From NCBI RefSeq assembly GCF_000948985.2, contig NZ_CP059733.1:5642001-5706000 (forward strand): DNA of 64,000 nucleotides, written 5' to 3'. The translations under genes and the position numbers were made by a program. Shown piece by piece: positions 1 to 64,000 of the stretch. This DNA comes from Thalassomonas viridans (lineage in GTDB: Bacteria; Pseudomonadota; Gammaproteobacteria; Enterobacterales; Alteromonadaceae). Numbering within the stretch: the first letter of the stretch is position 1; each line of letters opens with the position of its first letter. The notes beneath the pieces were generated by a model, which was not told where the DNA came from, did no database searches, and saw only the letters and a list, made by a program, of their open reading frames with translations.

Positions 1-97
1 AAGAAGCGGACCACAAGATTAACCAATTGATTTTTAATAATTAATTATCAAGAACAATTAATATCACGATAGTCAGACTGGCTGATAAGACTAAATA

Positions 98-123
98 GTG
101 GGGAAATTAGCCAATTTCCCCAC
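98..123 (-). terminator. Hairpin downstream of the TrmB-like gene
   Basis: A perfect 11-bp inverted repeat (GTGGGGAAATT / AATTTCCCCAC) with a 4-nt loop lies 17 bp past the stop codon of the methyltransferase gene. The run of T after it on the minus strand is weak (TATTT), so it may be a terminator or an mRNA-end stabiliser. Nothing else is seen in bases 1-140. Confidence 0.55.
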
Positions 124-140
124 CGGCCCCTGTTAAATGG

Positions 141-794
141 CTAAATGGTCAATTGCCAGCATTGCTGGCCGCTGGCCCGGTATTTGGCTTCAAACGGCGT
201 TAACGACGCTTCATCCGCCACTTCCCCGATAGTACCGCTTTTACCGGCTATTTCAGCGGCAAACAGGAACTCCTCCAGGTACAAACGCCAGTTGCTGCGC
301 AAGATAATCTGCTCGCCGATATTGATAATATCCGGGAACACCGCACTGCCGTGCCAGCGCCGCTGCACATGTTTGGCTTTGGGCCAGGGGTTGGGATAAA
401 GAATATAATGCTTGCCTACCCGCCACTGCGCCTTAGTCACCAGGCGGTAGAAGTCGTTGAGATCGGCGCGGATCAAATGGTAATTATCCGCCTGCCAGAT
501 ATCTTCGACATTACGCTCGATACGGTGGGCGGACTTATCCACCCCTATCACTAATGCACCGGGATTGTTTTTCGCCAGGATGCGGGTGCTTTGCCCGACC
601 CCGCAGCAGGAGTCTAAAATCACTTCGCCGTCGAACGCCTTGACCTTGGCATCGATCTCGGCAAAAGCGTCCAGGGTATGCTGCTGAAACGGCTTTTTCG
701 AGGCATGCTTTAGATGCTTGCTGACAATATCCGCCAGGTTTTCATGGATCCCCGGCTGGTTGGTGATAATTGCTTTTGAATCGCCGAAACTCAT
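141..794 (-). CDS. TrmB-like SAM-dependent methyltransferase
   Basis: A 217-residue protein with a class I methyltransferase fold. The SAM-binding motif ILDSCCGVGQST is near residue 59 and an acidic VIGVDKS follows at the end of strand 2. The segment YPNPWPKAKHVQRRW corresponds to the PDPWxKxRHxKRR signature of tRNA (guanine-N7)-methyltransferase TrmB, but with N for D and an altered basic stretch. The catalytic class is therefore well supported, while the tRNA m7G46 substrate is only inferred; a divergent paralogue of the housekeeping TrmB is possible. The start codon overlaps the permease stop by one base, so it is the last gene of a three-gene operon with the ABC transporter. Confidence 0.8.
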   Translation of the reverse strand: MSFGDSKAIITNQPGIHENLADIVSKHLKHASKKPFQQHTLDAFAEIDAKVKAFDGEVILDSCCGVGQSTRILAKNNPGALVIGVDKSAHRIERNVEDIWQADNYHLIRADLNDFYRLVTKAQWRVGKHYILYPNPWPKAKHVQRRWHGSAVFPDIINIGEQIILRSNWRLYLEEFLFAAEIAGKSGTIGEVADEASLTPFEAKYRASGQQCWQLTI

Positions 795-1567
795 TAACTT
801 CTCAATCCTATGCCTTTGCTAATCAAGGTCATGGCTATGGTATATAAAACGACAATAAAGGCGCCGAGCACAGCAAACGCCAGGGTCAAATCAACATCGG
901 TTATGCCTAAAAAGCCGTAGCGGAAAGCATTGACCATATAAACGATTGGATTGAGCTGTGACACCCCCTGCCAGAATTCAGGTAACAGGCTGATGGAATA
1001 AAACACCCCGCCCAGGTAAGTTAACGGCGTCAGCACAAAGGTGGGGATAATGGAAATATCATCAAAACTACCGGCAAAAACCGCGTTGATCAGTCCTCCC
1101 AGGGAAAAAACCGCCGAAGTTAAACACACGGTAATGATGATCACCGCCAGGTTATGGATCTGAATATCGACAAAAAACAAGGATACCAGGGTCACGATCA
1201 GCCCTACCAGGATCCCCCGGGCCATGCCGCCGCCGACATAACCCGCCACTATCACCCAATTGGGGACAGGGGCCACCAGCATTTCTTCGACATTACGCTG
1301 CCACTTGGCGCTGAAAAAAGACGAAGCGACATTGGAGTAAGAGTTAGTGATCACACTCATCATGATCAGGCCGGGCACGATAAAGGACATATAATCAAAG
1401 CCCCCCATTTCCCCGATGCGCGAACCGATGAGCGAGCCAAAAATCACGAAATACAGGGTAATAGTGATCGCCGGCGGCACTAAGGTTTGCACCCAGATAC
1501 GCGTAAAACGGTTTATTTCTTTATAAAGTATGCTCTTTAAGGCAATACGGTTAACCTTAGCCGACAT
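794..1567 (-). CDS. ABC-2 type transporter permease (YadH-like)
   Basis: A 257-residue inner-membrane protein with about six hydrophobic helices, matching the length and layout of ABC-2 permeases such as E. coli YadH. The N-terminal region (FTRIWVQTLVPPAITITLYF) and the internal PGLIMMSVITNSYSN stretch are typical of this family. It starts one base after the ATPase gene ends and overlaps the methyltransferase start, so the three are co-translated. It should form the membrane channel of an exporter with the upstream ATPase. The substrate is unknown. Confidence 0.88.
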   Translation of the reverse strand: MSAKVNRIALKSILYKEINRFTRIWVQTLVPPAITITLYFVIFGSLIGSRIGEMGGFDYMSFIVPGLIMMSVITNSYSNVASSFFSAKWQRNVEEMLVAPVPNWVIVAGYVGGGMARGILVGLIVTLVSLFFVDIQIHNLAVIIITVCLTSAVFSLGGLINAVFAGSFDDISIIPTFVLTPLTYLGGVFYSISLLPEFWQGVSQLNPIVYMVNAFRYGFLGITDVDLTLAFAVLGAFIVVLYTIAMTLISKGIGLRS

Positions 1568-1568
1568 C

Positions 1569-2510
1569 TTAATTTTTCTCCTGCGCAGCGCTATCCGCCT
1601 GGTTATTGCCTATCAGGCTGACAAACAACTCTTCCAGGCGATTACTTTTATTTCTCATGCTGTAAACTTCAATGCCCTGCTCGCTTAGCTCGCTGAACAC
1701 CTGGTTGATGCTCTGGGATTTTTTCACGTCCACTTCCAGGGTATGGTCATCTATCATACGGCAGCTGAAATCAGACAGTTTTTCACAAACACTGCCTTTG
1801 GCAATATCCAGCACAAAGGTTTCCATATCCAGTTTCGCCAACAAGGCCTTCATATTGGTATTTTCCACTATGGTGCCTTTATCGATAATGGCGATATTGC
1901 GGCATAACATTTCCGCTTCTTCCAGATAGTGAGTGGTTAAAATAATGGTGATGCCCTGTTTGTTGATTTCCCGGAGGAAATCCCACATAGAGCGGCGCAG
2001 CTCGATATCAACCCCGGCAGTAGGCTCATCCAGGATCAGGATTTTAGGTTCGTGCATCAGCGCCCGGGCAATCATCAGCCGGCGTTTCATGCCGCCGGAC
2101 AACATACGGGCGCTGTCATTGCGTTTATCCCATAATTCCAGCTGTTTCAGGTATTTTTCCGCACGCTGGTGGGCCAGGGAGCGTTCGACACCATAATAAC
2201 CGGCCTGGTTCACCAGGATAGTGGTGAGCTTCTCAAACTGATTGAAATTAAACTCCTGCGGCACCAGGCCCAAATGGCTTTTGGCCTTTTCCAGCTCTAT
2301 ATCTATATCGTGGCCGAAGACCTTGACCTTGCCGGCAGTTTTATTCACCAGGGAAGAAATAATGCCGATAGTAGTAGATTTACCGGCGCCGTTTGGCCCC
2401 AACAAGGCAAAGAAATCCCCTTGTTTTACCGTTAAATCTATGCCTTTAAGGGCCTTGAATCCGCCTTTATATACCTTTTCTAAATGAGAAATTTCTAACG
2501 CGTGCTGCAT
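1569..2510 (-). CDS. ABC transporter ATP-binding protein (YadG-like)
   Basis: A 313-residue ATPase. Walker A GPNGAGKST is at about residues 38-46, the signature LSGGMKRRL at about 137-145, Walker B ILILDEPTAGVD follows, and the H-loop is in TTHYLEEAE. After the nucleotide-binding domain there is a roughly 80-residue C-terminal extension, as in YadG/CcmA-type exporters. It is the first gene of the operon and pairs with the permease immediately downstream. It probably powers export of an unidentified compound; multidrug-type annotations of such proteins are not specific. Confidence 0.9.
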   Translation of the reverse strand: MQHALEISHLEKVYKGGFKALKGIDLTVKQGDFFALLGPNGAGKSTTIGIISSLVNKTAGKVKVFGHDIDIELEKAKSHLGLVPQEFNFNQFEKLTTILVNQAGYYGVERSLAHQRAEKYLKQLELWDKRNDSARMLSGGMKRRLMIARALMHEPKILILDEPTAGVDIELRRSMWDFLREINKQGITIILTTHYLEEAEMLCRNIAIIDKGTIVENTNMKALLAKLDMETFVLDIAKGSVCEKLSDFSCRMIDDHTLEVDVKKSQSINQVFSELSEQGIEVYSMRNKSNRLEELFVSLIGNNQADSAAQEKN

Positions 2511-2634
2511 GCTTAATACCTAACATCATTTGAACTTTAATAAGTGAGGGAGCGGATCCCCTTTTTCAAGAGCATCGGGATATATTCTGGCAACTGCCGG
2601 CCCGACATTAAGCCCTAAAATAAGGCAATAAAAA

Positions 2635-2688
2635 AACCAGCAAGTTAGTTACCCGCAATAAAGCCGGGATAACAGCTTGGCTGGTTTT
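2635..2688 (-). terminator. Terminator of efp
   Basis: On the minus strand, downstream of the efp stop, AAAACCAGC(C)AAG pairs with CTTGCTGGTTTT around an inner CCCG/CGGG hairpin and is followed by eight T residues. A second GC-rich near-palindrome (2695-2716) sits between this and the stop codon. Confidence 0.75.
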
Positions 2689-2731
2689 GTCTGTCCGGCC
2701 AGGGTCACCCGGCCGGGAAATAAGCTACAGC

Positions 2732-3301
2732 TTACTTGCCTGCGCGCGATACATATTCGCCGGAGCGGGTGTCAACCTTCACCACTTCGCCGATTTGTAC
2801 GAATAAAGGTACACGGACAACGGCGCCTGTGCTTAAGGTAGCAGGTTTGCCGCCGGTACCTGCGGTATCGCCTTTAAGGCCCGGATCGGTTTCGGTAACT
2901 TCCAACTCAACAAAGTTAGGCGGTGTAACCGAGATAGGAGAGCCGTTCCACTGGGTAATGGTGCAAACATCACCTTCCACCAGCCATTTTTCCGAATCGG
3001 CAACGGCTTTTTCATCGGCAGCGATTTGCTCGAAGGTGTCGTTGTTCATAAAGTGCCAGAATTCGCCGTCGGCATAAAGATAAGCCAGCTCGCTGTCCAT
3101 CACGTCGGCGCCTTCTACGCTCTCGCCTGATTTAAACGTTTTTTCCAGTACTTTACCGGAAATTAATTTACGAATTTTCACCCGGTTGAAGGCTTGTCCT
3201 TTACCTGGTTTAACGATTTCATTCTCAAGAATGTTGCAAGGCTCGCCGTCAAGCATTATTTTAAGCCCGGCTTTAAATTGGTTTGTACTGAAATTAGCCA
3301 T
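2732..3301 (-). CDS. efp: Translation elongation factor P
   Basis: A 189-residue EF-P that rescues ribosomes stalled at polyproline motifs. The modification loop reads [12 protein letters not shown], with the lysine (about K34) that is beta-lysylated in E. coli. The KOW-like N-domain and two OB domains are full length. An in-frame TTG lies four codons upstream, but the ATG giving MANFSTNQF is the family start. The gene is divergent from epmB, whose product makes the (R)-beta-lysine attached to this residue. Only 36 bp separate the two start codons. EpmA and EpmC are not in this window. Confidence 0.97.
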
Positions 3302-3337
3302 AATTGTTCTCAATTAACGCAGAGATAGAAATTAGAA

Positions 3338-4354
3338 ATGCCGCAGATAATAACCCAAATCAGTGAACATTTGCACACTTCTTGGCAAAAAGAATTGGCA
3401 AATGTTGTGACAGATCCGAAAACCTTGCTGGAAATGCTGGATATTGACCCGCAGGCATACCTGGCCCACTTTCAGGCGAGGAAGTTATTTCCGGTACGCG
3501 TGCCCCGCCCTTTTATCAAGCGCATGAAAAAAGGCGATATTAATGACCCTCTGCTTAAACAGGTAATGCCGCTGAGCGATGAGTTTTCAATCAGCGACGG
3601 CTATCTCACCGACCCGCTTGAAGAGCATGATACCGTAGCGGAAGGCCTGCTGCATAAATACCGCAGCCGGGTGCTGATGATAGTCAAAGCCGGCTGCGCC
3701 GTTAACTGCCGCTACTGCTTCCGCCGCCATTTTCCCTACAGCGACAACAGCCCGAACAAGGCCCGCTGGCAGCAGGCCCTGGATTACATTGCCGAGCATA
3801 AGGAAATCAGCGAAGTGATTTTCAGCGGCGGCGATCCCTTAATGGCCAGCGATGAGCACCTGGCCTGGTTGGTGGAAAAAATTCAGGCCATTCCCCATGT
3901 CAGGCGCTTGCGCCTGCACAGCCGCTTACCGGTAGTGATCCCTTCGCGGATAACCCCCGATCTGGTTAAGGTGCTGGCACAAACCCGGTTAAAAACCACC
4001 CTGGTTTTTCATATCAACCATACCAAAGAAATAGACGAAGCCTTTGTTTCGGCGCTGGAGCCGCTCAGGGCTGCACGTATTCCGTTATTTAACCAAAGTG
4101 TATTGCTCAAGGGAGTGAACGATAACAGCGAGATTTTATGCCGGTTAAGCGAAGATTTGTTTGACGCCGGTATACAACCCTATTACCTGCATATGTTTGA
4201 TCCTGTCCAGGGAGCCGCCCATTTCGATGTTGGGGAAGAAGATGCCGTTAAGATCATCAAAGAAATGCTGGCAGAGTTACCCGGCTTCCTGATGCCGAAA
4301 CTGGTGAGGGAAATCGCCGGGGAAGCGAGTAAAACCCCGATTAATTTAACCTGA
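3338..4354 (+). CDS. epmB: EF-P beta-lysylation protein EpmB (lysine 2,3-aminomutase)
   Basis: A 338-residue radical-SAM enzyme. The cluster motif CAVNCRYCFRRHFPY (CxxxCxxC, near residue 119) is followed by SGGDPL, the SAM-binding GGD motif. Lysine 2,3-aminomutase family members also bind PLP. EpmB converts (S)-alpha-lysine to (R)-beta-lysine, which EpmA attaches to EF-P. The divergent efp neighbour strongly supports this role over catabolic lysine aminomutase, which is usually longer. Confidence 0.95.
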   Translation: MPQIITQISEHLHTSWQKELANVVTDPKTLLEMLDIDPQAYLAHFQARKLFPVRVPRPFIKRMKKGDINDPLLKQVMPLSDEFSISDGYLTDPLEEHDTVAEGLLHKYRSRVLMIVKAGCAVNCRYCFRRHFPYSDNSPNKARWQQALDYIAEHKEISEVIFSGGDPLMASDEHLAWLVEKIQAIPHVRRLRLHSRLPVVIPSRITPDLVKVLAQTRLKTTLVFHINHTKEIDEAFVSALEPLRAARIPLFNQSVLLKGVNDNSEILCRLSEDLFDAGIQPYYLHMFDPVQGAAHFDVGEEDAVKIIKEMLAELPGFLMPKLVREIAGEASKTPINLT

Positions 4355-4456
4355 GCAACAGCGGCAATACGGTGACTAACTAACAAAACCCGATTTAATT
4401 TGGCATAATAGCCGGATAACAGCGAAAGCCACCGCCAAGCGACAAAGTGAGCCTAT

Positions 4457-4768
4457 ATGACAGAAACAGCAAACGTTAATCAGCAATTGATTGAAAATAT
4501 TTCTATTATCCTGAAAAAATCCCTGACCGCAGATGCCACTTTGCAGGATCTCAGAGAGCAGAAAAAAGCCGGTTTTGAAGCCATTTTTAAGAAAGACGCC
4601 GGTTTTAAATGTTCGGCCAACACTTTCCAGCCTTATGTTCAGGAGGTGGCGGACAACCTTTTGTACTGGCAGGAGCATCAGGATCAACCGACCCTGATCA
4701 CCTTAGTCAAACAGATTGAGCAACTGTTTACCGTGCTCGGCCAGTTTGAAAGTAGCCACAGCCAGTAG
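4457..4768 (+). CDS. Conserved-looking hypothetical protein, 103 aa
   Basis: A soluble, mostly helical, moderately acidic protein with no signal peptide or membrane segment. I do not recognise the family. It has good coding character (codon use like its neighbours) and begins 102 bp after epmB on the same strand, so it may be in the same transcription unit. No catalytic motif is visible. The function is unknown. Confidence 0.65.
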   Translation: MTETANVNQQLIENISIILKKSLTADATLQDLREQKKAGFEAIFKKDAGFKCSANTFQPYVQEVADNLLYWQEHQDQPTLITLVKQIEQLFTVLGQFESSHSQ

Positions 4769-4791
4769 CATTTCCAGGCAATAGGCAGGGG

Positions 4792-5319
4792 TTAATCCCC
4801 CTGCACAGCCGCAGTCAGGCTGGCCGCAAAGGTATCTTCGAACCAGTCATCGAGCATGCTTTTCTCATAGTTAAAAGATTCATTGCTATGTTTAAAGCGG
4901 CTACCGTGCATAAAATTCAAATCTTTAAGCTTTGCCTTGCCTGAACTGATCACGGTTTCGTCCGCCGCCAGCAACTGATAGGAAAAGTTCATACGCGGCA
5001 CATAAATGTCTTTAATCACCCTGATTTGCCGGTGACTGCCAAAACGCACATCCCCAGCAAGGTCAACATCTGTGACTTCTATCTTTAATTGCTGATTTTC
5101 CGGCAACTTAGCCGCCAGTTTGGCGAAGTAACGCTCAAACTCCTTAAAAGTTTGCTCCCTGAAATGCTTGCGATTCCCCTCACCGGGGCGAATATCCCGG
5201 TACTTGTCCGGTTCTGTCCATTTGACCTCACTGCTTGCGGCAAAGGCGGTAGACAAAGCCGTTGACGTCATCAGCAATAAAGCCCCTGTGGTTATAATCA
5301 AGCCGATATGTTTTTTCAT
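4792..5319 (-). CDS. DUF3016 family periplasmic protein
   Basis: A 175-residue protein with a signal peptide (MKKHIGLIITTGALLLMTSTALSTAFA). The mature part shows the DUF3016 pattern: VKWTEPDKYRDIRPGE, then FERYFAKLAAKLPENQQLKIEVTDVDLAGD, a strand-rich RVIKDIYVPRMNFSY and a C-terminal aromatic helix YEKSMLDDWFEDTF. Members are common in marine gammaproteobacteria and have no assigned function. The gene is convergent with the 103-residue unknown, with 23 bp between stops. Confidence 0.85.
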   Translation of the reverse strand: MKKHIGLIITTGALLLMTSTALSTAFAASSEVKWTEPDKYRDIRPGEGNRKHFREQTFKEFERYFAKLAAKLPENQQLKIEVTDVDLAGDVRFGSHRQIRVIKDIYVPRMNFSYQLLAADETVISSGKAKLKDLNFMHGSRFKHSNESFNYEKSMLDDWFEDTFAASLTAAVQGD

Positions 5320-5442
5320 TTTGAAATCCCTTATTTTAAGTTTCAGCCAGGGCCGTTAATAATAATGAAACCTCTATGCTATAAGACCACATAACACGGG
5401 AAAAAGTCACTGATATTTGTTATTTTTTGTACAGTTTTGTAA

Positions 5443-5625
5443 TCAAAACGAATGCCCCTCTAAACAAGAGACAAGCAAGTGATTACCGTATGTGGTGATA
5501 ACTCTTCCTTCCGGTGGTTCATAACCGCCTCCTCCGCCGGCTATATGGGCAGTCTGGTTCACAGGTAAGGCTTTGCCGTCCCGGGAAAGGTTTTTCAGCT
5601 TTTTTTTATTGAGTGTTAATTTCAT
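5443..5625 (-). CDS. Small peptide with RiPP-like leader (putative precursor)
   Basis: A 60-residue peptide. The N-terminal half is Lys/Leu-rich (MKLTLNKKKLKNLS) and ends in QTAHIAGGGGG, resembling double-glycine leaders of ribosomally made, modified peptides. The tail from about residue 35 (YEPPEGRVITTYGNHLLVSC) would be the core and has a single Cys. AGAGG six bases before the ATG is a good ribosome binding site. No modification enzyme, protease or exporter gene lies within several kb, so it would be an orphan precursor. The assignment rests on leader appearance only. Confidence 0.55.
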   Translation of the reverse strand: MKLTLNKKKLKNLSRDGKALPVNQTAHIAGGGGGYEPPEGRVITTYGNHLLVSCLEGHSF

Positions 5626-6311
5626 TTTTTACCTCTTGATTCAAGTTAAAAATCACACCCGAAAATAATCCAAGGAAAAACAATAAGTTAAGCAATCATT
5701 TTTTGACCATCAAAGGTCAGGAAGAAAATATAAGGTTTCCCAATTGCTGACAAGGACCTGCTAATAATCGAAAAAGTATTAAAAAACGGCTTCACATCAG
5801 GTTCATTTCCCCGGCACAGCTCTCGAAAAAGTTGAAACTTTATAAAATAACGTGAAACAAGCCTGAAGGTAACAGGCAAAGCTCCCCCGTATAAAACAGC
5901 CTTCACCGGCGAAAAACTAAATACAAAAAGTATTTTAGGCGAAATACCAGATATAAAAATATTGCATATTCTGGTTCAACGTACCCGATAACTCTGCCGG
6001 ATGCGGTTTTTAAATATGAATTTTACTCCATGCTGCTCATCGGTTTATCCGGCTGGCTTTCTATGAAATAACGACTCTTATGTATTCTCTATGATGAAAA
6101 CGGCACAGTTTGCTCTGATTATTCATATTGATTTCCCTACCATAGATCCTTTATTCAAAATAATGCAACCACCCCGTTTTCTTCTAAGGTTACTCAAAGT
6201 GTCAAATATAAGGCCTAGCTCTCCTCAACCTCATAAACATGAAATCAAAATGATTGCATCTTTATGATTCCATGTTAAACTCTAACCATAATGATCTAAA
6301 AGCACTAAATT
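5626..6311. other. 686-bp AT-rich gap upstream of the defence operon
   Basis: No convincing gene is seen. A 72-codon minus-strand ORF (5688-5906) has no good start signal or family resemblance. The right end should hold the promoter of the WYL/Wadjet operon. There, TTGCAT (6255-6260 region) and TAAACT about 16 bases downstream could form a weak sigma-70 promoter. Confidence 0.4.
6250..6273 (+). promoter_or_regulatory. Imperfect direct repeat, possible operator of the WYL regulator
   Basis: ATGATTGCAT (6250-6259) and ATGATTCCAT (6264-6273) match at 9 of 10 positions with a 14-bp period. They lie 39-62 bp before the WYL start codon, and a third ATGAT occurs at 6291. Autoregulating WYL repressors of defence islands bind just upstream of their own gene, so this is a plausible site, but chance is not excluded. 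Confidence 0.3.
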
Positions 6312-7205
6312 ATGGAACTTAGCTCACTATCTTTTTCTCAGCGTCAACGCTTGGCCTTTATCGATTTTTGCTTGCAATACTTCGGGCAAATTGCCCGCGG
6401 TGATTTGATCCAACATTTCAGCACAGGTTTGGCGTCTGGTTCACGGGATTTCACCCTTTATAAAGAACTTGCCCCAAACAATTTACAATTGCGCCATCAA
6501 ACTAAACTTTATTATCGCACCGAACCCTTTACGCCTTTATTTAACCACGACCCTGAAGAAGCTTTATCACGTTTATGCAACGGTTTTGGCGATGGCTTTA
6601 CCGCTCCGAAACGACCCAGTGATATATGTTTTGACGCCATTCGTTTAATTCATCCCAAAGCCGAAATAGTGGCGACATTGATGCGGGCTATCGGGCAACA
6701 ACAAGTGATAAGCTGTGAATATGTATCGTTAAGCTCAGGTATTTCACAACGTGAATTAGTACCGCATAGCTTGGTTAATAGCGGTCATCGTTGGCATGTT
6801 CGGGCGTTTGACCGTAAGTCTTCGAGTTTTCGAGATTTTGTTTGCACCCGATTTATCCGTGCAGCTATCGCCGGCAACGCCACAGAAAATGCAGAACTTC
6901 GGGAAGCAGACCTGTCGTGGCAGAATATTCTCTCCTTAACCTTAACTCCCCACCCTAAATTAATGAATCCATTAGCCATTGAACTCGATTACAACATGAC
7001 CGATAGCAAATTAACCATCCAAACCCGAGCGGCTATTGCCGGTTATTTGTTGCAGGAATGGAATGTTGATTGTTCGCACAGCAGCCAGCTAAATGAAAAG
7101 CAATATCCTTTAAGGCTCGAAAACACAGAGGTATTGCAACAAATAGAGAATAGCCTGTTAGCACCGGGCTTTACTCTTTCTACCGTTAAGGGACCAAGCG
7201 CATGA
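6312..7205 (+). CDS. BrxR/CapW-like WYL-domain transcriptional regulator
   Basis: A 297-residue protein. The N-terminal winged-helix region (LSFSQRQRLAFIDFCLQYFG, then QIARGDLIQHF and KELAPNNLQLRH) resembles the BrxR/CapW repressors that control BREX, CBASS and other defence loci. A WYL domain follows at about 115-185 (YVSLSSGISQRELVPHSLVN then HRWHVRAFD), then a C-terminal WCX-like part. BrxR-type proteins are dimeric DNA-binding repressors thought to sense a ligand through WYL. Its TGA overlaps the jetA ATG by four bases, so it is the first gene of the Wadjet operon and probably autoregulates it. Confidence 0.85.
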   Translation: MELSSLSFSQRQRLAFIDFCLQYFGQIARGDLIQHFSTGLASGSRDFTLYKELAPNNLQLRHQTKLYYRTEPFTPLFNHDPEEALSRLCNGFGDGFTAPKRPSDICFDAIRLIHPKAEIVATLMRAIGQQQVISCEYVSLSSGISQRELVPHSLVNSGHRWHVRAFDRKSSSFRDFVCTRFIRAAIAGNATENAELREADLSWQNILSLTLTPHPKLMNPLAIELDYNMTDSKLTIQTRAAIAGYLLQEWNVDCSHSSQLNEKQYPLRLENTEVLQQIENSLLAPGFTLSTVKGPSA

Positions 7206-8758
7206 GCAGCTTTACTCTCGAATTTTTGGAACAACTTAAAGAACAAAGTGTCGCCTTGAAGTTATTGCGTTCGCCGCACTTCCCCTTGCTTGGCAGCTTT
7301 TTTTACCGCGCATTTATTCGTAAGAACCGCCGAAGTGTCGCTTATCAGGAATTAATTGCCTTACTTGATCATTACCTGGCGGATATTAACGAAAGCTGCC
7401 AAGACAAAAACGGTGCTAACAAATACCCTAAGTCAGCCAAAGCCTACATAGACGATTGGATCAGCATCAAAGGCGGTTTTTTACGTAAATACATGCCGCA
7501 GCAAGGCGACGAGCCAGAATGTGACTTATTGCCCGATGTTGAAAAAGCCTTACGCTGGGTAGAAGACCTGCAAGGAAAAAGTTTTGTTGGCACCGAGTCC
7601 CGGTTAAAGTTATTGCTCGGTTTAATTGCTGACCTGGTGCATGGCACCTCGGAAGATCAGCAAAGCAAACTGACAACTTTACGGCAGAAAAAACTTGAAA
7701 TAGAACAACAGATCCAAGCGGTAGAGCAAGGTATGGATATTGGCTACTCGGCCACCCAAGTGCGGGAAAAAATGTACCTGGTGGCCGATATGTCGCGGCA
7801 ATTATTAGGTGATTTTCGCCAGGTAGAAGCTAACTTTCGGGCGTTAGATAAAGACACCCGTAAAAAAATCACCCTCGGCGGCCACCAGAAAGGCCATGTG
7901 CTTGATACGGTCTTTAGCGATCAGGATGTTATCGACGGCTCCGACGAAGGCAAATCTTTCAGTGCTTTTTTTGAATTATTGATGCGCGGCGACATGCGCG
8001 AAAATATGCGTGACGATCTCAAGCAATTATTAGACTTAGAGTACAGTCGTGAATTTGCCTTAAATGATGAATTGTTAATGCATTTATACAGCTATTTGTT
8101 AGATGCCGGGGCAAAAGTGAATGTCACCAAACAGCAAATCACCGATCAGCTACGCCGTTATATTCAAGAGCAATCTCAAGACAATAAACGCATTTTAGCC
8201 TTAATCCGGGATTTCGAAGCGAGCGCTCATAAAATAGAAAGTGAAGCACTCAAACAGGAAAAAAACTTCACCGAATTGGACAGCTTTCAAGCACAAATCT
8301 CTCAACTGTTTAGCCGCAATTTATATCAGGCAAAGCAGCAAGAGTCGTTAGACTCTGACATTGGACAACAAGATGAAACACCAGATGTCGATTTAAGCCG
8401 TTTGTTTGAAGTCAGCCATATTGATGAATTTGCGCTGCAACGGCAGATCAGCCAGTGTTTACAGCAAAATCAAGGGCAAGTCACACTTGCCCAAGTGATC
8501 GAAAAATTCCCTGTTCAATATGGACTGGACGAAGTGCTTACATACGTAAAAATGGCTTGTGAGCAAACCGTTAGCGCCAATATTAACGAACAGGAGCAAC
8601 AAACGATTTCGTGGGAAATAGCTGAGCCGGACAGTTCCTCCCCTGTCCCTGTAAACATTCCCGCGACAAGCACAGCCGCTATTGGCAAAACCCGGCCTAG
8701 CAAAACCCGGCGCGTTTTAAAACTTCCCACTATTACCTTTGTAAGAGAACTGTCATGA
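7202..8758 (+). CDS. jetA: Wadjet protein JetA (DUF3375)
   Basis: A 518-residue DUF3375 protein, the kleisin-like subunit of a type I Wadjet complex. Family features are clear: SPHFPLLGSFFYRAF near residue 25, KSAKAYIDDWISIKGGFLRKY near 85, DVEKALRWVEDLQGKSFVGTESR near 115, and a coiled-coil segment near 155-175. Wadjet is an SMC-type complex that recognises and cleaves circular plasmid DNA. The Ser/Pro/Thr-rich tail (about 480-510) is typical of a flexible end. The gene overlaps both neighbours by four bases, indicating translational coupling. Confidence 0.93.
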   Translation: MSSFTLEFLEQLKEQSVALKLLRSPHFPLLGSFFYRAFIRKNRRSVAYQELIALLDHYLADINESCQDKNGANKYPKSAKAYIDDWISIKGGFLRKYMPQQGDEPECDLLPDVEKALRWVEDLQGKSFVGTESRLKLLLGLIADLVHGTSEDQQSKLTTLRQKKLEIEQQIQAVEQGMDIGYSATQVREKMYLVADMSRQLLGDFRQVEANFRALDKDTRKKITLGGHQKGHVLDTVFSDQDVIDGSDEGKSFSAFFELLMRGDMRENMRDDLKQLLDLEYSREFALNDELLMHLYSYLLDAGAKVNVTKQQITDQLRRYIQEQSQDNKRILALIRDFEASAHKIESEALKQEKNFTELDSFQAQISQLFSRNLYQAKQQESLDSDIGQQDETPDVDLSRLFEVSHIDEFALQRQISQCLQQNQGQVTLAQVIEKFPVQYGLDEVLTYVKMACEQTVSANINEQEQQTISWEIAEPDSSSPVPVNIPATSTAAIGKTRPSKTRRVLKLPTITFVRELS

Positions 8759-9378
8759 TGACCGACCCCAACGAAATAAAAACGAACCTGACGGCTAAAC
8801 AGCAGCAAGAAAAGTCGGCGGTGCAGATCAAACTACTCAAAGGCCCAGTTTATCGCGCCAAACATAAAGACCTATGGCTATGGTTAGAGCGGGATCTATT
8901 TCAAATTCGTGAATATTTTCAGCAAATAGGTTTGTCGTTACTGCTCGACGACGCCGAGGGTTACGCTTTTTTAAAACAACAAAGCCTTGATGAGGCGAAC
9001 GAGGGCGAACAGGACATTCCACGCTTGATCACCCGCCGTAGCCTGTCATTTTCTCAAACGCTGTTAATGGTATTATTACGCAAACGTTTGGCCGAACACG
9101 ACAGCGAAGACAGCTCGCCACGGTTAATTGTCGAGCGGCACGACATGCATCAGTGGCTGACGGGTTTTTACCCTGTGGTTAGCAATGAAGTGAAACAAAA
9201 AAAGGAGTTTGATGCCTTGATCAAAAAGATCGCCGAAATGGGCTTTTTAAGCCAGCTGCCAAATCATCAGGACGAATTTGAAGTACAACGCATACTCAAA
9301 GCCGTGATCAACGCCGAACAAATCAGCGAGCTAATCGACATGCTCGCAAGCCAGCATAACCAGGAGGAGCAGGCATAA
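8755..9378 (+). CDS. jetB: Wadjet protein JetB (DUF4194)
   Basis: A 207-residue protein of the DUF4194 family, the KITE-like winged-helix subunit (MukE counterpart) that bridges JetA and JetC. Recognisable parts are LLKGPVYRAKHKDLWLWLER at about 24-43, FQQIGLSLLLDDAEGYAFL at 52-70, and RSLSFSQTLLMVLLRKRL near 95. Two tandem ATGs (8755 and 8758) could both serve as start. Its stop overlaps the jetC ATG by one base, and a strong AGGAGGAG just inside its end is the jetC ribosome binding site. Confidence 0.92.
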   Translation: MMTDPNEIKTNLTAKQQQEKSAVQIKLLKGPVYRAKHKDLWLWLERDLFQIREYFQQIGLSLLLDDAEGYAFLKQQSLDEANEGEQDIPRLITRRSLSFSQTLLMVLLRKRLAEHDSEDSSPRLIVERHDMHQWLTGFYPVVSNEVKQKKEFDALIKKIAEMGFLSQLPNHQDEFEVQRILKAVINAEQISELIDMLASQHNQEEQA

Positions 9379-12300
9379 TGTCAGCATTAGCAGAAAGCCA
9401 TTTTAACAATGAAGACCATGGCTTGCATGGTTTTCGGTTACAAAACCTCTCGGTCTTAAATTGGGGCACCTTCGATCACAAAGTTTGGGAGTTAAGCCCC
9501 GAGTGCCAAAACAGCTTATTAACGGGAAACATAGGGAGCGGTAAATCGACTATGGTCGATGGGTTGACAAGCTTACTTGTGCCCACCCGAAAATTAGCTT
9601 TTAATAAAGCGGCCGGGGCTGAAGATAAAGAGCGTTCATTAGAGTCTTATTTTCATGGTTATTACACCTCACAGCAAGACGAATTCGGCAAAGCCCGCTC
9701 TATTGGTTTACGCAAAGACAAGCATTATTCGGTGGTATTGGCACAGTTTCGCAGCGGTGCCCTTAAGCAGTCAATTACCTTAGCTCAGGTATTCTGGTTA
9801 AAACCCGGCGAGAAAAAAGTAAAACGCCTGTTTGTCGTCGCGCAAACGGCATTGACCATTACCGAGCATTTCAGCAACTTTGGCAGCCAAATCAACCAGC
9901 TTAAAAAACAATTGCGCAAAAATGAACAGCTCGAATTATTCGACACTTTTCCCCCTTACGCGCAATGTTTTAGCAAGTTATTAGGCTTGGGCGCCGACGG
10001 CAAGGCCCTGGAGTTATTTAACCAAACGATTTCGATGAAATCCGTTGGCTCAGTCACCGACTTTGTCCGTCAAAACATGCTGGAGCAGCCCGATGTCGAA
10101 GCACAGCTGCAAGAATTAGAACGCAATTACGATGACCTGAAACGCTTGCACGATGCGGTAGTAGATGCCCGTCAAAAAGTCGAGTTACTGACCCCTGTTG
10201 ATGACTATGGCAAGCAAGCACTGCTTGCTGCAAACGACAAAACCCACATCGAACAATGCCGGGAGTTAACCGAACCTTATATGGCAAAGTTAGCCATTGA
10301 TTTATATCAAACCCGTTTGCATAAACGCCGGCAAGCATTGCAAAAACTAAACATTAAACTCGCTGCTTTTGAGCATGAAAAAACGCAATTAGACGAAAAC
10401 CTCAATCAGTTACGGGAAGACATACGCAGCAACGGCGGCGGTCGCCTGCAACAGCTGGAAAAAGATATCCGCCAGCTGGCTGACAATCGCGAAAGTAGCC
10501 GTAAACTCTGTAATAACTATCAAAAGCTGGTCGGCGAATTAGGCTTGCCTGCCCAGTTGAGCAGCGATGCCTTTGTGCATAATATTAACGCCGCGAAAGA
10601 TCAGGTAGAAGAGTTTCAGCAACAACGGGAAGCGATAGACGAGCAGCAATTTACCCTGAAACAAGAACAGGCCGAGCAACAAAGCCGGCAAAAGGAACTC
10701 ACCGAGCTGCTAACATCGCTTAAACAGCGTAAGTCTAATATCAGCCTCAAACAAATACATATTCGAGAACATTTATGCGAACACTTGGGGGTAAGCGAAG
10801 ACCGTCTCCCCTTTGTCGGCGAGCTAATACAGGTAAAGGCCAGCGCGGCGTTATGGCAGGGAGCAATAGAGCGGGTACTGCATAATTTTGCCCTCAGTTT
10901 GATGGTGCCGGACGATTTATATCAAGACGTTTGTGACTTTGTTGAAAACACGCACCTGGGCACGCGACTGGTGTACTACCGCATTCGTCAACCGCAAAAC
11001 TACTACCCGGCTGCCAGTGAAAGCCATTCATTGCTGGCAAAAATAGAAATAAAGCCCGACAGCGAACATTACGACTGGTTAGATCAAGAGCTGCATAAGC
11101 GCTTTGACTACGCTTGTTGCGACGACATGGCGGAGTTTCGTCGCAGCGTTAAGGCAATCACGCCCAAAGGGCAAATAAAATCAGGCCAGTTCCGCCACGA
11201 AAAAGACGACAGGAACAAGTTGCAGGACAAAAGCCGTTATGTTTTGGGCTGGAGCAATAAAGATAAAATTCAACTACTTGCTGCACAATACAATCAGCTA
11301 GAGCAAAAAATCGCTCAGTTGCAAGCACAGCTAAATCAAGTGAAATCCCGGCAGCAACAAGTAGACAACAAAGCCAGGCAGGCACTGAATTTAGCCGACT
11401 TTAACTTTAGTTTTGAACAAATAAACTGGTCAAGATACAGCGAACAAATAGCGCAACTGCAGCAGGAAAAACAACAATTAGAACAAACCTCCGATGTATT
11501 AAAAGATCTACAAGTTAAATTGGCCGCTCAAGTAGCAGCGCAAGCGGCAATAGAGAATAAGCTCAAGCAAAGTTATGTTGAACGGGGACAGCATCAATCA
11601 GATATTGAAAAGGATGAAAGCGCATTAACTCAGGCGCAAAAAGAATATCAAAGCGCAGCGCCGGCATTTGTTAACAAGTGTTTTCCAACCCTAGATGAAT
11701 TTTATCAAAAATACCTGGGTGATAGCCAGGTCCGCATCAATATGCTGGCAAATGTTACCAGCCAGTTACGCACTAAGCTCAATGAAAGAGTACAACATCT
11801 GGAAGAACGCCGCCGTAAAAAGCAAGGGCAAATGATTAACGCCATGAGCAGTTTCGCCCATGATTTTCCTAACGATGTGACCGAGCTGGATCGCAGCCCG
11901 GAAGCCTTACCTGAATATCAACAGATGCTGAAACAGCTGCAAGAAGAAGACTTGCCGCGCCACGAGCAACGTTTTAAAGAAATGCTCAATCGCGATACCA
12001 TACGCGCCATGGCGCTGTTTCGCAGCTACCTGGACAAACAGGAAGAAGAAATAGATGGCCGGATTCGTCTGATCAATCAGTCGTTACACGGCTTGGATTA
12101 TCAAAATGGCACCTACATCGAAATCGACAGCATCAACTCTGCTGACGTAGAAATAAGAGATTTCAAACAACGGCTAAAAAGCTGCGTAGAATTCAGCACC
12201 GACGACAGCCTGTACTCGGAAGAAAAATTCCAGCGGGTAAAAGACTTAATAGAACAAATGCGCAACGAGCCCAAATGGACACAAAAAGTTGTCGACGTAC

Positions 12301-12773
12301 GTTACTGGCACTTGTTCAATGTGATAGAGCGTTACCGGGAAGATAACAAAGAAAAAGAATGTTACTCCGATTCTGGCGGTAAATCCGGCGGCCAAAAAGA
12401 AAAGCTCGCTTATTCGATATTGGCTGCCGCCATCCTTTTACAATACGGACTGGTCAATAACGAGCAGCAACCAGAAATCAAAGCCAAGCGCCGCTTTAAC
12501 CTGGTGGTCATAGACGAAGCCTTCGCCAGGGGCTCAAAAGACAGCACCCGTTTTGGCCTGGAATTATTCAAAAAACTCGGCCTGCAATTGTTATTAGTGA
12601 CACCGCTGCAAAAACTCGATGTCATTGAACATTACGTAAAACATGTGCATTTTGTTGATCAAAAAAATAACCGCTCGATGCTGCTCAATATGACCATTGA
12701 CCAATATCGTGAACGTTTGGCGCAACATAAGAGTATTAGCAAATATGAAAATATGGTCAAACAAGTATCGTAA
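9378..12773 (+). CDS. jetC: Wadjet protein JetC (SMC-like ATPase)
   Basis: A 1131-residue SMC/MukB-like ATPase, the motor of Wadjet. Walker A GNIGSGKST is at residues 50-58. Two long Gln/Glu/Lys-rich coiled-coil arms (about 300-470 and 640-860) flank a hinge-like globular region (about 480-630, PFVGELIQVKASAALWQGAI). The signature is SGGKSGGQKEKLA near 1000, and Walker B is LVVIDEAFARGSKDST near 1040, where the E supports intact hydrolysis. No frameshift or lost motif is seen, so the motor looks functional. Confidence 0.95.
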   Translation: MSALAESHFNNEDHGLHGFRLQNLSVLNWGTFDHKVWELSPECQNSLLTGNIGSGKSTMVDGLTSLLVPTRKLAFNKAAGAEDKERSLESYFHGYYTSQQDEFGKARSIGLRKDKHYSVVLAQFRSGALKQSITLAQVFWLKPGEKKVKRLFVVAQTALTITEHFSNFGSQINQLKKQLRKNEQLELFDTFPPYAQCFSKLLGLGADGKALELFNQTISMKSVGSVTDFVRQNMLEQPDVEAQLQELERNYDDLKRLHDAVVDARQKVELLTPVDDYGKQALLAANDKTHIEQCRELTEPYMAKLAIDLYQTRLHKRRQALQKLNIKLAAFEHEKTQLDENLNQLREDIRSNGGGRLQQLEKDIRQLADNRESSRKLCNNYQKLVGELGLPAQLSSDAFVHNINAAKDQVEEFQQQREAIDEQQFTLKQEQAEQQSRQKELTELLTSLKQRKSNISLKQIHIREHLCEHLGVSEDRLPFVGELIQVKASAALWQGAIERVLHNFALSLMVPDDLYQDVCDFVENTHLGTRLVYYRIRQPQNYYPAASESHSLLAKIEIKPDSEHYDWLDQELHKRFDYACCDDMAEFRRSVKAITPKGQIKSGQFRHEKDDRNKLQDKSRYVLGWSNKDKIQLLAAQYNQLEQKIAQLQAQLNQVKSRQQQVDNKARQALNLADFNFSFEQINWSRYSEQIAQLQQEKQQLEQTSDVLKDLQVKLAAQVAAQAAIENKLKQSYVERGQHQSDIEKDESALTQAQKEYQSAAPAFVNKCFPTLDEFYQKYLGDSQVRINMLANVTSQLRTKLNERVQHLEERRRKKQGQMINAMSSFAHDFPNDVTELDRSPEALPEYQQMLKQLQEEDLPRHEQRFKEMLNRDTIRAMALFRSYLDKQEEEIDGRIRLINQSLHGLDYQNGTYIEIDSINSADVEIRDFKQRLKSCVEFSTDDSLYSEEKFQRVKDLIEQMRNEPKWTQKVVDVRYWHLFNVIERYREDNKEKECYSDSGGKSGGQKEKLAYSILAAAILLQYGLVNNEQQPEIKAKRRFNLVVIDEAFARGSKDSTRFGLELFKKLGLQLLLVTPLQKLDVIEHYVKHVHFVDQKNNRSMLLNMTIDQYRERLAQHKSISKYENMVKQVS

Positions 12774-12835
12774 GATGAAAAAAGAGTGCCCTGTTGAAAC
12801 ATATGGCCAATAAAAACTAACAAAAGAAAAACCAC

Positions 12836-13999
12836 ATGAGTGAATATCAATACTACGAATTTAGAGCCGTAGAGCAACAACTGACTAATCAGCAAAAAAC
12901 TGCGTTGCGGGAGATCTCCAGCCGGGCGCAGATCACATCGTCTTCCTTTGTCAATGAATATAGCTATGGTGATTTAAAAGCCGAAGAAACCGATTTAATG
13001 GCTGAGTATTTTGATCTGGGTTTTTATATCGCTAATTGGGGGGAAGTTCGCTTGTATATCAAGCTCCCCCGAAATTTAATTTCTGAACATATTTTACGTC
13101 AGTTCGAATGGGATGATGTGATCGAGCATGAAACAAGAAACGATCAGACCATCATCACCTTATCAATGCCTGAGCACGAAGAATATTTCGGTTATATTGA
13201 TGATGCCTATGAGCATTTAGATCAGCTCGGCGCCATTCGGGAAGAGCTCATCAATGGCGATTACCGCAGTTTACAAATCGCCTGGTTTGCCTTATTAAGC
13301 CTTAATGGCACGGATGAATTTGAAGAGATCCCACTATTTAAACAAGGAAACATTAACAGCGACTTCCATCAGCTGACGCCTGCTCAAAAATATTTAGCCG
13401 ATCTATTTCTAGTCAAACCGCAATGGCTAACCTTAATGCGTCAAAGAGCACCAGAGCATGCAAACGAAAAGACAAAGACAACCGCGACTCAAACAAATAA
13501 AGAAAACTGGATAACACAGCTGCCTAAATCTGAAAAAGACAACTTGCTGTTAATGTTACTGGCAGGCAAAGCCACTCAAGCGCAACACCAACTGCAAAAT
13601 CAATACAAAAAGAGTAACCGCCAGGCAGAGCCTCAAGTTTTACAGCTTTCAATAAATGAATTGCATCAAAGTTATCAAACGGCAAGTGAGGTTTATGCCC
13701 GGGAGCAACAGGCATTGGCAAAACAACAAGCCCGCATTGCCCAAAAAAAACATAATGACTATTTACACGACATCTACAAAAATGCATTCAGGTACTGGAA
13801 TTTAGCCACTTTTCACGCCGACAAAAAAACGGCTGGCGGTTATGATGAAGCGACAAGGCTATTTAACGACTTACACGATGCTTATCACCTTAATAACAAC
13901 CAGGTAAAGTTTCAAAAAAAATTCTCTGAGTTTATCGCTGCCAACTCAAACAAACCCTCGTTAATGAAAAGACTAAAACAACGGGGTTTATTAACTTAA
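12836..13999 (+). CDS. Extra Wadjet-operon protein of unknown function, 387 aa
   Basis: A 387-residue soluble protein between jetC and jetD, a position normally empty in type I Wadjet. The N-terminal 120 residues (YYEFRAVEQQLTNQQK, SFVNEYSYGDLKAEE, DLGFYIANWGEVRLYIKLPR) resemble a family of uncharacterised bacterial proteins that I recall only as hypothetical. The middle has LTPAQKYLADLFLVKPQWL. The region from about 275 to 320 is Gln/Lys-rich and probably coiled coil. No nuclease, Toprim, ATPase or HTH motif is visible. It begins 62 bp after jetC with a weak ribosome binding site and overlaps the jetD start by one base, so it is translated with jetD. A role as accessory or regulatory subunit is inferred from position only. 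Confidence 0.85.
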   Translation: MSEYQYYEFRAVEQQLTNQQKTALREISSRAQITSSSFVNEYSYGDLKAEETDLMAEYFDLGFYIANWGEVRLYIKLPRNLISEHILRQFEWDDVIEHETRNDQTIITLSMPEHEEYFGYIDDAYEHLDQLGAIREELINGDYRSLQIAWFALLSLNGTDEFEEIPLFKQGNINSDFHQLTPAQKYLADLFLVKPQWLTLMRQRAPEHANEKTKTTATQTNKENWITQLPKSEKDNLLLMLLAGKATQAQHQLQNQYKKSNRQAEPQVLQLSINELHQSYQTASEVYAREQQALAKQQARIAQKKHNDYLHDIYKNAFRYWNLATFHADKKTAGGYDEATRLFNDLHDAYHLNNNQVKFQKKFSEFIAANSNKPSLMKRLKQRGLLT

Positions 14000-15198
14000 T
14001 GACTAAATTAACCACCAGCGCAACAATAAAAGCCAAGCTGCAAAACCAATGGTCGCAGTTTAAATTTCATAAGCAGTGGGCGAATAAGCAGCTTAAATTT
14101 CCCTTAATACTCAAATTGGCTAAGCCTACCGATAAACAGCTCTTGCATGAATATTCGCAGGTGCAGGTTTGGCTGGACGACCTGCAAAAACTCTCCCTGA
14201 TAAAAGGCGTGGCTTTACGCAAGCAGCAGATTAATTACAGCAAAATGGGCAAGCAGTTAATGCCTGTTGCGATTGAAATCGCCGATATGGAAGCCTTAGC
14301 CCGTTACCTTAATAAGTGGCAGCAATGGCAAAAGTTTACCCAACTCTTTGCACACATTTGTCAGCAGCTGCCACGAATAGCCGACTGGTTAGCCCAAAAC
14401 CCTGCCCAAATAGAAAAATACCAAAGCAGTTGGCCACAGCTGATCAATGTTTGTTTGTACTTTATCAAACACCCAAGCCCCAATTGTTATATTCGTCAGC
14501 TGGATATTCCAAACGTCGATACCAAGTTTATTGAGCAACATAAAGCTATTCTTAAGCAATTGCTCGATCAATTGTTAGATCTTAACGGCATAGATCAACA
14601 ATATAACAAATTAACCGAACATGGCTTTGAAAAGCGTTTTGGTTTATTGCATGAACAACCGCAAATTCGCTTTCGGGTTTTAGACCCTCAACTTAGCCAA
14701 GAGCTTTTGGGAATAAATGATCTAACCATTCCCATAGAACAATTCAACCGACTCAATTTAATGGTTGATCGAGTATTCATCACAGAAAACAAAGTGAATG
14801 GCTTGGCTTTTCCGGCAATAAACAACGCTATCGTCATCTTTGGCTTAGGCTATGGAATACAAATATTAAAACAAACTGATTGGTTAAAAAAATGCCGGAT
14901 ACATTATTGGGGGGATATCGACACTCATGGCTTTGCCATACTGTCCCAACTGAGAAGTTACTTCCCCAAAACCCAATCCTTGTTAATGGATCAACAAACA
15001 TTGCTAGCCTGTAAAACATTCTGGGGTTGTGAAGTAAAACATCAATGCCACAAGGCAGAACAGTTGCCACACCTGACCGATGAAGAGCAAACCCTCTATC
15101 AACAGCTAAAACAAGGCAAATGGGCAGAACAATTGCGTTTAGAGCAAGAGATAATTCCTATATCGATATTATTGGAAGGTTTGAGCAAGTTTAAATAA
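13999..15198 (+). CDS. jetD: Wadjet nuclease JetD (DUF3322/DUF2220, Toprim-like)
   Basis: A 399-residue protein: N-terminal DUF3322-type region (about 1-190) and C-terminal DUF2220 Toprim-like domain. The Toprim acidic residues are visible: the Glu in ITENKVNGLAFP near 262 and the DxD in YWGDIDTHGFAIL near 305. The conserved tail LTDEEQTLYQQLKQGKW and RLEQEIIP is present. JetD is the metal-dependent nuclease that cuts the plasmid after the SMC motor has extruded it. All active-site motifs are intact. It is the last gene of the operon and faces groEL across a shared terminator. Confidence 0.93.
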   Translation: MTKLTTSATIKAKLQNQWSQFKFHKQWANKQLKFPLILKLAKPTDKQLLHEYSQVQVWLDDLQKLSLIKGVALRKQQINYSKMGKQLMPVAIEIADMEALARYLNKWQQWQKFTQLFAHICQQLPRIADWLAQNPAQIEKYQSSWPQLINVCLYFIKHPSPNCYIRQLDIPNVDTKFIEQHKAILKQLLDQLLDLNGIDQQYNKLTEHGFEKRFGLLHEQPQIRFRVLDPQLSQELLGINDLTIPIEQFNRLNLMVDRVFITENKVNGLAFPAINNAIVIFGLGYGIQILKQTDWLKKCRIHYWGDIDTHGFAILSQLRSYFPKTQSLLMDQQTLLACKTFWGCEVKHQCHKAEQLPHLTDEEQTLYQQLKQGKWAEQLRLEQEIIPISILLEGLSKFK

Positions 15199-15369
15199 GT
15201 TTTGTACATCCATAGAGATAACCGGTTTGGTACGATTTAAATACCCTATCGCCGCTAACGATAGGCATATACCCTTTCAATCGGTCCATTCGTTTCATAA
15301 GAGGTTTTGTTTTTTTTACCCCACTTTATACCCTTAGAATTTTCCGGTAATTTACGATACAAGAAAAGA

Positions 15370-15401
15370 AAAAGCCCGAATATCAAGGTATTCGGGCTTT
15401 T
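15370..15401. terminator. Bidirectional terminator between jetD and groEL
   Basis: A 13-bp perfect stem AAAAGCCCGAATA / TATTCGGGCTTTT with a 6-nt loop. The A and T runs in the stem ends provide a U tract in both directions, so it can terminate the plus-strand defence operon and the minus-strand groESL operon. Confidence 0.9.
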
Positions 15402-15429
15402 CTAAAATGAGGGGTTTAGGCCACAAAAA

Positions 15430-17103
<1,674 letters not shown>

Positions 17104-17198
17104 TTATTAATGTGTGAGACGGAGACATTCACTCAACATCCCGATTAAAATTTTTGTTTGCGAGCCGGGTACTTTATTACTCGGCTATTCTTCGGCTA

Positions 17199-17489
17199 TT
17201 ACTCGACAATCGCCAGAATGTCTGATTCGCTCAGGATCAGCACTTCATCGCCATCAATTTTTTCTGTTTTTACGCCGTAACCTTCATTGAAAATTACCTG
17301 GTCGCCAACTTTTACGTCTAGCGGACGTACTTCACCGTTTTCCAGAATACGGCCGTTACCTACGGCAACAACTTCACCACGAGTCGATTTTTCAGCAGCG
17401 CTACCCGTTAAAACAATACCGCCAGCAGACTTAGATTCTACTTCTTTACGTTTTACAATTACGCGATCGTGTAATGGACGAATGCTCAT
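17199..17489 (-). CDS. groES: Co-chaperonin GroES
   Basis: A 96-residue Hsp10 with [20 protein letters not shown] and the mobile loop [20 protein letters not shown] that contacts GroEL. Length and order (groES before groEL) are standard. A CCTGAGAG-like sequence precedes the ATG. It is the first gene of the operon after the heat-shock promoter. Confidence 0.99.
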
Positions 17490-17543
17490 TTATCTCTCCT
17501 GAGAATTTAAATATTTAAGGTTTAACAAAATTAGTTGATTCAA

Positions 17544-17571
17544 AGATGGGGATTAAAAAAAACTTCACAAG
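17544..17571 (-). promoter_or_regulatory. Sigma-32 heat-shock promoter of groESL
   Basis: On the minus strand CTTGTGA (17571-17565) and CCCCATCT (17551-17544) are separated by 13 bp. The sigma-32 consensus is CTTGAAA with CCCCATNT, so the -10 is a full match and the -35 is close. The -10 element lies 55 bp before the groES start, in the gap after the fxsA stop. Confidence 0.85.
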
Positions 17572-17588
17572 TGCAAAAAGAAATTTTT

Positions 17589-18104
17589 TTAATCTTTACG
17601 CTCAAAATCCCCTTCCAGGGTGTGGCCACTATGGCCTTTAGGTTTTTCAACGAAATCCTGGCGGAAAGCCTGCTCGTGGGTTTGCGAGAAATGCTCGCTC
17701 TGCTGATCATGGTGGTTGTGGTGGCTAAAGCTCCCCTGGGGCACCTGGCTGACAACAATTCTTTGCTGTACTGCCTTGATCAGCCCGCGCCGGAAACCGG
17801 GCACCAGTAAGGCCAGGCCGAAAAAGTCGGTAACGAATCCCGGGGTAAGCAATAACACGCCGGAAACCAGCAACAGCACCCCGGCAACAATTTCATCCGA
17901 CGGCATTTGCCCCTGGGCCATTTTAGTCTGTACCGAGCTTAAGGTTGCCAGCCCCTGCTGACGCACTTTTTTTGCCCCGAACCAGGCGGTGAGGATCACT
18001 ATGCCTATGGTGGGCCAGGCCCCTAAAAAGGATCCCACCTGCATTAACACCATGATTTCTATGATAGGTACAACAATAAACAGTAAGAATAAGATGCGAA
18101 ACAT
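17589..18104 (-). CDS. fxsA: FxsA family inner-membrane protein
   Basis: A 171-residue FxsA homologue: a hydrophobic N-terminal helix MFRILFLLFIVVPIIEIMVL, the conserved GAWPTIGIVILTAWFGAKKVRQQG, and DEIVAGVLLLVSGVLLLTPGFVTDFFG near 75. The C-terminal tail is His-rich (HHNHHDQQSEHF) and cytoplasmic. E. coli FxsA suppresses F-exclusion of phage T7; its normal role is unclear. The ATG at 18104 is chosen over an upstream TTG because GGGAGT lies directly before it. It is upstream of groES on the same strand. Confidence 0.92.
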   Translation of the reverse strand: MFRILFLLFIVVPIIEIMVLMQVGSFLGAWPTIGIVILTAWFGAKKVRQQGLATLSSVQTKMAQGQMPSDEIVAGVLLLVSGVLLLTPGFVTDFFGLALLVPGFRRGLIKAVQQRIVVSQVPQGSFSHHNHHDQQSEHFSQTHEQAFRQDFVEKPKGHSGHTLEGDFERKD

Positions 18105-18324
18105 TGGTACTCCCAATAACAGTCAGTAAGGAGGATATATGGGTATTTAAGCACTTTTCAATGCCTGATTGCCAATGAATCCGGGCAAAATCCGCCCTTG
18201 AAATAAAAAACCGCTGCTGGCAAAAAAACTTACATTTTTTCCCCTTTATTTGTGCAAGCTTAAGTTTTATTTACGGCAAATAAAGGTAGAATATCGACCA
18301 TCAATGAAATAAATTTTCAATATT

Positions 18325-18645
18325 ATGTATCTATTAGTGTTATGTACTTGCCCGGACACCAAGGCTGCCGAACTTATCAGTCGCGCCCTGGTCGAAGAGA
18401 AGCTCGCTGCCTGCGTTAATATCATGCCGGGCATCACTTCCGTTTACCGCTGGCAAGGTAATGTCGAGTTTGATACAGAAGTGCAGCTATTGATCAAAAC
18501 AGCCTCGGAAAAATATTCCTTGCTGGAAGAGAAAATCAAGAATTTGCATCCTTATGAAACTCCGGAAATTATCGCCTTGAACATCCAGCAAGGTGATAAG
18601 CATTATTTGAACTGGATCACTGAGTCATTAAAAGAAAATTCATGA
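18325..18645 (+). CDS. cutA: Divalent-cation tolerance protein CutA
   Basis: A 106-residue trimeric ferredoxin-like protein of the CutA1 family: MYLLVLCTCPDTKAAELISR, ALVEEKLAACVNIMPGITSVYRWQG and the C-terminal HPYETPEIIALNI signature. The first gene of a pair with dsbD: its TGA overlaps the dsbD ATG by four bases, the arrangement also found in E. coli. Implicated in copper tolerance, mechanism unresolved. Confidence 0.96.
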   Translation: MYLLVLCTCPDTKAAELISRALVEEKLAACVNIMPGITSVYRWQGNVEFDTEVQLLIKTASEKYSLLEEKIKNLHPYETPEIIALNIQQGDKHYLNWITESLKENS

Positions 18646-20516
18646 AACAGCTAGCCATCTCCCTGTTATTGTTGCTGACCAGCCTGTCTTTTTACAGTCA
18701 GGATACGCGCGCACAATCCTCCATTTTTGATACATCGTCGGCCTCTTTATTCAGCAATGATGACGAGTTCCTGAAAGTCGAAGAAGCCTTTATTTTTGAC
18801 TTCTTCCAAAATGGCGACAAATTACAGGTCAGCTTTAATATCGCCGAAGGTTATTACCTGTACCGTCACCAGTTTAAGTTCTCCGGTAACAATGCCGAGT
18901 TCACCGCACCTGAACTGCCTGCGGGGATAGAGCACGAAGACGAATTTTTCGGCATCACCCAGATATTTACCGAACCGCTTGATTTGACCTTTGATATTCA
19001 GCAGGCAAGCGACAGCGCCGACATCACCATACGCTACCAGGGCTGTGCCGAGAAAGGCTTATGTTACCCTCCCACTAAGCAAGTGATCCCCCTGGCCTAT
19101 GTCAAAAGCAAGCTAAATGGCGGCGACAAAGGCAATGGCGCTTCGCAGGCCGTTTTAGCGGCACTGACACCTGAAAGCGAAAGCCAGCAGGCCTCAGGGC
19201 AAAACCAGGTTCAGGCGGCTGGCAATAATGCCGCTAACAGCGAGCAATACCAGCTTGCCGATATGCTCAAAGGCGACAGCCTCTGGCTGACGCTGGCGGC
19301 CTTTTTTATCGGTGGCCTGCTGCTGTCTTTCACTCCCTGTGTTTTTCCTATGTACCCTATTTTAACCGGTATTATCGTGGGACAGGGTGACAAGCTGACC
19401 AACAAACACGCCTTTACCTTATCTTTTGCCTACGTTCAGGGCATGGCGGTCACCTATACCCTGCTGGGCATAGTCGTCGCCCTGGCGGGAGCACAATTCC
19501 AGGCCATGTTCCAGCACCCTTATGTGCTTATCGGTTTAAGTGCCCTCTTTATTTTCCTGGCCCTGTCCATGTTCGGCGTCTTTAATCTGGCCCTGCCCAG
19601 CAGCTGGCAGAATAAACTCAATAACTTAAGCAACAAGCAAAAAGGCGGTTCCGTGTTTGGCGTGATGGCCATGGGGGCGATCTCAGGTTTAGTGGCGTCT
19701 CCCTGTACCACGGCGCCGCTGACCGGCGCCCTGCTTTATATTTCCCAAACCGGGGATATTGCCCTGGGAGCCGGCGCTTTATATGCCCTGAGTTTAGGCA
19801 TGGGGCTGCCCCTGCTGGTCCTGGGCAGTTCCGGCGGGAAGCTTTTGCCCAAGGCCGGCAACTGGATGACAGTGATCAAGAACATCTTTGGTTTACTGCT
19901 GCTGGCGGTACCTGTATTCCTGCTGGAGCGTCTGATCCCGGAAATGGCAACCCAGCTGTTATGGGCGACGCTGATCCTGGCAAGCGCCAGCTACTTTTAT
20001 GTGGTTAACCGCGATACCGCCCCGGGCTTCTGGTTCGGCGTACGCAGCCTGGCCATCTTTCTGGCCCTGTTTTTCGGCGCCAATAAGGCCTACCAGCTGA
20101 TTTACCCGCAACACAGCACTACCTACCTGGCCCATGTGGAAGAAGAGGTAGAGTTTACCCGGGTTAACACCCTGGACGAGCTTAACCAGCTGGTGAAGGT
20201 GGCCAACGGACAGGGAAAAACCGTGATGGTAGACCTTTATGCCGACTGGTGTATCGCCTGTAAGGAATTTGAAAAATATACTTTCCCGAAACCGGAAGTA
20301 CAAAATGCCCTGGCCAACACCCTTAAGGTCCAGATAGACCTTACGGACACGGGAGCCGACAGCAGCATAGAACTGATGGAGCACTTCAATGTGTTCGGCC
20401 TGCCTTCTATTTTGTTTTTTGACCTGCAAGGCAATGAGCTGAGCCAGCAACGTATCACCGGCTTTATGGAAGCCGTTGATTTTGCCGACCATGTTAACAG
20501 CATCTTTAACAGTTAA
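18642..20516 (+). CDS. dsbD: Thiol:disulfide interchange protein DsbD
   Basis: A 624-residue transmembrane reductant shuttle. Signal peptide at 1-24; periplasmic alpha domain with the Cys pair in YQGCAEKGLCYPP near 130; an eight-helix central domain with Cys in FTPCVFPMYP and VASPCTTAPLTG; and a C-terminal thioredoxin-like domain with DWCIACKEF near 540. It passes electrons from cytoplasmic thioredoxin to DsbC, DsbG and CcmG in the periplasm. All six redox cysteines are present. Translationally coupled to cutA and followed by a strong terminator. Confidence 0.97.
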   Translation: MKQLAISLLLLLTSLSFYSQDTRAQSSIFDTSSASLFSNDDEFLKVEEAFIFDFFQNGDKLQVSFNIAEGYYLYRHQFKFSGNNAEFTAPELPAGIEHEDEFFGITQIFTEPLDLTFDIQQASDSADITIRYQGCAEKGLCYPPTKQVIPLAYVKSKLNGGDKGNGASQAVLAALTPESESQQASGQNQVQAAGNNAANSEQYQLADMLKGDSLWLTLAAFFIGGLLLSFTPCVFPMYPILTGIIVGQGDKLTNKHAFTLSFAYVQGMAVTYTLLGIVVALAGAQFQAMFQHPYVLIGLSALFIFLALSMFGVFNLALPSSWQNKLNNLSNKQKGGSVFGVMAMGAISGLVASPCTTAPLTGALLYISQTGDIALGAGALYALSLGMGLPLLVLGSSGGKLLPKAGNWMTVIKNIFGLLLLAVPVFLLERLIPEMATQLLWATLILASASYFYVVNRDTAPGFWFGVRSLAIFLALFFGANKAYQLIYPQHSTTYLAHVEEEVEFTRVNTLDELNQLVKVANGQGKTVMVDLYADWCIACKEFEKYTFPKPEVQNALANTLKVQIDLTDTGADSSIELMEHFNVFGLPSILFFDLQGNELSQQRITGFMEAVDFADHVNSIFNS

Positions 20517-20535
20517 CAGGGCTTGCTCCATAATC

Positions 20536-20559
20536 AAAAGGCCGGTTCGCCGGCCTTTT
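20536..20559 (+). terminator. Terminator of cutA-dsbD
   Basis: AAAAGGCCGG / CCGGCCTTTT, a 10-bp stem closed by a stable TTCG tetraloop and followed by CTTT, 20 bp after the dsbD stop. Confidence 0.92.
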
Positions 20560-20586
20560 CTTTACCTGACAGTTAAGCACGGGCGA

Positions 20587-23019
20587 TTAATGCTTGTTCG
20601 GCAACCAATAACCGTCCTTGATTTTTGCCCTGATAAAATCCTCCAACTCCACTTCGGGCACCGGCCGGGAAAAGTAATACCCCTGGATAAAGTCGCAATC
20701 GTGCTGGGTTAAAGACTGCAGCTGGGCGCCTGTCTCCACCCCTTCCGCCACCACCTGCAAACCTAAGTTTTTCACCATGGCTATGGTGGAGATAATGATC
20801 TGGTAATCGGCATTGTTCTCCAGCATGCCGAAAACGAAACTCTTGTCTATTTTGATCACATCCACCGGCATCTTTTTCAGGTAAGCCAAAGAAGAATAAC
20901 CGGTACCAAAATCATCGATGGCAAAGCTAAAGCCCAACTCCCGCAACGCCGACATCACCTCTATGGCAATATTGATATCTTTTACCAGGGTCTGCTCGGT
21001 TAATTCCAGTTCGAAATAGCTGGCGGGGACGGCAAACTCTGCCAGTAACGCCTTAAGATAATCGGGGAGCTTAGGGTCGACAAACTGGCCTGCAGACAGG
21101 TTAACCGCCATACGCACCTGGGTCAGGCCGAGTTTCTGGATCTGCAGCAAGAGCTCGAAACTGCGCCTGAGCACCCAATAGCTAAGTTCAAGCATATAGG
21201 CGGAATTTTCCAGGATAGGAATAAAGTCGTCCGGGGGAATCAGCCCCCTTTTCGGATGGTGCCAGCGCAGCAAGACTTCAAAGCCGTATAACTTACGGCT
21301 TTTGGTTTCCAGCTGCGGCTGCAGGCTCAGGCTGAACTGCTGCTTGGCCAGTGCCTGCCTGACCTCCCCTTCCAGGAAAACATGGCGGGCAATGCGCTGA
21401 TACATTTCCATGTGATGCATATGATATCGGCCGCCGCCATCCTTTTTCGCTTCATACATGGCGATATCGGCAAAACTGATCAACTGTTCCGCCCTGATCC
21501 CGGGATCTTCGGTATAGGCTATGCCTATGCTGGTAGAAATATAGAAAATACTGGTGTCGAGGCAGATAGGCTGTTTAAACTGCTGCAGCACCTGGACGGC
21601 AGTGTCCACCGCCTGCTGTTCGCTGTTAAGCTGCCCCAGTACCAGCACAAACTCATCCCCGCCGAAACGGCAGGCCAGATCCTCTTTCCGCAACGCCGAG
21701 CGGATACGGTGAGCCGCCTCGACCAGCAAACGGTCGCCTTCATCATGGCCGTAGCTGACATTCACCTTCTTAAAGTTATCCAGATCGAGAAAAAGCACAG
21801 CCAGGCCGCCGCCATGGCTCTCTATCATAGCCACCGCCTTATTCAACTGGTGGTTGAGCATGTTGCGGCTCGGAAAGCCGGTCAGCAGATCATACATGGC
21901 GATATTTTCCAGCTCACGCGCCTTTTGTTCGATATCCTGATCCAGCTGCTCCAGCTCAAAACTCAGCTCCAGCGCCGCATCAGACAAAACATCGAGTTCG
22001 TCGGAGAATAAGCGCATACGGCGAAACTCAACCTGGCGAAATTCAGAAAAATGCTTTCGCGCCAGCAAAGGCAGGGCATCGGACAAGGCCAGTAACCGCT
22101 GGGAAAAAGGACCGGTAATGTAGAACACCAGCATCGCCAGAATGAAAAAAGTAATGACCACAGACCACAAGAACTGCCGGCGATCTTCACCATGCTTTTG
22201 GGTAAAAGAGGTCATATCATGAATTAAAATCAGGAAAACCTTCTGCTGCTCATTCTCAGACAGGGGCAGGAAGTTCACTAAATAGCTTTGTTGCCCGACT
22301 TCTCCCTGCAGGCCGCTGTTGCTTACCCCGGCGACTAAATGCTTGCCCTGCTCACCGTAAAGCAACACATTGGTCAGTTGTTTATCCGAAGAAGAAAGCA
22401 CACCGGCCTGGTTGACCAAAACCCCGCTCTGGCGGGGATAGCTGACAACCGATACTTCATTTTCCAGCGACTGGCCGATAGCAAATAACATATCCACCAA
22501 AGAGGCGGTCACGGCAATCACCGCCAGCTCCCCCTTTTCATTGAATACCGGAACAGTGATCAGCTGCAGACAAACTTGCCCGCACAAAACTTCATTTTGC
22601 GGATGCTGCAACTTTAAGGTCGCGGATATCTTGTCTTGGACATCCGGGGGCAAAACGCCTGTGCCGTATAACTGTTCACCGCTTTCCGTTACCAGCCAGG
22701 CATTTTCGACATTAAGCTGCAATTGCAAAATTTCATATTGCCTGTCCAGATTTTCCGCCAGGCTTTGAAAGTCATCCTGCTGCTCAAGGCGGGCAATACC
22801 GGAAAAAGACTCCAGCCAAATCCTCAGCTGACGCTGCAAAACATTGCTCTGCAAATCAAACTGCACCTGGCCATGTTGCAATGCCGTCACCTGGAATTGT
22901 TTAAATTCTTGCTGCAAGCGCAGCAGGGAAAGGTAGGCAAATCCCGAGCTCGCCAGCAACAAGATGCCAATGATCAGGATCAGCAGCTTGGTAGGTACAC
23001 TGATAAAGCGCTTTTTCAT
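20587..23019 (-). CDS. Membrane GGDEF/EAL c-di-GMP enzyme with periplasmic sensor
   Basis: An 810-residue protein. Transmembrane helices near 8-30 and 286-306 enclose a roughly 255-residue periplasmic sensor domain, followed by a linker helix. The GGDEF domain (about 385-545) has intact RFGGDEFVLVL near 451. The EAL domain (about 560-800) reads EVLLRW instead of EALLRW but keeps ELTEQTLV and DDFGTGYSSL, so phosphodiesterase activity is plausible. Which activity dominates cannot be told. It begins 3 bp after the porin-like gene, so it is the last gene of a three-gene operon and may respond to what the two upstream proteins bind. Confidence 0.93.
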   Translation of the reverse strand: MKKRFISVPTKLLILIIGILLLASSGFAYLSLLRLQQEFKQFQVTALQHGQVQFDLQSNVLQRQLRIWLESFSGIARLEQQDDFQSLAENLDRQYEILQLQLNVENAWLVTESGEQLYGTGVLPPDVQDKISATLKLQHPQNEVLCGQVCLQLITVPVFNEKGELAVIAVTASLVDMLFAIGQSLENEVSVVSYPRQSGVLVNQAGVLSSSDKQLTNVLLYGEQGKHLVAGVSNSGLQGEVGQQSYLVNFLPLSENEQQKVFLILIHDMTSFTQKHGEDRRQFLWSVVITFFILAMLVFYITGPFSQRLLALSDALPLLARKHFSEFRQVEFRRMRLFSDELDVLSDAALELSFELEQLDQDIEQKARELENIAMYDLLTGFPSRNMLNHQLNKAVAMIESHGGGLAVLFLDLDNFKKVNVSYGHDEGDRLLVEAAHRIRSALRKEDLACRFGGDEFVLVLGQLNSEQQAVDTAVQVLQQFKQPICLDTSIFYISTSIGIAYTEDPGIRAEQLISFADIAMYEAKKDGGGRYHMHHMEMYQRIARHVFLEGEVRQALAKQQFSLSLQPQLETKSRKLYGFEVLLRWHHPKRGLIPPDDFIPILENSAYMLELSYWVLRRSFELLLQIQKLGLTQVRMAVNLSAGQFVDPKLPDYLKALLAEFAVPASYFELELTEQTLVKDINIAIEVMSALRELGFSFAIDDFGTGYSSLAYLKKMPVDVIKIDKSFVFGMLENNADYQIIISTIAMVKNLGLQVVAEGVETGAQLQSLTQHDCDFIQGYYFSRPVPEVELEDFIRAKIKDGYWLPNKH

Positions 23020-23022
23020 CGG

Positions 23023-24258
23023 CTAAAACCAGTACATCAACTGCAGCGCCCATAAGCTCCAGTGTTCGCGGCTGTTGGCGCGGGCATCGGGCAAAACCAC
23101 GGGAGTTAGCCTGGCGGTTCCTTCAAACCAGTGATGTTCTAACTCAAAGCGTAAATTCGCCAGAATATCGTAGGAAACGCCTAAGGTAACAGAATTCTGA
23201 TAACCGAAATAAGCCGGAGTAGCTCCCCGGGTCGCCTGTTCAAGCTTTTGGCCGTTTTTGTCGTCTTTATTAATATAGAACCTTTCATAACGCACCAGAA
23301 AAGTTAACCTGCTATCGGCCTTGTAACGTCCTTGCAGAAACATTCCTTGCCCCAGGTTGTCCTGATGAAACCCGGGAAAATAAAAATCATCAAAAACAAA
23401 CCTGTCCTGCAGCAACTCGGCACTGAACTCCCAGAATTCTCCCTGATATAAGGCATTTAGAAAGTAACGCTGTAAAATAATATCCGCATCCAGAAAGGCG
23501 TCATTATCCCCGCTGTGATAACTGAAATCGGAATCTAGCAGGGAAAGGCCGAAACGCCACGGAGAATAAAACGGGCGCCAGTACAGGCTTGCCTGGAGGT
23601 CATAATCATGTTTCAGGCGGCCGCTGGCAAACTCGCTTAAAATGGTCTGTGTCTGGGCCTTTGAGATATCTGACGTGCCGCTGCTGAGGTTAAAGTCAAA
23701 ATCCCCCAGCTCATCACTGCTGTAACTGACTTTGATATCAAGTCCCTCGCCGCCTTCGGCGATATCACGGAAACCGTCAAAATATATGGACTGGGGCAGG
23801 ATAATACTGGGACGGGCCTGGGGCACGTCGCGGGTACTGGAATAAAGCCAGTGGTTATTTTTAAAGCGGCCAAAATAGAAATTTACCAGGGTATTTTCTG
23901 TGCTGTAGGCAGACCAGTCCAGCAACAAATAGTCGATTCTTGCTCCTTCATGGTAGCGATTGCCGCCATTGAGGTAAACTGCCTGTCCGGTAAGCCTGAA
24001 ATCCCGGCTCAGCTGATATGAGGCATTCAGGCCGATTTCCGTCAGCTCGGCTGACAGCTCACCGTCATCATTAACATAGTTACTGTGATCTACATCTATC
24101 AGCCCCTGGGCAATAAAACCGTGCACGCGCCAGCGGGTATCGAAGCTGTCGCCGGCAAAGGCTGCCCCGAAAAGGCCGGCAAGTAAAGTCCACCCCAGCA
24201 AGCGGCCACAGGTTAAAAAACGGCCCGCAGATATAGCAGACAAAGGGTTAATGAACAT
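23023..24258 (-). CDS. Porin-like outer-membrane protein
   Basis: A 411-residue protein with a signal sequence (cleavage likely after AAFA near 35) and a long series of alternating strands rich in aromatic girdle residues (DTRWRVHGFIAQGLI, FYFGRFKNNHWLY, FLVRYERFYINKD), ending in the aromatic residue of YWF as outer-membrane barrels do. This supports a beta-barrel similar to OprO/porin-family proteins found next to c-di-GMP genes. The substrate is unknown. Its start overlaps the stop of the binding-protein gene by 11 bases. Confidence 0.75.
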   Translation of the reverse strand: MFINPLSAISAGRFLTCGRLLGWTLLAGLFGAAFAGDSFDTRWRVHGFIAQGLIDVDHSNYVNDDGELSAELTEIGLNASYQLSRDFRLTGQAVYLNGGNRYHEGARIDYLLLDWSAYSTENTLVNFYFGRFKNNHWLYSSTRDVPQARPSIILPQSIYFDGFRDIAEGGEGLDIKVSYSSDELGDFDFNLSSGTSDISKAQTQTILSEFASGRLKHDYDLQASLYWRPFYSPWRFGLSLLDSDFSYHSGDNDAFLDADIILQRYFLNALYQGEFWEFSAELLQDRFVFDDFYFPGFHQDNLGQGMFLQGRYKADSRLTFLVRYERFYINKDDKNGQKLEQATRGATPAYFGYQNSVTLGVSYDILANLRFELEHHWFEGTARLTPVVLPDARANSREHWSLWALQLMYWF

Positions 24259-24670
24259 TTATCGCCGCCCCCGTCTTCATACTACCTTCTGCGTATCCTA
24301 TGGCGCCAGGGGTTGCCAGCACGGCTTCCAACAGATCCTCTGGCGTTTGCACCACGATAGGCGTTGTCCCCAGGCCGGAAAAGGAGAGTTTTTGCCAGAT
24401 AGAATCCAGCTGGTAGGGGAAGATCCCCAGTTTTTCTTTGCTAAAGCGCTGGTGCAAGGGATGCTGGCTCGGCAGGACAAAAACCGTGATGGCAATACCG
24501 TTTTGCCACCTTAATTGCCGCATTGAAAAAATACGCCTGAGCTGGGTGGTGGGAATATCCGCCTGCCCCACAGAGCTGTGGGTAATAATGGTGACGCTAT
24601 AAAGCCGCGGGCTTAAAGCTAAGCCGCAAAACATAATGAGGGTCAGCGTAAGACATTTGATAGTGTTCAC
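24248..24670 (-). CDS. Small periplasmic phosphate-binding-like protein
   Basis: A 140-residue protein with a signal peptide (about 1-25). IITHSSVGQADIPTTQLRRIFSMRQLRWQNG resembles the first lobe of PstS-type binding proteins, and APGAIGYAEG near the end matches their GAIGY motif. It is about half the length of a true PstS, so it is a reduced one-lobe version used for sensing or adhesion rather than transport. The start is a GTG with AAGG directly before it, so the exact start is uncertain. First gene of the operon with the porin and GGDEF/EAL protein. Confidence 0.75.
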   Translation of the reverse strand: MNTIKCLTLTLIMFCGLALSPRLYSVTIITHSSVGQADIPTTQLRRIFSMRQLRWQNGIAITVFVLPSQHPLHQRFSKEKLGIFPYQLDSIWQKLSFSGLGTTPIVVQTPEDLLEAVLATPGAIGYAEGSMKTGAAINVH

Positions 24671-25000
24671 CCTTAGTTATTTCATGCCCGCCGCTTCCCG
24701 GCCCTCACCACGGCCGTACAGCTGGTGGTTCACAATGTAACTTCCGGATGGCACACGGGAAAAATGATCAGGCTTATTCTCCTGAGTTCATTTTCAGTGT
24801 AGTCAAAATTAATCAAAGCACCAGTTAAGCCCTGACCGCCAAGTGATTAGACCAGTATTTTGCTGCTAATTTCTTCGAAAACACTATAATAAGCTGCAAA
24901 TTGTAAAAAATTGCTGGGTTTGGTGAACTAGATTTCCCAATGTTCGATTTTTATGCGATGATAACAGGACAATTAAACTTTAAAGGTGTTTTTACAACAA
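24671..25000. other. 330-bp divergent intergenic region
   Basis: Lies between the periplasmic binding-protein operon (minus) and aroQ (plus), so it should hold both promoters. I see no ORF, RNA structure or clear operator in it. Confidence 0.4.
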
Positions 25001-25459
25001 ATGACTGCCAAGTTTAAAATTTTAGTGCTAAATGGCCCGAATTTAAATATGTTGGGAAAACGTGAACCGCAAATATACGGCGCACAAACCTTAACCGAGA
25101 TCATCGAGCAACTCGCCGAAAAAGCCCTGAGCATGGATATCAGTCTCAGCCATGTGCAGTCAAATGCCGAACACACCTTGATTGATGCCATCCATCAGGG
25201 ATTTGGCGAAATAGACTTTATTATTATCAACCCTGCAGCTTTTACCCATACCAGTGTAGCCTTGCGTGACGCTTTATTATCTGTCGCCATTCCTTTTATC
25301 GAAGTGCATCTATCCAATGTGCACGCAAGAGAAAGCTTCAGGCATCACTCCTATTTTTCAGATATCGCCACAGGGGTTATTTGTGGCTTAGGGGCTAAGG
25401 GATATGACTACGCACTTGATGCGGCCTATCACCTCCTCAAACCCGGAAAGAACACATAG
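25001..25459 (+). CDS. aroQ: 3-dehydroquinate dehydratase, type II
   Basis: A 152-residue type II dehydroquinase of the shikimate pathway: [22 protein letters not shown] with the catalytic Arg and Tyr, [17 protein letters not shown] with the catalytic His, and [17 protein letters not shown] for substrate binding. Residues match the active dodecameric enzymes. The ATG at 25001 is preferred over an upstream GTG (24986) because AAGGTG lies 9-14 bases before it. It precedes accBC, a common order in gammaproteobacteria. Confidence 0.96.
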
Positions 25460-25521
25460 CGCCGGATAAGTGACATTAACCGGCAACCAATTAACTAGAT
25501 TCAAATTATTAAGGTAGAAAC

Positions 25522-25977
25522 ATGGACATTAGAAAAATAAAAAAACTCATTGAGCTTGTTGAAGAGTCAAACATCAATGAATTAGAAATTTCCGAAGGTG
25601 AAGAGTCGGTACGTATCAGCTGCGGCAATGCCGGCGCAGCTACCGTAGTACAGGCTGCTCCTGCCGTAATGCCGGCAGCGGCTCCTGTTGCGGCCCCGGC
25701 TGCCGCTGCAGCTCCTGCCGAACAGGCAAAACCTGCCGTTAGCGGCCATGTTGTACGCTCTCCTATGGTAGGTACTTTCTATTCCGCCTCTTCACCCGAT
25801 GCCCCTGCGTTTGTCGAAGTTGGTCAGCATGTTAATGCCGGCGATACCTTATGTATAGTGGAAGCCATGAAAATGATGAACCAGATCGAAGCCGATAAGT
25901 CAGGTGTAATCAAAGAAATTCTGGCAGAAAATGAAGACGCTATAGAATTCGATCAACCGCTATTCATCATTGAATAA
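25522..25977 (+). CDS. accB: Biotin carboxyl carrier protein of acetyl-CoA carboxylase
   Basis: A 151-residue BCCP. An N-terminal dimerisation region ([20 protein letters not shown]) is followed by an Ala/Pro-rich linker (about 45-70) and a biotinyl domain ending with the EAMKMMNQI motif whose central Lys carries biotin. It carries carboxybiotin between AccC and the carboxyltransferase in the first step of fatty-acid synthesis. AAGGT lies seven bases before the ATG. accC follows after 23 bp. Confidence 0.98.
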
Positions 25978-26000
25978 GCCCAGCCTAAAAGGGTAATTCC

Positions 26001-27350
26001 ATGTTAGATAAAGTTGTTATCGCCAACCGCGGCGAAATTGCACTAAGAATATTGCGCGCTTGTAAAGAATTGGGCATCAAAACCGTTGCCATTCATTCCA
26101 CCGCCGATAAAAATTTAAAGCACGTTTTGCTGGCGGATGAAACCATCTGTATCGGCAAACCCTCTGCACTTGACAGCTACCTGAATATACCGGCCATCAT
26201 CACGGCCGCCGAAGTCACCAATGCGGTAGCCATCCACCCGGGTTACGGCTTTTTGGCCGAAAATGCCGATTTTGCCGAACAGGTGGAGACTTCCGGCTTT
26301 ACCTTTATCGGTCCTAAAGCTGACAGCATCCGCTTAATGGGTGACAAGGTTTCGGCGATCAAGGCGATGAAATCGGCGGGTGTTCCTTGCGTTCCCGGCT
26401 CCGACGGCCCGTTAACCGACGATGAAGAAACCAACCTGGCCCATGCCAAACGCATAGGTTACCCGGTAATCATCAAGGCTTCCGGCGGCGGTGGCGGCCG
26501 TGGTATGCGCGTGGTCCGCGAAGAAGAAGAGCTGATCGAAGCGATTGCCCTGACCAAGTCAGAAGCCAGGGCAACCTTCAATAACGATATGGTGTATATG
26601 GAGAAGTTCCTGGAAAACCCACGTCACGTGGAAATCCAGGTACTGGCCGACGGCCAGGGCGGCGCCATTCATTTAGGCGAGCGCGACTGTTCCATGCAGC
26701 GCCGCCACCAGAAGGTAGTGGAAGAAGCTCCGGCCCCGGGCATTACCCCGGAAATGCGTAAGCAAATCGGTGAAAGATGCTGCCGCGCCTGTATCGAAAT
26801 CAACTACCGCGGCGCCGGTACCTTTGAATTCTTATATGAAAACGGCGAGTTCTATTTCATTGAAATGAACACCCGTATTCAGGTTGAGCACCCGGTAACC
26901 GAAATGATCACCGGCGTAGACCTGATCAAGGAACAGTTACGCATCGCTGCAGGCCAGCCGTTGTCTTACACCCAGGAAGACATCAAGGTAAGCGGCCATT
27001 CGATCGAATGCCGGATCAATGCCGAAGATCCCCGCACTTTTATCCCTTCTCCGGGTAAAATCACCCGCTTCCACCCGCCGGGTGGCTTAGGGGTACGCTG
27101 GGATTCTCATATCTATGCCGACTACTCGGTACCGCCGCATTATGATTCCATGATCGGTAAACTGATCACCTATGGTGATAACCGGGATGTGGCCATTGCC
27201 CGTATGCGCAATGCCTTGAATGAGCTGGTGGTTGACGGTATCAAAACCAATATTGCCCTGCACCAGGACATCCTGAACGACCAGGGCTTTGTCAACGGTG
27301 GTGCCAATATTCACTACCTTGAAAAGAAACTGGCTGAGGCGGACTCTTAA
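26001..27350 (+). CDS. accC: Biotin carboxylase of acetyl-CoA carboxylase
   Basis: A 449-residue ATP-grasp enzyme that carboxylates the biotin on AccB with bicarbonate and ATP. Key parts: [20 protein letters not shown], the glycine-rich ATP loop [14 protein letters not shown] near 158, [12 protein letters not shown], and the catalytic [14 protein letters not shown] near 287. The length is the same as E. coli AccC. Co-transcribed with accB and followed by a terminator. Confidence 0.98.
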
Positions 27351-27377
27351 GCAGGACCTGGCTGACCTTCAAATAAT

Positions 27378-27403
27378 AGCCCTGCCCTGTGCAGGGCTTT
27401 TTT
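27378..27403 (+). terminator. Terminator of accBC
   Basis: AGCCCTGC / GCAGGGCT, an 8-bp stem with a 5-nt loop, followed by a run of six T, 28 bp past the accC stop. Confidence 0.9.
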
Positions 27404-27655
27404 CTGTTCAGGAAAAACTGCGCCAAATTCAAAGTCCCCCGGATAAACTCCCGTCATACACTTTCAATATGCACTGTGGGCAACTTCCGTGTCGCCAAAC
27501 GCCTCCCGCAAAACAACAATACCGCTTTCTTGTTTTATGACAGAAATATTAAAATATTTGTATTTTTTTCACCCCACCTGAGGAAAATTATTTTACTCTC
27601 GCCTATCCTGTTTAAGGTGATTAACTACTTTAAAGGGATGTTTTTCATTATTCAC

Positions 27656-28759
27656 ATGGATACCAAGGAGTTATATCGAAAAAATACGGACATACCTCAC
27701 TCACACGAAATGGATTTCAACTACAGGGTGCTTTTGCTTACACGTATCATGTGTATTGCAATCATCTTCAGTGTCTTATTTGCCCTGCTCTCTTCCCTGG
27801 GAATCAATCAAATAGGTCAACAGGCCACCAATTTAGACTACGGCTACGGCCTGCTTATGCTTGCCCTGCTGGTCGCATTAAAAAAGGATCATAAACGCTT
27901 TCCCCTGATACTGACGGCTTTTTTGGTGATCAGTTTCCTGCTGTCCCTCTCGGCGCTGGTTACTGTTGTCTTCGATGAATTCCGGGCCATCTGGTTTTAT
28001 CAGCTGATCCTGGTGGCCTTTATGCTTGGCGGACAAAAATCCGGGGTATTTTTTACCTTGCTGTCCCTACTGGCTATTGTCTGCACCCATATCTTCCTGG
28101 CGCCTTTTGGCACCGCGACTTTAGCAAGCATCATCGTCGGGCTGGTGGTGATGGCACTGGTGCTGTCCGCTTTCAGCAGCCAGGTAAACCGTTATCTGCA
28201 CTACATTGAAAAACAAAATGCCGAGTTAAACTACCTGGCCAATAAAGATCCCCTGACCGAAGTATTACATTCGAAAGACTACTGCCAGTTAACCAAAAAA
28301 TACATTGAACGGGCACAAGAGCTCAATGAAAACCTCTCTATCTTATACGCCGGCCTGGACAACCTGGAGCGGCTAAAAGAAAAATACGGCAACCAAATTC
28401 ACCACCAGGCGCTGCAACATATCATTACCATCATCAAAGAGCACCTGCACCATAATGAATTGCTGACCCGGGTGGGTGAAGAAAAAATCTGTATCATTTT
28501 ACCCGAGAGGGATGCCATCGCCGCCCAGTCTTTCGCCATCAACATCAGGAATGCGGTCAGGGACCGCTTATTCGACTACGGCAAAGATAAAATTCCCTTA
28601 ACCCTGAGCATAGGGGTTGCCGCATTAAACGACAGCGACGAAGAAATTCGCTCAATCCAGATAAGGGCAGATAAGGGATTGTTAAAAGCGAAGTTTTGCG
28701 GCGGCAACGAAGTGAAAATCTGCCACTTTTTTGATGAGCTGACCACGGAAAAACTCTAG
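27656..28759 (+). CDS. Membrane protein with degenerate GGDEF domain
   Basis: About 367 residues from the ATG at 27656 (an ATG at 27638 is also possible; neither has an ideal ribosome binding site). About six transmembrane helices (residues 20-205) precede a GGDEF-fold domain beginning NKDPLTEVLHSKDYCQL. The signature loop reads RVGEEKICII instead of RxGGDEF, and the substrate-binding Asp/Asn positions are altered, so cyclase activity is unlikely. The fold may bind nucleotide or serve as a dimer-signalling module. The upstream extension of the open frame overlaps the accC terminator and is not used. Confidence 0.8.
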   Translation: MDTKELYRKNTDIPHSHEMDFNYRVLLLTRIMCIAIIFSVLFALLSSLGINQIGQQATNLDYGYGLLMLALLVALKKDHKRFPLILTAFLVISFLLSLSALVTVVFDEFRAIWFYQLILVAFMLGGQKSGVFFTLLSLLAIVCTHIFLAPFGTATLASIIVGLVVMALVLSAFSSQVNRYLHYIEKQNAELNYLANKDPLTEVLHSKDYCQLTKKYIERAQELNENLSILYAGLDNLERLKEKYGNQIHHQALQHIITIIKEHLHHNELLTRVGEEKICIILPERDAIAAQSFAINIRNAVRDRLFDYGKDKIPLTLSIGVAALNDSDEEIRSIQIRADKGLLKAKFCGGNEVKICHFFDELTTEKL

Positions 28760-28860
28760 CTAATTTTTCAGCCGCTCTTGTCTCAGGTAGGAAAAAACCT
28801 CCCCCTTAGGTATACTGGGCCCAGTTAACCTGAACCTGCTTAAAGCAAACGAATTAATTT

Positions 28861-29037
28861 ATGTCCGCATTACCTGAAAAACCTATTCCGCCGGCAGACG
28901 ACGATTGTTGTGGCGGCGGCGCCTGTAACCCCTGTGTCTGGGACAACTACTATGCCGAATTGCAGCAATGGCGTATCGCCCAGGCCAAAGCCAATGAAGC
29001 CCAGGCAAACAACACAAACGGAGAAGCCGGCAGTTAA
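28861..29037 (+). CDS. Oxidoreductase-like domain small protein, 58 aa
   Basis: A 58-residue protein too short for many ORF callers. It contains CCGGGACNPCVWDNYYAEL (residues 16-34), the hallmark of the oxidoreductase-like N-terminal domain family (Pfam Oxidored-like), with four cysteines likely to bind a metal or form disulfides. The tail is Ala/Gln/Asn-rich. No export signal, so it is cytosolic. The molecular function of the family is not established. A free-standing gene with codon use like its neighbours. Confidence 0.8.
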   Translation: MSALPEKPIPPADDDCCGGGACNPCVWDNYYAELQQWRIAQAKANEAQANNTNGEAGS

Positions 29038-29143
29038 ACTCTTGCCGCCTTAACTTCGGCACCATTAGCCGGGAAAATGCCCTGTTATCCCGGCTTTAGC
29101 CTTTAATGCTTTTAACCTTTAATACTCTTAGCCTTTGATGCCC

Positions 29144-30283
29144 TTAACCCTTAATATAAGGAAGCATAGCGTCATGGATAACTTTTCTTCTTTTCTCCGG
29201 CGCCATAGAAAGAATTTTATCGTCTGCCGCCTGCTCAAAATGCACCATAAATAAAGGCTTGTCGTTGACGGACTCTTTAATGGCAAACGGCCCGCCGTGC
29301 TCGATGCTTTTCCACACCGCCCTGACATCGGCCCAGTAACCCTTGGTTCTGGCCCAGTACTGCAACCCCTGCTCATGTTTAAAGTCTTTAATGCGCCGGT
29401 AGCTGTTGTGGCCAACTTCCCGGGCTAACATGGCACCTTCAAATTGTCCTGAAGCAGAAAGAGCGCCCTTGTGCTTAAAGTTCTTTTGCTCATGAAACCA
29501 GGCATGCGGGGTTAATATCAAGGTGTCCTTACCCATCAGGATCTGGTAATCGTCCCGCACCGAGCTTTCCCTGCGGGGTAAGGGCCGCGACATATAGTCG
29601 GTTTCAAAGGTCGACAACGAAGCAAAGTGATCCCAGCGCCCTATGCCGGAATAGCGGGGCGAATCATCAACCTGATAAACCGACCAGACCCATTTGCCAC
29701 GGGTTTGTGCAGGGTTAAGCTTTTTACTCGCCCACTGATTTTCTCCCTGGTATTCCAGCATAGACTCTCCCTGCCAGGTCCAGTCGTGACGCCAGTGTTT
29801 CATCACATGGGGGCCTTGCACTTTCCCACTATCGGGATCCTGATAATACATCACCATAATTTGCTGGACCGAGATGAAATTGCCGCTATCTTCTATCACC
29901 TTTACAAACTCGGTCCCCCATGAAGCATACGGGGTATCTAGCTGTTTTTCCGGCGCTATGGTGAATGTTTCCAAAAACTCGAACTTGGTTTCGAATACCC
30001 CTTCCAGGGCATAAATAGCCCTGCGATCCCTTTCATAAGGCGTCAACTCTTTAGCCTGCAGCTTATGCCAGTAGTCAGGCACTTTTTCATCATAAATCAC
30101 TTTTTGCCCTGACGATGAGCCGCCACGGGGCGCAGTGGTTAGTTTGCGGGTAAAGGTCCAGTTATAGGCCGGCTTTTCTTTAACAGCCTCCCAGGCAGCG
30201 GCGTTTATATCGGAAGGTTTTGCACTATAAGCCAGGGTGCAGGTAAAGCATAAACTCAAAATCAGGGGGACAGCCGTTTTCAT
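29144..30283 (-). CDS. DUF6607-like secreted protein
   Basis: A 379-residue protein with a signal peptide (MKTAVPLILSLCFTCTLAYSA). The mature part is aromatic-rich, with KPAYNWTFTRKLTTAPRGGSS, VMKHWRHDWTWQGES and YWARTKGYWADVRAVWKSIE. I recognise it as probably the DUF6607 family, which has no known role; a heme- or lipid-related function has not been shown. The ATG at 30283 has GGAGGAAT seven bases upstream and gives a clean signal peptide, so the longer open frame is rejected. Confidence 0.75.
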   Translation of the reverse strand: MKTAVPLILSLCFTCTLAYSAKPSDINAAAWEAVKEKPAYNWTFTRKLTTAPRGGSSSGQKVIYDEKVPDYWHKLQAKELTPYERDRRAIYALEGVFETKFEFLETFTIAPEKQLDTPYASWGTEFVKVIEDSGNFISVQQIMVMYYQDPDSGKVQGPHVMKHWRHDWTWQGESMLEYQGENQWASKKLNPAQTRGKWVWSVYQVDDSPRYSGIGRWDHFASLSTFETDYMSRPLPRRESSVRDDYQILMGKDTLILTPHAWFHEQKNFKHKGALSASGQFEGAMLAREVGHNSYRRIKDFKHEQGLQYWARTKGYWADVRAVWKSIEHGGPFAIKESVNDKPLFMVHFEQAADDKILSMAPEKRRKVIHDAMLPYIKG

Positions 30284-30551
30284 CAATTTATTCCTCCGTA
30301 AACAATAGCCGGGGTTAAACACAATTAAAGCGACAATTGCTCAGCTTGTTGAACAAAGCCTTAAATATCAAGAGTCACCCAGAATCCTTATAATATTTGC
30401 TTTCTTTGTAAGTAGAGGTAAATAAACGCAAAATGTCAATTTATGCACAATATTTTTTAGGCTAGTACCGGGTCGGCTCATTAGGCCATTATTCTCCTGG
30501 ATGTTTATAATAGCCCCATACTGATCTGCGCAATTCATTACCACACACATT

Positions 30552-31124
30552 ATGAAACTAAGCTTTATCGACTTTTTACAGCAACAGGGGTTTTCACCGG
30601 AGCAGGCCAGTGAGCTGAACCGGCAATCTGAGCCGATAGCACTGGCCCCCCGGACAATTTTCATGCGCCAGGGAGATAAGGTTGAATACCTGTATTTTGT
30701 CAGCGAAGGCTTATGCCAGGCCAGCTATCACACACCTGAAGGTAAGAAATTCAGCAAGGAATTCTACTGGAGCGGCGACTGTATTGTTAATTTCCAGAGC
30801 CTGTTGAAGCAGCAGCACTCCCCCTATGCGCTGGAAACCCTGTCTGCCAGCTCCCTGGTCAGGTTACCGGTAGCCCAGGTGCAGTTATGGCGGCAGCAAA
30901 ATCATCCCTGCTACCAGCACCTGCTTGAAACCCAGTTGCTGTATAAAGAAAACAAAGAGCGCTTTATGCTGCTGCACACGCCGCAGGAACGCTACCAGCT
31001 GTTTTCGCAGCAATTTCCCGAATTGACACAACAATTAACCGACTACCAACTGGCCGCCTATATCGGCATAACCCCCATCAGCCTGAGCCGGATAAAAAAA
31101 CGCCTGGAAGTTAACAAAGGCTAA
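30552..31124 (+). CDS. Crp/Fnr family transcriptional regulator
   Basis: A 190-residue regulator with an N-terminal cyclic-nucleotide-binding fold (IFMRQGDKVEYLYFVSEGLC, KEFYWSGDCIVNFQSLL) and a C-terminal helix-turn-helix (LTDYQLAAYIGITPISLSRIKKRL). It lacks the FNR cysteines and the full cAMP-contact set, so its ligand is unknown. Upstream is a 268-bp divergent region shared with the DUF6607 gene; a GNAT gene follows on the same strand after 59 bp. Confidence 0.9.
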   Translation: MKLSFIDFLQQQGFSPEQASELNRQSEPIALAPRTIFMRQGDKVEYLYFVSEGLCQASYHTPEGKKFSKEFYWSGDCIVNFQSLLKQQHSPYALETLSASSLVRLPVAQVQLWRQQNHPCYQHLLETQLLYKENKERFMLLHTPQERYQLFSQQFPELTQQLTDYQLAAYIGITPISLSRIKKRLEVNKG

Positions 31125-31183
31125 CGTCAATCGCCGCATTTCGGGTTAAAGTAAGCGGATATGTACTTTGAGAGAAAAAATAA

Positions 31184-31651
31184 ATGAACTGGAAATGCCT
31201 GACTTTTGCTGAGCTAACCACAGAGCAGCTTTACGAACTGCTCAAACTCAGGGTGGATGTCTTTGTAGTAGAGCAAACCTGCCCCTACCCCGAGCTCGAC
31301 GATAAGGACAGGGCTTCCGGGGTTTACCATTTACTGGGTTATCAAGGCGAAACCCTGATCGCCTATGCCCGCCTGCTGCCTGCGGGCATTTCCTATGACA
31401 ATGTCAGTTTCGGCCGGGTTGCTATCGCGCAACCGGCGCGCGGCCATGGTTTAGGCCAAACCCTGATGACCACTATTTTACAACACTGCCAACGGCTGTG
31501 GCCAAACCAGGATATAGATATCGGCGCCCAGGAATACCTGCTGAACTTTTACCAGGATTTTGGTTTTAAAGCCATTTCAGAGGTCTACCTGGAAGATGAC
31601 ATTCCCCACCTGGACATGCGCCTGAGCCATGCCAACGCCGGTAACCGGTAA
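31184..31651 (+). CDS. GNAT acetyltransferase, ElaA-like
   Basis: A 155-residue GNAT protein matching ElaA: LLKLRVDVFVVEQTCPYPELD at 20-40, then YARLLPAG, FGRVAIAQPARGHGLGQTLM with the acetyl-CoA loop (Q/RxxGxG/A), and the C-terminal FYQDFGFKAISEVYLEDDIPHLDM. The acceptor substrate of ElaA is unknown. It may be co-transcribed with the upstream Crp-family regulator. The convergent secreted-protein gene ends 6 bp away. Confidence 0.9.
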   Translation: MNWKCLTFAELTTEQLYELLKLRVDVFVVEQTCPYPELDDKDRASGVYHLLGYQGETLIAYARLLPAGISYDNVSFGRVAIAQPARGHGLGQTLMTTILQHCQRLWPNQDIDIGAQEYLLNFYQDFGFKAISEVYLEDDIPHLDMRLSHANAGNR

Positions 31652-31657
31652 AGTAAA

Positions 31658-34369
31658 CTATTCCGATAACCGCTGATCCCAGTTATCCGGCAATTCCATC
31701 ATAAAGGCTTCCCTGTGCTCCAGCAGCCCGCCCCAGTTGGAGGTCCAGTAAATACGGTTACCCGCCATATTAACGGCGGCGGCGGCTTCGTTGCGGTACT
31801 CGTTGCTGTCGCCATTGTCGCTGAATTTCGTATGGGTATGGCCCAGGCGCCAAATCACGGGCTGTTGCTCCGACGGCTTGGTTTGTATCATCATAAACTG
31901 GTTTTTGCCCCAGGTTTCATGATTGCTGGAATAGGTACTCATAAACAGCCAACCGGCCCTGTTCATCGGCATCTTGCCAAAATGAAAGCCGGAAGAGTTG
32001 TAACCGTATTCCCGCTGATTAATGGTTTCGATGCGGTTGTCATAACCGGCATTAACCCCCTCGATATAAACCGCATCCATACCGTCGGTGAGATTATTCT
32101 GGCTGATAAACATTTCCCGGTGATTTTCATCAAAAGCCCAGCCGGAATGGGAAGCGCAGCAGGACACCTTCAGCGGCGCCTTCCTGACATGGTCAAAATC
32201 CAGCGGCCACAAATGGGCGCCGTCATACCAGGTGCCGATATAATCGCCCCCCTTGCCGCCGTAATCGCTGTCGTCAAATTTCCAGGCAAAATGTAAGATC
32301 ACCCCGGTGCCCAGCGGGGACATTTCCACCATATTGGGGCGGAAGGTAAAGGCGGCCCTGCTTTTTTCACTGTCCAGGTTAGTCCCCGCCAGATCTGCCG
32401 GCTTCAAGGTATGTACCGTATCCGTCGATATCTGGTAATGAACAAAAGAGTCCACTAGGTACTGGCCAATATCAAAGTCATAATGCACCGCCATCCAGGC
32501 CCAGTGATCGCTGTCATTGGAACTGTCCCCTTCGGAGTCATTATAGATTTTCGTGGAGTTCGGGAATATTTCACTGAAATCTTTCACCAGTTCCCGGCTA
32601 TTTTCCGGATCGGTAACATCCTTGATCATCCAGAATTTCATGCCGAAAACATAATACACCCGGTTGGGGTGGCGGCCGGAATTGTCCCATCTCACTTCAT
32701 GGTTTTCCCCGATACCGCTGCCGCTTTCGTCGGTTAACACCGCCACCAGCTCACCGGTTTTACGGTTGATCACCCGGCTGGTGGTTGAATTGGCGCCGAA
32801 AATCAGCACATATTCGCCGCTGGAATTTTCCGGCGAATACCTGGAGTAAACTATCAGAGCATCTTCACTGTCTTCGATTTCGGTGGCATCGGTCAGCCGG
32901 GTAATAGTCAGCCCGGTTGTGGGATCAACCCGGGACTCCCCTTTTACCGGCGGTGCTGTGCCATAGTCAGGTTCAATATAGTCTCTGCTGGTATTGTAAA
33001 CGGCGGCAGAGTCGCCGTTGCCTTCAACAGTCACCACAACAATTTTATGGCTGGCCTTAGTGCCGGCCACGCTATAACTGACGGTTAACAGTTCGGTAGA
33101 AGCCCGGTCGTTATTAAAGGTACACTGGTTACCCACCACAGACGCGGCGCAGGAAGCATGCCCGGCCACCTGGTAAGCGTAATTGTTGCCGCCGCCGATC
33201 ATCAGATCCCCTAAGGTAATGGTTAAATCCTGCCCCGTGGTGGTATACAAGGTTTTCCAGACCTCCGCCGGATTCAGGCCCGGCAATAAATCACCCGCTC
33301 CCGGAGGCTCCTTAATGCCGCCGGCGTCATCACTTAACATAAAGGTAAACACATGGGGAGTGCGGGTGGTATTGCCCCACTCGTCCCGGCATTTGCCATA
33401 AAGCTGGTAACGGGTATCGGCAGCCGCCACCGGCCATGAAGCGCTATGGCTAAGGCCGTCCTGAGAAGCCAGCTGATAACGCATAGCATCAAAACTCATC
33501 ACCGGCGATGTGTCATATTTACAGCGGGCGCTTTCATTGGTTAAAAGACTCAATTCAATAATATTGTCGGACCCGCTCACGGTATCGTTATAGGGAAAAG
33601 ACTCTATCACCAGGGGCTCAAGTTCATCGGCAAAGGCGCCATAAGTCACCACAAGTTTGGGACGGAACCGGCTCTCGGGATAATTGGAGTTAGCGGTAAA
33701 ATGCTGAATATTGGCACCGGCATCACTGTGGAACAGCGCCCAGCCCTGGTTGGCGCATAGCTGTTTTTGCATGCATACAAGATCGGCGGTAACATCCACC
33801 TCATAAAGAGCGCCTGTCTTATCCCCTTGCCGCGGGGTGAAAAACGGCGAGAGCGCCAGGTCTTTCAACACCCCCTGAAAATAGTCGGCATTTAGGTCGT
33901 CCGGGGAGTCGGGGTCCGACAGCCGCCATTTAACATCCTGCCTGCCGGAATCGTCCCGGGATTCGTTGTTGGCGCCGGCACGAAAGCCCGAGCCGACCTT
34001 CCAGCCGGTGGCATAACCCTGCCCCAGGTTATCCGGATCCTGCACTTGCCTGACATAAATATCCGAACCTGTATAAACATCCCCCCCGGCCCGGTAAAAA
34101 ATCAACTTGGCAGACTCTACCTTGCCTTTAAGGCTTAAGTCCCCCAGCTCAAAGTGCTCGATATTGTATATCCGGCGGGTACCGTCATAGCGAAAATAAT
34201 GTGTCTGCGCTTCGCTATCCTGATACCTGTTGCCACCGAATTTCACCGAGGTAGCCCCCAGATAATCATCTACTCCCTGTTGATAGGTGATAGTTTCACT
34301 GGCAACGGTAAAGTTACTGATGAAAGACATAACGCCTATTAGCAATACAGATACAATTTGCTTAAACAT
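31658..34369 (-). CDS. Large secreted DNRLRE-domain protein with propeller-like C-terminus
   Basis: A 903-residue exported protein (signal peptide about 1-24). Residues 25-245 form a DNRLRE-type beta-sandwich (GVDDYLGATSVKFGGN, AKLIFYRAG, FRPKLVVTYG), common in surface and carbohydrate-active proteins. A short Ig-like or linker section follows (about 250-460, containing paired Cys). The C-terminal half (about 480-900) has repeated aspartate-rich strands (DHWAWMAVHYDFDIG, GDYIGTWYDGAHLWPLDFD, SGWAFDENHREMFISQNN) suggesting a beta-propeller such as those in polysaccharide lyases. No catalytic assignment is possible by eye; polysaccharide binding or degradation is an inference. Confidence 0.75.
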   Translation of the reverse strand: MFKQIVSVLLIGVMSFISNFTVASETITYQQGVDDYLGATSVKFGGNRYQDSEAQTHYFRYDGTRRIYNIEHFELGDLSLKGKVESAKLIFYRAGGDVYTGSDIYVRQVQDPDNLGQGYATGWKVGSGFRAGANNESRDDSGRQDVKWRLSDPDSPDDLNADYFQGVLKDLALSPFFTPRQGDKTGALYEVDVTADLVCMQKQLCANQGWALFHSDAGANIQHFTANSNYPESRFRPKLVVTYGAFADELEPLVIESFPYNDTVSGSDNIIELSLLTNESARCKYDTSPVMSFDAMRYQLASQDGLSHSASWPVAAADTRYQLYGKCRDEWGNTTRTPHVFTFMLSDDAGGIKEPPGAGDLLPGLNPAEVWKTLYTTTGQDLTITLGDLMIGGGNNYAYQVAGHASCAASVVGNQCTFNNDRASTELLTVSYSVAGTKASHKIVVVTVEGNGDSAAVYNTSRDYIEPDYGTAPPVKGESRVDPTTGLTITRLTDATEIEDSEDALIVYSRYSPENSSGEYVLIFGANSTTSRVINRKTGELVAVLTDESGSGIGENHEVRWDNSGRHPNRVYYVFGMKFWMIKDVTDPENSRELVKDFSEIFPNSTKIYNDSEGDSSNDSDHWAWMAVHYDFDIGQYLVDSFVHYQISTDTVHTLKPADLAGTNLDSEKSRAAFTFRPNMVEMSPLGTGVILHFAWKFDDSDYGGKGGDYIGTWYDGAHLWPLDFDHVRKAPLKVSCCASHSGWAFDENHREMFISQNNLTDGMDAVYIEGVNAGYDNRIETINQREYGYNSSGFHFGKMPMNRAGWLFMSTYSSNHETWGKNQFMMIQTKPSEQQPVIWRLGHTHTKFSDNGDSNEYRNEAAAAVNMAGNRIYWTSNWGGLLEHREAFMMELPDNWDQRLSE

Positions 34370-34571
34370 AAAGTCCTCTTAAATTTTACTCATGCTTATT
34401 TTACATGAAATTAACAGCGACCATTTTAGCCCAGAACATAAGGTAGTCCAAAGACAACTGAAAAATAAAGAAATGTGGAAAAATGTAATAGAAATGACAG
34501 ATAATTGCCGGTAAAAGGCGCAAAAAGCTTTTCACACCAATACAAACAACCATTAACAGGTAATTTATTTC

Positions 34572-35123
34572 ATGAGTAAACAACTGACCCAAACCAGCAA
34601 ATTTTTAAGCCTGGTTTTACGTCATAAGCCCGAAACCATAGGTCTGGCATTAGATAACAAAGGCTGGGCAGACATAGAAGAGTTAATAACCAAAGCCAAT
34701 ACCAGGGCAACAGATATTCAGTTAACCCGGACATTGCTACATGAAATAGTGGCAGACAATGACAAGCAGCGTTTTGCCTTATCGACTGACGGTTCAAAAA
34801 TACGGGCCAACCAAGGGCACTCTTTGGATGTTAATCTTGAACTAGCTCCCCAGGCAGCTCCTGATATTCTTTATCACGGCACCGCCAGCCGTTTTTTATC
34901 CTCAATTGCCAAAACCGGTTTAATTCCCGGACAAAGACAATATGTCCACCTGAGCGACAATATCGACACGGCAAAACAAGTCGGCCAGCGTTATGGCAAA
35001 GCAGTGATTTTAACTCTGGATACCCAAAAGATGACATCCCGGGGATATAAATTTTACCAGGCCAAAAACGGGGTTTGGCTCACCCATGCGGTTCCCCCAG
35101 AATTTATTAATATACCGGAATGA
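34572..35123 (+). CDS. kptA: RNA 2'-phosphotransferase KptA
   Basis: A 183-residue Tpt1/KptA enzyme that removes a 2'-phosphate from spliced RNA by transfer to NAD+. The catalytic Arg-His-Arg-Arg set is visible in LSLVLRHKPE (about 13-22), RANQGHS near 77, LYHGTASRF near 98 and QYVHLSDN near 119. Full length. Bacteria lack the tRNA splicing that makes its substrate in yeast, so the physiological role is open (RNA repair or other ADP-ribosyl transfer). Single gene. Confidence 0.95.
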   Translation: MSKQLTQTSKFLSLVLRHKPETIGLALDNKGWADIEELITKANTRATDIQLTRTLLHEIVADNDKQRFALSTDGSKIRANQGHSLDVNLELAPQAAPDILYHGTASRFLSSIAKTGLIPGQRQYVHLSDNIDTAKQVGQRYGKAVILTLDTQKMTSRGYKFYQAKNGVWLTHAVPPEFINIPE

Positions 35124-35271
35124 CTGCCAGCTGCCTCCCCAGCTTATTGGTAAAACATTTTACAACCGCTATATTTTCCCTGGAAAATCCCCGTCAAAGC
35201 CCGAGAATCGCTCACAAAGCAAGCGTTGCGTATATTATTCGCCCACTTAAACAAAAAAGTGAATTAATACG

Positions 35272-35300
35272 TTGACAAAGGTCTCCGCTATCAGCATTAT
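35272..35300 (+). promoter_or_regulatory. Sigma-70 promoter of tRNA-Leu
   Basis: TTGACA (35272-35277), 17-bp spacer, CATTAT (35295-35300), then a GC-rich discriminator; the tRNA begins 16 bp later. The strong -35 and correct spacing fit a stable-RNA promoter. Confidence 0.75.
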
Positions 35301-35315
35301 ATGCGTGCTTTCGAT

Positions 35316-35402
35316 GCCCAGGTGGTGAAATTGGTAGACACGCTAGCTTCAGGTGCTAGTGCTCGCAAGGGCGTGGCGGTTCAAGTCCGCCCCTGGGTAC
35401 CA
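35316..35402 (+). tRNA. tRNA-Leu (anticodon CAG)
   Basis: An 87-nt class II tRNA with an encoded CCA. The acceptor strand GCCCAGG pairs with CCTGGGT (one G-U), the anticodon stem CTAGC/GCTAG encloses loop TTCAGGT giving anticodon CAG, there is a long variable arm, and the T arm contains GGTTCAAGTCC. It reads CUG codons. It stands alone, with no other tRNA nearby. Confidence 0.98.
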
Positions 35403-36102
35403 TCGAAACTCTCCTTTATTATCTCTTCCATAAATTTTTCAAAAGCCTAAAATGATTATCTGAAAACTCTGCTAACGCGATAATACGCGCTTTAACAGCT
35501 ATTGCTTTTAGCTGAATAATTACCGACTTTCGAAATTAGCCAAACCGGCTTATTCTATTTAATTCCTATGTGCCTGTTATAACATTAAGACTTTGATGTC
35601 TTGTATCTAAAGTATTTTTCTTCTACTCGGTACTATCGGCTTTTTTAGAAACTTCCGCCAGCATCACCAACAAGTTTAGAACTCACCAATCAGCTCTAGA
35701 TGATTACGCAGAAAAGTGAACCAGCCACAAAAACAAGACAGACAACCAAAAAACGCCAACAAAACAAAAAACCTTACACATCAACAAAATAAACCTGACA
35801 CAAGAGTCAGCTTTTCAACATAAAACGACATTTTTTATGAAAAAAGCGACAGCACGCCTGCATAAAAACGCAAACAAACAGGGTAAATATTCTTATATCA
35901 CCATGCCGGTTTGTACGAAAAAAAGTCGCAATATTGCTAGTTTAGTTTTGCCGTTATGTTTCTAATTACTTGCCGGAAAAAACACCGGCATTTCATAAAA
36001 CATTAACGAAAAGATGGTAGGGCCATGGACAGGGAATTTAGGACATGTTCGTGTAACCCCACCAGATAAAAACAATAATAAAATACACCAAGGAGAAGTA
36101 GT
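35403..36102. other. 700-bp AT-rich non-coding stretch
   Basis: No supported gene. A 42-codon ORF at 35837-35965 has no ribosome binding site. The far end holds AAGGAG for the protease GTG start. The stretch is rich in A runs (35740-35830) and may hold the protease promoter, but I cannot place one with confidence. Confidence 0.45.
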
Positions 36103-36864
36103 GTGTTAAAAAAACTAGCAAGTAAGACTTTAATTGGTCTTTCAGTATCGGCAGTATTAAGCGCATCAGCTATGGCTAAAGACGTAGTTGTTGACGTTTA
36201 TTATACTGCTTCGGCAGCGGCAAGAAGCTTTGATATTAAAACCGAAATCAAAAACATGGTTGCTGCGTCTAACGCCAACTATGCCAAAAACGGTTTAGAC
36301 ATTAACCTGGTTTTAGCCTGGGATGGCGATAACCAGACAAGCACCGATTATGTTGCTTCATGGGCCAATATCCAGAGCTTTTATAAAAACAGCCAAATCA
36401 GGGCTTGGCGCGATGAGTACAAATCTGACTTCGTCGTTGTAATTGGCTCGGCGCAAAGCACTTGGCAGGGTACAACTTGTGGTATTGCAGGTTCTATCTA
36501 TGGTATGGATGACGTATTCCCGGATCACAATGCCTATGACAGCTACGCCTACAACATCACAGCCAACAACTGTGGTGATACCACCCTTACTTTCATGCAT
36601 GAGCTTGGCCACAACATGGGCTTAGGCCATTCAGTAAGACAAGGCGCTGAAGGCGGTGTTTACACTTGGGGCGTAGGTTACGGCGTTGACAACCAGTTTG
36701 CCACTATCATGGCATACCCGCAAGAATTCAACACCACTAACCAGTTAACTTACTTCTCTAACCCGGGCCTGGCCTTAAACGGTGAGCCGATTGGTGTTAA
36801 CAATGTAGCCGATGCACAACGTGCTCTTGAGTTGGTAACTAACCAAATCGCTGCATTCCGTTAA
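36103..36864 (+). CDS. Secreted metzincin zinc metalloprotease
   Basis: A 253-residue protease with a signal peptide (MLKKLASKTLIGLSVSAVLSASAMA). It carries the extended zinc motif HELGHNMGLGH (near residue 166) and a Met-turn IMAYP near 206, diagnostic of metzincins of the reprolysin-like (M12/M72) type. The mature part opens with VVVDVYYTASAAARS, which in related enzymes begins the catalytic domain after a propeptide. Here there is no propeptide. The start is GTG with AAGGAG eight bases upstream. A strong terminator follows; the next gene encodes a prodomain-like protein. Confidence 0.92.
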   Translation: MLKKLASKTLIGLSVSAVLSASAMAKDVVVDVYYTASAAARSFDIKTEIKNMVAASNANYAKNGLDINLVLAWDGDNQTSTDYVASWANIQSFYKNSQIRAWRDEYKSDFVVVIGSAQSTWQGTTCGIAGSIYGMDDVFPDHNAYDSYAYNITANNCGDTTLTFMHELGHNMGLGHSVRQGAEGGVYTWGVGYGVDNQFATIMAYPQEFNTTNQLTYFSNPGLALNGEPIGVNNVADAQRALELVTNQIAAFR

Positions 36865-36940
36865 TCACAAAGAGATAAATTCAAGCGAAAAAGCATGAAC
36901 TGTCAAGAGATCACTGTTTAACAACTGCATTTTCGCTTTC

Positions 36941-36977
36941 AATAAGACTTAGGCATAATGCCTGAGTCTTATTTTTA
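36941..36977 (+). terminator. Terminator of the metzincin gene
   Basis: A 15-bp stem (AATAAGACTTAGGCA / TGCCTGAGTCTTATT, one G-U pair) with a 3-nt loop, followed by TTTTT. The separate downstream gene therefore probably has its own promoter. Confidence 0.92.
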
Positions 36978-37096
36978 CAGGCTGTTATTTACCCAGGTAC
37001 GATTTTTACAGTACCGAAATGATCCTATCTGTGTAAGCAACAGTACAGCCGCTTCCGGGCTTAGCAACAAGAAAAAATAATAAAGCAGGAACTTAT

Positions 37097-37813
37097 ATGA
37101 AAAAAACACTTATGATTTTAACCGGTGTAGCCGCTCTTGCCGCTATTGCAGTCTGGCTAAACTCAAACGATAGCCATGTTGAGGTAAGCGAAAACAGTAC
37201 CGCTACAACCACAGCAGAAAAAGCCGCGCACCAGCACCTGGTAGCGCATCAACATGCCCATCCTGCCCAACCTAAAGTTCAGGCTCCTGCATCACCTGAA
37301 AACCAGGTAACGGCAATCAACAGCCATTATGAAGACCTGATAGATCCGGTATTTGAACGGTCAGAAACGGCAGAGAAAGTATTAAAAGGCTCCGGCAAAC
37401 TACGGGAAAACCTGCGCGGCGAAGTTTACCTGGAAATCGACAATGAGCACCTCACATCGCTTGAGGCCGGCGATACCCTAAAACTGGAAGTACCTTTCTT
37501 CGACATGTACTACGACGCAGAAGTTGAAAAAACAGATCAGGACAGACATGGCAATAAAACCCTCTACGCCTCTTTTGACATGAATGATCGCAGCTATAAC
37601 ACCACTATCACCCTCAATGATCATGCCGTATACGGCCATATCAACACCCCTTACGGCATCTACACCCTAGCCGGTGACGGCCAGTATGCCTGGATGGCAG
37701 AGTCTAACGACCTTGTACATGGTGCGATTGCGGATCAAATAGGCCCAAGAGACGGCGACGACAGCGACGGCAGTGAAGTTCCGCAAAAACCTATTGATAT
37801 TGCGGGGAAATAA
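37097..37813 (+). CDS. Exported protein resembling a metalloprotease prodomain
   Basis: A 238-residue protein with an N-terminal signal/anchor (about 1-22), a His-rich stretch (AHQHLVAHQHAHPAQ near 45-60) and a core (about 95-215) whose pattern LEAGDTLKLEVPFFDMYY, TLYASFDMNDRSYNTTITL, VYGHINTPYGIYTLAGDGQ and AWMAESND matches the propeptide-type domain seen N-terminal to metzincin catalytic domains. The C-terminus is acidic (GPRDGDDSDGSE). Together with the propeptide-less protease just upstream this suggests a prodomain supplied in trans, as chaperone or inhibitor. The function is inferred. Confidence 0.65.
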   Translation: MKKTLMILTGVAALAAIAVWLNSNDSHVEVSENSTATTTAEKAAHQHLVAHQHAHPAQPKVQAPASPENQVTAINSHYEDLIDPVFERSETAEKVLKGSGKLRENLRGEVYLEIDNEHLTSLEAGDTLKLEVPFFDMYYDAEVEKTDQDRHGNKTLYASFDMNDRSYNTTITLNDHAVYGHINTPYGIYTLAGDGQYAWMAESNDLVHGAIADQIGPRDGDDSDGSEVPQKPIDIAGK

Positions 37814-38357
37814 CATCAAAAAGCTGCCCGTTTAGCAAATTCCCGCCGACGCATAGCCGCAAGCGCTTATCTGGCAAACCAGCTCCATACTAAAGTAAAA
37901 ATAAAGCTTTAGTATGGATGCCCATATCTGGCTCCCGGTAGCTTGCTGTTTACATTCTCCTTGCTGGCTGCTCTCGGTCGTTGACCATTACTGATAAGCC
38001 TACACACAGAAGCCGGACATTAACCTTTGCGGTTATTTTACTGCTTTTATGCCAAGTATATTTAGATCATCAAGTCACTCTATAAGCAACTATATTTAAA
38101 GTGTTTTTATCACCACCGAATTTCATCATTATGCTGCATAAAAACCAGCTATCCTTACTGTAAACTATACTGTCCATATCTGCCAAATCCCCAGAAGAAA
38201 AAGACCAACTCACTATTTGATCTCCTCAGCAAGTTAGTCTTTTCTTAATAGTGCTACAGCAAGCCTTGTCATATCAGCTGTAACACAAGCCGCAACCCCC
38301 GGGTGACAGCACACCCGAAGGTTGCTAACCAACACGAACTTACACAAGGAGTCCGTA
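37814..38357. other. 544-bp intergenic region with two inverted repeats
   Basis: Contains an 11-bp perfect inverted repeat CCATACTAAAG / CTTTAGTATGG (37885-37917, 11-nt loop, no T run) and a longer imperfect stem AGAAAAAGACCAACT / AGTTAGTCTTTTCT (38195-38246) that ends in T-rich sequence and may terminate transcription in either direction. No gene seen. Confidence 0.5.
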
Positions 38358-38642
38358 ATGGCTGAATATCATCATACGCCAGAGCTTCCTCCGGCAAAAG
38401 CAAAATATCCCGCCACCCGCCAGCTTACCGTGCTGAAAACTCTCAGTAATTCAAGCGTAAAAGGCGCAAGGCCGGGCATTAACTACCTGCCGGTAAATCT
38501 TGAGCCCTGTATTGTCCTTAGGGGCAAATGGTTTAAGGACGCGGGGTTTACTATCGACGAAAAGGTCACGGTAACAGTTAACCAAGGGGAACTGACGATA
38601 AAACTAAACCAGGCATTGCTCACCCAAGGCGGTAAGCAATAG
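38358..38642 (+). CDS. SymE-like type I toxin family protein
   Basis: A 94-residue protein. The C-terminal half (YLPVNLEPCIVLRGKWFKDA, GFTIDEKVTVTVNQGELTIKL) matches the SymE toxin domain, a fold related to AbrB-like antitoxins; the family signature RGxWLxxAGF appears as RGKWFKDAGF. E. coli SymE is an SOS-induced RNA-cleaving or nucleoid-condensing toxin controlled by antisense RNA SymR. The ATG at 38358 has AAGGAG seven bases upstream. I could not identify an antisense RNA or a LexA box. A GC-rich hairpin (38657-38684) follows. Confidence 0.8.
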   Translation: MAEYHHTPELPPAKAKYPATRQLTVLKTLSNSSVKGARPGINYLPVNLEPCIVLRGKWFKDAGFTIDEKVTVTVNQGELTIKLNQALLTQGGKQ

Positions 38643-38656
38643 CATAGGAGAACAGC

Positions 38657-38684
38657 TTGCTGCGCCCTAAAACTGGCGCAGCAA
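38657..38684 (+). terminator. Hairpin after the symE-like gene
   Basis: A 10-bp perfect stem TTGCTGCGCC / GGCGCAGCAA with an 8-nt loop, 14 bp after the stop. It lacks a T run, so factor-independent termination is doubtful. Confidence 0.45.
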
Positions 38685-39011
38685 CAACAATAGGTGAAGA
38701 TAGATATAGCTTAAGCGTTATTATTCAATGCTTTGCACAGCCTTTATAAAAAATGGCTTATCAGCTAAGATAAATCATTGTTTCTTATAAAACTGTCAAC
38801 TCTAATCCAGGGTATCTCCCCGGGCTTTAAACAGGATATAGAGATTAATCTTTACCGGATAAACCTTAATCCTCTGCCAACCTGAGATAGCCAGTTTCTG
38901 GTAGCCTCACTTTGATAAAACGACCGTTATGTCTGACATCATGTAGACAACTGCTTTATGCTAGAATATTTGCCATGCCCGACATTAGGGTTATTTTTCA
39001 ACTTGTCATAA

Positions 39012-39459
39012 CTATATGTAGACATATCAAAAATCAATGGCAACATTCTCGATGAATTATCAAACCTAATGGAAGAGTTACTTACTATCTTCCAGTTACG
39101 GCTAACAGGGGTTGAGTAGAAAAAAGAGCCGGTAGCGCTGCAAGTCGTGATCAGCAAAGTTACCGCTGATATCAACAAACTAATACTCTGTATTGCTAGT
39201 CTGGTAAACTTTACTCTAAATACCAACCGCCTCCTGCGGGATCAGACCATATACAATATTATCAGCAACACCGTAAAGTTTGCCGACAGCCCAATGACTA
39301 TTTCACCTCTATATGAGGACTACCAGTTTACTTTGACCATAACCGATGACGGACCTGGCCATCGCCAATCTGGTGATTAAGGACACACTAGGAGTAATTG
39401 AAATAACCGAAAACAAATTTGGCGGTGCCTTATTCACGATCCGCTGGTCGCAAGATTAG
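39012..39459 (+). pseudogene. Histidine kinase remnant
   Basis: In one frame the sequence reads DELSNLMEELLTIFQLRLTG, an in-frame TAG (39117-39119), then INKLILCIASLVNFTLNTN, LLRDQTIYNIISNTVKFADS (the N box of a sensor kinase) and LTITDDGPG (the G1 box). After that the frame shifts, and the +1 frame continues LAIANLVIKDTLGVIEIT and NKFGGALFTIRWSQD with a TAG at 39459, the normal kinase C-terminus. The stretch between G1 and G2 boxes is missing. So the gene has lost its 5' part and carries a nonsense codon, a deletion and a frameshift. Confidence 0.8.
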
Positions 39460-39579
39460 TTAGATACTCAAAACATTACACCACCCCAAAAAATATCTGT
39501 AACGCTCAAATAAAATGGTGACCTTAAATAAGGTACACCAATAAAAAATAAGCTAACAGCACAACTTGTATTAATAAAG

Positions 39580-39601
39580 GTTATTGACGAAAGTCAATAA
39601 C
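39580..39601 (+). promoter_or_regulatory. 9-bp hairpin with GAAA tetraloop in the leader of the KAS III-like gene
   Basis: GTTATTGAC / GTCAATAAC with loop GAAA, perfectly paired, 46 bases before the start codon at 39648. It could be a protein operator, an mRNA stability element or a recombinase accessory site. Confidence 0.45.
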
Positions 39602-39633
39602 TAATAGATTATAAAGTTAACAAGGAAAGTAAC

Positions 39634-39648
39634 GATAACTAGGAATTA
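39634..39648 (+). repeat. Left 15-bp inverted repeat (IR-L)
   Basis: GATAACTAGGAATTA is repeated perfectly in inverted orientation at 41807-41821. Outside the 15 bp, the left flank AGTAAC and the right flank AGTCAT still match at four of six positions. The repeat ends at the first base of the ATG of the KAS III-like gene and contains the AGGA of its ribosome binding site. Confidence 0.8.
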
Positions 39649-40709
39649 TGATATTAGATATTCAGCCAGGATTTCCGTCATCAACAGTTACAAATCAAGA
39701 TGTTTTAGAATTAGTAAAAGCTAATTCATACTGCTCAAAAAAAGACTTCATAGAAATAAATCGACAATTGAATTTATTCTTTAACGAATGTGGTTCAGGT
39801 ATTCGTTTATGGCGAAGAAAGGCTACTGATCCATTTGAAATTTTGATACAGACGGGTCATAAGATACTAAATAAGATTAATAAAAGAGATATTGATGTTG
39901 TTATATTTTGCTCTGTTTCCAAATATGTTGCTGAACCAGCTCATACATCTTTAATTGCTAAACAACTAGGTTTAACTCCTAAAATATCTTTTGATATTTC
40001 AGATGGTTGTATGGGCTGGTTGACTTCTCTTTCAATATTGGAAAATATGTCGTCAAATCAAGAGTATAAACATGCTCTTATTATCTCTCATGAATTTCCG
40101 ATGCATGATAATGGTGCTGTTTATCCAAAGTCATTCTCATTTAGATCTATAAAAGAAGTCGCCTATAAAGCCCCTGCTCTTACCTTAGGTGAGGCTTGTT
40201 GTTATACATTAGTGGATATGCAAAAAATCCCCGCTTTTAGTCACAGGCTTGAATTTCCTAGAGGTGCTGAACTATGTACTATGCCTTTTCGAAATTATGC
40301 GGAGTTTTGTGGGGATATAGAGATAATAAATGATATAGAAGAGTTTCACTCTTATTATTCTAATATGTCAATAATTGGCGCAAAACCTAGCCTTAATATG
40401 TTAAATGAATACTTTAAGGGTAAAGATATAAATTTAGCAGTTCATTCGTATACTAAGTCATTTGAGAAATTAAAATCATTTCTAAAGTTTAAAGCAAATA
40501 TTCTTAATTATTTTGATGAGTATGGCAATTTAGCTACAGCATCTATTCCTATAAATATATGGTTAGCAAACGAAAGAGGTCAACTTGACAATAAGGAATT
40601 ATATGCTTGGTGTGCTAGTGCAGGTTTAAAATCTTCAATCATGAAAATTGATTTGGATAAAAATTTTAAAAAATCATTTTACCCAAACCTAGCGCAAACA
40701 TTGGTGTAA
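39648..40709 (+). CDS. Beta-ketoacyl-ACP synthase III-like (thiolase fold) protein
   Basis: A 353-residue thiolase-fold protein. The catalytic Cys sits in SDGCMGWLTSL near 123, the His in AVHSYTKSF near 265, and the Asn in YGNLATASIPINIW near 290, the Cys-His-Asn triad of FabH/KAS III. The remainder is divergent from housekeeping FabH and very AT-rich, which points to horizontal acquisition. It stands alone with no acyl carrier protein or other lipid gene, so it could make a specialised ketoacyl product or a pyrone/quorum-type signal; this is conjecture. It overlaps the 3' end of the convergent membrane-protein gene by 44 bp. Confidence 0.8.
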   Translation: MILDIQPGFPSSTVTNQDVLELVKANSYCSKKDFIEINRQLNLFFNECGSGIRLWRRKATDPFEILIQTGHKILNKINKRDIDVVIFCSVSKYVAEPAHTSLIAKQLGLTPKISFDISDGCMGWLTSLSILENMSSNQEYKHALIISHEFPMHDNGAVYPKSFSFRSIKEVAYKAPALTLGEACCYTLVDMQKIPAFSHRLEFPRGAELCTMPFRNYAEFCGDIEIINDIEEFHSYYSNMSIIGAKPSLNMLNEYFKGKDINLAVHSYTKSFEKLKSFLKFKANILNYFDEYGNLATASIPINIWLANERGQLDNKELYAWCASAGLKSSIMKIDLDKNFKKSFYPNLAQTLV

Positions 40710-41664
40710 AAGAGCTTAACAAGACTATAGAGTAACGTGAAAACATATAATTTAAGTTTAGTTGTTTAGTAATTTTATTTAATTCAAATGTATCATGCTC
40801 ATGAAGGTAAGATGTTGATTTTTCCCTTATCTCATTTAAAAGTAGATAAAATGAATATGCTATAACAATTATTAATATTAGAAAAAAAATAAGACTCCAT
40901 GTTGTTAATGTAGACATCAATAAGTTTACATATTCAGTCGATTTTTTCTCATCTATTAACATATATGGTGTTTTTAGATAGAGCATTGTTGCAATGCTGG
41001 ATGATGCAAATAGTGCAGCAATCATATAATAGTACATTGCAAATTCATTCATAAAATCTTTAATTATTTTTTCAGGTTTGAGCTTTTTTATATCAATTCG
41101 ATTTATTAAATGAGGAATTGATAAAATGACAGCAATTGCGGCTATGAATGCAAATATAACAAGTAATATTGGAACAATGAAAAAAAACATAAATTGATGT
41201 CCCGGAATTAACGGTTCAAAAATTGCTATATCTGTTTTTAATTTAGCGAATGTGAGTAGAAGTAAATCATATGATAGTTTTTTTAAAGAGGTATCCCAGC
41301 AGTTAATTATAAGTAAAAATGCTAAAACAACGATGATTGTTATTAAATAGCGTTGTTTTTTATAGTTTTTATACATTAATAAAGTAGATGTATCTCTAAT
41401 TGTTGATGAACAATACCAATATACAGCGATACATATACATACATGAAAAATCCCAAAAGAAATATAAGAATTAAGGAATGAGTAATCTATTCTGCTTTTG
41501 TATGTTATATAGTTTTCATATGCATAGATTGAACTTTTATCAAAACCAAAATCCATAAAAAATGAGAATATGATAGGCACCATAACAGACAAAAGAACCA
41601 TCATGTTCCCATGGTAACCCCTTGTATTAAAATGGAGTTTTAAGGAGGCTAATAATTTATTCAT
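40666..41664 (-). CDS. Multi-pass membrane protein of unknown function
   Basis: A 332-residue protein with about seven hydrophobic helices (near 20-40, 70-90, 105-125, 155-185, 215-235, 255-280, 310-330) and Lys-rich loops. I recognise no family. AAGGAA lies before the ATG. The coding sequence is AT-rich like the KAS III-like gene, which it meets tail to tail with overlapping 3' ends, so both probably entered together. A partial coding frame ends 17 bp before its start codon. Confidence 0.7.
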   Translation of the reverse strand: MNKLLASLKLHFNTRGYHGNMMVLLSVMVPIIFSFFMDFGFDKSSIYAYENYITYKSRIDYSFLNSYISFGIFHVCICIAVYWYCSSTIRDTSTLLMYKNYKKQRYLITIIVVLAFLLIINCWDTSLKKLSYDLLLLTFAKLKTDIAIFEPLIPGHQFMFFFIVPILLVIFAFIAAIAVILSIPHLINRIDIKKLKPEKIIKDFMNEFAMYYYMIAALFASSSIATMLYLKTPYMLIDEKKSTEYVNLLMSTLTTWSLIFFLILIIVIAYSFYLLLNEIREKSTSYLHEHDTFELNKITKQLNLNYMFSRYSIVLLSSFTPMFALGLGKMIF

Positions 41665-41681
41665 TTCCTTATTGTAACTTC

Positions 41682-41810
41682 TTAAATGTAAACTAAATAT
41701 TTTGATAACTTGTTGTTTGAGTAATTTTTAAATTGGAATGGCCAACTATCATGAAAGTAATTTATCTCTAGTTCTTTAATTTCACTAATTACTTTGAAAA
41801 AGGCGGTAAT
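41682..41810 (-). pseudogene. Truncated 3' end of a coding sequence at the right repeat
   Basis: From within the inverted repeat an open frame of 42 codons (beginning ITAFFKVISEIKELEINYFH and ending LSKYLVYI, then TAA) runs to 17 bp before the membrane-protein start. It has no start codon, and the repeat itself carries a TAA in this frame. The composition is protein-like, so it looks like the tail of a gene cut off at the repeat and formerly translated ahead of the membrane protein. Confidence 0.5.
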
Positions 41811-41821
41811 TCCTAGTTATC
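41807..41821 (-). repeat. Right 15-bp inverted repeat (IR-R)
   Basis: The plus strand reads TAATTCCTAGTTATC, the exact reverse complement of 39634-39648. The two repeats enclose 2158 bp and IR-R ends 8 bp before the recombinase stop codon. Confidence 0.8.
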
Positions 41822-41829
41822 ATGACTTT

Positions 41830-42783
41830 TTATGAGATAGCCCCCCTTGTATTAGCTTTTGCTATTTTCTTTTGTAAAACGTTATCATTCACATATGTAT
41901 ACAACTGAGTAGTCAAAATACTTTGATGGCCTAATAACCGTTGTACAAAGCGAATATCAACCCCAGATTCTAGCAATTGACACGCAGCTGAGTGACGATA
42001 CATATGAGGAGTAATCCTATCAATTTTGGCTAAAGACGACATTTCTCTAATGAGCTTTCTTATAAAGTGTGGAGAGGCTTCTTTTCCTCGACTATTCGTT
42101 AGCATAAGGCCATGCTTGGGCTTAGTTACCTCTCTCAAAGAAAGGTAAGAAGCAACCAGGTCGCTTAACTCCTTATTAGGTAAAAATACAAAACGCTCCC
42201 TTTGCCCTTTTCCTAATATTTTTATTTTTTTCTCACTTAGAAAGATGTGCTGAATCTTTATACTAACAAGCTCACTCACCCTCATACCTGTCGAAAATAA
42301 CAATTCAACAGCGAGCAAGCAGGTTAACTTGTTAACCTGTTTAGGCGTAGTTATTAAAGCTTGAAGCGTAGATAAGCTATAACTGTCTTCCTTAGCTAAA
42401 TTTAAATTTAGCCGTGCAGCCTTTAACATTTTACGTAAATTATTCTTAGGAATGTTTCTCGGCAACTGCTTAGGTACTTTTACACTGATATCCGCTTTAT
42501 GAAATGGATTAACCTCTATAATATCTTCCAGCTCTAACCACCTGAACATGGACTTCAAACAAGCAATTCTACGTTTAATCGTTCGGATACTCAGCTCACT
42601 TTGATGTAGCTTAATTACGTAATCCTTAAGTTGCGTTTTATCAAAACTTTGTATGTCTTGCTCTTTTACCAATTTAACAAAGCTAGCTAAATCCTGCTTA
42701 TATGCTCTGATAGTGTGTGGTGAAAGTTGCTTACCATGTTGGCAGTGGGATAGAAATTGTTCACAAACTTCATTATTCAGCAT
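41830..42783 (-). CDS. Tyrosine site-specific recombinase (XerC/D-like)
   Basis: A 317-residue integrase with an N-terminal SAM-like DNA-binding domain (SPHTIRAYKQDLASFVKL) and a complete catalytic set: Arg in STGMRVSELVSI, Lys in ILGKGQRERF, HMYRHS (H-x-x-R), LLGHQSILTTQLY (His and the nucleophile Tyr). It lacks the extra domain of integron IntI proteins. The gene is AT-rich and sits directly beside the inverted-repeat segment, which is its likely substrate. Whether it inverts, excises or integrates the segment is not known. Confidence 0.9.
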   Translation of the reverse strand: MLNNEVCEQFLSHCQHGKQLSPHTIRAYKQDLASFVKLVKEQDIQSFDKTQLKDYVIKLHQSELSIRTIKRRIACLKSMFRWLELEDIIEVNPFHKADISVKVPKQLPRNIPKNNLRKMLKAARLNLNLAKEDSYSLSTLQALITTPKQVNKLTCLLAVELLFSTGMRVSELVSIKIQHIFLSEKKIKILGKGQRERFVFLPNKELSDLVASYLSLREVTKPKHGLMLTNSRGKEASPHFIRKLIREMSSLAKIDRITPHMYRHSAACQLLESGVDIRFVQRLLGHQSILTTQLYTYVNDNVLQKKIAKANTRGAIS

Positions 42784-43010
42784 TTATTTTTCTCTGATAA
42801 TTCAATGAAGTGAGCATGATAACGGCAAGAAATAAAATGGCACTAGCTAAACGAAATAAAATTAAAAAGTTTTAAAAATCTATTCCTTTAAGTAATTAAC
42901 AATCGAGTAAGAGAAAAACCAGGGGCACACCTTGCGCCCCTATATATTTATCCGATAAAACAACACTTATCGCTATAACAGACAAATACACGTAACAACC
43001 GAGGCGTTAA

Positions 43011-43403
43011 TTATTTCCGCTGGATTAGATCCCATAAATTACCATACAGATCAGCAAATACCGCCACAGTACCGTACTCCTGCTCCACAGGCTCGCGGAC
43101 AAACTTAACCCCCTGCGCCGTCATCTGCTTATAATCACGCCAGAAGTCATCGGTATTGAGGAACAAAAACACCCGGCCGCCGCTCTGGTTGCCGACACAA
43201 GCCTGCTGCTCCGGGCTGGAAGCCTTGGCCAGCAACAAAGATACGCCATCAGATCCCGGCGGGGCAATCAACACCCAGCGTTTATCCTGTTCAGCCTGGT
43301 AAGTGTCTTCAAGCAATTCAAAACTTAGTTTTTTGGTATAAAAATCTATGGCTTCATCATAGTCATTAACCACCAGGGCTATATGGCCGATGGATTGTTT
43401 CAC
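43011..43403 (-). CDS. VOC (glyoxalase/bleomycin resistance) family protein
   Basis: A 130-residue vicinal-oxygen-chelate protein: IGHIALVVNDYDEAIDFYTKKLSFE, then WVLIAPPGSDGVSLLLA, FLFLNTDDFWRDYKQM and VFADLYGNLWDLIQ. The metal ligands of glyoxalase-type folds (His5-Glu pattern) are present at H7 and in the C-terminal strand region. The substrate is unknown. It starts at GTG with AAGGAG seven bases upstream. The 357-bp region 43404-43760 upstream has no gene and probably carries the two divergent promoters. Confidence 0.88.
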   Translation of the reverse strand: MKQSIGHIALVVNDYDEAIDFYTKKLSFELLEDTYQAEQDKRWVLIAPPGSDGVSLLLAKASSPEQQACVGNQSGGRVFLFLNTDDFWRDYKQMTAQGVKFVREPVEQEYGTVAVFADLYGNLWDLIQRK

Positions 43404-43760
43404 GCTATTCTCCTTTTGTTAATCAAGCAATATCATTAACAGTAAAAATCGATAAGTTGCTTATTTTATCCGAACAGCCCAAGCCCATACAGAATTAATC
43501 ACGTTACTCTCTGATAAACAAAAAACTGAAAAAAAAATCTTCAGACAGATATTTCTGGCAACAACTTGTATAGACAAGGATTTTTCATCTGGTCAAAAAA
43601 CAATCTAAAAAAACTTTGATTTTGATCTATTGCTTCTTGGAAAAAATACTATATCATGCGCCGCAACTAAAACGCCAAACACCTGTTTAACTGCTTTGCA
43701 GCCCAGTGTTTATCGGCTTTTTTAAATATTTTTATTTATGCTAAAGATGTAGGTAAGCTA

Positions 43761-44258
43761 ATGAAAAATGTTATTATTGTTGCACTTTCTGTTCTTTTCT
43801 TCACACACAATGCCACGGCAAAACAACTCCAGTTTGTTACTAAAAACGCCAGCAGTGAATCTCAATTATGCATGGAAGCGGCTACCGGCGTATTAAGCTT
43901 AAAAGAAATCGCTGAAATGTCTGGCATCAGCCTGAAGGAACTGGACAAGCAGCTTAAATGCAATGGCCAGGACATCTCTAAATTTGCCGGCAAATTCAAC
44001 CACAAGGTAGAAAAAGAGCCTAGTGTTATTACCGAAAATAACTTTGCCTTAATCTCAGGTCATGCCAATAAAGACGCGCAATTATGTGTCATTGCCGCTT
44101 CCGGTGACCTGGCAAAATTAAAGCGTGCAGTACGTGCACAGGGCCTGAGCGTTAAACGTTTTGCCAAATACAGCAGCTGCAACCAGCAGTCGGTAAATGA
44201 CTTTGTACGCCAGTACGGCAGCGAGCAAGCCGCCAGCCAGTTGCAAAAATATATTTAA
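43761..44258 (+). CDS. DUF3718 family exported protein with two repeats
   Basis: A 165-residue protein with a signal peptide (MKNVIIVALSVLFFTHNATA). The mature part holds two similar units: SSESQLCMEAATGVLSLKEI with LKCNGQDISKFAGKF, and NKDAQLCVIAASGDLAKLKR with SSCNQQSVNDFVRQYG. Each has two Cys, fitting the DUF3718 pattern. The second unit has lost part of the CNG motif. Function unknown. Followed by a strong terminator. Confidence 0.85.
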   Translation: MKNVIIVALSVLFFTHNATAKQLQFVTKNASSESQLCMEAATGVLSLKEIAEMSGISLKELDKQLKCNGQDISKFAGKFNHKVEKEPSVITENNFALISGHANKDAQLCVIAASGDLAKLKRAVRAQGLSVKRFAKYSSCNQQSVNDFVRQYGSEQAASQLQKYI

Positions 44259-44306
44259 TCAGTTTGCCTTAATACAACAATAATAAACAAGCTAACCTTT
44301 AGATAA

Positions 44307-44343
44307 CAAAACCGCCAGGATATTAATATCTTGGCGGTTTTTT
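44307..44343. terminator. Terminator after the DUF3718 gene
   Basis: AAAACCGCCA...TGGCGGTTTT around a GATATTAATATC inner palindrome, followed by more T. It can act for both strands because A and T runs flank the stem. Confidence 0.9.
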
Positions 44344-44389
44344 TCAATAGCCTCCAGCTATTTACTCTTATGATCCCTCAATCAGTTCT

Positions 44390-45211
44390 TTATCCTTTAC
44401 CTTGGTTGGGGTTCAAAAAATAGCGCTCAAACACCTGCTGGATCCAGCCCTCTTGCTTCATCTCGGTAAGCACCTGCACAAGTTTATCTATCGTTTGTTT
44501 TCTTTCACCGGCATCGACATTATCGGCGACAGAAATCATCAATTTCGAAATTTTTTCGCCTATCATTAAAGGCTTTGCAAACTGCTCCGGCGATACCTGC
44601 TTTTTGTCGGCCCAATATCTGACGCCGGCGACAGGGCCAATAAAACCATCGACCCGGTCATGTATCAGCATATCGATTCCTTGTTCAAACCTGGTGATCG
44701 GCACTAAGGTAATGTGATTGTCCTGCAATAACCGGATAAGTTTTTTGCCATAACTTTTTTCTGAGCCCCGCATACAGGCCAGCCGCTTTCCTTCCAGGTT
44801 GGTTAACTGCAAGGGCCTTTTCTTTAAACTACTAATGACATTATAAAAATAACCGACCGGAACGGATTGGATCACATCAGCAGAAATGCCGGTGTTTGAA
44901 AAAAGGATAGAGACAACAAAGCCATCCTGGTTATTGTTGAGCATATTAAAAATACGCGGAACACTCGCCAAAACGATGGCAGAGGGGTATTCATCCCCTA
45001 AGCGCCGTTTCATCTCCCGGAAAATTTCAACATAATAGCCACCGGCCCGCCCGGATTGCAGATAACCGATCGGCTCGGAATCTATGGCGACTAAGGTTAT
45101 TTTTTCTTTGCTATAAACGTTAAAAGCCGGTTGTATAAGGAGAAAGATCACTAAGTGGTAACAAAATAAGCGGGTCACTGTTTTCTGGCCTGTGCGTCGG
45201 CTTGTTACCAT
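44390..45211 (-). CDS. Periplasmic solute-binding protein family 3
   Basis: A 273-residue protein of the SBP_bac_3 type with a hydrophobic N-terminal signal (FCYHLVIFLLIQPAFNVYS). ITLVAIDSEPIGYLQSGRAGGYYVEIFREMKRRLG forms the first lobe; LTNLEGKRLACMRGSEKS is the second-lobe loop. No transporter genes adjoin it, so it may act as a free sensor or a solitary binding protein. The ATG at 45211 is chosen over an upstream TTG; the ribosome binding site is poor in both cases. Confidence 0.8.
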   Translation of the reverse strand: MVTSRRTGQKTVTRLFCYHLVIFLLIQPAFNVYSKEKITLVAIDSEPIGYLQSGRAGGYYVEIFREMKRRLGDEYPSAIVLASVPRIFNMLNNNQDGFVVSILFSNTGISADVIQSVPVGYFYNVISSLKKRPLQLTNLEGKRLACMRGSEKSYGKKLIRLLQDNHITLVPITRFEQGIDMLIHDRVDGFIGPVAGVRYWADKKQVSPEQFAKPLMIGEKISKLMISVADNVDAGERKQTIDKLVQVLTEMKQEGWIQQVFERYFLNPNQGKG

Positions 45212-45397
45212 AGAGTTTAGGTGAAAGGTCAATCAATAGCACCTGCCCGGCTATTGCCGCATATACTTACAACCTGTTGCTGACATAGAAGCCGTCAACG
45301 CATTATGAGAGGCAAGAGGTAAATTTCAATTAAATACATGCAGTGCTGACAGACCGCTTTACAAGCAATACTAATTAGCAATACAACAGCCCAATCA

Positions 45398-45428
45398 ATA
45401 AAGCCATATGACCTGCATATGGCTTTAT
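45398..45428 (-). terminator. Terminator of the DUF3334 gene
   Basis: A 13-bp perfect stem ATAAAGCCATATG / CATATGGCTTTAT with a 5-nt loop, 91 bp past the DUF3334 stop. The T run is short. Confidence 0.65.
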
Positions 45429-45518
45429 GGTGAATTCCGGCAAAGCAAAACCTTAGGAAAACAATGCTGGCATGATAATCTTTACTAAAAGTTGCAGCAA
45501 CTTAACTATTTTTGTGTG

Positions 45519-46196
45519 CTATAGCCCTAGCTCAGCAAGGAAATCATCATCGGCAACATCTGAATCACCTCCCCCGCTATCTTCCTCTTTGGCTTCCAGG
45601 GTTTCTTTCATGACTTCATCGGGATCTATGCTGTCGGCACTTTCAAAATCATGTAACTGGATAAATTCGGTTCTGTCCATGGCAAATTCAAGATAGAAGA
45701 TATTGTGGTTCTTTGTGGTGAAAGTCACCCGGCGCATTTGCGGCCTATCCATAGCCGTATCTACAGATATCTGCACCAGCTTACTGATGGCCATCATTTT
45801 CGGCTGACTTTGGGTGATAGACGTTTGTAAGCGTTCCCTTACCTTAAAGGTAAAGTCGCCCACTATCTGGTTCACCAGCTCCCCCATCACATTGGCAACA
45901 TCATCCGCCAAATGCGACTGGGAAATTTCTTCTTCCGGCATACCCATGTTGCGCATATAGTCCTGGTATACCTCCAGGGCTGCGACAGAAGTTAGGTTAA
46001 TAACCACTATGCCGTTGAAACCGCCGTCAAATAACACAAAACTGCCAATATCCGGACGCAGACAGGTACAGGTGATTTTTTGTACCATAGCAGAATAGGT
46101 AATTTTATTGCCGCTGGCCTTGGAGAGGACTTCGGTCACCGATTGACATAAATTGATAAGAACATCATCGGTGGTGATCGCTTTATTTTTTTTCAC
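45519..46196 (-). CDS. DUF3334 family protein (CheX-like)
   Basis: A 225-residue cytosolic protein with the DUF3334 pattern: ITTDDVLINLCQSVTEVLSKAS, FVLFDGGFNGIVVINLTSVAALEVY, DDVANVMGELVNQIVGDFTFKV and IFYLEFAMDRTEFI. The central E-L-x-N-x-x-G-x-F stretch recalls CheX/CheC phosphatases. The tail is acidic (EEDSGGGDSDVADDDFLAELGL). Start GTG. A link to chemotaxis signalling is suggested by the fold only. Confidence 0.82.
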   Translation of the reverse strand: MKKNKAITTDDVLINLCQSVTEVLSKASGNKITYSAMVQKITCTCLRPDIGSFVLFDGGFNGIVVINLTSVAALEVYQDYMRNMGMPEEEISQSHLADDVANVMGELVNQIVGDFTFKVRERLQTSITQSQPKMMAISKLVQISVDTAMDRPQMRRVTFTTKNHNIFYLEFAMDRTEFIQLHDFESADSIDPDEVMKETLEAKEEDSGGGDSDVADDDFLAELGL

Positions 46197-46689
46197 TCCG
46201 TTGATTTCCTGAGTTTATCTAACCTCATGTAACTATAGCAGAACGGGAGCAAGTCAAGGTTTAATCAGGTAATATTTCCCGTCTGCTTGCCGTTGCAGCT
46301 TTCTCTGCCGGTAATTTCTCCCTAAACCGGAGAGTCCCTAAGGTTGCACTTACCTGTTTCCACTCTAAAAACCTCCACTCCTTTAACAACACCCGTATTT
46401 TAGGCTTTATCTGCGCAATACCTGTATCAAGGCGTAGCCGCTAACTTCTCACATAGATAAGTTCGACCAACAGCCCGGTCACGAAGCACACAACAAAGTA
46501 ACAGAAGCAATACAATTAAGTTACAAAGCCATTGAAACATTTTGTTACTTGTGCAATATTTGAACGGCAGGTCACCGGCCGGGCTAAGTTTTCTTGAACG
46601 GGAACAAGTTAGCCTGCCGCTCCGGCCTGCTGGAGTAATTAAAATAATAAATTAAAGCCCGGATTTAACGGGCATATTAAGGAAGATAT
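46197..46689. other. 493-bp intergenic region
   Basis: Upstream of the small secreted Cys-rich gene and of the DUF3334 gene. A short GCCCG/CGGGC hairpin (46657-46673) lies 16 bases before the small-gene ATG, where GGAAGA serves as ribosome binding site. No other feature identified. Confidence 0.4.
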
Positions 46690-46857
46690 ATGACGAAAAA
46701 AATGAAAATGGTATTAGCTGCCGTTGGAGTTGGTATAGGCCTGGCGACATCAGCCAATGCCACTCCGGGTAATTGGGAGCAGAGATATTGCGCCGAAAAC
46801 CCGAGAGATTGTTATTGTGAATACAGAGGCGGTCGTAAGTACTGCTTTATTTTATAG
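46690..46857 (+). CDS. Small secreted Cys-rich protein, 55 aa
   Basis: A 55-residue protein too short for common ORF cut-offs. MTKKMKMVLAAVGVGIGLATSANA is a clear signal peptide with an AxA site; the mature 31 residues (TPGNWEQRYCAENPRDCYCE and EYRGGRKYCFIL) hold four cysteines that could make two disulfides. GGAAGA is seven bases before the ATG. The family is not recognised; a periplasmic or secreted mini-protein is likely. Confidence 0.65.
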   Translation: MTKKMKMVLAAVGVGIGLATSANATPGNWEQRYCAENPRDCYCEYRGGRKYCFIL

Positions 46858-46936
46858 CAAAATATTTATTAACCGCTTCCCTAAAAGCCGTTGATAAAGG
46901 GGGATCTCTCCCCCTTAACATTTATCAGGGCTATTT

Positions 46937-47590
46937 CTAAGCCATCGCCAGCACTTCTTTCACCAGCAAATTGATTCCCGATGCCGCTTCCGCCATATTG
47001 CCCGCCAGCATATATGCCGGGGTAGACACCAGTTTAAGCTCTTTGTCGATAACTATCTCATCCACCGGGCAATTAAGGTGCTCAGCTCCCATGGCCGTAA
47101 CGGCCGCTGCGGTATCCTTGTCGGTACCTATGGTCATTTTCGCTCCCTTGCCGTACACCAGGGGGATCATGGCCGGGGCAATGCAGATATAACCGGCAGC
47201 CTTGTTCGCCTTGGCAAATGCCTGGCAGGCGGTTAAAACATCCGCCTGCAGCTGGCATTTATCACCGCTAAAGGCAAAATCAGACAGGTTTTTGGCCGCA
47301 CCGAAACCTCCGGGTAAAATCACGGCATCAAACTCATCAACCGCCAGGGTTTTAATATCTGCCACTTCACCGCGGGCAATACGCGCCGACTCCACCAGCA
47401 CATTGCGGGTTTCCCCCTGGCTCTCTTCACCGGTTAAATGGTTGATCACATGATGCTGGTCTATATCCGGGGCAAAACAGCTGTATTGCGCCCCCTGCTG
47501 GGTTATCGCCAACATGGTGAGTACGGCCTCATGTATTTCGCTGCCGTCAAAAACACCACAACCACTTAAAATCACTGCTATTTTTTTCAT
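46937..47590 (-). CDS. elbB: Isoprenoid biosynthesis glyoxalase ElbB
   Basis: A 217-residue DJ-1/PfpI-superfamily protein: KKIAVILSGCGVFDGSEIHEAV, ILPGGFGAAKNLSDFAF, ICIAPAMIPLVYG and MTIGTDKDTAAAVTAMGAEH. It matches ElbB (sigma cross-reacting protein 27A), reported as a glyoxalase linked to isoprenoid synthesis. The nucleophile position is in YICIAPA. Single gene followed downstream by no close partner. Confidence 0.93.
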   Translation of the reverse strand: MKKIAVILSGCGVFDGSEIHEAVLTMLAITQQGAQYSCFAPDIDQHHVINHLTGEESQGETRNVLVESARIARGEVADIKTLAVDEFDAVILPGGFGAAKNLSDFAFSGDKCQLQADVLTACQAFAKANKAAGYICIAPAMIPLVYGKGAKMTIGTDKDTAAAVTAMGAEHLNCPVDEIVIDKELKLVSTPAYMLAGNMAEAASGINLLVKEVLAMA

Positions 47591-47648
47591 CGTTATTCCC
47601 TATGTCACTCGATATCTGTGCGAAATTCTAGCCTAGATTCCGCGAAAG

Positions 47649-49118
47649 CTAAACTTGATGTTCATTACCGGCACTTTTTTTAGCCGACTCGCGTACCAGC
47701 TCCCCTAACACAGCTATGGCTTCTTCTATACGTTCACACCACTGCACCCCGTAACTGATGCGCATATAGTTGTGATATTTGCCCGAGGGGGAAAACATGA
47801 TGCCGGGAGCAAAACTCACCCCTCTAGAAATGGCCTGGCGGAAAAAATCACCGGTATTGATATAAGAACGACAGCGCACCCAGAGCACACTGCCCCCCTG
47901 GGGCTTGGAAATACAAATATCATCGGGGAAATGCTCGGCAATCAGGGCACGCATGCGCTCGCAGTTATAACTGAGTTTTTTCCTGAGCACGGCTAAATGC
48001 CGGTCATACTCGCCGCTCATCAGGTATTCGTTTAAGGTCCATTGCTGCAACATGGGGGTCGAACAGGACTGCGCCCGTTTGATCCTTTTTGCCTGCTCGG
48101 CAAACCTACCCGGCACCAGCCAGCCGGTGCGGTAACCGGGAGCCGCAGTTTTTGAAAAAGAAGAGCAGGTAAGCACCAGACCTTTTTCAGAATATAACTG
48201 GGCGGGTCTCGGCCTTTGCTTGCCAAAATAAAGCTCACTGTAAACATCGTCTTCGATCAGGGGAATATCATGCCGCTCCAACAGCGCCACCAGTGCCTGA
48301 CGGCGCTCATCCGGCATAAAGGAGCCCAGCGGGTTGTTGATCGCGGTTGAAAACAGACAGGCCTTAACCGGGTACTGTTTAATGGCCCGGGCCAGTTCAT
48401 CGGGACATATGCCCTGCTCGGTGCAGGTGTATACCTCCAGCGCTTTCATGCCCAGGCTTTCGATCAGCTCTATCATGCCGAAGAAACAGGGAGATTCTAT
48501 GGCGATCACATCGCCTTTTTCCGCTACGCATTGCAGGGCAATACTAAGGGCTTCCTGGGCGCCGTTGGTAATGACTATGTCTTCATAATTGACATCCACG
48601 CCGAGCTCCTGATAACGAAAGCCCAGCTGCATGCGCAACTTGGGATCGCCATTAGCCGGGCCATAACTAACGGCTTTTTCCGCCACTTTACTGATCACGG
48701 CGCGCATTAACCTCGCCAGGGTCTTATCCGGCGGATGGCTGTTCACCGGATTGGAAATACCCAGTGCCACGGTATCGGGTAAATGAATGGCATCGTGTAC
48801 CTGCTCAATCAGGCTGCGGCATTCAATTTCCACCGGATCGCAGCAGGCCCATTTCGCCCGCATCGGCATCAGCTTACGCGCCTGCTGCGCCTGCAGGTAA
48901 TAACCCGACTGCGGCCTGGCGCATATGGTGCCCTGGCGCTCAAGCTCCACGTACGCCTGCTTCACCGTAGGCACGCTGATTTCCAGCTGGCTGCTGAGTT
49001 TACGCAGGCTGGGCAGTTTATCACCCGGGCGTAATACCCCGGATTTTTGCTGCTTTTCGATAAAATCTATCACTTGCTGGTATAGGAACTCAGAAGAAGA
49101 TCTGTTCAGTAAACGCAT
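47649..49118 (-). CDS. MocR-family transcriptional regulator (GntR + aminotransferase)
   Basis: A 489-residue chimera: N-terminal GntR winged helix (FLYQQVIDFIEKQQKSGVLRPG, LPSLRKLSSQLEISVPTVKQ) and a fold-type I PLP aminotransferase domain with the lysine in CSSFSKTAAPGYRTGW near 300 and ITNGAQEALSIAL. Such regulators sense amino acids or PLP derivatives. It is divergent from a small Cys-rich peptide and an EamA exporter, the usual target arrangement for MocR proteins. Confidence 0.93.
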   Translation of the reverse strand: MRLLNRSSSEFLYQQVIDFIEKQQKSGVLRPGDKLPSLRKLSSQLEISVPTVKQAYVELERQGTICARPQSGYYLQAQQARKLMPMRAKWACCDPVEIECRSLIEQVHDAIHLPDTVALGISNPVNSHPPDKTLARLMRAVISKVAEKAVSYGPANGDPKLRMQLGFRYQELGVDVNYEDIVITNGAQEALSIALQCVAEKGDVIAIESPCFFGMIELIESLGMKALEVYTCTEQGICPDELARAIKQYPVKACLFSTAINNPLGSFMPDERRQALVALLERHDIPLIEDDVYSELYFGKQRPRPAQLYSEKGLVLTCSSFSKTAAPGYRTGWLVPGRFAEQAKRIKRAQSCSTPMLQQWTLNEYLMSGEYDRHLAVLRKKLSYNCERMRALIAEHFPDDICISKPQGGSVLWVRCRSYINTGDFFRQAISRGVSFAPGIMFSPSGKYHNYMRISYGVQWCERIEEAIAVLGELVRESAKKSAGNEHQV

Positions 49119-49261
49119 AAACTGTATAGGTTACATTTTCAATTTTCTGTATATGTTATTAAAACAAAACATAGGTAAACTGTCTATCCATCACCGCCAC
49201 CTTGGCTGGAAATTACCGGCCCGGGCACAAGGCAACCATTAACCTGACACAGGAGCTTATT

Positions 49262-49417
49262 ATGAATATTGTTACTGCCGGCAAAAGAATTGTGGCACTC
49301 GCATTCGAACTGATCACTAAAACCGCCCTGTTTAATGGTTTAACCGCCCAGGAAACCCAGTCGCTGCAAATTACAGCCAAACCTGACCTGAGCCAGTGTT
49401 GCTCCCCTTGCTGCTAA
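49262..49417 (+). CDS. 51-aa peptide ending CCSPCC
   Basis: A small gene directly before the EamA exporter. It starts at an ATG with AGGAG six bases upstream and encodes an amphipathic N-terminal helix (MNIVTAGKRIVALAFELITK) and a C-terminal tail PDLSQCCSPCC with four cysteines in six residues. The family is not recognised. Position between the MocR gene and the exporter, 28 bp before the latter, makes a leader, metal-binding or modified-peptide role possible. An upstream in-frame ATG at 49202 is rejected because it has no ribosome binding site. Confidence 0.55.
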   Translation: MNIVTAGKRIVALAFELITKTALFNGLTAQETQSLQITAKPDLSQCCSPCC

Positions 49418-49445
49418 CCTTTGCTACCAACCTAAGGTGATAAAA

Positions 49446-50396
49446 ATGAACAATACCCTGTTATATGTGTTGACCGTGCTGATCTGGGGCTCCACCTGGA
49501 TCGCCATCAACTACCAGTTGGGAGACGTTGCCCCGGAAGCCTCCCTGGTTTACCGCTTCGGCCTGGCCGCTGCGGTACTCTTTGTTTTTTGCTGGATAAA
49601 AAAGCTGCCCTTAGCCTTTAACCTGCGCCAGCATGCGCAGATCATGGCCTTTGGCCTGTGCCTGTTCGGCGTTAACTATTACTTTTTATACCTGGCCCAG
49701 CAGCACATCAATTCGGCGCTGACCTGTATCGGCTTCTCCACTATGATGATCATCAATATCCTCAATGCCAGGTTTTGGTATAAAACCAAAATCACCAAAC
49801 AGGTATATTATGGCGCCGCCCTGGGGCTATTCGGCATAATTACCCTGTTCTGGCCGCAGATTAATGACATTGATATCGGCGCCGAAACCTTGCTGGGACT
49901 GTCCCTGTGTCTGGCCGGTACCCTGTTCGCTTCCAGCGGTAATATGCTGTCGATCAAAAACCAGCAAATGAAGTTGCCTGTGATGCAGACCAATGCCTGG
50001 GGCATGGCCTACGGCAGCCTGTTTATGGCAGTACTGGCCCTGGTGCGCGGCGTGGAATTTAATTTTTCCCTGACCTTGCCTTATGTCAGTTCGCTGCTTT
50101 ATTTGTCCATCTTCGGCTCGGTAATCGCCTTCGGCTGCTACCTGACCCTGCTTGGCCGTATCGGCGCCCACAAGGCATCGTATGCCACCGTGATGTTTCC
50201 CGCGGTTGCCGTAGTGATCTCGACCTTTGTCGAAGGCTTTGTCTGGGACCTGACCACTGTCATAGGTTTTATCTGCATTATGCTGGGCAACCTGGTGGTA
50301 TTGTCGCCGTCAAAACAGGCTGCAAAAGAAGAAAGCGGCAGCCAAAAGCGTCAGACGGAAGTTTGTGAACAGGAAATAACACCGGCAAAAGCCTGA
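49446..50396 (+). CDS. EamA/DMT-family exporter
   Basis: A 316-residue drug/metabolite transporter with ten transmembrane helices in two EamA repeats (LIWGSTWIAINYQLGDVAPE near 12, SLVYRFGLAAAVLFV; second half SIFGSVIAFGCYLTLLGRIGAHKAS). The charged tail (about 290-316) is cytosolic. AAGGTG eight bases before the ATG at 49446 decides the start. Probably exports an amino acid or metabolite and is controlled by the divergent MocR regulator. Ends before a strong terminator. Confidence 0.9.
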   Translation: MNNTLLYVLTVLIWGSTWIAINYQLGDVAPEASLVYRFGLAAAVLFVFCWIKKLPLAFNLRQHAQIMAFGLCLFGVNYYFLYLAQQHINSALTCIGFSTMMIINILNARFWYKTKITKQVYYGAALGLFGIITLFWPQINDIDIGAETLLGLSLCLAGTLFASSGNMLSIKNQQMKLPVMQTNAWGMAYGSLFMAVLALVRGVEFNFSLTLPYVSSLLYLSIFGSVIAFGCYLTLLGRIGAHKASYATVMFPAVAVVISTFVEGFVWDLTTVIGFICIMLGNLVVLSPSKQAAKEESGSQKRQTEVCEQEITPAKA

Positions 50397-50458
50397 CTGG
50401 CTTTTCGTTAAAGCTTTGGCTAAACCTTTAGAAGAAGCGTTTTCGTGCTCGCTGCACT

Positions 50459-50494
50459 ACGGCATGGGATTTCCTTCCCCCCATGCCGTTTTTT
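50459..50494 (+). terminator. Terminator of the EamA gene
   Basis: A 10-bp perfect stem ACGGCATGGG / CCCATGCCGT with an 11-nt loop, followed by a run of six T. Confidence 0.9.
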
Positions 50495-50513
50495 ATTCAG
50501 TAAAAACTGCCGG

Positions 50514-52928
50514 CTAGCCGCCTATCGGTGAACCCGGCGCCATCTTGATCTCGGAAGGCATCACTACCTGTTTGCCTTTGTTTAAACCGAAACCGATTTG
50601 CTGCGCCAGCAGCCGGTAGTGGGCAGACAGTGCCTGTTTCTCCTGACCGCTTAACCAGCTTTGCAGCTGCACCAGAGCGGCATAAATGTCTGCCCGCACC
50701 TCAGGCACAAGCGCTTTTTTCAGCCACAGAGTCAGCAACTGATCCACCACCTGCTGGTTCACCCTTTGCTGTACCAGCATAGCCATACCAGACTTGGTCT
50801 GGGTCTGGGTCTGGGTTTTAAGGGTAGCGTCCAACAGCTGCTCAAGCACGGCCTTGACTCCCGGGATACCGGCATCCAATGCCGCTTGCTGCTGCAGCCT
50901 GGCCAGGCGTTCGGCATTTAACAGCAAACCTATGCTGTATTTGGCGCTGGCTTCGGCGGCGCTGACCGCATCAAAAGTCAATCCGGTACCGGCGCTGAAG
51001 CTCTCGCGGTTTCTTTGATAACCGTAGGCCTTGGGCGGGATCAACGCCAGGATATGTTCCGGCAGGGTTAAAAATCCGCTATCCAGCGTCGATAACAGGG
51101 CCGTTAACGCCGCCTGCTGCTGTTTGCCGCTGATATTCGACACCCCTTTAACGGTTTCATCATCCCGGGTTTCATAGAAATAATCGACACCGGCAATCAG
51201 TTTTACCACGGCTTCAAGCTGGTATCTGTGATAGTTGTAAACCGGCACCAGTACCTGCTCCAGCTCGGACAGCGGCCTGCCGTATGCCAGGTTGTTAATG
51301 CCGAACTGCGCCAGGGCTTTTTTCCTGACCTTAGCTACCTGTTCAAAACCTTTAACGGCGTCTTTACCGTTATCCCATAAATGGCCGTCAAGCTGGCCGC
51401 CGGAAACCGGACGGGCATCGGGATCTGAGCTGTATTTAAGGCCGCGTTCCTGTACCTGGCTGATCAATTCCAGCCGCTGCTGCGGACTCTGATCGCCGTA
51501 GCCGTAGGCAATAACATATTTATCCCATTCGCCGATATCTGTGGCATAGGCCTGGCTTAAATCGATTTTGCCACGGCGCACTTTGATATCCGGATGGGGG
51601 TAATCCATCACGGAAGCCCGGTTATTGGTGCTGGCGGCAAAGTTATGGGCTATGCCTAAGGTATGGCCAACTTCATGGGCCGACAGCTGGCGGATACGGG
51701 CCAGCGCCATTTCCTTCATTTTTGTGGTATCGGCATTACGCTTTTTATAGGGAGAGGTTAAACCGGTAGCGATCAGGTAATCCTGCCTCACCCGCAGCGA
51801 ACCTAAGGTAACATGGCCTTTAAGGATTTCACCCGTGCGCGGGTCAATCACGCTGGAACCGTAAGACCAGCCACGGGTAGCCCTGTGTACCCATTGGATC
51901 ACGTTATAGCGCACATCCATAGGATCGGCATCTTCCGGTAATATTTTCACCTGGAAGGCATTTTTGTAACCTAATGCGCTAAAGGCCTGATCCCACCATA
52001 AGGCGCCGTCGATTAACGCCGAGCGTACCGGCTCCGGCACCCCGGGATCCAGGTAATAAACGATAGGCTCTACCGCTTCACTGACCCTGGCGCTGGGATT
52101 TTTCTTTTCCAGGCGATGACGGGGAATAATGCGCTTAAGCAGCGGCTGGTCTATGGCGCTGGCATAATCGGCGTATTCGATGGACCAGAAGCCGCTGAAA
52201 GGATGGAATTCCCGGGGTTGGTAACCGGCATCCGGTAGGCGGATCAGCGAGTGGTGCATATGCACGCTGACGATATTGGCATCCGGCGTAACCGAGCGCA
52301 GGTAATCTCCCGGCTTACTACCCTTAAAGGTCACTATGGCCTCAAACTCGGTATTATCGGGAAATGCCTTGCTGCGCTTTTTGTACAGGCCGCTGCGGCT
52401 GGTATCGGCTTTAAACTTCCCCTGCTTGCGTTTATCCAGCTTAGTTGCCAGGTTATGGATATCGGATAATAAAAACGGGGTGTAATCTATCAGCACGCTT
52501 GTTTGCTGCTTTTGATCATCGAGCTTAACCAGTTCAAAGCCCCAGAGAATGGAGGTGGCAAAAGCTTCCTCTACCGCCTGTCTTTCCAGAGCATTGTCTG
52601 AGTCGGCGCGGTAGTAGGTATTTAGCTGGCGCAAGAACACCTTGTTGCCCGAGCGCTCAAAACGCACCAGACGGGTATCCCCCAGTTGGCCGCGGTCCAG
52701 GCCGATATCGTTTGAGCCTATGCCGTGAGGCAGGCTGCTCTGGAATAGGAACTCCTGTCCGAAGTCCTTTATTTCCAGGTATACCTTGCCCTGGTCTTCA
52801 TCATGGTAAAACGAATAAAACCCCGGATGATAGCTTTTATCCTTGATAAAATCGCTAAAGTTGCTCCCGGCATAGGCAACATGGACACTGCATAAAAACA
52901 GCAGTATTAAAGGTCGGAAAAAATTCAT
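50514..52928 (-). CDS. Zinc metalloprotease with DUF5117-type architecture
   Basis: An 804-residue secreted protein (signal peptide [20 protein letters not shown]). A DUF5117/5118-like N-terminal beta region (about 25-330) leads to the zinc motif [13 protein letters not shown] near 416 and a Met-turn VMDYPHPDI near 440. The C-terminal part (about 560-790) is helical. A short repeat [10 protein letters not shown] near 700 comes from hexanucleotide repeats. The ATG at 52928 with AAGGAC seven bases before it is preferred to an upstream TTG. The peptidase substrate is unknown. Confidence 0.88.
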
Positions 52929-53081
52929 CAATTGTCCTTATTATTTGCTGAAAAACAGCACACTATTGTTATAATTGGCGAAAGTAATACGTTATTTATT
53001 TTCACAAGACAACGTATTATACATAATTCACTGACACCGTCATATTATACAATATACAATTTAAGGCAATTAGGTAACCCT

Positions 53082-54050
53082 ATGCAACGACTAGCGCCCG
53101 CTTTACGTCAAGATAATGTTCCTTTAGATCTGATTTCCCTGATCAAAACCATACTCGCCGCCACCAAAGAAATCTCATTTAGGGTAAGCCAGGCCCATTT
53201 AGGCGGCCTGATGGGATCAACCTTGGATGAAAACATCCAGGGTGAGGTACAAAAACAGCTGGACGTAGTCGCCAACCAGCTGATTAAGGATGTTCTGCTT
53301 GAATCCGGCTTTGTTAAAGCCATTTCCTCGGAGGAAGAGGACACTTCGGTGCCCGGCGACGAAAACGGTCACTTTATTGTCTCTTTCGACCCGCTGGACG
53401 GCAGCTCCAATATCGACATCAACTCCCTGATAGGCACCATTTTCTCCATCCACGAAGCCCCGAAAGACATGGCGGCGGATGATCCGGATATGTTCAAGCA
53501 GGCCGGCAACAAACAGGTATGCGCCGGTTATGTGCTGTACGGCCCGTCGACCATGCTGGTGATGACCACGGGCAGCGGCACCCACTTTTATGTACTGGAC
53601 CGCACCCACGGCGGTTATCTGCTGGTTGAGCGCAATGTTAAAGTCCCGGAGCAAACCCAGGAATTTGCCATCAATATGTCAAACCAGAGATTCTGGCAGG
53701 CGCCGATGCAGGACTATATCGCCGATCTACTGAAAGGGGATCAGGGGCCGCGAGGCAAAAACTTCAATATGCGCTGGATTGCCGCTATGGTGGGGGATGT
53801 CCACCGGGTATTGACCCGCGGCGGTATCTTCACCTATCCCGCCGACAACCGTAATCCGGAAAAACCCTATAAACTGCGCCTGATGTATGAAGCCAATCCC
53901 ATGAGCTTCTTGATCGAACAGGCTGGCGGTTTAAGCATGACCAGCCAGGGCCGGATCATGGATATAGAACCCACCAGCATACATCAACGGGTTGAAGTGA
54001 TTTTAGGTTCAAAACAAGAGGTTGAAGCCTGCCTGGCCTATTACAAATAG
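53082..54050 (+). CDS. fbp: Fructose-1,6-bisphosphatase class 1
   Basis: A 322-residue gluconeogenic phosphatase. The metal site [14 protein letters not shown] near 105, [16 protein letters not shown] near 35 and the C-terminal [16 protein letters not shown] are all family hallmarks. The start is the ATG giving [17 protein letters not shown]; the longer open frame upstream is discarded because it runs through promoter-like AT-rich DNA. Its intergenic region with the metalloprotease contains both promoters. Confidence 0.96.
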
Positions 54051-54074
54051 GCAATAAGTCCTTTTCATAACCGA

Positions 54075-54110
54075 CCCGGAGTCAGCCAGCGGCTCGCCTC
54101 CGGGCTTATT
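54075..54110 (+). terminator. Terminator of fbp
   Basis: CCCGGAG / CTCCGGG outer stem with an inner AGCC/GGCT stem, followed by CTTATTT, 25 bp past the fbp stop. Confidence 0.7.
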
Positions 54111-54229
54111 TCCTCCAACCCCTGCTTATCACATTTGCAGATAAAATAGACAAGTTTATTTCATCCTCCCTATGGCATGGCGGTTATTTTTTGCTAGAAT
54201 GTGCGCCAATTAAAGGAGAGGCCTGTTTT

Positions 54230-55150
54230 ATGCCAGATTATGTAGTGGGACATAAGATCCCTGATTCTGATTCAATTTGTTCTGCGATAGCTTTATCGTA
54301 CCTGCAAACCACTTTAGGTAAAGAAACGGTTCCGGCACGTTTAGGCGAGTTGTCACCGGAAACCAACTTTATCCTGGATAAATTCGGTTTTGAAGCGCCT
54401 ATGCTGAAAACCAGCTATGCCGGTGAAAGCCTGTATATTGTCGATCATTCCGATCGCGTCCAGGGTCCGGACGATATCGATGACGCCACCATTTTAGGTA
54501 TTATCGACCACCACAAGCTCGGTGATATCACCACATCTACCCCGTTAGAGTGCTGGATCCGCCCGGTAGGCTGTACCAATACCATCATCAAGATGATGTA
54601 TGACTTTCACGGCGTAGAAATCCCGAAAAACATCGCCGGCGCCATGATGTGCGCCATCTTAAGCGATACCGTGATCTTCAAGTCACCGACTTGCACCACG
54701 GCCGATATCAAATGTGTTGAAGCCCTGGCTGAAATCGCCGGTATCGAAGACTTTAAGGCCGTCGGCATGGAAATGTTCAAAGTCAAATCGGCCGTTGAAG
54801 GCACTCCGGTGCGCGACCTGGTATTGCGCGACTTTAAAGACTTTGATATGAACGGCAACCTGGTGGGCATAGGCCAGCTGGAAGTCACCGACCTGAGCGT
54901 TTTTGACGAAATGAAAGCCGATCTGGAAGCTGACATCGCCGCATTAAAAGCCGAAGGCAAGCGCCACAGCGTGATCTTGCTGCTTACCGACATTATGAAA
55001 GAAGGCTCCGAGCTGTTGGTAGTCAGCGATGACGACACCTTAATCGAGCGCGCCTATGGTAAAACCACGGTAGAGGGCAAAGTCTGGATTGACGGTTTCC
55101 TGAGCCGTAAAAAGCAGGTAGTACCGCCGCTGCAGCAAGCTTTCGTTTAA
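54230..55150 (+). CDS. ppaC: Manganese-dependent inorganic pyrophosphatase (family II)
   Basis: A 306-residue DHH-family pyrophosphatase: GHKIPDSDSICSAIALSYL binds Mn at the N-terminal domain, IIDHHKLGDI carries the DHH motif near 95, and SHSVILLLTD and KPTVEGK-like LVVSDDDTLIERAYG lie in the DHHA2-type C-terminal domain. It hydrolyses pyrophosphate to phosphate. GGAG lies 11 bases before the ATG. Family II enzymes are unusual in gammaproteobacteria, which typically have only family I (also present here at 61921). Confidence 0.93.
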   Translation: MPDYVVGHKIPDSDSICSAIALSYLQTTLGKETVPARLGELSPETNFILDKFGFEAPMLKTSYAGESLYIVDHSDRVQGPDDIDDATILGIIDHHKLGDITTSTPLECWIRPVGCTNTIIKMMYDFHGVEIPKNIAGAMMCAILSDTVIFKSPTCTTADIKCVEALAEIAGIEDFKAVGMEMFKVKSAVEGTPVRDLVLRDFKDFDMNGNLVGIGQLEVTDLSVFDEMKADLEADIAALKAEGKRHSVILLLTDIMKEGSELLVVSDDDTLIERAYGKTTVEGKVWIDGFLSRKKQVVPPLQQAFV

Positions 55151-55183
55151 CCTGTATTTAATGGTACAACCTTGTTTGTCCTG

Positions 55184-55206
55184 AGCCCGGCTAAGCCGGG
55201 CTTTTT
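55184..55206 (+). terminator. Terminator of ppaC
   Basis: AGCCCGGC / GCCGGGCT, 8-bp stem with a TAA loop, then TTTTATT. Confidence 0.9.
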
Positions 55207-55222
55207 ATTGCCTGCACTACGG

Positions 55223-56248
55223 CTAACTTGCCAGCTTCAAGGCGTTGAATGGCAACAGGGCCAACCTCAACGCTTCGGAGTCATCGACATTCAACCTGAC
55301 CCTGCTCACCTTTTCCGACGCCATACCTACCATGGCGGCATAACTTTGCTCCCGGGAAAAATTCAGCTCGACATTGGCCTTGTCGCCCCGGCCGAGCATC
55401 AGGCACTCGCTATCTTCTGCCCTGCTCCAGCTGCCGACACGGATCTCGCTGATATCATCAAGGTCAAATACGGCAAAATTAAGAAATGAAGCATTGATCA
55501 CCAGCCGACCGTCGGTTAAATAAACACTGTAGTGACGGCTGACCCTGAAGTTGGCGCCAATAAAGATAACGCTATAACAAATAAAACTCGCGACTATAAT
55601 GGCAAGCGTTTCACTCCAGCCGTTTAGCAGCCAGTAACTTGCCCCGGATGCCGTAAACAGCAGCAACAAAGTCACAATAAAATACCCGATATGGGCAGAT
55701 CTCAGCGATAAACGGGCAATGGCCGGAACATGGTTACGGCTAAAGCGCGGCAGGGCGTAATACCAACTTGCCGGCTCCCAGGCCATAGTGAGCGCCAGCA
55801 TTTGCTTTTTCTCGTTTTCCGGATATTTATTGACGACATGTACCCTGGGGTCCCCGGATAACTTCCTTGCCTGCCACAACCCCTTCACTATGGTGAACAT
55901 AAGATAGAACTCGATCAGCAACAAAATGCCGATCACCGGGTATCTCAGCCAGGTGATAAACTCAAAATACCGGGCGATATCCTCCGGATAACTGTACCTG
56001 GCCATCATACAGCTTAATAAGAGGATCAATAACAGTTTCCAGGATTTGCCGTTACCGGCCCTGATGATCAAAAACCAGTACAGGAAAGGGATCAGCAAAA
56101 AATAAGCTGTGGATGCCAGGATCAAAGGCATAAGCGATATCAGGCCGCCCTCCGGATGCAAACTTTCCGGCAAAAGTTGAAACCCTAAGGTATAAATCAA
56201 AGCGGCAAAAATAAAGAAAAGTAATCGTTTTTTAACTACAGCGCGCAT
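55223..56248 (-). CDS. Membrane protein of unknown function
   Basis: A 341-residue protein with about six transmembrane helices (8-28, 38-66, 74-90, 98-120, 185-205, 215-235) and a C-terminal soluble domain (about 245-341) with strands such as YSVYLTDGRLVINASFLNFA and DDISEIRVGSWSR, resembling a PH-like domain found after membrane helices. I recognise no family. It is convergent with ppaC. Confidence 0.75.
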   Translation of the reverse strand: MRAVVKKRLLFFIFAALIYTLGFQLLPESLHPEGGLISLMPLILASTAYFLLIPFLYWFLIIRAGNGKSWKLLLILLLSCMMARYSYPEDIARYFEFITWLRYPVIGILLLIEFYLMFTIVKGLWQARKLSGDPRVHVVNKYPENEKKQMLALTMAWEPASWYYALPRFSRNHVPAIARLSLRSAHIGYFIVTLLLLFTASGASYWLLNGWSETLAIIVASFICYSVIFIGANFRVSRHYSVYLTDGRLVINASFLNFAVFDLDDISEIRVGSWSRAEDSECLMLGRGDKANVELNFSREQSYAAMVGMASEKVSRVRLNVDDSEALRLALLPFNALKLAS

Positions 56249-56435
56249 CGGCTCCCCAATTTATTGTTATGCGTTATTTTGCTACTAGTCCGGGGAACGA
56301 CTTTTTTATTACAGAAAAATAATATTTTTTAAAATATAAAGACTATTCGCTAAACCCACCTCCTTCTCGGCAAGCAATACCTTGTTACAGGCATTGCTCA
56401 CATAAAGAAAACAACAAGCAGCCCTTTTACAAGGC

Positions 56436-56458
56436 AAAAAAAACCCGGCAGAGCCGGG
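56436..56458 (-). terminator. Terminator of fadBA
   Basis: On the minus strand CCCGGC / GCCGGG with a 3-nt loop, followed by eight T, 26 bp past the fadA stop. Confidence 0.9.
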
Positions 56459-56483
56459 CTTTGAAAAAGGTTATTTCAGCAGT

Positions 56484-57662
<1,179 letters not shown>

Positions 57663-59831
57663 TTAAGCTTTTTTAACGTCAGTGGAAAAGTAAGACTGGC
57701 CTGATTTGGCCATTTCACGCAAGCCATCGGTCACCTGGTAAATTTCACCTAAATGGGCGTATTTATCGGCCATGGCAATAAAGTTATCTAAGCCCAGCGT
57801 TTCCAGGTAACGGATAGGACCGCCCCTGAACGGAGGGAAACCTAAACCGTATAACAAGCCCATATCGGCTTCGGCGGCACTGTCTACCACGCCTTCTTCC
57901 AGACAACGGATCACTTCGTTCACCAGCGGGATCATCAAGCGGGCGATGATTTCATCGGCGGCGAACTCTTTCTTATCGCTGCAGCTGGCGGCGAATAATT
58001 CATAAGCAGCTTGAGCAGGAACTTTGGTGGGCTTGCCGCGCTTGTCGGTGCCGTAGTCGTAGAAACCTTTACCGTTTTTCTGACCGTACCTGTCGTTCTG
58101 GTATAAGGTGCTGACAGGATCATTTTCCAGTTTGGCCATGCGGGTCGGGAAGCCGGCAGACATCACGCCGGTACAATGATCGGCGGTATCGATACCAACA
58201 ACATCAAGCAGGTAGGCAGGACCCATAGGCCAGCCGAACTGCTTCTCCATCACCTTATCGACGGCAGTGAAGTCGGCGCCTTCCAGCACTAAATGGCTGA
58301 AACCGGCAAAGTAAGGGAATAATACCCGGTTAACATAGAAACCCGGACAGTCGTTTACCACGATAGGGGATTTGCCCATTTTCGCCGCATAGGCAACCAC
58401 GGCCGCCACGGTTTCATCGGAAGTGTCTTTACCGCGGATAACTTCAACCAACGGCATTTTATGCACAGGGTTGAAGAAATGCATGCCACAGAAGTTTTCC
58501 GGACGTTTTAAGTCCTTGGCCAGCAAGTCAATGGAGATGGTCGAAGTATTGGAAGTCACGATGGCATCTTCGCTCACCAGGTTTTCCACTTCCGCCAGTA
58601 CCGCAGTTTTCACTTTCGGGTTTTCCACCACGGCTTCGACCACGACGTCGACGTCTTTAACGCTGTCATAGTTTAAGCTCGGGGTGATATTGTTCAGTAC
58701 CTTGGCCATTTTCTTGGCGTCCATACGGCCGCGTTCCACCTGCTTGGTTAAAATACCGGCTGCTGTGGTTAAGCCAAGATCAAGCGCCTGGTCATTGATG
58801 TCTTTCATGATAATAGGCGTGCCTTTATAGGCCGACTGGTAGGCGATACCGCCACCCATGATGCCGGCCCCCAGGACCGCCGCCTTGTTGACGGCTTTTT
58901 TCGCCTGCTTGCCGGCTTTTTTCGCCTTGCCTTTGATGACCTGGTCCGCCATAAAGATACCGATTTGCGCGGTAGCGGCTTCGGTTTTCGCCAGCTTGGC
59001 AAAACCGGCATTTTCCATCGCCATGGCGCCGGCGCGATCTAAACCGGCCGCCGCTTCGATAGTATTAACCGTGACCATAGGGGCCGGGTAATGCTTGCCC
59101 GCTTTTGCCGCTATCATGCCTTTACAGGTATTAAAGGTCATCATATGTTCGATTTTGCTTAACTTTAACGGCTCAAGTTTCGGCTGGCGTTTCGCGCGCC
59201 AGTCCAGCTTGCCGTCGATAGCGGCTTTAAGCATGTTAAGGGCGGCTGAGCGTAATTTTTCCGGCTCAACCACGGCGTCTAACACGCCTGCCGCCAGTGC
59301 CTGCTCAGCCTTGTGAGCTTTACCGGTAGACATCCACTCAACGGCATTGTCGGCGCCGATCAAGCGGGGTAAACGTACCGTGCCGCCAAAACCCGGCATC
59401 AGGCCCAGTTTTACTTCCGGCAGGCCTATGCTGACGCTAGTATCGGCAACCCGGTAATCACAGGCTAAAGTCATTTCACAACCGCCGCCCAGGGCAAAGC
59501 CATTGATGGCGGCGATGGTAGGTAATTGAATATCTTCAAACGAATCGAAAACATCAGAAGCAGCTTTGACCCAAGGGATAAGCTGGTCTTCCGGTTGTTT
59601 AAAGGTTTCTAAAAATTCCGTGATGTCGGCGCCGACAATAAAGGCAGGTTTGCCTGAGGTAACCATAACGCCTTTGGCATCCGCACAGTTATTGATGGCC
59701 TCAACTGCAGCCCTGAAATCTTCAAATGTTGCCTGATCAAATTTATTAACCGATCCCTGCGCATCGTATTTAAGTTCAACGATACCATCGTCTAATAATT
59801 GGGCAGAAAGGCTGTTGCCTTGAAATATCAT
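57663..59831 (-). CDS. fadB: Fatty-acid oxidation complex subunit alpha FadB
   Basis: A 722-residue bifunctional enzyme. The N-terminal half is an enoyl-CoA hydratase/isomerase ([17 protein letters not shown] near 115, with the oxyanion hole and catalytic acids) and the C-terminal half a 3-hydroxyacyl-CoA dehydrogenase (NAD loop [17 protein letters not shown] near 318, catalytic [14 protein letters not shown] near 455). It is the first gene of fadBA. The Lys/Ala-rich linker near 295-315 ([17 protein letters not shown]) is longer than in E. coli but does not disrupt either domain. Confidence 0.98.
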
Positions 59832-59948
59832 GCCTAAACTCCTTCACCGTTTTGTGGTGTCGATTATTGATGATTTACTGATAAATAATTAATTCAAAAA
59901 ATATTAGCTGTCTGAGTGTGCCCTGAAAAAAAGCTGAAAGCAAATACT

Positions 59949-59966
59949 TTTAAACAAGTGTTTAAA
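59949..59966 (-). promoter_or_regulatory. PsrA/FadR-like operator upstream of fadBA
   Basis: TTTAAAC-AAGT-GTTTAAA, a perfect 7-bp inverted repeat spaced by 4 bp. It fits the PsrA consensus (AAAC N2-4 GTTT), a TetR-type fatty-acid-responsive repressor of beta-oxidation genes in several gammaproteobacteria. It lies 118 bp upstream of the fadB start. No psrA is in this window. Confidence 0.5.
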
Positions 59967-60057
59967 TTGAACGTATCAATATTGATTTATCGCAGCAAGC
60001 AAGAGCAAAACCAGCAAGTTTGCCGCTTAAGCCCCCTGCTAATCCCCTGCCAGCACA

Positions 60058-60978
60058 TTATTCCACCAGGGCCTTCAGGTGCTGTACCACAGAGCGTGCC
60101 AGGGCATCGAGCTGATAACCCCCTTCGAGCAGGGAAACTATCCGCCCCTGCGCCGTTTCCCCGGCCAGGTCTTTAATAAACCAGCTCACCGCCAAAAAAT
60201 CTTCGTCCTGCAAATTAAGCCCCCCCAGGGGATCGTCGCGGTGGGCGTCAAACCCGGCCGAGATAAAAATCATTTCCGGCTGGTGCCGGCGCAGCGCCCG
60301 GGTCCACTGTCTCTCGACCGCCTGGCGAAAAACGGCTCCGTCGCTGCCGGCGGTTAAAGGGGTCAGGCAAATATTGGGGCGGACAACATCATCGAAGCGT
60401 CCCGGATAAAACGGATACTGAAAACTCGAACACACCAGGACTTCGGGGCGGTCCTGAAAGATTTCCACGGTGCCGTTGCCGTGGTGGACATCAAAATCTA
60501 AAATCGCAACCCGCGACATGCCCGATGCCAGTGCCCGCTCCGCCGCCAGCGCCACTGAGTTAAACAGGCAGAAGCCCATGGCAATGGCCGATTCCGCATG
60601 ATGCCCCGGCGGACGCACCGAACAAAAGGCATTACCCGCCTGCCCCGCAATCACCTGGTCTGTGGCATGCAAAGCGGCCCCTACCGCATAAAGCGCGGCA
60701 TCCAGGCTATAGGGGTTTAACCGGGTATCGGCATCAATGTCGGCAAAGCCCTGCTCAGGTACAAGCTCCATCAAGGCTTGCACATGATGCTTGGGATGAA
60801 TGCCGCCAAGACAGGCTAAGTCGACTTTGGGTGCATCAACAAAGCTGAGTTTGCCCTGCCAGTCTGTAGCCCTCACCAGCTGTTCTATGGCCTGCAGGCG
60901 CTGTGGCGACTCGGGATGCCCTTGCCCCATATCATGTCGCCGGCAGTTTTTATGACCCAGAAACAAAGTCTTCGGCAT
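60058..60978 (-). CDS. Histone-deacetylase-family protein
   Basis: A 306-residue zinc amidohydrolase of the HDAC/acetoin-utilisation (AcuC) superfamily: HDMGQGHPESPQRL, RPPGHHAESAIAMGFCLFNS near 135 and DFDVHHGNGTVEIF near 170 hold the zinc ligands and catalytic His pair, with FISAGFDAHRDDPLGG. It probably deacetylates proteins or polyamine derivatives. The ATG at 60978 is chosen (GAGGG 12 bases before it) and the longer frame rejected. Confidence 0.92.
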   Translation of the reverse strand: MPKTLFLGHKNCRRHDMGQGHPESPQRLQAIEQLVRATDWQGKLSFVDAPKVDLACLGGIHPKHHVQALMELVPEQGFADIDADTRLNPYSLDAALYAVGAALHATDQVIAGQAGNAFCSVRPPGHHAESAIAMGFCLFNSVALAAERALASGMSRVAILDFDVHHGNGTVEIFQDRPEVLVCSSFQYPFYPGRFDDVVRPNICLTPLTAGSDGAVFRQAVERQWTRALRRHQPEMIFISAGFDAHRDDPLGGLNLQDEDFLAVSWFIKDLAGETAQGRIVSLLEGGYQLDALARSVVQHLKALVE

Positions 60979-61175
60979 AAGTCTGAAATTCCCTCTTTTC
61001 GGCTTCACCTGATGATAAAACAAGCAGGTGATTTTATAAATGGGAAAAACGGAATTAAACGATATATTCATTAACTCTAGCCGCAAAGCGTCTGCCTGCT
61101 AAAGTTAATGAATGGTCAGCGGCGATTGCCGGTAATTTTTAAAACCCGTGGGCAGGACTTGTACCCGCCATCGGC

Positions 61176-61403
61176 TTAGGCCTGGGGAGGTGCGGGGATA
61201 ATGTTTTTCGCATGAAATCCGGTAGGAGTTTCCTCGACGTTAAAGGTGACGGACTGTCCCGCCTTCAAGGTTAGATATCCTTCCATCTGAATGGATGAGT
61301 AATGTGCAAAAATATCGCCGGTTACACTTTCGGTATTAATAAAACCAAATCCTTTAGTATTATTGAACCACTTAACGATACCCTGAAGATTTTCTACTGC
61401 CAT
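61176..61403 (-). CDS. Cold-shock domain protein
   Basis: A 75-residue single cold-shock domain with RNP1 KGFGFINTES and RNP2 DIFAHYSSI, the two nucleic-acid-binding motifs. AAGGAA precedes the ATG. It resembles CspD-type rather than CspA proteins in its C-terminus (FNVEETPTGFHAKNI). RNA or ssDNA chaperone. Confidence 0.93.
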   Translation of the reverse strand: MAVENLQGIVKWFNNTKGFGFINTESVTGDIFAHYSSIQMEGYLTLKAGQSVTFNVEETPTGFHAKNIIPAPPQA

Positions 61404-61920
61404 TTTTAAATTCCTTTTAAATAAATCAACGGTCTGACTACAGATAAAACCAGCTGTTCCATCCGGTTCCCATGCCGTTAACTATTATGTTAATGCTATA
61501 AAACTAAGTTTGTTATTTTATTATTTTAACCGGATGAAAAACTGGACATACCGCAGCGTCTGCGTTTTACAGCACTCAGGTATTATACAGAGAGAGGATT
61601 GCCGCTAAGCTAGCAATTATGGTCGTACAGTGAAGATACTACTAAATTACAACTAAGCTAGGCGATTTCCATTCATCCATGGTCAAATTTAAACCAAGGG
61701 AATGGCGGAGAGTTCAAAAACATCCCGTTTACATATATTCATTCCCTTTAACAGATATTTTACTATTAAACCGGGAGCGAAGCTATACTCAATTGACAGG
61801 AATTTTCACAACAGCCGGAATTCGATGACAACAAGGTTTAACCCGGCAGAGGAAAAGCAGCCGGAACAGAAACCTTACCGGCTCTTTAAGCACTTTTCCT
61901 CGCACGGCACCCGCGATAAG
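61404..61920. other. 517-bp region between the cold-shock gene and ppa
   Basis: Upstream of the cold-shock gene (its 5' leader, as usual long in this family) and downstream of ppa. A plus-strand frame here runs antisense into ppa and is a shadow. No RNA structure is identifiable by eye. Confidence 0.4.
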
Positions 61921-62457
61921 TTAACGCCTCCCGTCCTCGAAGCGTTTGACGCTGGCCAGAATTTCCGCCCTGGCCGCCGCCGCATTGCCCCAACCGGCAA
62001 TCTTAACCCACTTGCCCGGTTCAAGATCTTTATAACGCTCAAAGAAATGGGTAATTTGGTTGAGCAGGAGCGGCGGCAACTCACTGACCTCGTTAATGTC
62101 GCTATACAAGGGGGTCAGCTTATCAAGCGGCAATGCCAACACCTTGGCATCCTGGCCGGCTTCATCCGACATGTTCAGCACGCCTACCGGGCGACAGCGG
62201 ATCACGGCGCCGGGGATCAAAGGATAGGGGGTCGGCACCAGCACATCTACCGGATCGCCATCCTCCGACAAGGTGTGATTGATATAACCGTAATTACAGG
62301 GATAAAACATGCAGCTCGACATAAAGCGGTCAACAAAAACCGCTCCCGTATCCTTGTCCACTTCATATTTTATCGGAGAAGCATTGGCCGGAATTTCAAT
62401 GATCACATTGATATCATCCGGAATATTTTTACCTGCCGGCACCTGGTTTAAGCTCAT
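61921..62457 (-). CDS. ppa: Soluble inorganic pyrophosphatase (family I)
   Basis: A 178-residue hexameric Mg-dependent pyrophosphatase: [19 protein letters not shown] near 23, [15 protein letters not shown] (signature DGDPVDV) near 65. GTG two codons upstream is rejected for the family start [20 protein letters not shown] separate, unrelated Mn-dependent PpaC lies about 7 kb away. The divergent MFS gene starts 175 bp away. Confidence 0.96.
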
Positions 62458-62631
62458 AGTCACTCCTGCTTGTACCCGTCAACAAATGAATGCCACTCTT
62501 ATTACTCTAGTCGCTTTTTTCACCGCACCGGTGAATTTCACCCAAATGTTTTCACCGCGGGTGCTATAAGCGGCGAATTCGCGTACAATTTCCCCGCCGT
62601 ACCAAGCCCAGCCATAAGGAAGTCTTTATCG

Positions 62632-63822
62632 ATGAAAGCCCTCAGCAGATTTAACCAGCCTGAACATTTACTCCTGGCCATGGCATTTATCATGCCGCTG
62701 GTGTTTTCCGTATGGATGGTGCTGCTTAACAATTTTGTGGTGGAAAAAGCGGCCTTCACCGGAACCGAAATCGGCATTTTACAAAGCCTACGGGAGATCC
62801 CCGGCTTTCTCGCCTTTACCGTGGTTTATGTTTTGCTTTTTATCAGGGAGCAGCGCCTGGCAATCGCCGCCCTGGCCCTGACCAGCTTAGGTGTGGCCCT
62901 GACAGGCTATTTTCCTTACGCCGCCGGCCTGTATTTCACTACGGTATTAATGTCTGTCGGTTTCCACTACTTTGAAACCGTCAACCAGTCGCTGACCTTG
63001 CAATGGATCAAAAAAGAGCAAACCGCACACTTTATGGGAAAAATGCTCTCGGCCAAATCCGCGGCTTCCCTGCTGGCCTTTAGCGCCGTATGGCTGCTGA
63101 TGGAGCAATTCACCTGGTCCTATCAGGCCACTTATTTATTGTTCGGTTCGCTGGCGCTGATTTTCTGCCTGTTTATCGCCCTGTCCTTTAAAGAATTCAC
63201 GCCCCCGGCCGAGCAAAACAAAAAGCTCATTTTACGGAAACGCTACTGGCTGTTCTATGCCCTGACCTTTTTCAGCGGCGCCCGCAGGCAGATCTTTGTC
63301 GTCTTTGCCGGCTTTTTAATGGTTGAGAAGTTCAATTACAGCGTTGCCGAAATCAGCAGCCTGTTTTTGATCAACTATGTCTTTAACTGGCTCTTTGCCG
63401 CCAAAATAGGCAAACTGATCGGCAAACTCGGCGAGCGTAAAATACTCAAATTTGAATACCTGGGTTTAATCGCTGTGTTTATTGCCTATGGCCTGGTGGA
63501 CAATGCAACTGTGGCGGCAATCCTCTATGTGGTTGATCACCTGTTTTTCGCCCTGGCCATTGCCATCAAAACCTACTTCCAGAAAATCGCCTCTCCCGAA
63601 GACATAGCGTCAACCGCCGGGGTCAGCTTCTCCATCAACCATATTGCCGCGGTAGTGATCCCGGCTTTGCTGGGTATGCTGTGGGTGATAAACAGCTCCT
63701 GGGTGTTTTATATAGGGGCGGGGTTTGCCGCCTGCTCTTTATGCCTGTCTTTATTGATCCCCGACGCCCCGCAATCCGGCGTAGAGCTGCGTTATCAGGA
63801 AAAACGCCTCGCCGCCAGGTAA
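62632..63822 (+). CDS. MFS transporter
   Basis: A 396-residue major-facilitator protein with about twelve hydrophobic helices: HLLLAMAFIMPLVFSVW, GILQSLREIPGFLAFTVVYV, FSGARRQIFVVFAGFLMVEK and VSFSINHIAAVVIPALLGML. The substrate is unknown. AAGGAAG nine bases before the ATG at 62632 decides the start over a longer frame beginning at 62470. Confidence 0.88.
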   Translation: MKALSRFNQPEHLLLAMAFIMPLVFSVWMVLLNNFVVEKAAFTGTEIGILQSLREIPGFLAFTVVYVLLFIREQRLAIAALALTSLGVALTGYFPYAAGLYFTTVLMSVGFHYFETVNQSLTLQWIKKEQTAHFMGKMLSAKSAASLLAFSAVWLLMEQFTWSYQATYLLFGSLALIFCLFIALSFKEFTPPAEQNKKLILRKRYWLFYALTFFSGARRQIFVVFAGFLMVEKFNYSVAEISSLFLINYVFNWLFAAKIGKLIGKLGERKILKFEYLGLIAVFIAYGLVDNATVAAILYVVDHLFFALAIAIKTYFQKIASPEDIASTAGVSFSINHIAAVVIPALLGMLWVINSSWVFYIGAGFAACSLCLSLLIPDAPQSGVELRYQEKRLAAR

Positions 63823-63857
63823 CTAAGCCAGAAAGGCACAAACAAACGCACCACCTG

Positions 63858-63873
63858 GCCGGCAAAAGCCGGC
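63858..63873 (+). terminator. Hairpin after the MFS gene
   Basis: GCCGGC / GCCGGC with a 4-A loop, 36 bp past the stop. There is no T run, so termination is doubtful. Confidence 0.4.
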
Positions 63874-63920
63874 TAAGTGATGAATCAGAGCTTATTTGAA
63901 CAGGATAACCGGAAAGGGAA

Positions 63921-64000
63921 TTATTGGTTGTCTTTTAAAAACGCCAGGAAGTCTTTTTCAGGCATGGGCTTGGCATAATAATAGCCCTGTACCTCGTCAC
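63921..64000 (-). CDS. C-terminal end of an EAL-domain protein (partial)
   Basis: Only the last 25 codons are in the window. The minus strand reads DEVQGYYYAKPMPEKDFLAF and ends LKDNQ followed by TAA. The G-Y-x-x-x-x-P pattern followed by an acidic helix is the usual C-terminus of EAL c-di-GMP phosphodiesterase domains. The gene extends beyond base 64000, so the rest cannot be judged. Confidence 0.8.
   Translation of the reverse strand, partial: DEVQGYYYAKPMPEKDFLAFLKDNQ

What the first reader, a model, noticed from the sequence alone, without database searches (positions are those of the whole stretch)
12836..13999. An extra 387-residue gene sits between jetC and jetD
Type I Wadjet operons normally run jetA-B-C-D. 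Here an unrecognised protein is inserted, with its stop overlapping the jetD start, so it is in the operon. Its N-terminal family is seen in other bacteria as hypothetical. It may be an undescribed accessory or regulatory subunit of the plasmid-cleaving complex.
Basis: partly seen in the sequence, partly recalled or inferred. Interest (0 to 1): 0.75.

Follow-up and report, generated by a model that had tools for sequence, protein, structure and literature searches.

The report
Passenger gene inside a Wadjet operon
A bacterial plasmid-defence operon carries an intact extra gene between its motor and nuclease genes; the gene belongs to a large, unnamed protein family that mostly lives elsewhere, so it looks like a captured passenger with its own role rather than a standard part of the defence machine.

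Summary
An intact 387-codon gene (X, 12836-13999) lies between jetC and jetD of a complete type I Wadjet operon; its stop shares one base with the jetD start (TAATG).

X belongs to a large family (at least 549 relatives in one capped scan) with no Pfam, NCBIfam, PADLOC or PHROGs model, mostly not beside Wadjet. Of the 80 best relatives, 2 abut jetD and 1 lies 4.9 kb from it; 17 have a TOTE-type primase-helicase gene or a piece of one within 300 bp, 18 a TPR-like gene, 10 a SEC-C gene, and 33 none of the partners tested. Of 84 jetD loci fetched, only the window's has X. The four closest operons found (JetC 61-67% identical) lack it.

Other jetC-jetD junctions carry unrelated genes (a PIN gene; an MNT/HEPN pair), so this junction accepts passengers.

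Best reading: a conflict-associated gene captured at a tolerant junction and co-expressed with JetD, probably with its own function. Placement beside jetD in three scattered lineages, twice overlapping it, keeps an optional Wadjet-accessory role open (about 0.2).

The parts
6312..7205 (+). WYL-domain protein gene, first gene of the operon (likely regulator, inferred)
   Evidence: Pfam WYL E 1.1e-11; overlaps jetA by 4 nt
7202..8758 (+). jetA (kleisin), 518 aa; about 24 aa longer near the C-terminus than the four closest relatives
   Evidence: PADLOC JetA1 E 5.6e-138; alignment A5
8755..9378 (+). jetB (KITE / MukE-like), 207 aa
   Evidence: PADLOC JetB1 E 1.9e-66
9378..12773 (+). jetC (SMC), 1131 aa; P-loop GNIGSGKST, SGGKSGGQKEK and FNLVVIDEAFARGS present (motif roles recalled)
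   Evidence: PADLOC JetC1 E 0; the three stretches are invariant among 5 sequences in alignment A7
12774..12835 (+). 62-nt spacer between jetC stop and X start; in the four closest operons jetC and jetD overlap or lie about 4 nt apart instead
12836..13999 (+). X: 387-aa passenger gene of an unnamed family (MSEYQYYEF... N-terminus)
12836..13261 (+). X residues 1-142: acidic alpha/beta domain, holds most of the family's conserved residues
   Evidence: models (mean pLDDT about 90); conservation and charge
13262..13780 (+). X residues 143-315: helical middle and long helix 273-315
   Evidence: model
13772..13996 (+). X C-terminal helical hairpin (about residues 313-387); a similar stretch ends some SWIM zinc-finger and DUF6880-type proteins
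   Evidence: profile matches E 1e-5 to 1e-4 in three genomes, ORFs, Pfam of these
13997..14001 (+). TAATG stop/start overlap between X and jetD, allowing translational coupling (inferred)
13999..15198 (+). jetD (Toprim nuclease), 399 aa; GDIDTHG and ITENK stretches present (catalytic role recalled)
   Evidence: PADLOC JetD1 E 1.5e-133; alignment A6

Best explanation
X is an autonomous, conflict-associated gene that inserted at the jetC/jetD boundary of an otherwise ordinary type I Wadjet operon. The boundary was kept in tight reading order, so X and JetD are co-transcribed and probably translationally coupled. X is most likely a scaffold or adaptor protein: a conserved acidic alpha/beta domain that binds a partner, plus a C-terminal TPR-like hairpin of the SWIM/DUF6880 kind. 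It works with, or beside, several different defence or stress modules (TOTE primase-helicase, SEC-C/HipA cassette, DUF6880, Wadjet) and alone. Shown: intact gene, operon position, family breadth, lack of obligate Wadjet linkage, absence in the closest operons found, scattered placement of jetD-adjacent copies on the tree, confident fold model. Probable: shared C-terminal module. Inferred: mobility, co-transcription and coupling, adaptor function, and that JetABCD does not need X.
For: Jet genes in the flanks of 3 of 80 loci. Partners within 300 bp, of 80 loci, by tblastn with one query each (two for HipA and DUF6880): TOTE AEP-helicase 17 (13 cover the primase part; 4 are pieces only), TPR-like 18, SEC-C 10, HipA 3, DUF6880 2, jetD 2, none of the tested ones 33. 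X in 1 of 84 jetD loci. The four closest operons found have jetC and jetD abutting without X. Other junction inserts: a PIN gene (L120) and an MNT plus HEPN pair (L207). Tree of 83: the window's X is a lone long branch (0.93), and the three jetD-adjacent rows against the other 80 need 3 changes, 3 on starred branches alone, no fewer than shuffled labels. No shared record between 25 X-bearing and 12 jetD-bearing plasmid records. C-terminal stretch shared with SWIM/DUF6880-type proteins.
Against: X abuts jetD also in L031 (about 90 nt after jetD) and L072 (4-nt overlap with the jetD end). From a jetD rate of 34 of 295 genomes and about 4000 genes per genome (my assumption), random adjacency would give roughly 0.005 of 80, so adjacency is not random, though defence islands were not controlled for. 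The one-base junction and retained conserved residues suggest X is under selection in the operon. On the tree, window and L072 share a 16-row clade, so one old Wadjet link with losses is not excluded. No insertion scar was found around X. The family function is untested and no known fold was matched significantly.
Confidence: 0.62

Rival explanations
1. X is an optional Wadjet accessory: it binds JetD (or JetABC) and tunes nuclease activation or protects the host's own circular DNA, recruited more than once into Wadjet operons.
For: jetD-adjacent X in three scattered rows (window, L072, L031), twice overlapping the jetD frame. The window's X has the most acidic N-domain of 83 relatives (-12.7 vs mean -6.7, sd 2.3 net charges per 100 residues), which could bind a DNA-binding surface (inferred).
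Against: 0 of 83 other jetD loci have X in the stretch held. The four closest operons lack it with JetD 52-56% and JetC 61-67% identical. Genome co-occurrence with JetD is not significant: 3 of 10 X genomes (one the window's own, one with only an X fragment) against 34 of 295, P 0.095, or 0.27 without the window's own genome. No insertion specific to the window was seen in JetD.
Confidence: 0.2
2. X is a neutral hitchhiker that landed at a tolerant junction and has no effect on Wadjet and no present function in this strain.
For: Junctions of other operons carry unrelated genes. The window's X branch is long (0.93) and it departs from the family at five positions that are at least 87% conserved.
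Against: Open frame, retained invariant residues in all parts, tight overlap with jetD and a confident model.
Confidence: 0.13
3. X is one half of a toxin-antitoxin-like module guarding the operon, like the MNT/HEPN pair seen at another jetC-jetD junction.
For: MNT/HEPN and PIN inserts at other junctions; X relatives lie in HTH-HipA cassettes.
Against: No partner gene at the window's insert: X fills the gap save for 62 nt. 33 of 80 relatives have none of the tested partners nearby. No significant toxin or antitoxin family match.
Confidence: 0.05

Closest known systems
Type I Wadjet (JetABCD)
   Same: Complete jetA-B-C-D set with PADLOC type I models, WYL gene upstream, ATPase and Toprim stretches present
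   Different: An unrelated 387-aa gene is inserted between jetC and jetD; its protein matches no PADLOC model
DUF6880 (PF21810) / SWIM zinc-finger proteins
   Same: The C-terminal hairpin of X (about residues 313-387) is matched in proteins that hit DUF6880 or SWIM; DUF6880 genes sit within 300 bp of X in 2 of 80 loci
   Different: X itself matches neither Pfam model; its N-terminal domain is different. Direct profile comparison with two DUF6880 proteins was not significant
TOTE conflict systems (TPR, OB, TBP, Effector; name from passages of PMC12458937), AEP-TOTE primase-helicase
   Same: A frequent partner of X relatives: 17 of 80 within 300 bp, 13 of them covering the primase part; Pfam AEP-TOTE E 2.5e-97 in the one scanned
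   Different: The window has no such gene beside X; the genome has one AEP-TOTE match, far away on the same contig
Toxin-antitoxin-like inserts in Wadjet operons (PIN; MNT/HEPN)
   Same: Also sit between jetC and jetD (L120, L207)
   Different: Unrelated by family match; X is a single larger gene without a partner

Membership tests
Type I Wadjet operon | jetA, jetB, jetC and jetD of type I present and in order | tested here: met
   PADLOC JetA1/B1/C1/D1
Type I Wadjet operon | jetC and jetD directly adjacent | tested here: not met
   62 nt plus X lie between them; estimated gap under 300 bp in 55 of 65 loci with both, the window being among the other 10
Wadjet subunit (X as a core Jet protein) | Regularly found with jet genes | tested here: not met
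   3 of 80 X loci have jet genes in the flank; 1 of 84 jetD loci has X
Wadjet subunit (X as a core Jet protein) | Physical or functional contact with JetA-D | not testable with these tools
   No complex prediction or assay available
DUF6880 (PF21810) | Match over Pfam's gathering score | tested here: not met
   No match for X; not among the families matched by any of 83 members at E 0.01
DUF6880/SWIM C-terminal module | Shared C-terminal hairpin | tested here: inconclusive
   Profile hits E 1e-5 to 1e-4 in 3 genomes but hhalign with two single DUF6880 sequences weak, E 0.067 and 0.08
TOTE conflict system | AEP-TOTE primase-helicase in the same operon | tested here: not met
   None among the operon's genes; the genome's only match is at C1:69985, the window lies at C1:5642001-5706000
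Type III secretion chaperone fold (N-domain) | Clear structural match | tested here: inconclusive
Known anti-phage defence protein | PADLOC model match | tested here: not met
   0 for X; 5 models matched by one or two of 76 members each, best E 0.001

The most novel reading that the evidence does not exclude
X represents an undescribed, widespread family of plug-in adaptor proteins that several conflict systems (TOTE, SEC-C/HipA, DUF6880, Wadjet) recruit independently, and in Wadjet operons it acts on JetD as an optional regulator or self-protection factor, produced in step with JetD through the stop/start overlap.
Probability: 0.18. Interest if true: 0.72.

Novelty: new variant of a known kind. 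Interest (0 to 1): 0.4.

Why it matters
If X only travels with defence operons, the case warns against reading operon position as subunit identity, and it points to a broad family without a model in the four libraries searched. If X does act on JetD, it would be an added control layer on a plasmid-cleaving SMC complex; [quoted passage not shown] Either way, jetC-jetD junctions that carry other genes (X, PIN, MNT/HEPN) are places to look for Wadjet add-ons.

Tried and rejected

Limits: the 80 genome loci are the best-scoring part of a capped list and not independent (for example two Bordetella ansorpii strains). L071 of that set and L020 of the order set appear to be the same contig (equal length). 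63 of 80 have at least 1.5 kb on both sides, so partner counts are lower bounds. The 84 jetD loci are those fetched (30 of 40 places, 30 of 44, 30 of 32, repeats counted once); weaker matches were not fetched, and some fetched ones are distant (E up to about 1e-14). They mostly hold about 1.5 kb of flank: 73 of 84 have at least 1 kb downstream and 76 of 84 at least 1 kb upstream. No paper on X was found: the family's first nine residues and 'DUF6880' gave 0 papers. Wadjet and TOTE searches were seen as listings only, and two papers as passages. The library is open-licence PMC only, and nothing about an extra jetC-jetD gene was looked for beyond these.

Full report
What is there. The window holds, on the + strand, a WYL gene (6312-7205), jetA (7202-8758), jetB (8755-9378), jetC (9378-12773), X (12836-13999) and jetD (13999-15198), then groEL and groES on the other strand (the two chaperonin names are recalled from the sequence). 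PADLOC gives JetA1, JetB1, JetC1 and JetD1 for the four jet genes and nothing for X. Pfam and NCBIfam give nothing significant for X. X begins 62 nt after the jetC stop and ends in TAATG, sharing one base with the jetD start. X and jetD have similar base composition (GC 0.408 and 0.405); jetC is higher (0.455) and the window is 0.468.

X is a real protein of a large family. Relatives align over nearly the whole length. They span Pseudomonadota, Thermodesulfobacteriota, Acidobacteriota, Myxococcota, Planctomycetota and Cyanobacteriota; plasmid hits add Streptomyces, Rhodococcus and Haliscomenobacter. In a sample of the window's order 10 of 295 genomes have a match, two of them broken fragments. 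In its class 11 of 369 have a profile match; 6 of those are X itself (one partial, one with stops) and the other 5 are short matches. None of the phage records has a match; one viral contig does. Pfam (83 members scanned), PADLOC, NCBIfam and PHROGs (76 members each) hold no model of the family; the few scattered hits are weak and match at most five members.

Architecture. AlphaFold2 with 76 sequences gives mean pLDDT 90.7 and pTM 0.82: an alpha/beta domain (1-142), a helical middle, a long helix (273-315) and a C-terminal helical hairpin. The first domain holds most invariant residues, for example S28, R30, Y42, D60 and R135. Fold searches found no significant relative for the whole or for the N-domain alone. 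The C-terminal hairpin is matched, E 1e-5 to 1e-4, in three other genomes inside longer proteins. Two of these hit DUF6880 in Pfam, one just over and one below its cut-off, and one hits SWIM. One of the DUF6880 ones has a Cys/His stretch at its truncated start that looks like a SWIM finger (recalled). A direct comparison with two DUF6880 proteins was weak, so the shared module is probable, not proven.

Is X tied to Wadjet? Mostly not. Of 80 genome loci, 3 have jet genes in the flank: L031 and L072, where X directly follows jetD, and L091, where jetD is 4.9 kb away and a TOTE helicase is 9 bp away. None of 9 further loci from the order, 7 plasmid regions and the viral contig has them. From the other side, three samples searched with the window's JetD (39 of 369 class genomes, 34 of 295 order genomes, 31 of 299 phylum genomes; the samples overlap) gave 84 fetched loci, and X is in one, the window. 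The four operons closest to the window's in these samples (JetC 61-67%, JetD 52-56% identical) have jetC and jetD overlapping or about 4 nt apart and no X. The three other genomes held for the genus have no JetC match. At genome level in the order sample, 3 of 10 X genomes also have a JetD match, against 34 of 295 (P 0.095; 0.27 without the window's genome; one of the three has only an X fragment). For AEP-TOTE it is 3 of 10 against 16 of 295 (P 0.0125; 0.07 without the window's genome). Among plasmids, the 25 X records and 12 JetD records share none.

What X does travel with. Within 300 bp of X, of 80 loci, by tblastn with chosen queries: TOTE AEP primase-helicase 17 (13 covering the primase part, 4 pieces only), a TPR-like 411-aa protein 18, a long SEC-C protein 10, HipA 3, DUF6880 2, jetD 2, an AAA/DUF4143-like gene on the other strand 6; 33 have none of these (the DUF4143 label is recalled). 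Acinetobacter plasmids carry an HTH-HipA-SEC-C-X cassette. Some copies seem to stand alone beside housekeeping genes, for example between glucan genes in Sinorhizobium (that collection's gene table is incomplete). This is the picture of a conflict-associated gene that moves between settings and can act alone.

Results that keep the accessory idea alive. Random adjacency to jetD should be near 0.005 in 80 (my estimate from a 34-of-295 jetD rate and an assumed 4000 genes per genome), so two cases plus the window are too many for chance, although clustering of defence genes was not controlled for. In L072 X overlaps the jetD end by 4 nt and is followed by a DUF6880 gene and a protein resembling the SEC-C partner; the same operon has a SEC-C gene with a sub-threshold HEAT match between jetB and jetC. 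On the tree of 83, the three jetD-adjacent rows need 3 changes against the other 80, 3 on starred branches alone; this can be three gains, or one gain with losses. Window and L072 share a 16-row clade whose other 14 rows are not jetD-adjacent; L031 lies far away. X stands before jetD in the window and after it in the other two, which argues for separate insertions (inferred). The window's X is on a lone long branch and has the most acidic N-domain of the 83.

The junction as a landing place. Ten of 65 loci had an estimated jetC-jetD distance of 300 bp or more in size, the window's among them; three of these values are negative, that is, not real gaps. I read the other six: L120 has a PIN gene on the opposite strand, L207 an MNT nucleotidyltransferase and a HEPN gene on the same strand, L116 two small ORFs without a Pfam match, and L109, L147 and L148 nothing convincing. 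L120 and L207 lie on short contigs of draft genomes, so misassembly is not excluded. So other genes seem to settle at this boundary too.

Conclusion. It is best explained as an autonomous, conflict-associated gene captured at a tolerant operon boundary (0.62), with an optional accessory role in Wadjet as the main rival (0.2). Mobility, coupling to jetD translation and adaptor function are inferences; the decisive tests are experimental.

Noticed in passing
   Followed up: partly
   Followed up: partly
L072:4419-5309 and 11162-15376 (Oceanospirillum beijerinckii): A Wadjet operon with a SEC-C gene between jetB and jetC, and X, a DUF6880 gene, a gene resembling the SEC-C partner and a coiled-coil gene after jetD.
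   Followed up: partly
window 8633-8704 (JetA residues about 478-501): A stretch of about 24 residues near the JetA C-terminus that the four closest relatives lack.
   Followed up: no
L033:11159-12391 and relatives: An unnamed 411-aa TPR-like protein, the commonest tested neighbour of X relatives (18 of 80 within 300 bp), with only sub-threshold TPR matches in Pfam.
   Followed up: no
own genome C1:69985-70671 (outside the window; L187): A single AEP-TOTE match far from the Wadjet operon, in an open frame of only 335 aa where most other matches in the order have about 780 aa or more.
   Followed up: no
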